This document shows, piece by piece, positions 1 through 45,902 of a stretch of 45,902 nt of DNA (its first letter is position 1; every line of letters begins with the position of its first letter). The DNA is from Candidatus Cloacimonadota bacterium (lineage in GTDB: Bacteria > Cloacimonadota > Cloacimonadia > Cloacimonadales > Cloacimonadaceae): positions 1 to 45,902 of the forward strand of contig JAKQWO010000073.1 in NCBI GenBank assembly GCA_029561955.1. The letters run 5' to 3'. The notes under the pieces were generated by a model. It was not told the origin of the DNA and made no database searches. It was given only the letters and a program-made list of their open reading frames with translations. Position numbers and translations under genes: made by a program.

Positions 1-1274
1 AGGATAATACCAGCGATACCAGGCAGGGTGAGTGTAGCGTTGAATAAAGTGAGCATGGCTAGAATAAAGCCGATGTTGAAAATCAGCACAAAGTCCGCCA
101 CTAAGCCGGATGCCTTGTAGTATACAAGCATGAATATCATCACTGCCAATAGGCCAATGATACCGGCTGTGATACCGCTCTTGATGCTGTCAGCTCCCAA
201 GGAAGCACCAATGATTGAGGAGCTTACTGGGATGATGGGAGCGTCCAAAGTGGGGCTGTTGAGCAAGATTTCCAGCTCTGTGGCTTCTGAGGTGGTAAAC
301 TGACCTGTGATTTGGGCACGTCCGCCGGGGATGCGCTCTTGGATGTTGGGCGCAGAATAGACCACGTCGTCCATCAGGATGGCTAAGCGTTTGCCCACAT
401 TGTCAGCAGTGACACGCTCAAAAACACGCGCTCCTTCAGAGGTCATCTGGAGGGAGACGTGGGGCTTGTTTGCTGTGCGGGGATCGTCTGGAGAGCCATA
501 TTCCATACTGGCTTTGGAGATGTGTTTACCGGACATCTGGACAGCACTGTTGAGTACGTAAAGATCGCGGTCAGCAGTGGGATTTTGGCTGTCCATCTTA
601 CCAAATGCGAGCTGGTATCCAGCAGGCACCAAAGTTTTAAAGGCTTCCATGTCCATGAGGTCTGAAAGGGTGCGATAGTTTTCACTGCGCACCACGTAGT
701 TGATCTCACTTCTGTCGATCATTCTGCGGAAGACCCACGCCTCTGTGCCCAGGGTGTCAGCAGCCAATTTGAGGCTATCAACCAGAGCTTTGTCCTGTCT
801 GGCCAATTTCGCCAAGGTGGGGAATTGGGAGACGTTCATTCTCAGGTTTTGGTCGATAGCAGTGAGAATTTTGTCAGCCTCATCTGGAGGCGCTAAAAGC
901 TTAAATTCCAGCATAGCTGTCTTCTTCAGGAGGTTTTCAGCGGCCAACTGGTCTTCTATGCCAGGAAGCTGAACCTCAATGCGTTTCTCGCCCAATCTTT
1001 GGATGCTGGGCTCAGTCACGCCAAATTTGTCGATACGGTTTCGTATCACTTCGATGTTGTTGTCAATCGCCTTACTCGCCTGATCAGCGGGAAGTTTGGA
1101 AGTATCCACTTCCAAGACGATCTGCGTTCCGCCCCTGAGGTCCAAACCCAGATTTAACTTCCAGGAAGCCCACCAACTTGGCAGGCTGTCTTTAAACAAC
1201 AGAGGAGCAAGGAAGAATGCAGTCGCAAGTACAAAGACCAGGATAGCAAGTCCGCGCCATGAGAACTTTTTCAT
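1..1274 (-). CDS. secD: SecD, protein-export membrane protein (C-terminus cut off by window start)
   Basis: This is the SecD subunit of the SecDF complex, which uses the proton motive force to help pull exported proteins through SecYEG at the inner membrane. The reading frame is open from an ATG at 1274 to the window edge and gives about 424 residues. Visible marks are a first membrane segment at about residues 9-28, the family signature LNLGLDLRGGTQI just after it, a periplasmic part with the repeat-like stretch VIRNRIDKFGV, and near the edge the transmembrane run ending in ATLTLPGIAGIIL, typical of the RND-like core. A GGAG lies about 10 nt upstream of the start. secF would be expected beyond the window. 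A good promoter match lies at 1327-1355. Confidence 0.95.
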   Translation of the reverse strand, partial: MKKFSWRGLAILVFVLATAFFLAPLLFKDSLPSWWASWKLNLGLDLRGGTQIVLEVDTSKLPADQASKAIDNNIEVIRNRIDKFGVTEPSIQRLGEKRIEVQLPGIEDQLAAENLLKKTAMLEFKLLAPPDEADKILTAIDQNLRMNVSQFPTLAKLARQDKALVDSLKLAADTLGTEAWVFRRMIDRSEINYVVRSENYRTLSDLMDMEAFKTLVPAGYQLAFGKMDSQNPTADRDLYVLNSAVQMSGKHISKASMEYGSPDDPRTANKPHVSLQMTSEGARVFERVTADNVGKRLAILMDDVVYSAPNIQERIPGGRAQITGQFTTSEATELEILLNSPTLDAPIIPVSSSIIGASLGADSIKSGITAGIIGLLAVMIFMLVYYKASGLVADFVLIFNIGFILAMLTLFNATLTLPGIAGII

Positions 1275-1326
1275 TGGCTTAAACTCCGTATTTCTTTTTT
1301 TGTCACTTATTTTTGGTATGAAGACC

Positions 1327-1355
1327 CATAAAACTAGAGTCCGCTCATTCGTCAA
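1327..1355 (-). promoter_or_regulatory. Putative secD promoter
   Basis: On the minus strand TTGACG (1355-1350) is followed after 17 nt by TTTATG (1332-1327), about 50 nt before the secD start. It fits the TTGAC-N18 pattern seen before several other genes in this window. Confidence 0.5.
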
Positions 1356-1434
1356 TACTTTTATTGAAAACCTTAGTGTTGATCCAGTTTAACTTGATAC
1401 AATACCGTTGCCCCAGTGTGCCCTAACCAACCTC

Positions 1435-1523
1435 TTCCTTGCTTAGCCGCCCGGTGATTACTCGGAGCCACTCGGGAAAAACCCGAGTATCACCACGGCA
1501 TCGCCCTGCGGGTAAGCAAGGAA
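1435..1523 (+). repeat. 89-bp palindromic REP-like repeat, copy A (loop AAAAA)
   Basis: Outer arms TTCCTTGCTTA and TAAGCAAGGAA (11 bp, perfect) enclose a second pairing (GCCG and GGTGAT with ATCACC and CGGC), and then an inner hairpin ACTCGGG-AAAAA-CCCGAGT. A small CCC-TGC-GGG hairpin sits near the right arm. Plus orientation is defined here as the arm next to GCCGC coming first. Four more copies of the same length occur at 10284, 19345, 31476 and 44489. Confidence 0.9.
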
Positions 1524-1599
1524 GGGGCGGTCACTGAACCGCCCAAACAGTTGCGGGTGACAGGGGATAAAGCTCAACTAAGGGAAGGGGCCTATTGCG

Positions 1600-1905
1600 T
1601 TATTGTTCAGGTTTAAAGCCTACAGGTTTGTTTTCCTGCATGCCTTGAACTTTGATCTCACCAAACTGGCTTTCAAAGGTGTTTATATTCTTTTCCAAAA
1701 GCTGCAGAAGCTGCTTGGCATGTGATGGTGTGCACAGCACTCGGGTGTAGATTTTGCCTCCAGGGACGCCGGGAAGGATGCGGCCACAATCTATGATAAA
1801 CTCGCTGGGTGAGTTTGTGATCACAAAGAAGTTTGCATATATTCCTTCGCCTACTTGTTCGTCGATTTTGATGTTGATCTGTTGAGGTTGATTGGGTTTT
1901 GACAT
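1600..1905 (-). CDS. DUF3467 family protein
   Basis: A 101-residue soluble protein that I recognise as the small DUF3467 family, whose function is not known. Family-like features are the N-terminal IKIDEQVGEGIYANFF, the central NSPSEFIIDCGRILPG and a C-terminal VLCTPSHAKQLLQLL helix, ending with an NKPVGFKP tail. There is no signal peptide or membrane segment. The gene starts 12 nt after the helicase gene stops, so it is probably the last gene of the ftsY-helicase-DUF3467 transcript. The neighbourhood does not reveal its role. Confidence 0.8.
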   Translation of the reverse strand: MSKPNQPQQINIKIDEQVGEGIYANFFVITNSPSEFIIDCGRILPGVPGGKIYTRVLCTPSHAKQLLQLLEKNINTFESQFGEIKVQGMQENKPVGFKPEQ

Positions 1906-1917
1906 GGTGTTTACTCC

Positions 1918-4900
1918 TTATTGTTTTGAATATGGTGAAACGATTATATCTTCACTTGGGATCACTTTATGTGAGTGGCGAATTGTGTCTATCAAAAAAG
2001 CGTAATGAGGGCTATTTCGGCAGATATCGATGTTGCCGATGATGTAAAGCTGTTGCTTGGCACGGCTGATTGCCACGTTGAGTTTGCGGTCTACGCGCTG
2101 GTCGTCTGAGATTGATTCCACGCTCTTAATATCGTATTTATTTCTCAGGGGCAAGGTCATGAGGATGATCTCGCGCTCTGAGCCCTGGTAACGCTCCACC
2201 GTATCGATGGTAACGACGTCAAAGGGATCCTCCAGCCTATGCCTGAGTGCTTTTATCATCGCTTTGAAGGGTGCCACGATGCCGATGTCGCTTTCCAGGT
2301 CATCGATGCGTCCCACTTCCTTGAGCCTGTGCAGCAAGCAATGAATCACCTCAACCTGATGGTTGTCGTAATAGGCGTCCTTGGTGGGCGGACAGTCGAT
2401 CCACACAACGCGATGCTTCAGGTATTCTTCCCATTCTTCTTTATAATCAAGCTCGCTTTCCTGATGCTGAGTCCCGCAGACGAGCTGATTGTCGTAATAG
2501 TGTTGCACTAAGGAGCTGATCTGAGAGTGCATCCGATACTGCTTATTTAGCATGAACTTAGCCTGATCAAGCTTTCTATCTTGGCACAAAAGAAAGAGCC
2601 TCTCCATCATGGAGCGGTTGAAACTGCTGTAGTGCAGGCTTTGTAAGCGTGGAGACTGGAAGTTGTAGAGGGCATTTTCCTGGCTGACGATGGGTGGCAA
2701 CTGGTTTTGATCTCCCACCAAAACGAAGCGTGAAGCCAAGGACAGAATGCCCAAGATGTTGGATTCGATTATCTGTGATGCTTCGTCGATGATCACGGTT
2801 CCGATCTGGGGCACGATCCTGGTAAAGTCCTGAATCCAAGCGTTGCAGTTAGATACGGTGGCTACCCAGATGCGGTTGGACTTAACAATCTGCTCAATCT
2901 CGGCAAACCTCTTGTCTTTGATCATGTTTTCCAACAGCTTTTCCTGAATGCTTTGGCTTCTGCCGGTGCGGATGTAGTCTATCTCGTGTTTATCCAGATT
3001 GTTACAGATTTCGTCTACAGCTCGGTTGGTGAAGCTGAGCACGAGGATGGTTTGCTCATCAGATTGATAAAGCTCTTTGATCAACCGGGTGACCAAGCCC
3101 GATGTTTTCCCTGTTCCCGGCGGACCTTGTATCACGCAGTAGTCCTTGGCAGCCATGATCTTATCTACGAGCTGACCTGTGTCGTCAGCAGCCTTTTCCT
3201 CCACTTTTGCAAAGGTGGGATCCAGAAGTCCGATGATCTTCTGGCGCTTCTCTTTATCAGAAGCCACCAAGCTCATGATGGATGCCAAGGGGCCAAAGAG
3301 CATGCTCTCTAGGATGTCTTGTTCTATCGCCCAGCTACAATTTTCCTTGGGGATAATGGCAGGATTGAGCAGGCCTCTGGCGCGGATGATCAGATAATCC
3401 TTACCCAGCTCGATCAATTCCGCTCTGATGATCTGCTGCTGATCGACCTTGAGGTCTTCCCGGTAGGCTATCACCGTGTCGCCTTCACGGAAGTTGCTGA
3501 TCAGCTCCGTTTGATTGATCTTGAATCTGATACAGTTTTTGTCGATGTCTTGTAGTTCCAGTTCTGGCAATATCTTATAACGTTGGAGCTTCTCTTCTTT
3601 GCTGTGTCTCCAAAGCGCATTATGGCCTCTTTGATTGCGGTTTTCTCCACCGCAGGAGCCGATTTTGATGTGCCAAGCTTCTCTCACCGCCAGGCGAACT
3701 TGCTGCAAAAACCACTCGTATTCATCTGCATCCAAGTCAGTTAAAGCCGCGCTTATCGCCCTGATTTTGGCAGTCACAAAGGGTGGTAAACCATCTGCAG
3801 AATAAGTCTTCAGCCAGTCAAAAAACACGCGTGGATCATCTGCCAAGCCCTTCCAAATGCCCAAGATACGGTTGCGACACATGAGCAGATCTTGCTCTTG
3901 AGCCACGGTGTTGGAGACATGACGCAAGCTTTTGGAGCTGCTCTTTGAATAGAGAATAGACCCTCTGCCCAATCGCTGAAAGCCATAGCACTCTCTGATC
4001 ATCATGTTGTAGCCGATCACCTGAGCCTGATGTGAAGGCCACATATCGCTTTGAGGCACATTTCCGCTTTTCAGCTCTACGATATACTGCTTGCCTTCTC
4101 TCTGATAAAGCAAGTCCAGGCGCCCCTGCAGGCCATATTTGGGGCAGATGAAGGAAGGTTCAAGCATCATGGGATGTGTGCTGGCATATTTTGCCATGGA
4201 TTTGAGGCGCGGCAGATGCTCCTTTTTGACCGTATGATAGATGGCTAAAGCTTCTTGAGCTCCCAAGGCAACCATGGGGATAGGCCCACGTGCCAGGCTG
4301 TCTCTAAAGAGCTGATCATAATCTGCATCCGGCTCAAACATCAGATCGTCAAAGATATTGTTCACCGTGGAACCCAAGACGATGCCGCTGCTGCTGGGTT
4401 CACTGGTGAGCCTATTGATCAGGGCCAGCTCTGGATTCATCTTGTTGAAGGACATACAATCGGCAATGGTGCTCACATCCATCAGGTAATCCGGCTCCAC
4501 TACGATCAGCGTGCCCGGATTGGAGACATATCTGTTGTGTCCGGAAGATGCCTCGCCGAGCTTTATACAATTGAGAGTCGCCCAAGGCCAAAGAACTTTA
4601 TCCAGAAGGTTCCAGTTTCTGCCACCTCTGCCTTTAGCCTCGTCGATTAAGCGGATGGAGATATAGTCACCCTCTTCATCGATTGCGTCAATATCTATGC
4701 CGATGGAGGCAGTTATCTTCCAAGATTTTACCACACAGAAAAAGTCCAGCTTATTGCGGGATTTCTCGATGACAAAAGCTTGGGCTTGATGATGTTGCAG
4801 ATATTCTGCCAGAGCCGGATGTGATGCAGCAGCCTGGAAGCGTTCCAGTAGCTTCACCAAAACCCACGCGCAGGAGAGATACTCCTTTTCCTCTGGGATA

Positions 4901-5181
4901 TAGTCGTTTTCATGGCTCACCTTATTGCAATATCGGCGCATGGCATTTGCCTGATCCACCAGAGAAAACGGCAGATTCACCTCATCATGCAGATACTGCA
5001 TTCTGGCAAAGAGGTTTCCCACTAACTGGCGTGCATCCTCCGTGAGAGTCTTATACAGCTCCTCCAAGAGCGATCTCAGCAGCAGGATACGGCCTTTGAC
5101 GCTGTCTTCGCCGATGCAGACGGAATATATCCTCTGCAAAAAGTCTTGCGCCAGATCCTGGCTGATCAGTTCAGCTTTCAT
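1918..5181 (-). CDS. Dna2-like PD-(D/E)XK nuclease fused to SF1 DNA helicase
   Basis: A 1087-residue two-part enzyme. In the middle of the N-terminal half is a PD-(D/E)XK nuclease core: GRLDLL with D356, then YIVELKSGN with E369 and K371. The C-terminal third is a superfamily 1B helicase of the Dna2/NAM7/UPF1 type. It has Walker A GPPGTGKT (about 686-693, K692), Walker B VIIDEASQI, motif III VLVGDQNQLPP, motif IV-like NKQYRMHSQI, motif V TVERYQGSEREI and motif VI NVAISRAKQQLY. I see no clear four-cysteine iron-sulfur set as in eukaryotic Dna2. Likely a DNA end-processing or repair enzyme, but a defence role is also possible for such fusions. It begins 5 nt after the ftsY stop codon, so the two are probably co-transcribed. 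Confidence 0.85.
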   Translation of the reverse strand: MKAELISQDLAQDFLQRIYSVCIGEDSVKGRILLLRSLLEELYKTLTEDARQLVGNLFARMQYLHDEVNLPFSLVDQANAMRRYCNKVSHENDYIPEEKEYLSCAWVLVKLLERFQAAASHPALAEYLQHHQAQAFVIEKSRNKLDFFCVVKSWKITASIGIDIDAIDEEGDYISIRLIDEAKGRGGRNWNLLDKVLWPWATLNCIKLGEASSGHNRYVSNPGTLIVVEPDYLMDVSTIADCMSFNKMNPELALINRLTSEPSSSGIVLGSTVNNIFDDLMFEPDADYDQLFRDSLARGPIPMVALGAQEALAIYHTVKKEHLPRLKSMAKYASTHPMMLEPSFICPKYGLQGRLDLLYQREGKQYIVELKSGNVPQSDMWPSHQAQVIGYNMMIRECYGFQRLGRGSILYSKSSSKSLRHVSNTVAQEQDLLMCRNRILGIWKGLADDPRVFFDWLKTYSADGLPPFVTAKIRAISAALTDLDADEYEWFLQQVRLAVREAWHIKIGSCGGENRNQRGHNALWRHSKEEKLQRYKILPELELQDIDKNCIRFKINQTELISNFREGDTVIAYREDLKVDQQQIIRAELIELGKDYLIIRARGLLNPAIIPKENCSWAIEQDILESMLFGPLASIMSLVASDKEKRQKIIGLLDPTFAKVEEKAADDTGQLVDKIMAAKDYCVIQGPPGTGKTSGLVTRLIKELYQSDEQTILVLSFTNRAVDEICNNLDKHEIDYIRTGRSQSIQEKLLENMIKDKRFAEIEQIVKSNRIWVATVSNCNAWIQDFTRIVPQIGTVIIDEASQIIESNILGILSLASRFVLVGDQNQLPPIVSQENALYNFQSPRLQSLHYSSFNRSMMERLFLLCQDRKLDQAKFMLNKQYRMHSQISSLVQHYYDNQLVCGTQHQESELDYKEEWEEYLKHRVVWIDCPPTKDAYYDNHQVEVIHCLLHRLKEVGRIDDLESDIGIVAPFKAMIKALRHRLEDPFDVVTIDTVERYQGSEREIILMTLPLRNKYDIKSVESISDDQRVDRKLNVAISRAKQQLYIIGNIDICRNSPHYAFLIDTIRHSHKVIPSEDIIVSPYSKQ

Positions 5182-5186
5182 CGTGG

Positions 5187-6164
5187 TTACGTTTCGTTTT
5201 CCTCTGTATCGTTGGAGTCTTTGCTGAAGAAAGCATTCACAAAATGATGGATATTAAAGCTTTCCAAATCATCAATCTGCTCACCCACTCCGATCAGCTT
5301 CACAGGCAGGTTGAGGTTTTCTTTGAGATTGAAGATGATTCCGCCTTTGGAGGTGCCGTCATATTTGCTCAGGATCAGCCCGCTAAGCTTGATTGCCTGA
5401 TCAAAGTGATGTGCTTGCGAGATGGCGTTTTGCCCTGTGGTGGCATCCAAGACCAAGAGCACTTCATGCGGTGCTTCAGGAAGCAGCTTTTTGATGCTGC
5501 GGTCAATCTTGGAGAGCTCCGCCATCAGTCTTTCCTTGGTGGGTTGACGTCCCGCAGTGTCAATAAGCACAACGTCATATCCTCTTGCCATAGCAGAGCT
5601 TATTCCATCATAGACCACAGCCGCAGGGTCTGCATTGGCTTGGCTCTTGATGAAATGAGCTCCCGCACGCTCTGCCCAGATTTCCAATTGCTCGATCGCT
5701 GCTGCTCTGAAGGTATCCGCCGCCACGATCAGCACGCTTTTGCCCATTTTGACAAAGCGATTGGCGATCTTGCCTATGCCGGTGGTTTTGCCCACTCCAT
5801 TCACGCCCACAAACACTATCACCCAAGGCTTGGCATCTATATTGTTGAAAAAGGCGTTCTCATCTGTCTCATCACCTTCTTCGGGCACGCCTTCCAGCAG
5901 TATATCTCTCATGATGGACTGCAAGATATCCATCACCAGCTCCGCGTCTTCTATCTTCTGCACCCGGATCTCATCTCTGAGGCGATCCATGATGGTCTGT
6001 GTCATTTCCACACCGGTATCAGCTCTGATCAGGATTTCCTCAATCTCATCCATCAGCTCTTCATCTACTTTTCCCCTCAATTTAATGCTCTGCGCAATGC
6101 GTCCCCAAAAGTTGCTTTTCGTCGTGGCAATTTTGCGACGCAGGTTTTTCATGAAGCTTAACAT
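5187..6164 (-). CDS. ftsY: Signal recognition particle receptor FtsY
   Basis: FtsY is the membrane-associated SRP GTPase that receives ribosome-nascent chain complexes from Ffh. The 325-residue product has a short N-terminal helical domain (the RIAQSIKLRGKVDEEL region) without the long acidic A domain of E. coli, followed by the NG domain. That domain shows G1 GVNGVGKTTGIGK, the insertion-box region VLIVAADTFRAAAIEQL, G3 LIDTAGRQPT, G4-like SKYDGTSKGG and the closing GVGEQIDDLESF. I chose the ATG at 6164 because GTGGAG lies 7 nt upstream; the frame is open to 6233, but those extra residues look unrelated to the family. The SRP RNA gene is also in this window at 31772. Confidence 0.95.
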   Translation of the reverse strand: MLSFMKNLRRKIATTKSNFWGRIAQSIKLRGKVDEELMDEIEEILIRADTGVEMTQTIMDRLRDEIRVQKIEDAELVMDILQSIMRDILLEGVPEEGDETDENAFFNNIDAKPWVIVFVGVNGVGKTTGIGKIANRFVKMGKSVLIVAADTFRAAAIEQLEIWAERAGAHFIKSQANADPAAVVYDGISSAMARGYDVVLIDTAGRQPTKERLMAELSKIDRSIKKLLPEAPHEVLLVLDATTGQNAISQAHHFDQAIKLSGLILSKYDGTSKGGIIFNLKENLNLPVKLIGVGEQIDDLESFNIHHFVNAFFSKDSNDTEENET

Positions 6165-6184
6165 ATCATTCTCCACATTTGTTA

Positions 6185-6213
6185 TTGACAGTCGACAGCA
6201 TACCACAAAATTG
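6185..6213 (+). promoter_or_regulatory. Putative promoter of the 6256 operon
   Basis: TTGACA (6185-6190), a 17-nt spacer and AAATTG (6208-6213), 43 nt before the ATG at 6256. On the opposite strand TTGACT (6233-6228) could serve ftsY, so the 90-bp gap probably holds two overlapping divergent promoters. Confidence 0.5.
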
Positions 6214-6255
6214 CACCATGGCTCTAAAGTCAAGAACTAAAATCAAGGAAAAACG

Positions 6256-6963
6256 ATGAAACGCTCCAAGTTTAAAGTGGATATACTGCTGGCAGTCTTG
6301 GTTCCGCTGTTATTTACCTTTATAGCAGCGACCTTTTTTTATGGTGCTCCCAAGCCAAAACCCCAGCAGGTGGAATCCCGAATTCAAAGCTCAGATAGTA
6401 CCGTGGTGGTGATGAGTGTGGAAGGTATAGAAGAAACTGTGACCCAAAAAGCAGGGCCCAAGCAGTTTATGACCCCGATGCAGCTTGCCATGGCTCTGGC
6501 TCTGGTGATGAGTCTTGCCTCGCTGTTTGGCTACTACTATCCCAGCCGGGCACTATGGTATGTGGCCATCATCCTCAGCCTGCTATTCACCATTGTGGGT
6601 GCGGGTTACGTGGGCATCAAGCTCACTGCCTTTTTCATCCCAAACCTCCTCTTGGTCGCTGCGCTCACCCTCATCAGCAGCAAGCTATTTTACCACCGCA
6701 GCTTGATCAGGTTTCGCATGGTGCTTTGCTCGATCTTAGGTGCAGCAGCAGTGGCTTTATACTATTTTCTGCTCACCAAAATCACCCGCTATCCTTCCGA
6801 TTTTCAAGACATTAAGGTGTGGTTTACTAATTCTTTGGTCAGTCTGGTCTTCGTCACCTTTGGCCTCTCTTTAGCGCACTTGATCATACATCGCATCCGC
6901 TACAAGCAACAAACCGCCACAGAGAGCACACTTTTGGATGATGAGGATGCACAGGAGCTCTGA
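6256..6963 (+). CDS. Uncharacterised multi-pass membrane protein
   Basis: A 235-residue protein I cannot assign to a family. It opens with a positively charged KRSKFK and a hydrophobic segment (about residues 9-30). A roughly 45-residue polar stretch rich in Q, S and V follows and is probably outside the membrane. Four to five further hydrophobic segments come next (about 74-92, 99-118, 123-140, 155-175 and 190-212), and a charged, probably cytoplasmic tail ends in DDEDAQEL. Start: AAGGAAAAACG precedes the ATG at 6256. Its stop overlaps the trmB start (TGATG), so it is translated with trmB and the downstream GAF-HD-GYP and dus genes. No enzymatic motif is visible. Confidence 0.75.
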   Translation: MKRSKFKVDILLAVLVPLLFTFIAATFFYGAPKPKPQQVESRIQSSDSTVVVMSVEGIEETVTQKAGPKQFMTPMQLAMALALVMSLASLFGYYYPSRALWYVAIILSLLFTIVGAGYVGIKLTAFFIPNLLLVAALTLISSKLFYHRSLIRFRMVLCSILGAAAVALYYFLLTKITRYPSDFQDIKVWFTNSLVSLVFVTFGLSLAHLIIHRIRYKQQTATESTLLDDEDAQEL

Positions 6964-7571
6964 TGCTGAGTGATGCCGGCTATTTCCTCATCGAAATAGA
7001 AGACCAACTACTGGATTATGCCGAGGTTTTTGGCAATGAAAACCCCGTCTATATAGAGATTGGCAGCGGGAAGGGTGAATTTATCTCCCAATATCCACTG
7101 CTGCATCCGGATAAGAACTTCCTCGGCTTTGAAGTGCGTCGCAAGCGGATCAACAACATCCTCAAGAAGATAGATCCGCAGAGGCATCCCAACGTCAGGC
7201 TGATCGAAACGCTGGTGGATGAGAGATTCAACCTGATCCTGCCAGCCGTTTCCATCGATGGATGCTACATCCAACATCCCGATCCCTGGCCCAAGAGGAG
7301 ACATCACAAGCGCAGGCTGTTTCAAGCTGAATTCCTTAAAGCTTTGGCTTCTATCCTCAAGCCCGACGCCTTTGTGCAGATAGCCACTGATCACGAAGAA
7401 TACGCCCAGTGGATCACACGTGAGTTTGCCAAATGTGATCTCTTTGCCAGCGTGCAGGATGAACCGATCAGCTCCGAGCCTCATCTCAGCGACCATGTGA
7501 TCACCTTCTTCGAGCAAGAACAGCGTCGCCTGGGCTTTGAGCCCAACTTCATGATGTATAAAAGAATCTAA
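6963..7571 (+). CDS. trmB: TrmB, tRNA (guanine-N7)-methyltransferase
   Basis: TrmB methylates G46 in the variable loop of tRNAs, using S-adenosylmethionine. The 202-residue product has the SAM-binding motif YIEIGSGKGEFI, the family stretch FLGFEVRRKRINNIL, and the diagnostic IQHPDPWPKRRHHKRRL, which carries the catalytic aspartate and basic tRNA-contact residues. The length is usual for the family. The ATG overlaps the previous stop by one base (TGATG), which suggests translational coupling. The next gene follows after 11 nt with its own strong ribosome site. Confidence 0.93.
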   Translation: MLSDAGYFLIEIEDQLLDYAEVFGNENPVYIEIGSGKGEFISQYPLLHPDKNFLGFEVRRKRINNILKKIDPQRHPNVRLIETLVDERFNLILPAVSIDGCYIQHPDPWPKRRHHKRRLFQAEFLKALASILKPDAFVQIATDHEEYAQWITREFAKCDLFASVQDEPISSEPHLSDHVITFFEQEQRRLGFEPNFMMYKRI

Positions 7572-7582
7572 GGAGATAAGTT

Positions 7583-9265
7583 TTGAAATATCAACTCAAT
7601 GAGAACATCGCCATCAATGAAATGCTAAACCAAGTGGTAGAAAGAATCAACCAATTGGCTCAACAGCAGGTTGCACACATCCAAAGGCTCACTAGGATTG
7701 GCGAAGCCCTTTCCAGCGAGACTGATTTGGCAAAGATCTTTGACATGATCCTGGAAGAAGCGATCGAATACACTGGAGCCGATGGAGCCACAATCTATAT
7801 GGTCAACGAACAGGCGCAGCAACTGGAATTTGTGATAGTCTACAACCGCACCATGAATATGCGACAGGGCGGTTCTCATGGCAAGGTGGATTGGCCGCCG
7901 CTACCTCTGTATGATGAAGAAGGCAAACCGAGGATAAACCGCATCGTTACATCAGTTTATCACACCAAAGAGCTCGTCTATTTTGACGATGTTTACGAGG
8001 CCAAGGGATATGACATCAGCGGCACCATGATGACGGATAAAAGCCGCAACTATCGCAGCAAATCCATGGTTACTCTACCCTTGAAAAACCATGAAGACGA
8101 GGTCTTGGGCATCATCCAGATGATCAACGCTACTGATAGTGCCGGCAACATCATCAGCTTCAACGATGAACATCGCACCATGCTGAGTTCGCTGGCTTCT
8201 CAAGCTGCCATTTCTCTCTCAAACAGGCATCTGATCGAATCTTTGGAAACCCTATTGATGCAATTCATGAGTGCGATCGCCAAAGCAATTGAGCGCAAAA
8301 GCAAGTATTCTTCAAACCACATCACCAGAGTGGCTCAACTTACCGATATGTTTGCCCTCAAGCTCAATGAGAATGGCTCCGGCAAGCTCAGAGACCTCAA
8401 GTTTAACACAAACGAACTCACCGAGCTTTCCATGGCCGGCATGATGCATGATGTGGGCAAGATTGTGACGCCCGAATTCATCATGGATAAAAGCACCAAG
8501 CTGGAAACCATTATGGATAGGATAATCCTTGTATCACAACGCTTTACCACGATGAAAACCCTGCTAAAATACGTGAAATCATCTGTTTCTGCCGGCGAAT
8601 ATGAAGACAAGATCAAAGCTTGGTTTGGTGAAAAGGTGTTCCCTGAGAAGGTCGAAGAGTATTTGGACTCAGAGCTGGAATTCATCACTAAGATCAATCA
8701 AGGCGGTGAGTGGCTGCCAGATGAGGTGATAGCCCGCATTGCCGCATTGGCTGAGATAAACTTCGAATATGAGGGGCTGCATTACTTCCTCATCAGCGAA
8801 GACGAAATGAAGAATTTACAGATCCGCAAAGGCACCCTGACGCGCGAAGAAATCAGGGAGATGGCTCAGCACGTACATGTAACCTGGGAGATGCTATCCC
8901 AGCTCACTTTCCCCAAAAAGTATGCCAACGTGGCTACCTATGCCGCACAACATCATGAAAAGCTCAATGGCAAGGGTTATCCTTACGGTTTGACTGCCGA
9001 GCAAATCCCCATGCAATCACGTATCATCGCTATAGCAGACATCTTTGAGGCGCTCACTGCACCGGATCGACCCTATACAAAAGCCAAAACCCTCTCTGAA
9101 GCTCTCAACATCATAGCCAGGTGCGTGAGAGATGGTGAGTTGGACAGGGATTTGGTGGATTTTTTCCTGGATAGTGGTCTTCATCTCGATTTTGCCAAAC
9201 AATTCATGGATCCTGCTCAAATTGATAATCCGGACATCAAAGCCCTGAAACAAATCTACTTCTGA
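7583..9265 (+). CDS. GAF and HD-GYP domain protein, probable cyclic-dinucleotide phosphodiesterase
   Basis: A 560-residue soluble signalling protein. An N-terminal helix leads into a GAF sensor domain (about residues 45-215, with YTGADGATIYMV and the closing MLSSLASQAAISLSNRH). A helical linker leads to an HD-GYP phosphodiesterase domain with HDVGK (H289-D290), HHEKLNGKGYPYGL (HH457-458) and IADIFEALTAPDRPY. HD-GYP enzymes usually hydrolyse c-di-GMP. The metal-ligand motifs look intact, but 168 residues separate HD from HHE, about 100 more than normal. Translation probably starts at TTG 7583: AGGAGA lies 6 nt upstream and no better ATG is near. The TGA overlaps the dus ATG. Confidence 0.88.
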   Translation: MKYQLNENIAINEMLNQVVERINQLAQQQVAHIQRLTRIGEALSSETDLAKIFDMILEEAIEYTGADGATIYMVNEQAQQLEFVIVYNRTMNMRQGGSHGKVDWPPLPLYDEEGKPRINRIVTSVYHTKELVYFDDVYEAKGYDISGTMMTDKSRNYRSKSMVTLPLKNHEDEVLGIIQMINATDSAGNIISFNDEHRTMLSSLASQAAISLSNRHLIESLETLLMQFMSAIAKAIERKSKYSSNHITRVAQLTDMFALKLNENGSGKLRDLKFNTNELTELSMAGMMHDVGKIVTPEFIMDKSTKLETIMDRIILVSQRFTTMKTLLKYVKSSVSAGEYEDKIKAWFGEKVFPEKVEEYLDSELEFITKINQGGEWLPDEVIARIAALAEINFEYEGLHYFLISEDEMKNLQIRKGTLTREEIREMAQHVHVTWEMLSQLTFPKKYANVATYAAQHHEKLNGKGYPYGLTAEQIPMQSRIIAIADIFEALTAPDRPYTKAKTLSEALNIIARCVRDGELDRDLVDFFLDSGLHLDFAKQFMDPAQIDNPDIKALKQIYF

Positions 9266-10212
9266 TGCTCCAAAGCTTGGTTACCCGTAAACTGTGGCTG
9301 GCTCCCTTGGCGGGATTTACGGATAGAGCCTTCCGCATCCTCTGCAAAGAAAATGGGGCGGATGTGTTAGTGAGCGAAATGGTGAGCGCAGATGGCTTGA
9401 TCAGGGATGGCGGCAAGACTTTGATGTTGATGGAGTTTGGCGAATATGAACGCCCCTTTGCCATCCAGCTTTTTGGCTCTGAACCAGTTGTGATGGCTAA
9501 GGCTGCAGAATGTGCGCTGGACTACAAGCCCGATCTTATCGACATCAACATGGGCTGTCCGGTGAAAAAAGTGGTCAAGCGAGGTGCGGGCTCAGCGCTG
9601 ATGAAAACACCCGCAAAGGCCGCTCAGATCGTGAAAGAAGTGAAGCAGGCGATTGCAGGCAGCATCCCTTTGAGCGTGAAGTTCCGTAGCGGCTGGGATC
9701 AAGGCAGCATCAACTATCTTGATTTCGGCTTAATCATGCAGGAAAGCGGGGCAGACCTCCTCTGTCTGCATCCCAGAACCACATCCCAAATGTTTTCTGG
9801 CCAAAGCAATTGGGAGCACATCGCCCAGCTCCAAAAAGCCATAGATATACCTCTGATCGGCAATGGTGACATCTCCTCACCTGAAAAAGCCGCCCAGATC
9901 TATGAGCAGACCAAGTGTGATGCGATCATGATCGGGCGTGGCGCTTTGGGGCAACCTTGGATTTTCGGCAACATCAAAGCGTATCTGCAATCCAACATCT
10001 ACCAACCCAGAACTATAGACCTGCTGCAAAACACCATGCTGCGCCATCTGGAACTGGCGCTCCAATACAAGCCGGAAGCGATAATCATCAAGGAGATGCG
10101 CAGCCAGCTCTGCCACTACCTCAAAGGTTATGTGGGCGCAGCGCAGATCAGGGTGAGGCTCAATAGAGCCAGCAGCATCCAAGAATATCACGACATCATC
10201 TCGAAGTTGTAG
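9265..10212 (+). CDS. dus: tRNA-dihydrouridine synthase (DusB-like)
   Basis: An FMN enzyme that reduces uridine to dihydrouridine in tRNA D-loops. The 315-residue protein has the TIM-barrel marks of the family: APLAGFTDRAFR at the N-terminus, DINMGCPVKKVVKRGAG with catalytic Cys98, SVKFRSGWD, CLHPRTTSQMFSGQ, PLIGNGDISSPE and AIMIGRGALGQPW for phosphate binding, then the C-terminal helical tRNA-binding domain. Overall it is closest to DusB. The start overlaps the preceding TGA by one base. It is the last gene of this run; no clear terminator follows before the repeat at 10284. Confidence 0.92.
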   Translation: MLQSLVTRKLWLAPLAGFTDRAFRILCKENGADVLVSEMVSADGLIRDGGKTLMLMEFGEYERPFAIQLFGSEPVVMAKAAECALDYKPDLIDINMGCPVKKVVKRGAGSALMKTPAKAAQIVKEVKQAIAGSIPLSVKFRSGWDQGSINYLDFGLIMQESGADLLCLHPRTTSQMFSGQSNWEHIAQLQKAIDIPLIGNGDISSPEKAAQIYEQTKCDAIMIGRGALGQPWIFGNIKAYLQSNIYQPRTIDLLQNTMLRHLELALQYKPEAIIIKEMRSQLCHYLKGYVGAAQIRVRLNRASSIQEYHDIISKL

Positions 10213-10283
10213 CATATAACCGTCGTTAAGCCCTCAGATTCTCCTTTAGTCTGCTTTGATTTTCCCGCCTCCTCACCTGTATG

Positions 10284-10372
10284 GCCCTTGCTTACCCGCA
10301 GGGCGATGCCGTGGAGATACTCGGGTTTTTCCCGAGAGGCTCCGAGTAATCACCGGGCGGCTAAGCAAGGAA
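10284..10372 (-). repeat. 89-bp palindromic REP-like repeat, copy B (loop AAAAA in repeat orientation)
   Basis: Reverse orientation relative to copy A. Arms are CCTTGCTTA (10286-10294) and TAAGCAAGG (10362-10370); the last two bases of the arm at the CGGG end differ from the palindrome (GGGC instead of GGAA). The inner hairpin has one mismatch (TCTCGGG with CCCGAGT). It lies between dus and the GNAT-like gene. Confidence 0.9.
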
Positions 10373-10534
10373 GAGGTAGGGTCCCATCCCGAACCGCACA
10401 AGAAAAATGTACCGGCGGCTGCCATGCCACAGAAGAAGTTGTAAGCTGCTACTCACCCTATATCCTCCTTAGTCAAATTAAGGTGGATTTAAGGAGGCTC
10501 GTAGGGGCGAACTGGGATGAAACCGCTTTTTCCC

Positions 10535-10563
10535 TTGACATCTTAGGCCCTTAGAGAGAGCTT
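10535..10563 (+). promoter_or_regulatory. Putative promoter of the GNAT-deacetylase pair
   Basis: TTGACA (10535-10540), a 17-nt spacer, then GAGCTT (10558-10563), 30 nt before the ATG at 10594. The -10 is poor against the E. coli consensus but resembles the AAGCTT in front of the SRP RNA gene. Confidence 0.4.
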
Positions 10564-10593
10564 GCCCCAAAGGAAACAATTAGGATTGGGACG

Positions 10594-11688
10594 ATGGATG
10601 ATATTACCATAAAACAGTTTACCAAAGCCGAACTCATTGATATTTATGACGATTCTGCTTTTTGGCAGCATGAGGATCTGCCTTTCACGCGGCCGCGTTT
10701 AGCTTGCTACTTGCATAATTCACGGGCTGAGCTTGAGGATGTGCTGTTGGTGGGAGCGTTTGAAGGGAGTAAGATCGTGGGATATTTGATTTTGGTCCCG
10801 GAGCGTGTCAATTCTCTCAAGGGAGCTCTCAAAGTCACATGGAACAGCTCGTGGTGGATTCATCCCAAGCATCGTGGCTCATGGCTGACTGGTAAGATAG
10901 CCACCACGGCATTTGAGATATGTGATCTGGTTCCCGTTGATTCTGCCACTCGTGTTGCGTTGATGACGGGGATGGCTTACTGCGATTATGAGTTTTATCA
11001 AGAGCGTCAGCGAAAGCACTACTTCTTGGGCATGAACCGAAAGATTCTAAAGGACTTTCAGGTTTCCAATCCCTTGATTTATATGGCATTGCCCTTGGTG
11101 AGGCCAATACTGAACTGCATTTCCAAAATCCGGCTCAAGCGGTGGCTTGCCAAGCATAAACAATCGGGCTTGAAAGCGGAATACATCCACCGATTGGATC
11201 AAGAAAGCCTTGATCTGATGCTGGAAAATGCAGATAGGGAGCTCATCTATAAAGACGCAGATTATCTGGAATATCGTGCCTTTTTACCGCTCAAGCTGTC
11301 GAATCCAACTTTTATCCCCAAAAAGTATCACAGTTTCTTTGGCAATGTGGGTTCTCAAGCTGAATGTCGGATCGTGAAATTGTGGCAAGGTGAAGAGCAG
11401 GTGGGAGTTGTAAACTATTGCATCGTTGACAATACTTTGACCATTAGGTTTCATTATCTGCGGCCAACTCACGAAGATAAGCTGATTTACCTGATGGCCA
11501 AGCTCTGCTGCGAGTATTATGTGGACAGGATAACTACGCACGATGCCTACATCATCGAGCGTATGCAAGCCTTGAAGCTGCCCTATCTCTTTTGTAAGAC
11601 TATCGATATGCCGATCTATCTGAGCAAACCGCTGATCGATAAAGTGAAGCCAGGGCTGCACCTGTTCGATGGGGAAGGGGCATTTTGA
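10594..11688 (+). CDS. GNAT-like acyltransferase, probable surface-glycan modification
   Basis: A 364-residue soluble protein. Its first half looks like a GNAT fold: an N-terminal beta-alpha unit, VLLVGAFEGSKIVGYLILVP, then WWIHPKHRGSWLTGKIATTA, where the HRGSWLTG segment resembles an acetyl-CoA-binding loop. The second half (from about residue 190) is less clear and may be another GNAT-like or FemAB-like unit. The exact family is not recognised. It overlaps the polysaccharide deacetylase gene, so the two proteins probably act together on a sugar or cell-surface polymer, one removing and one adding an acyl group. That pairing is an inference from position only. Confidence 0.55.
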   Translation: MDDITIKQFTKAELIDIYDDSAFWQHEDLPFTRPRLACYLHNSRAELEDVLLVGAFEGSKIVGYLILVPERVNSLKGALKVTWNSSWWIHPKHRGSWLTGKIATTAFEICDLVPVDSATRVALMTGMAYCDYEFYQERQRKHYFLGMNRKILKDFQVSNPLIYMALPLVRPILNCISKIRLKRWLAKHKQSGLKAEYIHRLDQESLDLMLENADRELIYKDADYLEYRAFLPLKLSNPTFIPKKYHSFFGNVGSQAECRIVKLWQGEEQVGVVNYCIVDNTLTIRFHYLRPTHEDKLIYLMAKLCCEYYVDRITTHDAYIIERMQALKLPYLFCKTIDMPIYLSKPLIDKVKPGLHLFDGEGAF

Positions 11689-12632
11689 TGTTTTTGAATT
11701 TAGCGTTGGCTGTGCTTCGCTCCTTCAGCGCTCCCAAGGTGCTTTACTTTCATCACGTGGGCAGTCGCAGAAGTCCATTTTACACTCTAAAAGTATCCGC
11801 ACCATCTCTGCGCAAGCTGCTCGAATCTCTGATGGGCTCAGGCTTTAGCTTCATTTCCTTGCAGCATGCCTTGGAAAGCAAGAAGCCCTCTGGAAACCAG
11901 ATCTGCCTCTGCAGCGATGACGGCTTTGCCTCAAACTACTATGATGCGTATCCCATCTTGAAAGAACTGCGTATTCCTTTCACTATGTTTTTACCTGGGA
12001 TGTGTATGGATAATAAAGCTCTTGCTCCTAACCATCTCTTTGCCTATCTGCGCACCCAGGTCTCTGATCATCAGCTTTATGAGGAGCTTCCCGGCTTGGC
12101 TGCCAAATATGGGCTCAAAGAGTCCGATAGCATCAGTCAAACTCTGTTTTCCTGTCCGCAAGAGAGGCGTCAGGAGCTGTTGGCCTGGTTTTGGGAAAGG
12201 TTTAATCTCCCTGATCCAGCACATCTTTTGAAGCAAGAGAAACCCTTTTTGAGCACAAAGCAGCTCAAGGAAATGGTGAGTGCAGGAGTGGACCTGGCCT
12301 TGCATTCTCATAGTCATGCAGACCTTTCAAGGCTTAGCTACGCTGAGATTAAACAGGAAATGCAGGATAATATCAGGGTTTTTAAAGAACTGGGTTTGCC
12401 TTATAAGCCTTGGCTAGCGCTTCCCTATGGTCGGGAAATCTCGGATGCGAGCATGCAGAGCCTCAAAAAGGAACTGGGGATTAGCCGCTTCTTTGGAATC
12501 CGTAGCCACATCGGAGACAACCTTGCCTCCAACCTCCTCTGGCAGAGAATCAGCATCGAAGCAAAGGGTTTTGATCCTTTCTTGGATCTGCAGGTGAAGC
12601 CATTGTTGCGTCGGCCAAAAAGGCGATATTAG
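11688..12632 (+). CDS. Polysaccharide deacetylase family protein
   Basis: A 314-residue NodB/CE4-type protein that would remove N- or O-acetyl groups from a glycan. Motif 1 is LCSDDGFASNYYDAYP with the paired aspartates, followed by the usual PFTMFLPG. Motif 2 is LALHSHSHADLSRLS, containing the metal-binding H-S-x-S-H pattern. Motif 3 is LALPYGRE. The N-terminus is only mildly hydrophobic (MFLNLALAVLRSF), so secretion is uncertain. I chose the ATG at 11688, which overlaps the previous TGA as TGATG; a TTG one codon earlier is also possible. A 99-nt gap with a new promoter follows. Confidence 0.85.
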   Translation: MFLNLALAVLRSFSAPKVLYFHHVGSRRSPFYTLKVSAPSLRKLLESLMGSGFSFISLQHALESKKPSGNQICLCSDDGFASNYYDAYPILKELRIPFTMFLPGMCMDNKALAPNHLFAYLRTQVSDHQLYEELPGLAAKYGLKESDSISQTLFSCPQERRQELLAWFWERFNLPDPAHLLKQEKPFLSTKQLKEMVSAGVDLALHSHSHADLSRLSYAEIKQEMQDNIRVFKELGLPYKPWLALPYGREISDASMQSLKKELGISRFFGIRSHIGDNLASNLLWQRISIEAKGFDPFLDLQVKPLLRRPKRRY

Positions 12633-12662
12633 CGGCTTTTGGGCTTGATGTAAATATAAGGC

Positions 12663-12691
12663 TTGACTCATAAGCCCTGAAGTAAAAATTG
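12663..12691 (+). promoter_or_regulatory. Putative promoter of the COG2403 gene
   Basis: GGCTTGACT with TTGACT at 12663-12668, a 17-nt spacer and AAATTG at 12686-12691. The spacing and -10 are identical to the putative promoter at 6185-6213. A strong ribosome site AAAGGAG precedes the ATG at 12732. Confidence 0.55.
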
Positions 12692-12731
12692 GATCGGAAT
12701 TGCAATAATAAATACCATAAAGGAGTACGAA

Positions 12732-14045
12732 ATGCAACGTAAAGTGATCATCATGGGAGCTGCAGGGCGCGACTTCCACAACTTCAACGTCTACTTTAGA
12801 GATAACGACCAATACAAGGTCGTTGCCTTTACCGCCACTCAGATCCCTGGCATTGATGACAAAAAGTATCCCGCCAAACTGGCAGGGAAGCTGTATCCCA
12901 AGGGGATTAACATCCTCCCTGAAGCCGAACTTCCAAACTTGATCAAGAAGCACAAGGTAGACCTCGTGGTGCTTGCTTACAGTGATCTCCCACATGAAGA
13001 AGTGATGCACAAGGCATCCTTGGTAAACGCCGCTGGTGCAGACTTCTGGCTGATGGGCGTCAACAATACCTCCATCAAAACTACCAAACCTCTGATCAGT
13101 ATCTGTGCGGTGAGAACCGGTTGTGGCAAATCTCAGACCACCCGTGCCGTGATCAATGCTCTCAAAGCCAAAGGCCGCAAGGTGGTGTCAATCCGTCACC
13201 CTATGCCTTACGGAGATTTGGTGGCTCAGAGAGTGCAACGTTTTGCCGAACTGAGCGATCTCAAGAAACACAAATGCACCATCGAAGAAATGGAAGAATA
13301 CGAGCCGCATATCCAGATGAAGAGCGTCATCTATGCTGGCGTGGATTACGAAGCAATCCTGCGTGAAGCCGAGAAAGAAGCTGACGTGATTCTTTGGGAT
13401 GGTGGAAATAACGACACACCTTTCTACACCTCTGACAAGCAGCTTAGCATTGTGGTGGTAGACCCACATCGTCCCGGCGATGAAGTGTCCTACTATCCCG
13501 GTGAAACCAATATGCACCTCGCCGACGTGATCGTGATCAACAAAATCGACAGTGCAGATTTAATGGACATCAACGAAGTGCGCGAAAACATCCGCGAGAT
13601 CAACCCCAAAGCAAAAGTGGTCGATGCCGCTTCTCCCTTGAGCGTGGATAAGCCAGAGCTTATCACCGGCAAAAGAGTGCTGATCGTGGAAGATGGCCCC
13701 ACCCTTACCCATGGAAACATGGCTTATGGTGCGGGAACTGTCGCCGCCAGCAAATATGGTGCTTCAGAGTATATCGATCCCCGTCCTTGGGCTGTGGGTG
13801 AGATTGCGGAGACCTTTGAAAAGTATCCCGATATTGGTGAGTTGTTGCCGGCTATGGGCTATGGTGATCAGCAGATCAAAGACCTTGAAGCCACCATCAA
13901 CGCCACAGAGTGTGATGCAGTGGTGATCGCTACACCCATCGACCTGCGCCGCATCATCAAGATCAAACACCCCGCTTGCCAAGTGCAATATGATCTCCAA
14001 GAGATCGGACATCCCACCATCGAGGATGTATTAAAAGGCTTCTAA
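12732..14045 (+). CDS. COG2403 GTPase, cyclic 2,3-diphosphoglycerate synthetase-like
   Basis: A 437-residue cytosolic protein of the COG2403 family, annotated from similarity to archaeal cyclic 2,3-diphosphoglycerate synthetase; its bacterial role is not established. The N-terminal part is Rossmann-like (KVIIMGAAGRDFHNFNVYF). A P-loop variant RTGCGKSQTTRAVINAL is at about residue 129, followed by VSIRHPMPYGDL, a Walker B-like DVILWDGGNND, and a nucleotide-recognition-like VIVINKIDSAD. The C-terminal third has YGAGTVAASKYGA and ends with VIATPIDLRRII. It lies directly upstream of carbamate kinase but is separated from it by a terminator. The association suggests a role in carbamoyl-phosphate or amino-acid/purine fermentation, which is an inference. 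Confidence 0.8.
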   Translation: MQRKVIIMGAAGRDFHNFNVYFRDNDQYKVVAFTATQIPGIDDKKYPAKLAGKLYPKGINILPEAELPNLIKKHKVDLVVLAYSDLPHEEVMHKASLVNAAGADFWLMGVNNTSIKTTKPLISICAVRTGCGKSQTTRAVINALKAKGRKVVSIRHPMPYGDLVAQRVQRFAELSDLKKHKCTIEEMEEYEPHIQMKSVIYAGVDYEAILREAEKEADVILWDGGNNDTPFYTSDKQLSIVVVDPHRPGDEVSYYPGETNMHLADVIVINKIDSADLMDINEVRENIREINPKAKVVDAASPLSVDKPELITGKRVLIVEDGPTLTHGNMAYGAGTVAASKYGASEYIDPRPWAVGEIAETFEKYPDIGELLPAMGYGDQQIKDLEATINATECDAVVIATPIDLRRIIKIKHPACQVQYDLQEIGHPTIEDVLKGF

Positions 14046-14067
14046 GCATAACAAACCAAAAGATAGT

Positions 14068-14104
14068 AAGGGGCGGAACCGCACAAGATTCTGCCCCTTT
14101 TCTA
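14068..14104 (+). terminator. Intrinsic terminator after the COG2403 gene
   Basis: Stem AAGGGGCGGAA (14068-14078) with TTCTGCCCCTT (14089-14099), 11 bp including one G-U pair, a 10-nt loop and a T-rich tail. The 13 bases 14076-14088 (GAACCGCACAAGA) also occur at 10391-10403 beside repeat copy B. Confidence 0.8.
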
Positions 14105-14133
14105 TGATAGAACAAGTTTAAAGAGGATATAAG

Positions 14134-15081
14134 ATGAAGAAAACAGCGGTTCTTGCTTTGGGTGGAAACGCCATCATCAAAGCAGGCGAGAGAGGAGATA
14201 TCAGCCAGCAATTTGCCAATGTCAGAGATTCTTTGACAGGCATCGTGAAGCTGATTGATCAGGGTTATAAACTGGCTATTACGCATGGAAATGGCCCTCA
14301 GGTTGGCAATCTTTTGCGTCAGCAGGAAGCGGGTGAGAAGGAAGGTATCGCCATATTGCCCTTGGGTGTGCTGAATGCGGCTACAGAAGGTACGATGGGC
14401 TATATGATCGAGCAAAGCTTGCAGAATATGCTCCATAAAGCGGGTATTGAGAGGCAGGTGATCACCATCATCTCGCAAGTGGTTGTGGATAGAAACGATC
14501 CCAGCATGAAAAACCCCACCAAGTTTGTGGGCAGCACTTATTATACTGAAGAAGAGGCTGAAAAACACCGGAAAGAACTGGGCTGGAGCCTCAAAGAGGA
14601 TTCAGGTAAGGGCTACAGACGCGTGGTTCCCTCACCCTATCCCACCAAGATCGTCCCTGCTCAGCGCATCAAAGAGTTGGTGGAGCTGGGGGATATCGTA
14701 ATCGCTGTAGGTGGAGGTGGGATTCCCATTTACATCGATGATGACGGCTGTTATGAAGGTGTGGATGCAGTGATCGATAAAGACTTTGCTTCCATGCTGC
14801 TGGCTCTGAACATCGAGGCCGAGCTGTTTGTGATTCTCACCGGTGTGGAAAAGGTGGCGATCAATTATGGCAAGCCGGATCAGAAGGACGTAGACAAGAT
14901 GACCTTAGCTGAAGCTCGCAAGTACTATGAAGAATGGCAATTCCCTGCTGGAAGCATGGGGCCTAAGATCTTGGCTGCGATCGACTTCTTGGAAAAAGGC
15001 GGGCACGAAGTGCTGATCACATCCATCGAAAAGATTGTGGACGCCTTTAATGGAAAGACAGGCACGAGGATAGTCAAATAG
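14134..15081 (+). CDS. arcC: Carbamate kinase
   Basis: Carbamate kinase converts carbamoyl phosphate and ADP to ATP, CO2 and ammonia, so it supplies energy in arginine, agmatine, citrulline or purine fermentation. The 315-residue product shows the amino-acid-kinase fold: VLALGGNAII at the N-terminus, ITHGNGPQVGNLL, VVPSPYPTKIVPAQRI, IVIAVGGGGIPI, DKDFASMLLALNIEA, LTGVEKVAINYGKP and the closing GSMGPKILAAIDFLE. The length is typical. A ribosome site GAGGA precedes the start. It has its own terminator at 15109 and no transcarbamylase gene beside it, so the source of carbamoyl phosphate lies elsewhere in the genome. Confidence 0.95.
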   Translation: MKKTAVLALGGNAIIKAGERGDISQQFANVRDSLTGIVKLIDQGYKLAITHGNGPQVGNLLRQQEAGEKEGIAILPLGVLNAATEGTMGYMIEQSLQNMLHKAGIERQVITIISQVVVDRNDPSMKNPTKFVGSTYYTEEEAEKHRKELGWSLKEDSGKGYRRVVPSPYPTKIVPAQRIKELVELGDIVIAVGGGGIPIYIDDDGCYEGVDAVIDKDFASMLLALNIEAELFVILTGVEKVAINYGKPDQKDVDKMTLAEARKYYEEWQFPAGSMGPKILAAIDFLEKGGHEVLITSIEKIVDAFNGKTGTRIVK

Positions 15082-15106
15082 ACTACCCTTCAATAAGATA
15101 GATTGA

Positions 15107-15871
15107 TCAAGTCCGGGCTAAGCTCGGACTTGGCTTTTTACAGAGCAGGATTTTGGCGGCTTTGACGATCACTTCCGTATAGTCGAAAGCCTCATCTAAA
15201 GTAGAGCCGAAGGTGAGCAGGCCGTGCTTGCTCCAGATCAGTGCTTTTTCTGTGGTTAGCCCAGTGATGGAAGCTTGGGCCAGTGCTTCGCTTCCGGGGG
15301 GATATGAGCCACATACATGGATGCCGGTATCCAAGAATAAGGGAAGTTCTGGCAGCGCTGCAGCCATTTCCTGATAGAGCACTTCTGTGTCCTCAATAAA
15401 AGCCTGATGTGAGAGGCAGATAACTTCATCTGGATGGCAGTGGAGCACAACGCGTCTATCCAAGCCCAGCTTTTTGAAGTGCTTGTGCAGATTGAGGTGG
15501 GCGTTCCACTCTGAGGTGGGCTTTGCTTTGGGGGCAAGGCAGCGGTAGTTAGCCCCTTTCACCTCTATGACCGTCAGATTGTCCATCGTGTTTGTGGCAT
15601 ATTGGCGATAGCGTGTGCCGGTCTTGGAGACCAAAAACAGCACGGGATCATCGTCTTCACCATAGTCCGTGAGGCGGATGCTCACGTTTCCGGCATTTGC
15701 TTCCGCCCACCCCCTTTGCCAGATGCAGGTTCCTATCTCTGCCAGCTTGGCTAAGAGCTTTTCCAAATCAATGTCTTGGGATTGGGGCTTGTCTTTCTCG
15801 TCCAGCTTCTGCTGTATTTGGTCCACGGTCTGTGAGCTGTTGAACGTAGCGATCAGGTCTATCTTGCGCAT
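15107..15871 (-). CDS. Class II aldolase family protein, rhamnulose-1-phosphate aldolase-like
   Basis: A 254-residue zinc-dependent class II aldolase of the RhaD/FucA/AraD fold. Family features are QRGWAEANAGNVSIRL near the N-terminus, the metal-binding pair VLHCHPDEVI, SHQAFIED after it, and the third histidine in WSKHGLLTFGSTLDEAF. The spacing and the WQRGWAEANAGN and HGLLTFG stretches look more like RhaD than FucA, but the substrate cannot be fixed from sequence and no rhamnose or fucose genes are present. It lies 27 nt downstream of a four-gene membrane-protein run and is probably co-transcribed with it. Confidence 0.75.
   Translation of the reverse strand: MRKIDLIATFNSSQTVDQIQQKLDEKDKPQSQDIDLEKLLAKLAEIGTCIWQRGWAEANAGNVSIRLTDYGEDDDPVLFLVSKTGTRYRQYATNTMDNLTVIEVKGANYRCLAPKAKPTSEWNAHLNLHKHFKKLGLDRRVVLHCHPDEVICLSHQAFIEDTEVLYQEMAAALPELPLFLDTGIHVCGSYPPGSEALAQASITGLTTEKALIWSKHGLLTFGSTLDEAFDYTEVIVKAAKILLCKKPSPSLART
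15109..15139 (+). terminator. Intrinsic terminator of arcC, inside the end of the convergent gene
   Basis: Stem AAGTCCGGGC (15109-15118) with GCTCGGACTT (15122-15131), a 3-nt loop, then GGCTTTTT. It lies within the last codons of the convergent aldolase gene, which stops at 15107, so those codons serve both purposes. Confidence 0.75.
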
Positions 15872-15898
15872 CGTGTTAGTCCTACTTCAGGCTATGGG

Positions 15899-16537
15899 TT
15901 ACTTGATGATGTGGAGCCAATCTTTGAGCAAGAACTCCAAGCGGCCGATCAGGAGCGAGATTCTCGCCATCACGGTGTAGCCAAAGGTAGCACCAAAGCT
16001 CACCATCAGGAAGTAAACTCCGATCTTGGAGGGTATCTTAGCGATGCCTTCCTGCTTTTTGCTGAAATAGAAGAAATACACGCCACAGATGGTTCCGATG
16101 ATCAGCATCAGGTTTCCCACGATTTCTGATGGAACCTTTGTGGCAAAGGGATTGATCATCGTGGCTGCCACCTGAGCAATTAGGTCACTCTTCAAAAAGC
16201 GTAAGAGGCTGATGGCTGCACTGGTGCCGATCACGATCGAAAGCGGATAGCGGCTCAACCATTGGATTTTGGGCACCATACGCGTAATCATCATGATTCC
16301 CAGAGCAAAGGGGATGAGCAGGATCAGGTTACCGCCAAAATCGGTAGCTAACTTAGTAAAGAGATTGGGCATGAGCGCAGCATAGATGATGTAAATGAGT
16401 CCATATCCGGCGCTTAAACCCACGAAGATCTGCTCAGCCAGCTTGTAGAAGGGATTGTCCTTATACAAAAAGCTGAAGATGGCAAAGGTGAAGAAAGCAC
16501 CCAGCCAGATTCCGACGGTGTTCATGATATCAGGCAT
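15899..16537 (-). CDS. Uncharacterised multi-pass membrane protein (gene 4 of membrane operon)
   Basis: A 212-residue integral membrane protein of no family I recognise. About six hydrophobic segments can be seen: residues 8-24, 32-55 (QIFVGLSAGYGLIYIIYAAL), 68-86, 95-112, 140-160 (IVGNLMLIIGTICGVYFFYF) and 172-195. The loops are short and modestly basic. The gene overlaps the upstream gene by 8 nt, so the two are translationally coupled. There are no obvious catalytic residues, and conserved-looking glycines within the segments suggest a structural or transport-like part of a complex with the neighbouring three proteins. Confidence 0.7.
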   Translation of the reverse strand: MPDIMNTVGIWLGAFFTFAIFSFLYKDNPFYKLAEQIFVGLSAGYGLIYIIYAALMPNLFTKLATDFGGNLILLIPFALGIMMITRMVPKIQWLSRYPLSIVIGTSAAISLLRFLKSDLIAQVAATMINPFATKVPSEIVGNLMLIIGTICGVYFFYFSKKQEGIAKIPSKIGVYFLMVSFGATFGYTVMARISLLIGRLEFLLKDWLHIIK

Positions 16538-17387
16538 CTTTCACCTCAATTTTCTTGGCATTGTCTCTTTTGCGAATCCACACCTTGATATTGCCCACTG
16601 CAATAAGTGCCAAAATCAAGATATGAGCCACAGATTGGGCGTCCATCTTGGTGGTTGCAGGCCCCTTTTTATCGATCAGAGCTTCATATTCCGAGGCCGC
16701 CTTCAGCCCACCCAAAAGTCCTGTGAGCTGTCCATGGTTGTTTACATAAGGCAAAAAGCCAGGTGCACTCACAGCAGTTGTGCCTCCGGTGACCGGAACA
16801 TTGTGCACGTCGTGGGCGATCATGATCCAATCCTTGAGTCCCGGTTCGCCTGCCGAAAGTGAGCAGATCCATCTCAAGCCTTTGATATTCTTCAGGTTTT
16901 TCAGCATGGGAAGAGTATCCCAATCCCGACCGGAAGAGTCTTTTGGATACACGTCTTTGAAGCTGCTACCCAAGGCTTGGACTGTGACCATGCCACCCAC
17001 CTTGTAGCCTAAGTTCACATAGTCCACTCCATATTCTTTATCCTTGAAGAGTGGATTACGCTTGGCTTCTTCAAAGCTTTGGGCAGCCATTTGCGGGCCT
17101 TGAGGCCAGAGGGCGGTGGCGATCACCTTTTGTCCTCTGCTCCAAGCATGCTCTATCTGAGCTACGGCCATAGGTTGCATTTCCGTGATGGTGGATGCCT
17201 CATAGTCAAAAGAGATCAAGCCTATGCCGCCGGCGGGAGTTTGGTCTATCAGATCATAGCTCATTTTCACCACCGGAGAGACCTCTGAACCCCAGCCGAT
17301 GGGGAAGAGCAGCGGCAACAACACAGCCAAGAACAGCAGGAAATACACGATACGACGTTCGATAACAGAGCTGGTGTTCAAGCTCAT
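16530..17387 (-). CDS. Uncharacterised membrane-anchored protein with large soluble domain (gene 3 of membrane operon)
   Basis: A 285-residue protein with one hydrophobic segment at each end: about residues 12-30 (YFLLFLAVLLPLLFPIGWG) and about 252-268 (HILILALIAVGNIKVW), then a lysine-rich tail. The roughly 215-residue part between them looks like an alpha-beta fold, with GGIGLISFDYEASTITEMQP, RGQKVIATALWPQGPQMAA, VDYVNLGYKVGGMVTVQALG and PVTGGTTAVSAPGFLPYV. I do not recognise the family. The soluble part most likely faces the periplasm if the first segment is a signal anchor. The gene overlaps its neighbours by 4 and 8 nt. Confidence 0.68.
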   Translation of the reverse strand: MSLNTSSVIERRIVYFLLFLAVLLPLLFPIGWGSEVSPVVKMSYDLIDQTPAGGIGLISFDYEASTITEMQPMAVAQIEHAWSRGQKVIATALWPQGPQMAAQSFEEAKRNPLFKDKEYGVDYVNLGYKVGGMVTVQALGSSFKDVYPKDSSGRDWDTLPMLKNLKNIKGLRWICSLSAGEPGLKDWIMIAHDVHNVPVTGGTTAVSAPGFLPYVNNHGQLTGLLGGLKAASEYEALIDKKGPATTKMDAQSVAHILILALIAVGNIKVWIRKRDNAKKIEVKDA

Positions 17388-18082
17388 TTATCACCTCCCA
17401 AATAGGAGCGTTCTATGCCCAATATGATGCGTAAACTGCTGCCGATAATGCCCAAAGAAGCACTGATCAAAATGGCTCTTTGAGCGGCTGTGTTCGGGTA
17501 TTGCATGATGAAGTCTGCCAAAACGGGGAGCTGCCAGAATCTGTAGTTTTCCGGAATCCAAGAAGTGAGCATGGTGCCAAAGCCAGTGCGACCCAAGATC
17601 ACGATCACGGCAGAGATCATCAGGAGATTGGATTCAAAAGTGCGGATGATGAAGGCTCGATATGCTGCGGAGGCGATAAAGAAAGCCAGCAGCGAAAACA
17701 TGGTGGCGGAAAGCGGCACCAGGGCGTTGTCATAGGTATAATCAAAGGGCTTCTTTCCCAGCCAGGAGATGATCTTCTCGCCTTGACCCAACAAGCCAGG
17801 CTGGTCTTCCATGCCCCAAAGCGCTCCAATAATCACCATCACGGCAAAAGCAATCACGCAGGCCAGATGATAGCCCCAGTTTTCTGCTTTGGTGCTGATC
17901 TTCTGGTAGTTCATCTGCAGCAGGGAAGCCAGTCCTAGGACTATGGAGAAACCGGCAATGATCATAAACCATTCCTCCAAGGTCTCCACCATATTGCTAA
18001 AGGGGCGATGCGGGATAAATTCACTGACTATCATCAGCAGTCCGGCCAAGAAAGCCAAAATCAGAGGTATATTACGTTTCAT
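17384..18082 (-). CDS. Uncharacterised six-segment membrane protein (gene 2 of membrane operon)
   Basis: A 232-residue integral membrane protein. Hydrophobic segments are seen at about residues 4-22, 38-57, 68-91 (ACVIAFAVMVIIGALWGM), 122-145, 153-177 and 199-223 (ILISASLGIIGSSLRIILGI). A loop of about 30 residues with several charged positions lies between segments 3 and 4. No family is recognised. ATGA-type 4-nt overlaps on both sides put it firmly in the operon. Its architecture is reminiscent of its partner at 15899 (about six segments, little else), but I cannot align the two by eye. Confidence 0.68.
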   Translation of the reverse strand: MKRNIPLILAFLAGLLMIVSEFIPHRPFSNMVETLEEWFMIIAGFSIVLGLASLLQMNYQKISTKAENWGYHLACVIAFAVMVIIGALWGMEDQPGLLGQGEKIISWLGKKPFDYTYDNALVPLSATMFSLLAFFIASAAYRAFIIRTFESNLLMISAVIVILGRTGFGTMLTSWIPENYRFWQLPVLADFIMQYPNTAAQRAILISASLGIIGSSLRIILGIERSYLGGDK

Positions 18083-19191
18083 GCTCCTGCTCCCATTAAA
18101 AATGATTTAAGCCAGCTTATGCCAGCGATTTCAAGGGCAACTCCCACCAAGATGAGGACGATGACCAAGAGTTTGCCAAAGTCGTGCCCTTTGAGGCTGC
18201 CCACCTGTTGTGCGTCTCTGGAAAGGTAGGCAGATGCGGCAAATAGCTCCTCGCCGATCAAGGTGTAGTCACAAGAAACTACAAAGAAGGGCAACTGGTG
18301 CGCATTTGCCGTGCCTGCAGTTTGGATGGCTCCGGTGCTCAATCCCGTCTCAGCCAGGATCAAGGATTCTGCATAGAAGGAGCCCAAAAAGAAGTTTGCC
18401 GCCGGCTCTTCTCTCACGATGATGCCGTCTATTCCTGCGACAAAACCAAATTGGTCATCGGTGAGATAAAAGATACTCTCCTCTCTGAAGGCGTCACTGC
18501 GTCCAGCCTTGAGATATGCTTCTTTGACCACTTCTCTGGCAGCGGAGAGCACCATTGAGAAGCGGCAAGGCACGATGATCTCGGTGTTGTATTCTGCTGC
18601 TCTGTAAGCCAATTGGCTGAGGATGGAGAGGGAAGATAGCGTTTGGATATCTCCAAGTTCGGATACCCCAGGCACAAAGAGGATAGGTTTGCCCTTCTCT
18701 GTGGCTCTGCCTATGGCTTCTTCCATGGAATCCAAGCCGCTTATACGCCTGATGAAGAACTCTTTACCTCGTTTGGCAGCCAGGATGTAATAGATGATAG
18801 CCGCGCTGAGAATGATCAGCATCAGGAGATAGGCCAGCTTGTCCAGATAAAACCAGTTCTGTTTAGTAACGGCGTATGCTGAGAGCTGCAAGCTGTCTGC
18901 ATCCGTGGAGCTAAAGGCCAAAAGACGGTATTGGTAATCTGTATCGTAGCTTAGGTCTTGATCCACAAAGCTGGTTTCACCTTCTGTAGGTATGAATAGG
19001 GGCTGATAAACTCCCAAACTGTCTGCCTTCAGAATCTGCACAGAGTCGATTGCAGCGGGGAGTTTCCACTCAAGGATGATGGCGTCACCTTTGTCATAAG
19101 GTCTGTCTTTTGCCCTAAAAAACGGAGTTTCGTACGCTATCAGCCACGTAAAAGAGCTGAGGATGAAGAGGATGGTGATAATACGTTTCAT
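18079..19191 (-). CDS. DUF6754-like membrane protein with Fn3-like extracytoplasmic domain (gene 1 of membrane operon)
   Basis: A 370-residue protein. A signal peptide (residues 1-19) is followed by a beta-rich domain of about 90 residues resembling fibronectin type III (VQILKADSLGVYQPLF, YDTDYQYRLLAFSSTDAD). A membrane segment follows at about 117-138, then a domain of about 195 residues with GKPILFVPGVSELGDIQTLS, EIIVPCRFSMVLSAAREVV, FFLGSFYAESLILAETG and SCDYTLIGEELFAASAYLS. A final membrane segment is at about 341-362. The second domain looks like DUF6754, of unknown function; this match is from memory and only moderately sure. The start is ATG 19191 after GAGGCAAAT. It leads a run of four overlapping genes. 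Confidence 0.65.
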   Translation of the reverse strand: MKRIITILFILSSFTWLIAYETPFFRAKDRPYDKGDAIILEWKLPAAIDSVQILKADSLGVYQPLFIPTEGETSFVDQDLSYDTDYQYRLLAFSSTDADSLQLSAYAVTKQNWFYLDKLAYLLMLIILSAAIIYYILAAKRGKEFFIRRISGLDSMEEAIGRATEKGKPILFVPGVSELGDIQTLSSLSILSQLAYRAAEYNTEIIVPCRFSMVLSAAREVVKEAYLKAGRSDAFREESIFYLTDDQFGFVAGIDGIIVREEPAANFFLGSFYAESLILAETGLSTGAIQTAGTANAHQLPFFVVSCDYTLIGEELFAASAYLSRDAQQVGSLKGHDFGKLLVIVLILVGVALEIAGISWLKSFLMGAGA

Positions 19192-19344
19192 ATTTGCCTC
19201 GAATCAAAGAATCATAAATAACGCAGCAGTCCCTATGTGATCTTGCTGGCTTCTTCCTCTCTGAACCCAGCACCGGTACCTCTGCGGCGGTATGGAAGAA
19301 GCGGGTACATTTTTACTGTTCGCTTCGGCGAGCGAGCCTACTTC

Positions 19345-19433
19345 TTCCTTACTTAGCCGCACGGTGATTACTCGGTGCCACTCGGGTTTTTCCCGAGTAT
19401 CACCACGGCATCGCCCTGCGGGTAAGCAAGGAA
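19345..19433 (+). repeat. 89-bp palindromic REP-like repeat, copy C (loop TTTTT)
   Basis: Same orientation as copy A, but the inner hairpin reads ACTCGGG-TTTTT-CCCGAGT, so the five loop bases are the reverse complement of those in A. Outer arms are TTCCTTACTTA (one mismatch) and TAAGCAAGGAA. Confidence 0.9.
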
Positions 19434-19492
19434 GAAGCAGGAAACGGGTATGGGTTTTATTGGCTATCATTGGAGCTACTGCACTATTTTGG

Positions 19493-19532
19493 AAAAACGA
19501 AATCCCGGCCGGAGAGAGAAGACCGGGATTTC
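19493..19532 (-). terminator. Intrinsic terminator of the 19571-20377 lipoprotein gene
   Basis: On the minus strand GAAATCCCGG (19532-19523) pairs perfectly with CCGGGATTTC (19508-19499), followed by GTTTTT (T-run 19497-19493). It ends the rpsT-mtgA-DUF2851-lipoprotein transcript. Confidence 0.8.
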
Positions 19533-19570
19533 TTGGGGGTTGTTTAGAGGTGCTCATAGGAGCGATTGAG

Positions 19571-20377
19571 TTATTTGTAAGGGAAGGCTTGCTTGATCTG
19601 CTCTGTGAGCATGACCAGCTCTTCCACTTGTTCTTTGGTGTAGGTGTTGTTGCTGTGACTGGCAAGGATTTGGCTGACTTTTGGGATCAGCTCGCTTACG
19701 CTTTTATAGGTCTCGCTGTCCTTGATCTCGGGCTTTGAAAACAGCTCAAGGTTGGCCTGCATACCGCTCCAGGTGCTCTCGTGGCTGAGTGCTTTGGTGG
19801 TTTCGGGAGAGTAGTTAGCGGTTAAAATCTTACCCGCGCCGTTCAGGGCTTCCGCCCAGCCACCTAAGATCATCAGAGTGTAGTATTCATAGTCCTTCCG
19901 CTCCCAGAGTTTGTCTTCCAGCATCTTCTTCATAGCGTCCAAGGCTTTTTCGATATCACTCCACTTTCCCTGTTTGGTGAAACCGGCGAGCAAGCTATCC
20001 AAACGCTTTACCTCCTCTTCGAGTCCCATGAGGCTGCTTAGGTTCATCATCTCAGCAGATACGCTTGAAAGCTGCTTCTTGTTTCTTGCTTTGGCGGCTA
20101 TTACTGCATCGGCTGTCGACACACCCAATGCGAAGGCATTATTGGGGCTTTCGGGCTTGATGCGGTAGAGTTGCTTATTCAGGATGGAAGCGTAGTCTTT
20201 GGGCTGCAAATCATCCAGAAGACGAAAGGCCTCCTTGAAGGAAGGCAGCGGTGAGAAAGAGGCAATCTGAGCCTTGATCTCGTCCGTAGGCATCTTGGCG
20301 GCATCCCTTCTTCCCTTGCAGGATGTGAGGGTCATCAACAGCATAATTGCCATCAAGATCAGAGTGATTCTTTTCAT
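19571..20377 (-). CDS. Uncharacterised lipoprotein
   Basis: A 268-residue predicted lipoprotein: positively charged start MKR, a hydrophobic stretch and the lipobox LTSC with Cys20, then CKGRRDAAK. The mature part is almost wholly helical and charged (SSLMGLEEEVKRLDSLLAGF, WSDIEKALDAMKKMLEDKLW, ELVMLTEQIKQAFPY) and may be a helical-repeat domain. No family is recognised. AAGGAG lies 8-9 nt before the ATG. It follows the DUF2851 gene by 50 nt and is followed by a strong terminator, so it probably closes that transcript. Confidence 0.75.
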   Translation of the reverse strand: MKRITLILMAIMLLMTLTSCKGRRDAAKMPTDEIKAQIASFSPLPSFKEAFRLLDDLQPKDYASILNKQLYRIKPESPNNAFALGVSTADAVIAAKARNKKQLSSVSAEMMNLSSLMGLEEEVKRLDSLLAGFTKQGKWSDIEKALDAMKKMLEDKLWERKDYEYYTLMILGGWAEALNGAGKILTANYSPETTKALSHESTWSGMQANLELFSKPEIKDSETYKSVSELIPKVSQILASHSNNTYTKEQVEELVMLTEQIKQAFPYK

Positions 20378-20427
20378 TTAGGTTAACTCCTTGGTGCTAA
20401 AAATGGGGTTATATAGGGTTTCATACT

Positions 20428-21723
20428 TTACAAACAGCGCAGTTTAAAACATTCATCGCAGAGGTGAAACCTGCAGTAGCGATGATGCAGCTCGATTAAG
20501 GCTTGTTGATAGATGGCTCGGGAATCTATCATCTTCTGATATTGGGGATCGGTAAAAGAGCCCATCATGCGGGTGATATGGTTTTGGGCAAGACCTGGAT
20601 GCGCTTGATAGGCTTCCCGTACATCGTTTTGCAGCTCGGTGTTGTTAGTCTTTTCTGCCCAAAGCTGGAAAATGGGGAGGAAGATGTTTAGATATAGGGA
20701 GTTGAGCACGGCTTTGCCGGGCTGAGGGAACTTCTCTGCTCCGGGCAGGACGGTGTTGGCAAACATGGCTTGCAGTGCTTTGATCCGCTTTGGTGCTTCA
20801 AGCTTGGGATGAGCTTCACTTAGCATCGCCTGTAAAAGGCTGTCCTTGCCGTAATGCAGGCACATGGGCAACGTGGCCAAAATCCTGTAGATGGGATGGT
20901 TTGCGGGACGTATCCGGAAGAGTTGCCAGTCCAACTGAAGATTCTTGGTATAGCACTTCTGGCTTTGCCAGCTTTGCTGCAACATCTCGCTCAGGCTGGT
21001 GGGGATAAGCTTGCCGCTGCGGGCTAAAATCCCACTGGCAACGGTCACGATAGCCAAGATGTCTATGTTGGAACAGCCTTGCGCTTTAAACTCCAAGAGC
21101 TTGGCAAGGTTCAGCTCCTGCGCCAGATGCAGCATGGGTGTCTTGTTCTTGTCATAACCCATGGCTTCAAAGATGCCTTCATAGAGGATCTGATCAAAGT
21201 CGCTGAACATGAGTGAGGCATTGAAGCGGCGCACCTTTCCCATAAAGCGCATCGTGCCGACATCTTTCAGGGTCATTTGCAGCCGGTCTCTATCCAAAGC
21301 AGAAAGCAGATCACAATAGCTGGGGCGCACTTCGGGCAGCCGTGGCTTATGTTCCTCAAGCAGCTTGTTGATGTCTTGGCTTAGCTGGCTTTGCAGCTCT
21401 AAAATCTCGGTCGTTTCGCCGTTTTCTTTGATGGTGAGATTGTGGGTGCTATTGTGTGAATATACCACGTGCAAAACCACGCTGTTATAGAAAGGATCGT
21501 CGCTATGGTTGTGAGTATGCCAATCCGAGGTCTGCTTGTGGATCTCCACATCGCCCCGCAGCGCATAACCGTCGATCACGATGCCTGCATTGAGAAAGTC
21601 CGCACCTCGGCCTGTGTTGTATTGCCCTTGATAAGCGATACGCAGTGCCTTTCCACTCACCGTCTGAAGCTGAGTGTTCAGATGCAAGCCATCCCAGATA
21701 TGATGCAGAAACTTCTCATCCAT
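20428..21723 (-). CDS. DUF2851 family protein
   Basis: A 431-residue soluble protein recognised as DUF2851, a family of unknown function common in the Bacteroidetes-Chlorobi-FCB range. The N-terminal half has YQGQYNTGRGADFLNAGIVI, LRGDVEIHKQTSDWHTHNH and VVLHVVYSHN; this G-D-E-H pattern resembles a metal- or nucleic-acid-handling beta domain. The C-terminal half is helical and ends in a small cysteine cluster (HHRYCRFHLCDECFKLRCL) that could bind zinc. There is no signal peptide. It starts 2 nt after mtgA ends. Confidence 0.82.
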   Translation of the reverse strand: MDEKFLHHIWDGLHLNTQLQTVSGKALRIAYQGQYNTGRGADFLNAGIVIDGYALRGDVEIHKQTSDWHTHNHSDDPFYNSVVLHVVYSHNSTHNLTIKENGETTEILELQSQLSQDINKLLEEHKPRLPEVRPSYCDLLSALDRDRLQMTLKDVGTMRFMGKVRRFNASLMFSDFDQILYEGIFEAMGYDKNKTPMLHLAQELNLAKLLEFKAQGCSNIDILAIVTVASGILARSGKLIPTSLSEMLQQSWQSQKCYTKNLQLDWQLFRIRPANHPIYRILATLPMCLHYGKDSLLQAMLSEAHPKLEAPKRIKALQAMFANTVLPGAEKFPQPGKAVLNSLYLNIFLPIFQLWAEKTNNTELQNDVREAYQAHPGLAQNHITRMMGSFTDPQYQKMIDSRAIYQQALIELHHRYCRFHLCDECFKLRCL

Positions 21724-21725
21724 AG

Positions 21726-22412
21726 CTAAAAATACCGGTTTAACATCCGATAGCGCTGTCTTGCTGAGGCGGAATTATACAGGCTATGCGGACTGTGCAG
21801 GACGGGTGAGGTCAAGATGGAGATCAAACGCTTGGACTGATCCCTGCTGATATTGGCACAACCACGTCCATAATAGTGCAAGGATGCAGTCTGGATGCCA
21901 TAGATTCCCTTGCCCCACTCCACATAGTTAAAATACAGCTCCAGCATGCGGTCTTTGGTCATGATGATTTCCATGATCACCGTCACCTGCGCTTCCAGAT
22001 ACTTGCGCAGGTAGTTGCGGTCTGTGGTGAGGAAGATCGTGCGTGCCACCTGATTGCTGATGGTGCTGGCTCCAAAGCGGATGCGTCCTGCCTTCTTATT
22101 TCTCTGCCAAGCCTTCCTGATCTCAGGAAATTCAAAGCCAAAGTGCTTGTAGTAGTTGCCATCTTCCAGAGCGATCACCATCTTCTGAGTGGAAGAAGGG
22201 AAGTTCTCAAGCGGCACGTAATATCTTTTGTGCCAATCATATCCTCGGATCAGGTATCTTTGGAGCATGAGTGGCGTGATGGGTGGATTGACGAAGGAGT
22301 AGATCAGGCAAAGTGCAGCAACCAAGCCCCAAAAGCCCAGATGCAAAAACAGAATAAAACGCAGGACCCTAACGATGGGAGTTCTGCGTTTTATGGGTTT
22401 CTTCTTGCCCAA
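21726..22412 (-). CDS. mtgA: Monofunctional peptidoglycan glycosyltransferase
   Basis: A GT51 enzyme that polymerises lipid II into glycan strands on the outer face of the inner membrane. The 228-residue product has one membrane anchor (about residues 16-40) and the conserved motifs ALEDGNYYKHFG (catalytic Glu83), GASTISNQVARTIF and RKYLEAQVTVIMEIIMTKDRMLELYFN, then WGKGIYGIQTASLHYYGR. There is no transpeptidase domain, so it is the MtgA form. The start is TTG 22412, with AGAGGA 6 nt upstream. It lies 52 nt after rpsT, with a small palindrome (22429-22446) in the gap. Confidence 0.92.
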   Translation of the reverse strand: MGKKKPIKRRTPIVRVLRFILFLHLGFWGLVAALCLIYSFVNPPITPLMLQRYLIRGYDWHKRYYVPLENFPSSTQKMVIALEDGNYYKHFGFEFPEIRKAWQRNKKAGRIRFGASTISNQVARTIFLTTDRNYLRKYLEAQVTVIMEIIMTKDRMLELYFNYVEWGKGIYGIQTASLHYYGRGCANISRDQSKRLISILTSPVLHSPHSLYNSASARQRYRMLNRYF

Positions 22413-22464
22413 AACTATCCTCTAATCGCCCTTTTTGGAAAAAGGGTAAAAGAAAAGGTGTAGC

Positions 22465-22737
22465 TTATTCTTCTGGCGTCGCAGTTAGAACACTATTCAC
22501 ATAGGCCGCAATGCGAGCTTTCCTTCTGGACGCTGTGCGTTTATGGATCACACCTTTCTTGGCAGCTTTATCAAGCTGAGAGTAGATTCTGTCCAAAAGT
22601 GCCTGTCTTTCTTCAGCGGGCATTTCAGTCTGCATCTGCTTGGAAAGAGTCTTGATAGTGCTCTTTACATAGTTGTTACGTGCTCGCCTCTTGGCGTCTG
22701 TTTTCAGGCGTTTCAAGGGAGATTTGTGCTGTGGCAT
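22465..22737 (-). CDS. rpsT: 30S ribosomal protein S20
   Basis: A 90-residue basic helical protein of the small ribosomal subunit that binds 16S rRNA. The sequence is typical from end to end: PQHKSPLKRLKTDAKRRARN at the start, KSTIKTLSKQM, a central helix with LDRIYSQLDKAAKKGVIHKRTASRRKARI, and an acidic C-terminal end. The ribosome site AAGAGG precedes the ATG. It heads the transcript that continues into mtgA. On the minus strand TTGACA (22848-22843) is a good -35, but the -10 at the right distance (GTTTGG) is weak. Confidence 0.96.
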   Translation of the reverse strand: MPQHKSPLKRLKTDAKRRARNNYVKSTIKTLSKQMQTEMPAEERQALLDRIYSQLDKAAKKGVIHKRTASRRKARIAAYVNSVLTATPEE

Positions 22738-22859
22738 GTTTACCTCTTTTTTATGTGTAATTAGTTAAGTGTATACCTGTTATAAAATACGTGTCTTTAA
22801 AACAGCTTACTTGATGATACCAAACTATATGAGGCCATTTGTTGTCAATACTATTTTCG

Positions 22860-24164
22860 TTAACTCTGGCTTTTATTGGTGTTTGGGCTCAGGTTGGACA
22901 GGGCTTTTAGCAATATCTGAGATTGATAGATGGAGCTCAAGCTACTCATATCTGCCGCTTCTGTAGCGGCATTCCCGATTTTGAAGAGCTGATATTGCCG
23001 ATTTAGCCAATCGATCGCCTGAGAGGCTTGATCAGAATCGAAAGCAGCACCGGCTTGATGTGATCGGATCAACTCCTCCGCCTCTCCACCTCGAGGCCCA
23101 AGCGCTAAAATCGGAACTCCTACCCCTAAGTATTCAAAGAGCTTGGTGGTGAGCATGCCCTGATGTCCTTCATAACGGTTGATCAAAAGAAGCAGCACAT
23201 TTGAAGCCGCCATCTGTGCCAATGCTTGTTGATGCGGTATAAAGGGCAGCAGCTCAAACTTGTCTTTAGCTGTTTTCCGGAGCCTTTCTGATAGCTCAGC
23301 AGATACATTGCTGCCTATAAAGCGGATCTTCACATCTGCTTTGTCCATCATTGCCAGCAACACATCCATCATAAAGGCGATGTCCTGTCCCATGGTAAAC
23401 TGTCCCACATAGCTGATAACGAAGGCGTGATCCTGTCGCTTCGCTGCACGCTTGGCAGCCTCTATCTCATTCAGATCAAAGCCATTGCGCAAGAGTAGTT
23501 TATTCGCATCAGGCAGTTGTTCCATCAGATGCTTTGAAATGAGCAGGTTTAGCTCCGCCGTTTTCAGCACTTTGTTTTGCAGATAGCGTTGGATGTGTCT
23601 GGCGTGGGGAAGGGGTTTTTGCAGCTTTAGATAGTAGATTTCGCTCCAAGGGTCTCGCCAGTCCGCCACCCACTTCAGCTTCGGGAAGCGGGTCTTTAAA
23701 TGCAGGCCGATCAGGTGTGACGAATGTGGCGGCCCCGTGCTGATGATGAGGTCAAAGCCATGCTCACGATGCAATTGACAAGCTTTAGGAATTGCAGTAG
23801 GCAACCAAAACACCCTCAAATCTGGAAAGATCAGATTCAGCCGCAACCACAGCAGCAGCCGCTTCAATAGCGAAGTCTCTTTATCAATGCTCAAATCTCC
23901 ATGCGGCAGCCTTGCGTTTTTGCCACCAAAGAACCGCCACCATCTACCAAGCTTCGGTGCCGGAGTGTGATGAACTCTGACTTCTTGAGGTATCTTGGCC
24001 ATCAAGCTCTCATCTCTGTATGGGAAGTCTCCATCTTTAGGAGCCAAGACATGCACTTCATAGCCTGCATCAACCAAAAATGGCAGAAATCTCAGCCACC
24101 TCTGCACTGCCGCACCTCCGCAAGGTGGGAAGTAATAGCTGATCAGGAGTAGCCGTTTCATCAT
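22860..24164 (-). CDS. Glycosyltransferase, GT4-like
   Basis: A 434-residue GT-B glycosyltransferase. The N-terminal domain begins LLLISYYFPPCGGAAVQRW, with the family's glycine-rich loop, and has DLIISTGPPHSSHLIGLHL and WVADWRDPW. The C-terminal domain has ISYVGQFTMGQDIAFMMD, NVLLLLINRYEGHQGMLTTK, then LFEYLGVGVPILALGPRGGE with the E-x7-E-like sugar-nucleotide site, and a closing helix. Domain order and the YFPP start are typical of GT4 enzymes that build surface polysaccharides. It lies 3 nt after another glycosyltransferase gene, and the upstream sequence lacks a clear ribosome site, so it may depend on translational coupling. Confidence 0.85.
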   Translation of the reverse strand: MMKRLLLISYYFPPCGGAAVQRWLRFLPFLVDAGYEVHVLAPKDGDFPYRDESLMAKIPQEVRVHHTPAPKLGRWWRFFGGKNARLPHGDLSIDKETSLLKRLLLWLRLNLIFPDLRVFWLPTAIPKACQLHREHGFDLIISTGPPHSSHLIGLHLKTRFPKLKWVADWRDPWSEIYYLKLQKPLPHARHIQRYLQNKVLKTAELNLLISKHLMEQLPDANKLLLRNGFDLNEIEAAKRAAKRQDHAFVISYVGQFTMGQDIAFMMDVLLAMMDKADVKIRFIGSNVSAELSERLRKTAKDKFELLPFIPHQQALAQMAASNVLLLLINRYEGHQGMLTTKLFEYLGVGVPILALGPRGGEAEELIRSHQAGAAFDSDQASQAIDWLNRQYQLFKIGNAATEAADMSSLSSIYQSQILLKALSNLSPNTNKSQS

Positions 24165-24167
24165 ATG

Positions 24168-25265
24168 TTAGAGGAGCATTTGTGCCAGAGCTTCCCAAGT
24201 ATACTCTTTGGCTTTCTCCAACTGCGCTTTGCTCATGGACTCAAAAGCTTGGGAATCAAAGAACTCGATGATTTTAGCTGCCAAATCCTCGGGACAGGGC
24301 TCAGGTTCAGCGACTACCAAAAGCCCATTTACCCCATTCTCAATATACTGTGCCAGACCATCAAAACCGGATGCTAAAACAGGCACTCCCAGAGCCATAG
24401 CCATCGCAATCACACCGCTTTGAGAGGCTGTTCGATAGGGTAGCACACAGAGGCTGGCTCGCTGGAAAAAGCCCGCTACCTCGTCATCTTCCACATACCT
24501 AAGGTGGCTTTCCACGCTCTTTTGGATGCCCAATTCATCAATCAGGTTTTGATACAGCTCATCCGAACCATAGACCTCTCCCACGATGAGCAGCTTGGCA
24601 TCCTCATACTTTTCCAAGACCTTAGGCATGGCGGAAATGAGGATGTCCAAGCCCTTATACTTCTTGATCAAACCAAAGAAAAGCAGGGTATGAGGCTCTC
24701 TGGCCGCCTCTTCATGGATTATATATTGGTCGTAGACGGGATGAAAACCCAGCTTGCTCTTAAGATAGATATTATTAGGCATCAGTCTCATAAGCTCTTT
24801 TTGGGTTGCTTCAGAGAGGCAGACGATACTGTCCGCATGCTGTAAAACCGATCTCGCCAAAAGCTTAGCTGCAGGCCAGCTTTCGTGTGGAACCAAGTTG
24901 TGCAAGATCACGCAGACTCTGGTCTTCTTCATAGCTCTTGCCACAAAGAAATACAAAGGAGCAAAGAAGGGGATAAAGTATGATATAAACAAGACATCAG
25001 GTTCAAAATCACGGATAGCTTTCAAGCCCCGAGGCCAAGTATCAGGTCTATAGGGGACGAAGCTGTTGTCTATCTGCAGAGATTCAGGCAGATCAAAGCT
25101 GGTAGTTTGGGATTTACCAGGAAAGATCAAAGCCGGATACTGCCTGATAAATCCAAACATCTTCACTTCGTGCCCCAGCACCAAATAGCACTTGGACAGC
25201 TCCACAGCAAAAGCCGAGATGCCACCTCTGATGGGTGGAGCGGGGCCCAGAAAAGCTATCTTCAT
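24168..25265 (-). CDS. Glycosyltransferase, GT4 family
   Basis: A 365-residue GT-B glycosyltransferase. N-terminal marks are IAFLGPAPPIRGGISAFAVEL and HNLVPHE; C-terminal marks are LLFFGLIKKYKGLDILISAM, AKLLIVGEVYGSDELYQNLI, YVEDDEVAGFFQRASLCVLPY and SQSGVIAMAMALGVPVLAS, which together form the standard nucleotide-sugar site. Substrate and acceptor are unknown. It lies 6 nt downstream of ansA and 3 nt upstream of a second GT; the pair probably adds successive sugars to one surface glycan. Confidence 0.88.
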   Translation of the reverse strand: MKIAFLGPAPPIRGGISAFAVELSKCYLVLGHEVKMFGFIRQYPALIFPGKSQTTSFDLPESLQIDNSFVPYRPDTWPRGLKAIRDFEPDVLFISYFIPFFAPLYFFVARAMKKTRVCVILHNLVPHESWPAAKLLARSVLQHADSIVCLSEATQKELMRLMPNNIYLKSKLGFHPVYDQYIIHEEAAREPHTLLFFGLIKKYKGLDILISAMPKVLEKYEDAKLLIVGEVYGSDELYQNLIDELGIQKSVESHLRYVEDDEVAGFFQRASLCVLPYRTASQSGVIAMAMALGVPVLASGFDGLAQYIENGVNGLLVVAEPEPCPEDLAAKIIEFFDSQAFESMSKAQLEKAKEYTWEALAQMLL

Positions 25266-25271
25266 CCTCAG

Positions 25272-26255
25272 TTACTCTCCCAATTGCAGGCTTTGGATGA
25301 GGAACTTCCTGACGCTAGTGACGTCCTTGTATTTACCCAACAGCGCCATCAATTTGAGCCTCACTTTAATGCCCTGCATATCAGAAGCCAAGATTGCACC
25401 CATGTTATGCAGGTGTTTCCCGCCGCCATCATACCCATATTCGGGCAAGACTCTTCCCGTGCGTGCTCTGGAGGTAATCACCACCAAAACTCCTTTATCC
25501 AAAGCTTTTTGGATGGCAGGAAGTGCCTCCAAAGGCAGGTTCCCACGTCCCATCGCTTCGATCACAATGGCCTTGGCTCCGGTTGCTAAACTCGCCTCAA
25601 TGTGGCGTCCATCCATGCCCGCAACCGCTTTGATCAGGTCTACACTGGTGTCGATTTCCTGAGTCCACACATTTTCCCGATGCAAGGTGGCACGATGATA
25701 GACCACGATGTCCGGATCGACGTTCCCCAGAGGCCCATAGCCTGGTGAGATGAAGGAATCCACCTTACCTGTATCCGACTTTGTGACGTCTCTGGCTGTG
25801 TGAATCTCATCGTTCATCACGACCAACACGCCTTTATCAGAGGATTCTGGTTGTGAAGCCACTCTCACAGCTCCGATGATATTACGGGGGCCATCCAGAC
25901 CCAGCTCGCTTCCACTGCGCATCGCTGCCGTGAAAACCACCGGCTTACGCGTAGTGAGCACCAGATCGCACAGGAAAGCGGTCTCTTCCAAAGTATCAGT
26001 CCCATGCGTGATGACCACACCATCATAATCTATTATCTTGATGTCGATCAGCTTTGCCAAGTCCAGCATCATTTGCGGTGTGATCTGAGGGCTGGGGAGG
26101 TTGAGATATTCATATACTTCCACATTGGCTACGTTTTTTAGCTGAGGGAATTGGCGCAGAAACTCGGAGAACTCATTGGAGGGAACCACTCCCATGCTAC
26201 CTGAGCTCTTCATTCCGATAGTACCACCGGTGAGGATGATAAGGATGTTTTTCAT
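25272..26255 (-). CDS. ansA: L-asparaginase, type I
   Basis: Hydrolyses L-asparagine to aspartate and ammonia in the cytoplasm. The 327-residue protein has the two catalytic threonine motifs, ILTGGTIGMKSSGSMG near the N-terminus and GVVITHGTDTLEETAF around residue 85, plus PVVFTAAMRSGSELGLDGP and the C-terminal-domain stretch AIVIEAMGRGNLPL. There is no signal peptide, consistent with the low-affinity cytoplasmic type I. It lies 5 nt after queC in an operon that also holds two glycosyltransferases; no functional link is evident. Confidence 0.92.
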   Translation of the reverse strand: MKNILIILTGGTIGMKSSGSMGVVPSNEFSEFLRQFPQLKNVANVEVYEYLNLPSPQITPQMMLDLAKLIDIKIIDYDGVVITHGTDTLEETAFLCDLVLTTRKPVVFTAAMRSGSELGLDGPRNIIGAVRVASQPESSDKGVLVVMNDEIHTARDVTKSDTGKVDSFISPGYGPLGNVDPDIVVYHRATLHRENVWTQEIDTSVDLIKAVAGMDGRHIEASLATGAKAIVIEAMGRGNLPLEALPAIQKALDKGVLVVITSRARTGRVLPEYGYDGGGKHLHNMGAILASDMQGIKVRLKLMALLGKYKDVTSVRKFLIQSLQLGE

Positions 26256-26260
26256 TGTGT

Positions 26261-26935
26261 TTAGGCTCCTTGATAGGTGATGGGGTCTTCAAAGCCTGCT
26301 TTGGCAAAGGCATTCAGCCTCAATCTGCAGCTATCGCATTTGCCGCAGGCTTTGTCTGAGGCAAAGTAGCAGCTCCACGATAGCTCAAAAGGCGCACGCA
26401 AACTCATTCCCATGCTGATGATCTCGCTTTTGTTCATATCTATCACAGGCACATGTAGGCGGATGGGGTGTGAGGCACCGCGAGCTACATCGATGGTCTT
26501 TTGCATGGCATGAATAAAGCTTTTGCTACAATCAGGATAACCAGAGCCATCATCTTCCACCACACCAAGGTAAATGCTTCTTGCCCCAATCACTTCCGCC
26601 CAGGAAACCGCCATGCAGATCAAATTTGCATTGCGGAAAGGAACATATGTATCCGGATAGCTTTTCGCAGCAGTCTCATTCGTGGCTTCAAACCCAGCAT
26701 CCGTGAGGCGGGAACCTCCCAGATTTTTGAGCCAGCCCAAGTCTATCACTTTGGTGTCCTTAGCCTGGTAATGAGCGGCAATTTGCTCAAAACATTGCAA
26801 CTCCTTGCGTTGCGTAAGCTGCCCATAGGAGGCATGCAAAAAGTAGAGCTCACTATTCTCCTTTGCAGCAATGGCTGCAGTCACCAGAGAGTCCATCCCT
26901 CCACTTAAGAGTACTATGGCTTTGTTATTACTCAT
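26261..26935 (-). CDS. queC: 7-cyano-7-deazaguanine synthase
   Basis: QueC converts 7-carboxy-7-deazaguanine to preQ0 with ATP and ammonia, on the way to queuosine in tRNA. The 224-residue protein has the PP-loop VLLSGGMDSLVTAAIA, TYVPFRNANLICMAVSWAE, the substrate-side GVVEDDGSGYPDCSKSFI and the C-terminal zinc site with SCYF and ACGKCDSCRL. The length is normal. A promoter match lies about 70 nt upstream (27006-27034). The leader shows no preQ1 riboswitch that I can recognise. Confidence 0.95.
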   Translation of the reverse strand: MSNNKAIVLLSGGMDSLVTAAIAAKENSELYFLHASYGQLTQRKELQCFEQIAAHYQAKDTKVIDLGWLKNLGGSRLTDAGFEATNETAAKSYPDTYVPFRNANLICMAVSWAEVIGARSIYLGVVEDDGSGYPDCSKSFIHAMQKTIDVARGASHPIRLHVPVIDMNKSEIISMGMSLRAPFELSWSCYFASDKACGKCDSCRLRLNAFAKAGFEDPITYQGA

Positions 26936-27005
26936 TTTCTCCTATCTATATCCTTGATTTATATCTTCTTAAATCCATCAAAGCATTGCCTTGAATCCTT
27001 GAGAG

Positions 27006-27034
27006 CAGTTTCCGTGATCGGGAGTTTATGTCAA
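27006..27034 (-). promoter_or_regulatory. Putative promoter of the queC-ansA-GT-GT operon
   Basis: On the minus strand GGCTTGACA with TTGACA at 27034-27029, a 17-nt spacer, then AAACTG at 27011-27006. A 7-bp inverted repeat TGTTCTG/CAGAACA (27039-27058) lies just upstream and could be an operator or part of the preceding terminator. Confidence 0.5.
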
Positions 27035-27058
27035 GCCTGTTCTGCAATACCAGAACAG

Positions 27059-27087
27059 AAAAAAGCCCCAGAATTGTTTCCGGGGCT
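27059..27087 (-). terminator. Intrinsic terminator after the Omp28-like gene
   Basis: On the minus strand AGCCCCGGAA (27087-27078) pairs with TTCTGGGGCT (27073-27064; one G-U), loop ACAA, followed by a run of T (27064-27059). Confidence 0.85.
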
Positions 27088-27119
27088 ATTCTGCTATTCA
27101 CGCATTATAGGTAGTTAAT

Positions 27120-29006
27120 TTATTTGATCTTTACGATTTTGCCATTGGCGCTAAGGTCTCTACCGTTCAAGCGATAGAAGTAGACACCGCTTTGGGCTTG
27201 GTTGCCTTTGCTGTCTTTACCATCCCAGACAATAGTGCTGACGCCGGAAGCGGGAACCTTGACTTTATCTGTCTTAATCAATTGTCCCTTCAGGTTGTAA
27301 ATCTCCAATTCCAATTCGCTATTGGCTTTGGCATTGATGCTAAACTGGGTATAATCCTTGAAGGGAGTGGGATGCACGCTCACGCTCACCGGGCTGCTCA
27401 CGACGTCGTCGTTTGCCACACCGACACTGACGCTCACCACGTTTGATGGTCCAGAAATCAGCATGGGGTTGTTGAAGAGAGAGCAAACCCAATACTCGTG
27501 AACACCGATTGGAACATAGGTATCTGAAAAAGTGAGTGTATTGGGGTTTGTTATGGTGGATATAAGCAGTCCACCTCTGTAGAGACGGTAGCCAACAAAG
27601 CCACGATCAAAGTATTGAGGTGGCTCCCATGTGAGGACAACGGTGTTCTCCCCTTCCACGACAGCAGAGAGGTTTCTGGGAGCTGGGACATTTACAATCG
27701 GGCCGATGGGTTGGCTTCTAACCGTTTCACCGGGCATGCCGTGAATGTCGTAGGGTGTAACTTCAAATACTATCTGATAGCCTGTATCTTCTGCTTGCAA
27801 CTGATATGTTATTTCATCGCCGTATTCGATAGGCACATGCTCATCGTTTACAATCCGATACCAGGCAAAAATAGTTTCACCTTCCTCATCGCCATCGGGA
27901 TCGCTATATGAGTAGCTTCCGGTCAGAGTCTGGTATTCCACAGGCGGGCCTTGGATACACACATCTTCAGCGACGGGTGCGTTGTCCAAAAATCCTGTTC
28001 CTGAGAGCGGGATAGTGATGGTCGGATGGTTGTAGAGATTGCTGGTGATGGTCATGGTTCCGGTATAGGTCTGCGCTGCGGTAGGAGTGAAGACAGCATC
28101 GAGAGTGACTGATCCGGCGGCTGGAATGTTGAAGCTGTTGTTGCTGATGGTGAAGACAGGGTTGCTGATAGCGATGGTTCCGCTGGCTGGATTGCCGCTG
28201 AAATTCACAATAGTGACGGGGATGGTATAACTTCCGCCCACATACATATTGGGGAAGTCCAAGGTTTCAACAGAAATAGGATATGCGCCAACGAGCTCTG
28301 GTAATGAGTATTTCACGCCTTGCAAGATCTCTTTACTGGTTTGGTTTTGCAGGAAGAAAACCATTTCGCAATTGGCGACGTTCCAAGCGTTGCTAAAGTT
28401 AAAAGTCAGGTTTACAGTAGTTTGCTCACCTGTGCCAAGATCGATTGCGGTTCCATTCTGATTGGGCACCATGAGACGGTTGACGTTGTCCACAGTGGTC
28501 TGGTTAAACCAGTTGTGTGGGATGTTGGATTCCGTGAGCACGGCATGCAGCTTCACGTTTGTGTTTGTGTCTGCTTCATCTTTGCGCACGGTTACGGAGA
28601 CGCTGTAGCTGTTTCCATTTGCATTACCAAGCGCAGAAAGGGTGTATTTGGCAGGCACGTTCAAACGAGCATTTACCTTGGGAAGGTAATTGTTGTACAT
28701 AGAGTTGCTGGAACTACCTCCAGAAGTGGGGTTCTGGCCATCGAAGAATGCGGTAGGATAGCCGCTTACTCCGTAATAGCTGTTACGAGCACTGGAATAG
28801 GTGTTTTCATAGCTGTCACCACCATGGTTTTTGATGATCGCTACTGCATGTCCATTTGTTAGAAGATCATGACATCCCATTGCTGCACCCGGACAGTATC
28901 CACACCAGGTACCAGTGGCAACTTCCACCACAACGAGGTTGCGCGGCACGGCATTCAATGCGAACACGAGGCCGAGTAACAAGACTAAAGAAGCTAATTT
29001 TCTCAT
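27120..29006 (-). CDS. Secreted Omp28-like protein with choice-of-anchor, Fn3 and FlgD/Por-type C-terminal domains
   Basis: A 628-residue exported protein. After a signal peptide (about 1-20) comes a thioredoxin-like Omp28 domain, VVEVATGTWCGYCPGA with Cys35 and Cys38 and the cis-Pro loop GVSGYPTAFFDG. A beta-rich part with an ASPM-SPD-2-Hydin-like repeat (GGSYTIPVTIVNFSGNPASG, TYTGTMTITSN) follows, then an Ig-like segment and an Fn3-like domain (APRNLSAVVEGENTVVLTWE). The C-terminal ~80 residues (LEIYNLKGQLIKTDK to GVYFYRLNGRD) are a FlgD-like/Por-type sorting module that usually directs export by the type IX system or anchors to the outer surface. A terminator follows. The redox partner is unknown. 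Confidence 0.85.
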   Translation of the reverse strand: MRKLASLVLLLGLVFALNAVPRNLVVVEVATGTWCGYCPGAAMGCHDLLTNGHAVAIIKNHGGDSYENTYSSARNSYYGVSGYPTAFFDGQNPTSGGSSSNSMYNNYLPKVNARLNVPAKYTLSALGNANGNSYSVSVTVRKDEADTNTNVKLHAVLTESNIPHNWFNQTTVDNVNRLMVPNQNGTAIDLGTGEQTTVNLTFNFSNAWNVANCEMVFFLQNQTSKEILQGVKYSLPELVGAYPISVETLDFPNMYVGGSYTIPVTIVNFSGNPASGTIAISNPVFTISNNSFNIPAAGSVTLDAVFTPTAAQTYTGTMTITSNLYNHPTITIPLSGTGFLDNAPVAEDVCIQGPPVEYQTLTGSYSYSDPDGDEEGETIFAWYRIVNDEHVPIEYGDEITYQLQAEDTGYQIVFEVTPYDIHGMPGETVRSQPIGPIVNVPAPRNLSAVVEGENTVVLTWEPPQYFDRGFVGYRLYRGGLLISTITNPNTLTFSDTYVPIGVHEYWVCSLFNNPMLISGPSNVVSVSVGVANDDVVSSPVSVSVHPTPFKDYTQFSINAKANSELELEIYNLKGQLIKTDKVKVPASGVSTIVWDGKDSKGNQAQSGVYFYRLNGRDLSANGKIVKIK

Positions 29007-29045
29007 TTTTTTCGTTCTCCCATATTGGTTATTTATTCTTTGGAT

Positions 29046-29074
29046 AATTTAGTTGGTTTTGACCCTGCATGCAA
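29046..29074 (-). promoter_or_regulatory. Putative promoter of the Omp28-like gene
   Basis: On the minus strand TTGCAT (29074-29069), a 17-nt spacer and TAAATT (29051-29046), about 40 nt before the ATG at 29006. The -35 lacks the TTGAC form seen at other sites. Confidence 0.35.
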
Positions 29075-29160
29075 ATAGAAATATGGCTTCTCCCTTCTTA
29101 TTTGCAAGGAGTATATTTTGCTTTCGCTGTTACAAACACAGCGGCTTTGGATTTGGTTCA

Positions 29161-30867
29161 TTATTTCTTACTCTTCTTTGCCCAGCTATCTCTCAGCTCA
29201 ACTACGCGGTTAAAAACCGGTGTTTCTGGGCTGTGGTGATCATCCGCCACAAAGTAGCCAAGACGCAGGAACTGGAAGCATTCTCCAGGTTTTGCATCCA
29301 ACAGAGAGGGCTCAGCCAATGCTTTGGTATTCACGATGAGAGAATCAGGGTTGAGATAATCGAGATAGGTCTTGCCTTCTTCCACATCGTTAAAGTCAGC
29401 CAAGGTAAATAGGTGGTCGTAAAGCTTTACTTTGATAGGTGTTGCGTGCTTTGCGCTCACCCAGTGGATAGTGCCTTTCACCTTGCGTCCATCTTCACTC
29501 CAACCGCCTCTGGACTGAGGATCATAGGTGGCGTAAAGGTGAGTGATATTGCCAGCTTCGTCCTGATCCACTCTGGTCAGCGTGATGTAGTAGGCATGCT
29601 TGAGACGCACTTCTTTGTCCAAAGCCAAGCGGAACCAGCCTTTGGCGGGATTGAGAGAAACATCTTCTCTCTCCACAAAAAGCTCTCTGCCAAAGCTCAG
29701 CTTACGTGTAGTGGCATTGGGGTCTTCGGGGTTGTTGTCTGCGTCAACTTCTTCAAATTGATCTTCTGGGTAATTTTCGATGGTTAAAGGAATTGGATCC
29801 AAGACAGCCATCACTCTATTGGTGGTCTTATTCAGCTCTTCACGCACGCAGAATTGCAGCAGTTCAAAGTCCACTAAGGAGTCCGCTTTGGATACGCCAA
29901 TCCGGTTGGCAAATTCACGGATCGCCGCTGGCGGGAAGCCTCTACGGCGCATCCCTGCCAAGGTGGGCATGCGGGGATCATCCCAGGAAGGCACAATGCC
30001 CTTTTCCACCAACTCCAGCAAGAGGCGCTTACTCATCACAGTATAGCTGAGGTTGAGGCGTGCAAATTCTATCTGTCTCGGGTGGGATGGCACCGGAAGT
30101 TGATCCAAAAACCAGTCGTAGAGCGGCCTATGGTTTTCAAACTCCAGAGTGCAGATCGAGTGTGTGATCATCTCCAAGGCATCCGAAACGCAGTGTGTAT
30201 AATCATACATGGGATAGATGTTCCAATTATCGCCGGTGCGGTGGTGAGTGCAGCTTTTGATCCTGTAAATCACGGGATCACGCATGTTGATATTGGGCGA
30301 GTTCATGTCTATTTTTGCTCTCAGAGAGCGCGAACCTTCCGGATACAGTCCTGCTTTCATACCCTCGAAGAGCTCCAAGTTTTCTTCTATACTGCGGTTA
30401 CGATAGGGACTTTCCTTGCCACCTTCGGTGAGCGTGCCACGATATTCGCGCAGTTCATCCACCGAGAGGTCACAAACGTAAGCCTTGCCATCCTTGATCA
30501 GCATCAAAGCGTATTCATAGAGCTGCTCAAAGTAGTCCGAAGCATAAAACAGTTTATCATGCCAATCAAAGCCAAGCCAACGCACATCTTCAATGATGGC
30601 TTGCACATAGCGGTCTTCTTCTTTGCTGGGATCGGTGTCGTCAAAGCGAAGGTGACACACACCATCAAAATCGAGAGCCAGACCAAAGTTTAAACAGATG
30701 GACTTGGCGTGTCCAATATGTAAAAAACCATTCGGTTCAGGCGGGAAACGAGTGATGATGCCCTTATGCTTACCGGTGGCGAGATCGTCCTCGATGATCG
30801 CTCTGATAAAGTTTGGAACAGGCTGTCTGTCCGTATCTTGCGTAGTTGTTTTTTCGTTTATAGACAT
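29161..30867 (-). CDS. glnS: Glutaminyl-tRNA synthetase
   Basis: Charges tRNA-Gln directly with glutamine. The 568-residue class I synthetase has [17 protein letters not shown] with the HIGH motif at about residue 51, [11 protein letters not shown], the binding-pocket [16 protein letters not shown] and the VMSKRLL loop equivalent to KMSKS. These are followed by the GlnRS-type beta-barrel anticodon-binding domains ([20 protein letters not shown] and [15 protein letters not shown]). The PEPNG start and VMSKR loop separate it from GluRS. GlnRS is found in only part of the bacteria, the rest using a GluRS and amidotransferase. Confidence 0.96.
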
Positions 30868-30898
30868 TGGCTTACCTTATTATTCTGATATTGTTTGC

Positions 30899-30927
30899 AA
30901 TTATTATGACAGGGCGATTCTCGTCAA
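30899..30927 (-). promoter_or_regulatory. Putative glnS promoter
   Basis: On the minus strand TTGACG (30927-30922), a 17-nt spacer and ATAATT (30904-30899), 31 nt before the ATG. It has the same spacing and -10 as the site before the debranching enzyme gene. Confidence 0.55.
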
Positions 30928-31475
30928 GGTTTAATTGCTTAGGAGGGCAAAATAGGCTGTTGGTTTGTATTGAAAACCCGCCGCTATCTTAGCTTGATTT
31001 TTGGCCCGAAATCCTACTATTTTGGTAGGATATTTCTGTCGCATTTTTGCTGTCCTCGCCAGCCGGAAAAGTCGGGCTTTTTGAAATCTTTGACCTGCGA
31101 CCGGGAAATTGTTTCGCAAAACCGCCTTTTTTGACACCCCTCAAAGCGGCTGTTTATGCGGTGTCCCTGCCCCGCCCCTGCTCGGCTCCTCCTCCATTGA
31201 GCAGGAATGGCATAGGATAGCAGTAGGTTACACGTTTGGGCGGAGTAGGCGCACAGAAGGGAGTGAACCTTTTCAAAAAGGCAAATGTTGAGTCAAGCAT
31301 CTGGTTTTTGAAAGGGATTTTCTCACAGATGTGGCCAATTACCGCCGGGATTATAATACAATCTATGGCTTTTCTCCCCCAAAACACTGCTTCCCATCTA
31401 CATCTTGGAATAACTCACAACTGCTTGGGCGGTTCAGGACGAGCACCTGACTCACAATGGCGTCGAGGCCGCCCC

Positions 31476-31564
31476 GCCCTTGCTTACCCGAAGGGAGATG
31501 CCGTGCTGATACTCGGGAAAAACCCGAGTATCTCCGAGTAATCACCGGGCGGCTAAGCAAGGAA
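31476..31564 (-). repeat. 89-bp palindromic REP-like repeat, copy D (loop TTTTT in repeat orientation)
   Basis: Reverse orientation. The inner hairpin is extended to a perfect 10-bp stem, GATACTCGGG with CCCGAGTATC, because the three bases GCC found in other copies read GAT here. The small hairpin near the arm is CCC-TTC-GGG, a UUCG-type loop. Arms are CCTTGCTTA and TAAGCAAGG. Confidence 0.9.
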
Positions 31565-31735
31565 GAGGTAGGGGCGGTAGCAGAACCGCTCAAGTGCGGT
31601 TGCTTACCAAAGATATCAAACAATCATTGGCTACGAGCATTGCTTGCTTGGTCGCTAAGGGTAACGATCATATCAGGCAGCAGTATGGCAACCGCTGTGC
31701 TGCTGCATTATTAGGGATAAAAGCCGTTTTTCTCA

Positions 31736-31764
31736 TTGACAAAATCATTGTCCCCAAAAAGCTT
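31736..31764 (+). promoter_or_regulatory. ffs: Putative promoter of the SRP RNA gene
   Basis: TTGACA (31736-31741), a 17-nt spacer, then AAGCTT (31759-31764). The RNA's first base by structure, G31772, is 8 nt after the -10, the distance expected for a transcription start. Confidence 0.55.
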
Positions 31765-31771
31765 GTCATTT

Positions 31772-31869
31772 GCCAGGCGCAATGCAATGGATGCCCGTGA
31801 ACCATGTCAGGTCAGGAATGAAGCAGCATTAAGCGACGTATTCCATGTGTCGTTGTTTGCCTGGCTTTT
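31772..31869 (+). ncRNA. ffs: Signal recognition particle RNA, small bacterial (4.5S) type
   Basis: This is the RNA core of the signal recognition particle, which binds Ffh. The conserved centre GTGAACCATGTCAGGTC, a GGAA tetraloop, then GAAGCAGCATTAAG lies at 31796-31833 and matches the universal SRP domain IV. The closing helix GCCAGGC (31772-31778) with GCCTGGC (31859-31865) is perfect, an inner helix CAATG/CGTTG and ATGGA/TCCAT continues it, and TTTTA follows. The base pair closing the GGAA loop is A-U instead of the common C-G, a compensated change. There is no Alu domain. FtsY, its receptor, is at 5187-6164. Confidence 0.9.
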
Positions 31870-31939
31870 AATGAATTCATCGAGATGCATTTCTAACATC
31901 TATCGTCATAAGTATACACCACTTAAAGGATATTTGAAA

Positions 31940-34831
31940 ATGAGAGCAATACTTACAATCCTCATGACGCTGTTTCTGTTTGGCTCTTTGGCTGCTTTTG
32001 AGGTTCATATCATCAGCAACGATATTGATGCTGACATCAAACGGCTAATCTCTGCCAATATCAGCATAGACGGCGTGGATAGAGCTAATAATCTGATCAA
32101 AGCCTATGTGCGCGGGCCGCAGGAGTATCAACTGCTTTTGGATAGCGGTTTTGATGCTAATGCTTTGCCAAATCCAGCGATAGAACTGGCGCGTGAACTC
32201 AATGATCCCCAGAGGGTGCGCTCTCAGGATCGCTACGAATATTATAGCTTTAGCGAGTATGCGAGTTTTATGGAACAGACTGCCAGCACCTATCCCGAGA
32301 TTTGCTCACTGCACAATATAGGCCAAAGTGGGCAGGGACGGCCTCTCTACTTTATGAAAATCACGGATAATCCGCAGGTTGAGGAAGCAGAGCCCAGATT
32401 CAGGTATATTTCCAGCATCCATGGCGATGAAGTGGTGGGTTATGACATGATGATCCGGCTGATCCAACTGCTTACCAGTGAATATGATACAAATCCCAGA
32501 ATCACTCAGATTGTAAACAATACGGAGATCTGGATCTGTCCGATGATGAATCCGGATGGTTTTATCTTGGGGCAACGTTACAATGCGTCTGGAATCGACC
32601 TAAACCGCAATTTTCCCATGCCATCCGGAGTGCAGCATCCCGATGGGTCAGACTGGGCGCCGGAAAACGTCGCTTTTATGAATCATGCAAACCAGCACAA
32701 CTTCCAGTTGAGTGCAAACTTCCATGGGGGAGAGCTGGTGATAAACTATCCCTGGGATTTCACTTACACTCTCACACCGGACAATGATCTTATCCATGAA
32801 GCCGCCCTTACCTATGCGCGCCAAAACAGCACAATCTACAATAGCACCGGCTTTCCTCAGGGTGTGGTGAACGGAGCACAGTGGTATGTTATCACAGGTT
32901 CCTTGCAGGATTGGAGCTATGGGTATACGGATTGCATCGACCTTACCTGTGAGATCAGCTTGCCTAAGTGGCCGCCTGCCAGCGTGTTGGGAAGCTATTG
33001 GAACTTGAACAAGGAATCCATTTTGTCTCTGCTGGAGTTTGTGCAAAGAGGGGTGCATGGCACGGTTGTTTCCACCAGTGGTGTTCCACTTACGGATGCC
33101 ATAATCACCGTTGGCGGTAACGATAAACAGATGCACGTGGGCTCGACCTGTGCGGATTATCATCGCCTCTTATTGCCTGGCAGCTATACAATTACCGCCA
33201 GTGCCTTTGGCTATGTGGAGCAAAGTGTGGAAATCACCATCGATGACAGCGGCGTGGCTTTCCATGACTTTGTGCTGCGTCCAGCGGAAACGACTCACTT
33301 AGTGGGACAATTGCGTCATCCGGATGGGACGGCTGTGCCCAATGTACAGGTCATTTTAGACGATCTTCCACCCGTAACAACCGATGCAAATGGCTCATTC
33401 TTAATAGCTTCGCTCTTGGAAGGACGGCACAACATCATCTTCATGCAGGATGGGGCACCGATCTACAGAAAAGTCTTTGATCTCGATGCTTCTCAAACTG
33501 AGCTGGTCTTTATCTTGGCGTCTGAGTCAGTTGTGTTTTACGATCCCTTTGATGACATATCAAACTGGACACCCACCCTCCCTTGGGGAATCACATCCTA
33601 TCAGGGCGAAAGCGTTTTGACTGACTCTCCGACGGGTAACTATGAAAACTACATCAACAAAGTGTGTAAACTCACCAATCCTGTGAATTTGCAGCAGGTG
33701 CTGAATCCCGTTTTGAGCTTTCGAACTCGCTATTTTCTCGAAACCGACTACGATTTTGTCTATCTGGAAGCTTCCACAGATCAAACCAACTGGCAGCAAC
33801 TCAAGTCTTTCACGGGCTCGCAGAGCGCTTGGCAAAATGAGGAGCTGTCACTCGATCAATACAGCGGGCAGCAGGTGTATTTTAGATTTAGGATTAGGAC
33901 GGATAGAGCTGTTAACCTCGATGGAATCTACATTGATGACTTTAAGATCAGCGGCATTGATGTGACAGGTCGATTCTTTGGTGATCCGGATGGGGATCTG
34001 ATTGTGTGTCAAAAAGATGCGCTGATCATTCTGGAGTATTGTGTGGGCTTGGATCCTGCTGAAGCTCCCAGGCCCTGGAGTCAAGAGATGACCATGTGCT
34101 GCGATGTGAGTCAGGATAACGGTGTGGATGCTTTGGATGCCCAAATGGTGTTGCGCTACATCAGGGAGCCTCTCTTCCGATTTCCGGCGCAAACATCTGA
34201 GACGTATACCTTTCCGAATATAGACTTTACACATGAATATCAGGATGGGGTGCTCAGCTTTGCTTTTGATCCTGCTGAGGACTTGCTGGCTTTGCAGATG
34301 CAGATTTTTGCGCTGGAGACGACGACAATCAATGACTTGATCGTAGTAGGATCGGATGACTGTATGTGGGTGATCAATCCTGCGATGAATACATTGGCTA
34401 TTATCAGGAATACTCAGGCCATTTCCGGCTTTGATCTTGGTTTGCAATGCACTGAAAGCAAGATTCTTTGCAACTATCTGATCAATGGTCATATAGGTAG
34501 CGTGGAAATCCCTTTAAGTAGCCCCAATGATGACTCTTTACTGCCCAATCCAGGCTTTTCCTTGAGGCAAAACCACCCCAATCCCTTCAATCCTGTCACC
34601 ACCATCCACTTTAGTATCGAAGCCCCTAAAGCGGTCACCTCTCTGAAGATTTACAACCTCAAAGGACAGTTGGTGCGCACCCTTGTGGAGGCTCAGCTTG
34701 CAGCAGGTGAGCATCAGCGGAGCTGGAATGGCTTGGATGACGCTGGGAATCCAGTTTCTTCAGGCATCTACCTGTATCGCTTGAAGAATGCTAACTCTAT
34801 CACCACGAAAAAGATGGTCTTAAGCAAATGA
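31940..34831 (+). CDS. Secreted M14 zinc carboxypeptidase with carboxypeptidase-regulatory-like, dockerin-like and sorting domains
   Basis: A 963-residue exported peptidase. A signal peptide (MRAILTILMTLFLFGSLAAF) precedes a prodomain-like part. The M14 catalytic domain has SIHGDE (H161, E164), NPDG, DLNRNFP, SANFHGGE (H262) and TCEIS (E338), so zinc ligands and catalytic glutamate look intact. Two carboxypeptidase-regulatory-like repeats follow (VHGTVVSTSGVPLTDAI, LVGQLRHPDGTAVPNVQ), then a beta-sandwich. Next come two dockerin-like calcium loops (DPDGD at 682 with KDALIILEY, and DVSQDNGVDALDAQ at 722). A FlgD/Por-type C-terminal domain (LKIYNLKGQLVRTL to GIYLYRLKN) ends the protein. The ATG at 31940 has AAAGGA and a signal peptide; an upstream in-frame start would lie inside the SRP RNA promoter. 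Confidence 0.88.
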   Translation: MRAILTILMTLFLFGSLAAFEVHIISNDIDADIKRLISANISIDGVDRANNLIKAYVRGPQEYQLLLDSGFDANALPNPAIELARELNDPQRVRSQDRYEYYSFSEYASFMEQTASTYPEICSLHNIGQSGQGRPLYFMKITDNPQVEEAEPRFRYISSIHGDEVVGYDMMIRLIQLLTSEYDTNPRITQIVNNTEIWICPMMNPDGFILGQRYNASGIDLNRNFPMPSGVQHPDGSDWAPENVAFMNHANQHNFQLSANFHGGELVINYPWDFTYTLTPDNDLIHEAALTYARQNSTIYNSTGFPQGVVNGAQWYVITGSLQDWSYGYTDCIDLTCEISLPKWPPASVLGSYWNLNKESILSLLEFVQRGVHGTVVSTSGVPLTDAIITVGGNDKQMHVGSTCADYHRLLLPGSYTITASAFGYVEQSVEITIDDSGVAFHDFVLRPAETTHLVGQLRHPDGTAVPNVQVILDDLPPVTTDANGSFLIASLLEGRHNIIFMQDGAPIYRKVFDLDASQTELVFILASESVVFYDPFDDISNWTPTLPWGITSYQGESVLTDSPTGNYENYINKVCKLTNPVNLQQVLNPVLSFRTRYFLETDYDFVYLEASTDQTNWQQLKSFTGSQSAWQNEELSLDQYSGQQVYFRFRIRTDRAVNLDGIYIDDFKISGIDVTGRFFGDPDGDLIVCQKDALIILEYCVGLDPAEAPRPWSQEMTMCCDVSQDNGVDALDAQMVLRYIREPLFRFPAQTSETYTFPNIDFTHEYQDGVLSFAFDPAEDLLALQMQIFALETTTINDLIVVGSDDCMWVINPAMNTLAIIRNTQAISGFDLGLQCTESKILCNYLINGHIGSVEIPLSSPNDDSLLPNPGFSLRQNHPNPFNPVTTIHFSIEAPKAVTSLKIYNLKGQLVRTLVEAQLAAGEHQRSWNGLDDAGNPVSSGIYLYRLKNANSITTKKMVLSK

Positions 34832-35337
34832 AAAAGATAGTATATACATTGCTGTTCATGAGCCTCATGTTTTGGCTCTTTTCCTGCCGGGCTCAGGCTG
34901 ATTCTGCTGCGGAGCAGGAGTCTGGGGCTCCCAAGTTCCGTCATGATGGCGTTCTGCGCGTGTTGGATGCCGCAGGCAACGTCAAAGCCACTTTTAAGAT
35001 AGAAATCGCAACCACAGAGATGCAATTGCGGCAAGGCCTTAAGTTTAGGGATTCTATGGAAGATGATCAAGGCATGCTCTTTGTCTTTGATGGCTCCGAA
35101 CCGCGTGGCTTTTGGATGGAAGATACCTATATGCCTCTGGATATGCTGTTTATAGACTATTCCAACACCATCTTCCAGATCGAAGAAAACACCGAGCCTT
35201 TCAGCACTGAACTCATCGATGCTGAAGGCTATAACCTCTACACGTTGGAGGTAAAAGCCGGCACTTGCGCCAAACACAAAATCACTGTAGGAGATAAGAT
35301 AGAATGGGAAAAAATCTCAGTGCCGTCCTCACCCTGA
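34828..35337 (+). CDS. DUF192 family lipoprotein
   Basis: A 169-residue protein with a lipoprotein signal (hydrophobic start, FSC with Cys20) and a DUF192 domain: FKIEIATTEMQLRQGLKFRD, then GMLFVFDGSEPRGFWMEDTYMPLDMLFID and the closing VKAGTCAKHKITVGDKI. DUF192 is a small beta-rich domain of unknown function, usually exported. The ATG overlaps the stop of the peptidase gene by 4 nt, and its own end overlaps the next gene by 34 nt, so the three are co-translated. Confidence 0.9.
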   Translation: MKKIVYTLLFMSLMFWLFSCRAQADSAAEQESGAPKFRHDGVLRVLDAAGNVKATFKIEIATTEMQLRQGLKFRDSMEDDQGMLFVFDGSEPRGFWMEDTYMPLDMLFIDYSNTIFQIEENTEPFSTELIDAEGYNLYTLEVKAGTCAKHKITVGDKIEWEKISVPSSP

Positions 35338-36242
35338 CCCTCACAGTTCTGCTCATCGGATTGACTGCCTGTAAGAAGTCTGAGCCTTCCAATGATGTTC
35401 CCCAAGCGCTTTTGCCGGATAGCTATGAATACCCAAGCGATGTTCCCAGCGATTCTGTAATAACAGAGCCGGAGTCGGTTGTTGGGCAGCCCAAGCAAGA
35501 CCTCAGCAGTCTCAAGCAATTCAAGTATAGTTGGACTGATTCAGATGATATTCCGCCCGTGATCGTGATCGTGGATGACTTTGGTTATTCTGGAGGATCA
35601 CTCTTGCAAGGTTTTGCAGAACTGCCCCGGGAGATCGTCTTCGCTATTTTGCCTGATCTGCCTTTTACTGCCAGATCAGCTCAGATTGCGGCAGAGACGG
35701 GGCGTGATGCCATTATCCATGTTCCGATGGAAGCTGCGGGTGCCAAGATCAGCCCGGGAAAACGCTATCTCAAATCTGGTCAAGATGAACAGACAGTCAA
35801 AGATATGCTGGATTCCTTTATTACCCAAATCCCCAAAGCTATCGCCGCAAACAATCATATGGGCAGCACCGCAACCAGCAATAGAGAGCTGATGACCACC
35901 GTCTTGAATCATCTGAATGACAAGGGTTTATATTTTGTAGATAGCGTCACTACAGGCAGCACGGTTGGCTACAATCTGGCGCATACTTTGGGATATAAAT
36001 CCATCCGGAGAAACATTTTCCTGGATGTTCCGGATAATTCTGATGCCACTTTGGCGCAAAGGATTTCCGATCTCGGTAGATATAAGGGAAGGAAGGAGCC
36101 TGTCATCATCATCACACACTGCCACAATCAGAGTAAACTGGATGCTTTGAAGAAGTTCCTCAAGCAGATTGATGAGATGGGCGTGCAGCTCACCTCTCTT
36201 TCCAGATATTACGGAAGCATGGCTCTGGCAGCCAATCAGTAG
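35304..36242 (+). CDS. YibQ-like divergent polysaccharide deacetylase, lipoprotein
   Basis: A 312-residue exported protein with a lipobox (GLTAC, Cys23), a low-complexity serine/proline-rich linker, and a divergent polysaccharide deacetylase domain. PPVIVIVDDFGYSGGSLLQG gives the first aspartates, followed by FAILPDLPFTARSAQIAAET, IIHVPMEAAGAK, NNHMGSTATSNREL and a late IIITHCHNQ. This is the DUF610/YibQ family, found in envelope contexts; its substrate is not known. The 34-nt overlap with the DUF192 gene is long. It ends 3 nt before the convergent tsaD stop, with no visible terminator. Confidence 0.85.
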   Translation: MGKNLSAVLTLTLTVLLIGLTACKKSEPSNDVPQALLPDSYEYPSDVPSDSVITEPESVVGQPKQDLSSLKQFKYSWTDSDDIPPVIVIVDDFGYSGGSLLQGFAELPREIVFAILPDLPFTARSAQIAAETGRDAIIHVPMEAAGAKISPGKRYLKSGQDEQTVKDMLDSFITQIPKAIAANNHMGSTATSNRELMTTVLNHLNDKGLYFVDSVTTGSTVGYNLAHTLGYKSIRRNIFLDVPDNSDATLAQRISDLGRYKGRKEPVIIITHCHNQSKLDALKKFLKQIDEMGVQLTSLSRYYGSMALAANQ

Positions 36243-36245
36243 GGA

Positions 36246-37265
36246 TTACAGTAGCTTGGTGCCTTTGAGGCTGAAGGCATTTACATCAAGGTTGGAAAAG
36301 TGATCTGCCTGAAACTTGGGAATGGCAGCCGCAGCCACCATTGCCGCATTGTCCATGCACAAGCTGAGGCTGGGATAGTAGATTTTCATGCCATATTTGG
36401 CGGCCTTTTTTGCCAGTTGCTCTCTCAAAGCTGAATTGGCGGCCACACCTCCGGCTAAGAGTATATCCTTGATCCCGTTTACTCTCGCCCAGGCAATGCT
36501 TTTATTGATGAGCGGATCAATGATTGCTTGCTGCACGGATGCTGATAGATCCGAGAGATTTGCCTCTCTTTTTTCCGGTGTCATGGAGAGGATGTGGCTG
36601 TAGATAGCCGTCTTGGTGCCGCTGTAGCTGAAGTTGTAATTGCCCTTTTTGTTTAAACCTCTGGGAAAGTCGTATGCCTTGGGGTTGCCTTTCTTAGCTA
36701 GCTCATCTATGATCGGCCCACCTGGGAAACCTAAGCCCAGGATCTTGGCCACCTTATCAAAAGTTTCACCCGCAGCATCATCCAAGGTCTTGCCGACCAC
36801 GCTGAACTTGAGCATGTCTTCAAAATGAACCAATTCGGTATGTCCACCCGATACCACCAAAGCCAAAAAGGGGGCCTTGATCTCTTTGTGTGTGATGAAA
36901 TTGGCAAAGATGTGGGCCAGCATGTGGTTCACGGTGATCAGAGGCAAGCCCAGACTCCAAGCATAACTCTTGGCAAAAGATAAGCCCACGATCAGGGAGC
37001 CGATCAAGCCGGGATTGATGGAGACAGCAATGGCTGAGATGTCGTCTTTGCTTAGTCCTGTCTTCATATATGCGGCTTCGGTGAGACTGAGGATGTTCTT
37101 CAGATGCAGCCTTGAGGCAAGTTCTGGCAACACGCCACCATAATCCTGTTGTTCTTTCTGGGAGGAAATGAGGTTGCAGAGCACATTGTAATCCGTGTCT
37201 ACAATGGCTACGGAAGTGTCATCACAAGAGGATTCAAAGGCGAGGATGTGGGCAGGTTTACTCAA
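36246..37265 (-). CDS. tsaD: TsaD, tRNA N6-threonylcarbamoyladenosine transferase
   Basis: TsaD transfers the threonylcarbamoyl group to A37 of ANN-decoding tRNAs, together with TsaB and TsaE. The 339-residue protein is typical: ILAFESSCDDTSVAIVD, AVSINPGLIGSLIVGLSFAK, VNHMLAHIFAN with the metal-binding histidines, LVVSGGHTELVHF, DDAAGETFDKVAKILGLGFPGGP and the closing LAGGVAANSALREQL and DNAAMVAAA. It starts at TTG 37265, overlapping the ybbR stop as TTGA, with AGGTGAG upstream. It is the last gene of a six-gene run that begins with glycogen genes. Confidence 0.95.
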   Translation of the reverse strand: MSKPAHILAFESSCDDTSVAIVDTDYNVLCNLISSQKEQQDYGGVLPELASRLHLKNILSLTEAAYMKTGLSKDDISAIAVSINPGLIGSLIVGLSFAKSYAWSLGLPLITVNHMLAHIFANFITHKEIKAPFLALVVSGGHTELVHFEDMLKFSVVGKTLDDAAGETFDKVAKILGLGFPGGPIIDELAKKGNPKAYDFPRGLNKKGNYNFSYSGTKTAIYSHILSMTPEKREANLSDLSASVQQAIIDPLINKSIAWARVNGIKDILLAGGVAANSALREQLAKKAAKYGMKIYYPSLSLCMDNAAMVAAAAIPKFQADHFSNLDVNAFSLKGTKLL

Positions 37266-38134
37266 CGGGGGCTCACCTTTCGGGGAGTGATTTCATATTT
37301 GATGATGCCCTGCGGTAAAGTAGCTTCCAGCTTCAGCATCTTTTCGGCATCCACTTCTTTGGCTGCTTTGATCTGAAAGTCTGAACTCTTGAGCTGCTTG
37401 ATAATCTGAGGATCACCCTCCACCTTGATCGTAGCAGTCTGAGGGAAGATAGCCCTTCCGCCTGAGTCGATCTTGATGGCTTCAAACACCTTAGCCTGGA
37501 TCTGCTTGGGTAATCTACTCAAATGCACCCTCAATACGGAGGAGCTGATCTTACTGTTGCTCAAAGATATGGGCACAGAAAACGCTTTCTTGTCTAGCAT
37601 GGATATACTGATCGGTGCGGTGTTGATGGATTTAAGGTTATTAAGCTCACGTCTGGGGCCATGAATCTTGATGCTGGAGGGACTGATGATATAGTCCAAC
37701 TGGTTAAACTTCACCCTCGTAGCCTCATTTTCAAAGGCGGGCGTTACCCTCACGTTTTTGTGAAGCATCACATCGGTAGAGACCGTCATCTCCGTTTCTA
37801 CCGCAGGGCCGAAAACCTCTATATTGCTGTTTGTTGGCAGGTCTTTCAGGTTGTAGTCATCGAGAGGGAGCTTTTCCTCTCCCGCACGCAGCTTGGCTGC
37901 ATCAATTACCACTTTGGCGGAGGAAAAGTAGAGCTTTACCAAGTCTATACCGTTGCCTCTCACATCGAAGGGGATGGTCTTGGGAAGTTTGGAAAGGGAA
38001 ACATCTGGAGATAGGTTCTCCAAAACAACGGGGAAGTTGACTACCGTGCGATGCGGGCTTCTCAAGGAGATCTGCAGCCATATCAGTATTGCCAGACACA
38101 AGGCAAAGACCTTCAATCCCAGTTTCTTATCCAA
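37262..38134 (-). CDS. YbbR-like domain protein
   Basis: A 290-residue protein with one N-terminal membrane anchor (LKVFALCLAILIWLQI, about residues 7-24) and beta-rich YbbR-like repeats outside: FPVVLENLSPDVSLSKLP, VRVTPAFENEATRV and SSIKIHGPRRELNNLKSI. YbbR proteins often regulate a membrane diadenylate cyclase (CdaA) encoded next door, but no cyclase lies in this window. The gene overlaps the regulator gene upstream by 8 nt and tsaD by 4 nt, so translation is probably coupled. Confidence 0.85.
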   Translation of the reverse strand: MDKKLGLKVFALCLAILIWLQISLRSPHRTVVNFPVVLENLSPDVSLSKLPKTIPFDVRGNGIDLVKLYFSSAKVVIDAAKLRAGEEKLPLDDYNLKDLPTNSNIEVFGPAVETEMTVSTDVMLHKNVRVTPAFENEATRVKFNQLDYIISPSSIKIHGPRRELNNLKSINTAPISISMLDKKAFSVPISLSNSKISSSVLRVHLSRLPKQIQAKVFEAIKIDSGGRAIFPQTATIKVEGDPQIIKQLKSSDFQIKAAKEVDAEKMLKLEATLPQGIIKYEITPRKVSPR

Positions 38135-39545
38135 AGTGTTCTCCCTCGGTTGTATTGATGCCCAATTGCTTCATTTTCTTGTATAAAGTCGTCCGTTCCA
38201 AGCCGATTGCCTCCGCTGTCCGGCTCACATGCCAATCATTCCTGCCAAGATGATAGATGATGTATTCCCTCTCAAAGCTGGCTGTGCTTTCTTTGATGTT
38301 CTCGATGGCAAAGAAGCGACTTAGCTCCTCTTTGCCGTCTGATTTTTGAGCGCTGATTTTGTTTCTAAGATGTCTTAGGATCACCTTATTTGAGATCTCC
38401 CTTTCTTTGATGGTGATGGATTTGCAAAAGTTCTTCAGCTCCCTCACATTGCCAGGCCAATCATAGGATTGCAGGATGTTTTTCAGCTCCATGAGATTGA
38501 GCTGATCACTGATGTTGTAGCGTGAAGAGAAGTTTGTAAAAAAGTAGGAGGCGATAAGCAGGATGTCGTCTTCCCTGTCTCTCAGGGGCGGCAATTCTAC
38601 TACCGATCCCTCTATGCGATAGTATAGGTCTGGACGAAGACATGCCGGATCTGCCAGGGCGTCCAAAGTGGCATTTGAGGCAAAGATCAAGCGGGTATTC
38701 ACCTTCTTCATCGACCCGCCTACAATTTGGATTTCTTTGTTTTCGATAGCTCGCAGGATCTTGGATTGAGCAGGCAGGGAAAGGCTGGTGATGTCATCCA
38801 AGAAGAGCAAGCCGTCGGAGCATTCCTCAAAGAAGCCGATGTTTTTACGACTCTTACCATCGAAGCCTTTCACATTACCGAAGAGCTCACTTTCTATACC
38901 GTCTTCAGATAGGACGCTGCAGTTTACCGTATGGAACGGTTTGCCAAAGCGTGGGGAATTGAGGTAGAAGTAATTGGCTGCCACTTCCTTACCGGTTCCC
39001 GTTTCGCCGATGAGGAATACGTCTTCATCCGCTTCGGCCAATCTGACCAGTTGGTCTCTCACCTTGCGGATGGCCGTGCTATCACCTATGAAGGGGAAGC
39101 TGCGCGTGAACTGCTTTTTCAGGCTGATATACTCAATCTGCAGGCCAATGTGTTCCTCTTCTTGGCGCTTGAGCGTGATGGCGTTATCTATATGCAACAG
39201 CAATTGATTGATGCTGAAGTTGACGCCTTTTTCCACCAAGTGATAAGCACCCAACTCGCGGATTTCCAACACTTGAGCAGCCGTCACTTCGCCGCTGATG
39301 ACAATGATCTTGTAGTTTAGATCAAAGTTCTCTCTCAGGTATTTGAGCACCTGAATCCCGTTTAAGCGGCTTCCGATGAGGAAGACATCCAGCAGGATCA
39401 CATCCGGAGCAAAGGATCGCAATTCTTCAAAGAAGGCATCACTATTGGATGCGTGCAGCACTTCATAGTCATAGTTTTGCAGCACCTTGCACATCTGAGT
39501 GGCGAGCAGCAGGTCGTCCTCAAGTATGATGACTTTGCCTTTCAT
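38127..39545 (-). CDS. NtrC-family response regulator with altered GAFTGA loop
   Basis: A 472-residue regulator with a receiver domain (residues 1-120; phospho-acceptor Asp53 in ILLDVFL, acidic pocket ED at 9-10), an AAA+ domain and a Fis-type DNA-binding helix at the C-terminus (VSRTAEAIGLERTTLYKKM). The AAA+ part has Walker A GETGTGKE (K186), IESELFG, Walker B LLFLDDI and ELPPLRDREDDI. The sigma-54-contacting GAFTGA motif is replaced by GFDGK (227-231), one residue shorter and without the threonine. So it may not activate sigma-54 in the usual way. It overlaps the YbbR gene by 8 nt and follows the GH57 gene by 9 nt. The partner kinase is not here. Confidence 0.88.
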   Translation of the reverse strand: MKGKVIILEDDLLLATQMCKVLQNYDYEVLHASNSDAFFEELRSFAPDVILLDVFLIGSRLNGIQVLKYLRENFDLNYKIIVISGEVTAAQVLEIRELGAYHLVEKGVNFSINQLLLHIDNAITLKRQEEEHIGLQIEYISLKKQFTRSFPFIGDSTAIRKVRDQLVRLAEADEDVFLIGETGTGKEVAANYFYLNSPRFGKPFHTVNCSVLSEDGIESELFGNVKGFDGKSRKNIGFFEECSDGLLFLDDITSLSLPAQSKILRAIENKEIQIVGGSMKKVNTRLIFASNATLDALADPACLRPDLYYRIEGSVVELPPLRDREDDILLIASYFFTNFSSRYNISDQLNLMELKNILQSYDWPGNVRELKNFCKSITIKEREISNKVILRHLRNKISAQKSDGKEELSRFFAIENIKESTASFEREYIIYHLGRNDWHVSRTAEAIGLERTTLYKKMKQLGINTTEGEHFG

Positions 39546-39554
39546 ACTTTTCCT

Positions 39555-40751
39555 TTATTGCATCCTCTCTTCCAAATCTGCTAAAGCGTTGATGTAATAG
39601 ATATATGCCTGGTCTGGCGAGTCGTAGGGTGAGAAGTATTTGTGCACGTCTCCATCTTGGAAATACTTGGTGCACATGTAGTAAAAGTGGTCTGAGGTGC
39701 TCAAGCGACGTGCCAGCTCTATCAACTCCTCATTGTGGGTGGCTTTCACCTTGCTAAACAGCTCATAATAGGTATCGATAGCGTTCTTTTGCATGTCGTT
39801 TTCCACCCAGGCTGAGATGTCCCTCTGCTCATCTGCCCAAGAGACGGGATCAGGGAAGGTAAGTGACTCCTGTTGATAGTTTGCCCACTCTCTCACCTGA
39901 TTGGGGTTGGCAAAGCCCAGATGTGGTCTTTTCAGTACTTCGGTGGGGAAGTGTCTCATAAAATCGAAGATACCTGTTTCCGCCCACTGATGTTCGCCGA
40001 AGGTCTCATAGTCCATAAACAGATTCAGGAAGAGGTTACGCTCCTTTTGTTCGGAGAGAGTCAACTGATCTATCCAATGGATAAACTTATCCACGGTGAG
40101 CGGATAATCCGGCCAATCCCGATTGGAAAACCTGAAGGCGATATCATCCGACAGCTTGTAATACTTGAGCAGCATATTGAGGTTTTTGCTATAGTTTTTG
40201 TAGGCATAGAGAGGGCTGCGCCATTGCAGGATGCGGTCTACTCCCTCGGTGAGGATGGTGTCAAATCCACCTGCCTCAAACACCAGATCACCGATCGTAT
40301 CTTTGTAAATCAGCTCTGTGTTTCTGAAAGTGGTGGTATGGACGCCAAATACATCCATCATCAGCCGTCTGTGCAGCATCACTTGATCCAGAAACTCGTT
40401 GGTATCATACAGCGCCGCCAGGCTGTGATAGTAAGTCTCTCCGATGATTTCCACACAGCCGGTGCTCGCCAGCTTTTGGAAAGACTCCAAAGTCTCGGGG
40501 CTATAGCGCTTGAACTGCTCAATTGCGGTTCCAGTGATGGAGAAGGCAACTTTAAACTTGCCTTCATGTTTATCGATCAACTCCAACAGGAGCTTATTGG
40601 TTGGTAGATAGCACTTTTGGGCAACTTTTTGCATCACCTCGGCGTTGAGTTTTTCATCAAAGAGATCCAAACCTTTGCCGATATCCAACACGTTTACATG
40701 TCTCAAACGATAGGGCTGATGCACTTGGAAGTAAAATAAGATGTTCAACAT
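39555..40751 (-). CDS. Glycoside hydrolase family 57 alpha-glucan enzyme
   Basis: A 398-residue cytoplasmic enzyme of the GH57 family (alpha-amylase or alpha-glucan-acting). Conserved regions in order: FYFQVHQPYRLR (histidine), VEIIGETYYHSLAAL, FRNTELIY with the predicted nucleophile Glu, and MDYETFGEHQW with the acid/base Asp, followed by a helical C-terminal part. The FRNTEL form matches archaeal-type GH57 amylases rather than 4-alpha-glucanotransferase. There is no signal peptide, so it acts on internal glucan. It lies 9 nt after the glycogen-synthase-like gene. Confidence 0.88.
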   Translation of the reverse strand: MLNILFYFQVHQPYRLRHVNVLDIGKGLDLFDEKLNAEVMQKVAQKCYLPTNKLLLELIDKHEGKFKVAFSITGTAIEQFKRYSPETLESFQKLASTGCVEIIGETYYHSLAALYDTNEFLDQVMLHRRLMMDVFGVHTTTFRNTELIYKDTIGDLVFEAGGFDTILTEGVDRILQWRSPLYAYKNYSKNLNMLLKYYKLSDDIAFRFSNRDWPDYPLTVDKFIHWIDQLTLSEQKERNLFLNLFMDYETFGEHQWAETGIFDFMRHFPTEVLKRPHLGFANPNQVREWANYQQESLTFPDPVSWADEQRDISAWVENDMQKNAIDTYYELFSKVKATHNEELIELARRLSTSDHFYYMCTKYFQDGDVHKYFSPYDSPDQAYIYYINALADLEERMQ

Positions 40752-40760
40752 GGGGCCTCC

Positions 40761-42101
40761 TTAATCTTGGCTTTTAAGAAATTGGGATAACACTTCGCTA
40801 TATACTTTGCGGATCTTGTCAGCCGCTTCAGTCCAGTGGATCTGATTCACTTCTTTCATCCCGCGGTATCCCATAGTGATGCGCTTGTCAGGGTTTTCGA
40901 TCAGGTCGTTGATTGTCTCTGCCATCAAATCCACATCCCAATAGTCCACCTTGTAGGCATTGTGCACCACTTCAGAGACGCCGGATTGTTTGCTGATGAT
41001 GGAGGTTACGCCAAAAGCCATCGCTTCCAGGGGAGAGATACCAAAAGGCTCCGACACGGACGGCAACATATAGATATCAGATGCTTGCAGCATGATTTCC
41101 ACTTGCTTACGATTGAGGAAGCCAGCAAACAGGAAGCGGTTTTTGAGCCCCATCTTTGCCGAGCGTCTCAGCAATTGCCTCGCCATATCTCCTGTGCCTG
41201 CCATGATGAAGGTAGCCTGTGGGTGCTTTTCCAACACCATCTTTGCCACATCCAGATAGTAGTCCGGCCCTTTCTGCAAGGTAAGACGTCCGAGAAACAG
41301 GATGGTAGGCCCTTTGAAGATTCGCTCTCTTGTAAAGACACGGTTTTCTTCCAAAGTGAAGGCATTATGCACGATACGCACTTTGGCGGTATCGACCTTA
41401 TAACGAGAAATGATCATCTGCGCCGTATACTTCGAGACAGCAATCACGCGATCAGCGTAGGTCATCCCTGCGTATTCGATATTGTGAACCTGAGGGTTTC
41501 CCGGCCCGCCAGCACGGTCAAATTCGGTGGCATGAATGTGCACCACCAAAGGTTTTCCAGACAGCTTGCGTGCCAGCATTCCGCTGGGATAGGTGAGCCA
41601 ATCGTGAGCGTGGATCAAGTCATATTCCAGTTCCTTGGCAAAGCGTTCAGCCCTCTGGGTAAATTCCTGCACCTTGAGGATGAAGTCATTATCGCCATCC
41701 AGGTTAGTGGTTATCTGCTGCCAGAGGTTGTATTCTTCTTTGTTGGTGTGGCCGTCTGAGAGGTATTCTTTTTCTACTCTGGTCACAAAAGATTGTATAT
41801 CTCCGATGGTATGATAGCTTTCGGGGTGCGTTGATACGCCGATGTATTTGAGTCTTTCGACAGGATCGGAGAATGTGCGGCTGGAAAAGTCGTTCTGCAA
41901 GACGGGATCCATAAAGACCACCGGCAGCGAGTCCACGTCACCTTCGTCTCTCAAAGGGAAATAGACCATTTCCTTGGTTGGCAACACCAAATCCACCTTT
42001 ATCCCTTGAGCTAACATAGCTTTAACCATTCCATAACAAGCCATTCCTAAACCTCCTGCGATGAGAGGTGGGAATTCCCAAGTAAACATCAAGACTTTCA
42101 T
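40761..42101 (-). CDS. Glycogen synthase-like glycosyltransferase (GT4/GT5 type)
   Basis: A 446-residue GT-B enzyme. The start VLMFTWEFPPLIAGGLGMAC has the lysine-free but glycine-rich loop of starch/glycogen synthases. Further marks are YDLIHAHDWLTYPSG, VVHIHATEFDR, RVIAVSKYTAQMI, ILFLGRLTLQKGPDYYLDV and SDIYMLPSVSEPFGISPLEAMAFG with the E-x7-E pair. It probably elongates alpha-1,4-glucan from a nucleotide sugar. It is flanked by debranching enzyme and GH57 genes at gaps of 4 and 9 nt, as in some archaeal and thermophile glycogen clusters. Confidence 0.88.
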   Translation of the reverse strand: MKVLMFTWEFPPLIAGGLGMACYGMVKAMLAQGIKVDLVLPTKEMVYFPLRDEGDVDSLPVVFMDPVLQNDFSSRTFSDPVERLKYIGVSTHPESYHTIGDIQSFVTRVEKEYLSDGHTNKEEYNLWQQITTNLDGDNDFILKVQEFTQRAERFAKELEYDLIHAHDWLTYPSGMLARKLSGKPLVVHIHATEFDRAGGPGNPQVHNIEYAGMTYADRVIAVSKYTAQMIISRYKVDTAKVRIVHNAFTLEENRVFTRERIFKGPTILFLGRLTLQKGPDYYLDVAKMVLEKHPQATFIMAGTGDMARQLLRRSAKMGLKNRFLFAGFLNRKQVEIMLQASDIYMLPSVSEPFGISPLEAMAFGVTSIISKQSGVSEVVHNAYKVDYWDVDLMAETINDLIENPDKRITMGYRGMKEVNQIHWTEAADKIRKVYSEVLSQFLKSQD

Positions 42102-42105
42102 TTCA

Positions 42106-44136
42106 TTACCTCAACAATGTGGCTATAAAGGTTTCGATATTATAGAGTGCCGCCACGCTTGCAGCCTGTGCTGGAGCACCTTTGGGGAAGTGAGGGTCTT
42201 CGCCATCCCAGATCTCTGCCATGGTGGCGATATGTCCTTTGCGGATGCTATTGCGGAAGGTCTGCACATAGCTTCCCAGCTTTTCGGCCAGAGCCCGATC
42301 ATCAAGCTCATCACGGTAGATTTTCAAGGCCAGGCCGCAAAAAGCTCCCAAGAGCCAAGCTCTGGTGCTGCCATTGTGGCTTGCAAGGTCACGCTGTTCG
42401 TGAGTGCCGAAGTATTTCTTGTGGAATACCGGGTCTTTGGGGCTCAAGGTGCGCACTCCATAAGGCGTCAGCAGCTCATGCTCTGCCCGCTGGAATACCT
42501 GCCTCATCTTATCCAGATCAACCACCGGCCAAGGCAGTGAGAGAGCCAAAAGCGCATTGGGTCTGATCTGCCTAACCTGCTCATCTCCCAACAGCCTATC
42601 CGCCAAATAATCCCCCATCCAAAACTTCTCAAACGAGGTCTTCACCTTGAGTTTGAGGATGATGAGATGCTCTTTGGGCAGATATACTATACCGGTGGAT
42701 TCGTGATATGATTCACACATCGCTTCATAGCAACAAAGCGCATTGTACCAAAGGGCATTGATCTCCACCGGTGCACCATCACGCGGCGTAACAGCGTTAC
42801 CATCAAGCCTGATGTCCATCCAAGTGGCATGGGCAAATTCCGGCTTTAGCTCGATCAGCCCATCTTTACGAATCTCAAAGGGGTAAGAATCATTGTTTAT
42901 GATGCTATTTAAGATATACTCACAGAGCTGGATGGCATCTTTCCAATAGGCTGGTTCCTGCTTGCGTTTGCCCAATTTCCACACCAAGATGAGATACCAC
43001 AGCGTAGCATCCACGGAATCGAAGTTTGCCTCTCTACCTGATTCACTCTGGGCATTGGGGATCAAACCTTCGTTTATCTGGCGACTATACTTCTTGAGCA
43101 CGCGCTCCACAAAGGGATAAAACTCCGGATCGTGTAAAAGCGAATTGAGCACGATCATCGTGTCTCTGCCCCAAGGGCCATACCAAGGATAACCAGCCAC
43201 AATGTCATCCTGAGTCACGAAGTCACGCAGCATAAAATCCAGCAACTTCAAATAGCCCTGATGGTCGTAGAGCAAATTGTCGTTATAATCCAGATTGGCG
43301 ATCAGGATATAATCCTGATCCGGATCTTTGGGCCAATCCAGCGGTAGCGGCAGCTCTTCATAGCGCTTGGTGATCTTTTCCGCCATCAAATAAGGGTTTT
43401 TGATGGGTGCATCGGAAAAGAGAATGTAGTTGCTTTCGCCCACCTTCAGCGCAAAACTCAGCATATAGAGACTGATCTGATCGCCCACGCCCTCATAGCC
43501 TTTCGTAACTTCCCAAGGGTAATAAACATTGTAATAGACATTCCTGTTAGGCTCAAAACTGCCCAAACGACTGTGGCAATACACCCGGGCATCGGTTGCG
43601 GGTCTATAAGCATCGAAGCCACAGCCATCGCTGCCGTTGTGATGCAAGCTCTCAAACTTCTCAAAATCCAGGCTGCCGTGTGCATTGATGTCGTGATGCG
43701 GGTTCATGGTGAGCTTGGGACGCAGCTCCAGATGCAGCGTGTGATGACCCAAGTTAGTGTACTTCACCAAAATCGTATTGCTGTCCTCATCCATCATCAA
43801 TTCCTTGCGAATCAGGATGTCATCTTGATGCGGCAGAGCAGAATACAGAAATGTTGGGTAGGGGCGCAACCAAGGTTTTACAAGGTATAAAAACCCCTCC
43901 GGATAGATGCAATTGCTGTAATTGTTGCTATCCATATGGAAGGATTCTCCCCTCCACTCCACCTTCTCTTCCATGCCGGCAACTAAGTGGAGCCGATTAA
44001 ACTTGTCGTCACAAGCAATCAGCAAACCATGATATTTACGCTGGTTGATAAGGTTGCCTGTGCCAAGGGCATAGGCACCGTTGCGGTTGCTGAGAAGCCA
44101 TTCATGATGATGGCTCTCCATGAAGTAATTTTTCAT
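42106..44136 (-). CDS. Glycogen debranching enzyme (amylo-alpha-1,6-glucosidase)
   Basis: A 676-residue two-domain enzyme. The N-terminal beta domain has WLLSNRNGAYALGTGNLINQ, RKYHGLLIA and VKYTNLGHHTLHLELRP (GDE_N). The C-terminal (alpha/alpha)6 barrel has IVAGYPWYGPWGRDTMIVLN with the putative catalytic acid, SVDATLWYLILVWKL, WMDIRLDGNAVTPRDGAP and GSTRAWLLGAFCGLAL (GDE_C). I chose the ATG at 44136, with AAAGGGGG just upstream; an in-frame TTG at 44154 would put the ribosome site inside the gene. It leads a six-gene run ending in tsaD. Confidence 0.9.
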   Translation of the reverse strand: MKNYFMESHHHEWLLSNRNGAYALGTGNLINQRKYHGLLIACDDKFNRLHLVAGMEEKVEWRGESFHMDSNNYSNCIYPEGFLYLVKPWLRPYPTFLYSALPHQDDILIRKELMMDEDSNTILVKYTNLGHHTLHLELRPKLTMNPHHDINAHGSLDFEKFESLHHNGSDGCGFDAYRPATDARVYCHSRLGSFEPNRNVYYNVYYPWEVTKGYEGVGDQISLYMLSFALKVGESNYILFSDAPIKNPYLMAEKITKRYEELPLPLDWPKDPDQDYILIANLDYNDNLLYDHQGYLKLLDFMLRDFVTQDDIVAGYPWYGPWGRDTMIVLNSLLHDPEFYPFVERVLKKYSRQINEGLIPNAQSESGREANFDSVDATLWYLILVWKLGKRKQEPAYWKDAIQLCEYILNSIINNDSYPFEIRKDGLIELKPEFAHATWMDIRLDGNAVTPRDGAPVEINALWYNALCCYEAMCESYHESTGIVYLPKEHLIILKLKVKTSFEKFWMGDYLADRLLGDEQVRQIRPNALLALSLPWPVVDLDKMRQVFQRAEHELLTPYGVRTLSPKDPVFHKKYFGTHEQRDLASHNGSTRAWLLGAFCGLALKIYRDELDDRALAEKLGSYVQTFRNSIRKGHIATMAEIWDGEDPHFPKGAPAQAASVAALYNIETFIATLLR

Positions 44137-44176
44137 TGAACCCCCTTTGTTCAAATCTATACTTTCTTCGTTGTTG

Positions 44177-44205
44177 AATTATTTCTACCCCCGCAATTTG
44201 GTCAA
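44177..44205 (-). promoter_or_regulatory. Putative promoter of the glycogen-regulator-tsaD operon
   Basis: On the minus strand GGCTTGACC with TTGACC at 44205-44200, a 17-nt spacer and ATAATT at 44182-44177, about 40 nt before the start at 44136. Confidence 0.55.
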
Positions 44206-44488
44206 GCCTTTTTTTGGATTTTAAGCAGAAAATTGGTTAAAAGGTCTTGAGATTCTGGTTTTGACAAAAAGAGGGTCGGTGTAAGATACTGAGGCATATA
44301 TCTGTTAGATTGTCGACCTTAGCTTTGGAGCTTGACTGAGAATGCTCAAGATTTATCAAGACCGAGTTTCCAAATCCACTTTCGTAATCTACACCCTCTA
44401 TAATCCTGAATAATGCGATTGACTCTTTGCCGTAGTTGGGCTTATTCGCCCGCCGCTCACAACTGCTGGGCAATTCGGGACCTGCTCC

Positions 44489-44577
44489 TTCCTTGCTTAC
44501 CCGCAGGGAGATGCCGTGCAGATACTCGGGTTTTTCCCGAGTGGCTCCGAGTAATCACCGGGCGACTAAGCAAGGAA
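44489..44577 (-). repeat. 89-bp palindromic REP-like repeat, copy E (loop AAAAA in repeat orientation)
   Basis: Reverse orientation. Perfect 11-bp outer arms TTCCTTGCTTA and TAAGCAAGGAA, and the inner hairpin ACTCGGG-TTTTT-CCCGAGT as read on the plus strand (AAAAA in repeat orientation). One base change in the GCCGC block (GTCGC). Confidence 0.9.
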
Positions 44578-44821
44578 GAGGCAGGAAAGGTCATACTGAG
44601 GCTACTGCATTTTTGGGGATAGTATACCCTGACGATGTTACCGTGATGAGGAAAAAACGTAAAAAGCAAGCTCATAACTCACTGAACACGTTAGGGATAG
44701 GGAAAGCGGAAAATATGGTCTCTTTCTTTACCTAAATCAAATATCTGTAGAAGGGCTCCAAATCAAGACTCCGATGAAGGGGTTAGCTCAAGCTCTCAGT
44801 GTTGATGTCGTTCCACAATTA

Positions 44822-44854
44822 AAGAAGCCGGACACCATCACAGGCATCCGGCTT
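44822..44854 (-). terminator. Probable intrinsic terminator of htpG
   Basis: On the minus strand AAGCCGGA (44854-44847) pairs with TCCGGCTT (44832-44825), with a 14-nt loop, followed by CTTT. The T-run is short, so it is less certain than the others. Confidence 0.55.
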
Positions 44855-44880
44855 ATCTATCCATTTGGAGACGTGATTCT

Positions 44881-45902
44881 CTAAATCAGGTTCAGCACCG
44901 AGTTTGCTCTGGCAATGAAGTCCTTAAGTTCCTCTCCGGTAAAGGGTTTTTGTTCCAAGAGCGAGAGGCTGTGGATGTAGGCACAGAGATTGTCCACATC
45001 TTCATGTTTGCCTTGGGAATCCAGCTCCAGAATCCGCTTGATAACGGGATTGTTCCTATTGATTACCAAGGTGTGGTATTTGAGCATGTTTCCAGCGGTT
45101 TGGCGTGTGATGGCGTCCATATCGTGCCAGCGACGCATATATTCACTGAAGACGATCATGGAAGGAATGTCTGCGCTTTTGAGCGATTTTACCTCCACCG
45201 TGAGCTCCTTATAGACATGATTCATGAGCTCATTGAAAGCCTCTTCACCCAGTTCCTTACGTGTTTCCACAGAAAGCTCGTAGGGCAGGATTTTGGATTG
45301 CTTGCCGTCTTGGATGATATGGGGTGTGAGCAGCAGGGATGCCTGGGGATGCTTCTTGAAATACTCTTTGAGGCTCTCTTCGCTGAAGTTTGCCTCAACT
45401 TTTTGATCCAAGCCACGATAGAAGATTTCGATGAGGCGCTGTGATTCCTCTTGGTCTACAGCATCTGCCTTGTCTTCCAAGAGCTCGTTGATTTCGCTGT
45501 CAACACGCATGAATTCGATATTATCCAGCTTGGATTCCAGTTGCTGATATAGGTGTGTATCCAGCGGCGAGGATTGGAAGATCACTTCCAGACCCTGTTC
45601 TTTCATCAGGTTGAGGTAGCTCACTTGCGTATCTTCCGAAGCGGCATACCAGATGCGGGTTTTGCCTTCAGTCACCTGGTTGCGTGTTTTGTATTCTTCC
45701 ACGGTGACGTAATCACCTGAAGCGGTCTTGAAGATGATCATATCCTTCAGTGCGTCAAAGAAATCCGGCTCTTTCAGCAGGCCGTATTTCACAAAGGCCT
45801 GGATGTCTTCCCAGTATTCCTCATATTTCTTGCGGTCGTTTTTGAAGGTGTCGATAAAGTGGTCTGCTACCTTCTTCACGATGTATTTGCTGATCTTTTG
45901 CA
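44881..45902 (-). CDS. htpG: HtpG, bacterial Hsp90 chaperone (N-terminal part cut off by window end)
   Basis: The middle and C-terminal domains of the ATP-dependent chaperone Hsp90/HtpG. The frame stays open to the window edge; the residues before the first GTG (QKISKYI before VKKVADHF) already match the family, so the real start lies outside. Further signatures are FVKYGLLKEPDFFDALKDMI, EGKTRIWYAASED, LEVIFQSSPLDTHLYQQLES and the C-terminal dimerisation part with VFSEYMRRWHDM and LVINRNNPVIKRILEL. The C-terminus LNLI lacks the eukaryotic MEEVD tail, as expected. The ATPase domain is not visible here. Confidence 0.95.
   Translation of the reverse strand, partial: QKISKYIVKKVADHFIDTFKNDRKKYEEYWEDIQAFVKYGLLKEPDFFDALKDMIIFKTASGDYVTVEEYKTRNQVTEGKTRIWYAASEDTQVSYLNLMKEQGLEVIFQSSPLDTHLYQQLESKLDNIEFMRVDSEINELLEDKADAVDQEESQRLIEIFYRGLDQKVEANFSEESLKEYFKKHPQASLLLTPHIIQDGKQSKILPYELSVETRKELGEEAFNELMNHVYKELTVEVKSLKSADIPSMIVFSEYMRRWHDMDAITRQTAGNMLKYHTLVINRNNPVIKRILELDSQGKHEDVDNLCAYIHSLSLLEQKPFTGEELKDFIARANSVLNLI

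Follow-up and report, generated by a model that had tools for sequence, protein, structure and literature searches.

Proteins of the GlmL and reactivase type are thought to switch or reset B12 mutases, and the GlmL/MutL family (PF13941, TIGR01319, NF040745) is usually seen as one of mutase helpers. In Rnf and Nqr, two six-TM subunits lie in the membrane in opposite orientation, while the synthesis or export of poly-gamma-glutamate is the task of PgsB, PgsC and PgsW (TIGR04332 for PgsW, TIGR04011 for PgsC). Each of these systems has something in common with the group of genes dealt with here, D6754, TMA, SOL and TMB with their partners S110, MutL and KBL, from the metagenome-assembled genome of an uncultured bacterium. 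The partner MutL has the full-length GlmL/MutL family domain and the ASKHA motifs, but its length is around 605–620 amino acids, and its partners are KBL and membrane proteins where GlmL would have glutamate mutase genes. PgsW has a layout like that of SOL, but the sequence similarity is not significant and the partners differ. The TMA/TMB pair resembles the oppositely oriented six-TM pair of Rnf/Nqr, but is without a family match and without a conserved cysteine. D6754 itself is a clear member of PF20539 (DUF6754), a family without an assigned function, and TMA, SOL and TMB are not covered by the libraries used. To our knowledge, this combination of genes belongs to no characterised system. 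DUF6754 is mentioned in 0 of 5.39 million open-access texts, and the passages considered from PMC13082233 (on propionate and PGA in Cloacimonadota) hold no description of the set.

The window, which is the whole stretch of 45,902 nucleotides that was analysed, belongs to a Cloacimonadota genome of 2.13 Mb in 81 contigs, the closest relatives of which are titled Candidatus Cloacimonadota. The coordinates (Table 1) confirm what a preliminary description had read from the DNA, namely that the genes for D6754, TMA, SOL and TMB run into one another, sharing 4, 4 and 8 nt, and that a gap of 27 nt separates TMB from an aldolase gene. Since the gene order is kept across three phyla and overlaps of 1–8 nt recur in many Cloacimonadota relatives, these overlaps are not a matter of chance. 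The same genome holds a paralogous set on contig C73, made up of D6754 (955 aa), TMA, SOL (396 aa) and TMB, with a second D6754 (947 aa) at its end.

Table 1. Genes of the operon and its neighbours, with positions in the window and predicted layout of the products.
Feature	Position	Strand	Length (aa)	Remarks
D6754	18079-19191	-	370	Signal/anchor segment; FN3-like domain ~23-110, predicted extracytoplasmic; TM 119-137; DUF6754 domain, predicted cytoplasmic; C-terminal TM 341-359
TMA	17384-18082	-	232	
SOL	16530-17387	-	285	TM; alpha/beta domain ~32-251, predicted extracytoplasmic; TM; both termini predicted cytoplasmic
TMB	15899-16537	-	212	
Class II aldolase	15107-15871	-	254	PF00596
Putative lipoprotein	19571-20377	-		Directly upstream of D6754; lipobox-like N-terminus MLLMTLTSC

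Quite apart from its paralogue, the operon is not the orphan that the preliminary description had made of it, as the four-gene set is nearly universal in Cloacimonadota and recurs in Riflebacteria and in one further phylum. DUF6754 was found in 97 of the 99 sampled Cloacimonadota genomes and SOL in 96; G027 and G043 (93% and 91% complete) are without both, and G085 (75% complete) has DUF6754 with no match to SOL. Above the cut-off, DUF6754 is also present in 18 of the 148 sampled genomes of the second phylum and in 30 of the 40 of the Riflebacteria phylum. Loci titled Chloroflexi, Bacillota and Armatimonadetes all belong to this second phylum in the grouping used, and the count is three phyla and not five. 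Among loci with enough flank, 51 of 53 in Cloacimonadota keep the order D6754-TMA-SOL-TMB, as do 13 of 15 from the second phylum and 17 of 19 from Riflebacteria. These figures include three duplicate loci and score two split Cloacimonadota hits as being in order; the two true exceptions in Cloacimonadota are those of an extra D6754 gene that ends a second set. The genes thus show no free separation, although D6754 is found apart from TMA, SOL and TMB in some genomes (loci L130, L131, L149 and L151). A quick tree of the DUF6754 domain groups the sequences mostly by phylum, and two Riflebacteria sequences nested in the Cloacimonadota clade may, to judge by their placement, reflect a transfer. 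No relatives of SOL or D6754 were found among plasmid records.

The protein first described as DUF6754-like turned out to be a true member of PF20539: in a Pfam scan it scored 390.4 bits against a curated cut-off of 27 (E = 3.9e-117), with the match running from position 2 to 256 of the 257 of the domain. Among 42 sequences from three phyla, around 70 columns of the DUF6754 domain are invariant; the outer regions of the protein are variable, and its length ranges from about 370 to 1000 amino acids. The pattern of hydropathy and positive charge predicts that the domain lies inside. The secreted N-terminal part was modelled with good confidence as a beta sandwich, and it has a weak match (E = 0.023) to a solved fibronectin-III (FN3) domain.

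The preliminary description had confined the system to four membrane-protein genes, but it looks larger than that, because both gene order and co-occurrence link S110, MutL and KBL to it. Outside Cloacimonadota the S110-MutL-KBL genes usually stand after D6754-TMA-SOL-TMB, S110 being small and having one hydrophobic stretch. KBL and DUF6754 occur together in 17 of the 19 positive genomes of the second phylum and in 29 of the 31 of Riflebacteria, although such counts are not independent, as the genomes within a phylum are related. In the window's genome the three genes form a separate locus on contig C29 (L167), and in another Cloacimonadota family they lie around 10–15 kb from the second set (L169 and L170). 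MutL and KBL are each present in 97 of 99 Cloacimonadota genomes, and G027 and G043 possess them although D6754 and SOL are absent, so that the ATPase pair serves at least one further purpose.

The MutL of the window's genome scores 429 bits against PF13941 (cut-off 27), with the domain spanning its full length, and the aligned sequences retain DCGSTTTK, DIGGATTD and GSGG, which are ASKHA motifs for phosphate and adenosine. MutL stays well below the NCBIfam cut-offs of both the GlmL equivalog (216.8 vs. 475 bits) and glmL_fam (156.8 vs. 204.05 bits). KBL has weak matches to barrel-sandwich and RnfC_N domains (RnfC_N at 20.2 bits, with a cut-off of 25.6), and its C-terminal stretch looks KOW-like to us. 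Next to the methylmalonyl-CoA mutase genes of the window's genome lies a gene in which MutL and KBL are fused (L168); because this fusion exists, MutL and KBL probably act as one unit, and its place by the mutase genes suggests a tie between the pair and the known mutase-accessory family. The fusion, and the membership of MutL in the GlmL/MutL family, would also fit a B12-linked system, in which MutL-KBL would be a reactivation chaperone of adenosylcobalamin mutases, and a corrinoid or its enzyme would be supplied, stored or protected at the membrane by the complex. Family scans, however, found no corrinoid-binding domain in the four membrane proteins, and no mutase was recognised by the membrane operon or by the separate S110-MutL-KBL locus; we give the B12 link a low probability.

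SOL had been credited with a soluble domain of 285 residues, which is in fact the length of the whole protein, the domain being the shorter stretch given in Table 1. The predicted topology, with the ends inside and the domain outside, comes from hydropathy and positive charge averaged over alignments. E69, D150, Q220, E235, Q251 and H255 are invariant. In the AlphaFold2 model (pLDDT 91.6, pTM 0.84), a hydrophobic N-terminal helix is followed by an alpha/beta domain, and the second TM is part of the long helix at the C-terminus. The DUF6754 domain was modelled too poorly for a fold search. Remote homology of the soluble domain of SOL was sought with Foldseek in the PDB and viral libraries, which returned only generic alpha/beta matches, none below E = 1e-3 and with query TM-scores of at most about 0.34, and the SOL profile had no significant match among PDB sequences. 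Homology between SOL and DUF6754 was rejected (hhalign probability 1.1%).

The layout of SOL, a hydrophobic segment, a large middle domain and another hydrophobic segment, is shared with PgsW, and this brings to mind a machine for the synthesis or export of an envelope polymer, similar to PgsB-PgsC-PgsW and with SOL in the role of PgsW. A PgsC-PgsW pair is present in the window's genome, and a Wzz-like polysaccharide chain-length protein follows the clusters of Riflebacteria (6 loci). SOL and PgsW seemed to align well on visual inspection, but a comparison of their profiles did not exceed what shuffling gives, with an hhalign probability below 1% and the score reached by 26 of 100 shuffles, and SOL was rejected as a PgsW relative; the same was the case for TMA and TMB as relatives of PgsC (hhalign probabilities 0.1–0.2%). 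No PgsB-type ligase was recognised in the cluster, and a Pgs-like machine appears unlikely.

The class II aldolase had been reckoned among the set, a view that did not hold. Its match to PF00596 is clear of the cut-off (103.5 vs. 22.2 bits) and that to the rhamnulose-1-phosphate aldolase equivalog falls below it (147.2 vs. 170 bits). The gene follows TMB, directly or behind an acyl-CoA/ACP ligase-like gene, only in one Cloacimonadota family (28 loci), and because of this restriction it is a lineage-specific neighbour outside the core, probably co-transcribed with the four genes. The putative lipoprotein gene, seen in 33 Cloacimonadota loci (at position -1 in 31) and kept as a neighbour within the same family, is likewise best seen as a co-transcribed neighbour. 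The molybdenum-cofactor genes for MobB and MoeA are neighbours in a few loci only.

ABC transporter genes recur beside the set in all three phyla, which might mean that the four genes are those of an ordinary uncharacterised transporter, their order kept by co-expression only and without a stable complex. The neighbouring ABC transporters, however, vary by phylum, whereas the four-gene core and MutL-KBL are constant, and this explanation is distinctly improbable. In family, PDB and defence-model scans no protein of the four matched a known transporter or secretion part, and none of the PADLOC defence models was matched by the seven proteins at E up to 0.1. The ABC transporters, the Wzz-like neighbour and a gene near the window operon (21726-22412), which from its sequence we take to be peptidoglycan glycosyltransferase-like, point loosely to the envelope.

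TMA and TMB were both presented at first as six-segment membrane proteins, which is right for TMA and has to be extended for TMB by a weak seventh segment. Across 24 relatives, hydropathy and charge predict that TMA has its N- and C-termini inside and that TMB, in the opposite orientation, has its N-terminus outside. The topologies of SOL, DUF6754, TMA and TMB alike are predictions from simple hydropathy and a charge count, and the one for TMA is weak, with a small margin (7.9 vs. 5.0). TMA matched no Pfam family over the cut-off and nothing in NCBIfam or the PDB; for TMB no family reached its cut-off (the best was DUF679, 20.6 vs. 25 bits) and no PDB match was found. An ion-translocating or redox complex like Rnf/Nqr, with KBL as an RnfC-like cytoplasmic subunit, would agree with the opposite orientations and with the weak RnfC_N-type barrel-sandwich match in KBL, but such a pump is very unlikely because no cysteine for a membrane Fe-S site is conserved in even half of the TMA or TMB rows and the Pfam scan gave no Rnf/Nqr family match; nor was an Fe-S or flavin motif recognised.

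The reading that we favour, tentatively and at somewhat below an even chance, is that of a complex in the inner membrane that carries conserved domains on either side, is directed at an envelope substrate and has a MutL-KBL ATPase module acting on it. The architecture of the set is well supported. The sequences show directly the gene content and order, the co-occurrence and the ATP motifs, whereas the topology and the fold of SOL are predictions, and we infer the physical complex, the ATP coupling and the envelope substrate. TMA and TMB would form a multi-spanning core of opposite orientations, with SOL displaying its alpha/beta domain outside, and D6754 would place its highly conserved domain inside and a variable arm, FN3-like in this case, outside. 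The cytoplasmic MutL (of the ASKHA fold) and KBL, along with the small S110, would work with this complex even where, as in the window's genome, they are encoded elsewhere. By analogy with the GlmL and reactivase-type proteins of B12 mutases, MutL-KBL might spend ATP to switch or reset the complex, which could then process or move an envelope-associated substrate bound by the outer domains. The constant inner domain, the variable outer arms, the outer alpha/beta domain and the two multi-spanning proteins suggest a coupling of both membrane faces, and that a pair with an ASKHA ATPase is so strongly associated with the set suggests a switching or resetting step driven by ATP. The preliminary proposal of a stable membrane complex belonging to an undescribed system is partly supported, the genes neither separating freely nor matching a known complex, but has lost the orphan status, the aldolase and the four-gene extent that went with it. 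More tentative again is the full form of the idea, a seven-protein inner-membrane machine (D6754, TMA, SOL, TMB, S110, MutL and KBL) in which a GlmL-type ATPase would act as the motor or as the reset factor; such a machine would be a nearly universal trait of Cloacimonadota that is also found in Riflebacteria and a third phylum.

Cloacimonadota are common in anaerobic digesters and are known almost only from metagenomes, and the set described here is present in nearly every sampled genome of the phylum. The two nearly complete genomes that lack D6754 lack SOL as well. The four core proteins match no characterised family, and no solved structure is a confident relative of SOL. The tie to an ATPase of the GlmL type suggests a second, membrane-linked role for a family with a history as a helper of mutases. 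If the seven-protein machine is real, ATP-coupled envelope systems would gain a new kind, and its confirmation would give several phyla of which little is understood a further basic machine of the envelope.

Among relatives of the window, the operon is often preceded by the gene for a 1088-aa ABC-2 transporter and followed by one that is acyl-CoA/ACP ligase-like, as at L040 (see table); the window has neither at these positions. Some Cloacimonadota loci (L065, L071, L072 and L074) also include a MobB-like gene close to the operon.

Coordinates of neighbouring and related genes
Feature	Location	Note
ABC-2 transporter, 1088 aa	L040:3738-7004	upstream of operon
Acyl-CoA/ACP ligase-like gene	L040:11196-12728	downstream of operon
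CobW/HypB-type GTPase-like and carbamate kinase genes	window 12732-15081 (+)	convergent with operon
Second SOL gene	L080:10980-11807	after TMB
PgsC and PgsW genes (poly-gamma-glutamate system)	L181:656-2235	own genome, contig C64
MutL domain and KBL-like region, fused, 947 aa	L168:3629-6472	own genome, contig C6
S110-MutL-KBL locus	L167:4873-8297	own genome, contig C29

Some loci of other phyla have additions to the cluster. KBL, a putative barrel-sandwich protein, is followed by a Wzz-like polysaccharide chain-length protein in Riflebacteria (L150, L152, L158, L162, L081 and L082), and one second-phylum locus carries a second gene for SOL, the soluble-domain protein with a hydrophobic segment at each end. 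A moeA-like gene adjoins the divergent, stand-alone DUF6754 gene at three Riflebacteria loci (L147, L149 and L157); the DUF6754 gene of L151, also from Riflebacteria, is far more divergent than these.

Elsewhere in the window's own genome, two methylmalonyl-CoA mutase genes lie near the fusion of MutL, an ASKHA ATPase, with the KBL-like region, and genes that appear, from their sequences, to be PurQ-like and ComF-like precede the S110-MutL-KBL locus. The genome's PgsW shares its layout with SOL but has no detectable sequence similarity to it.
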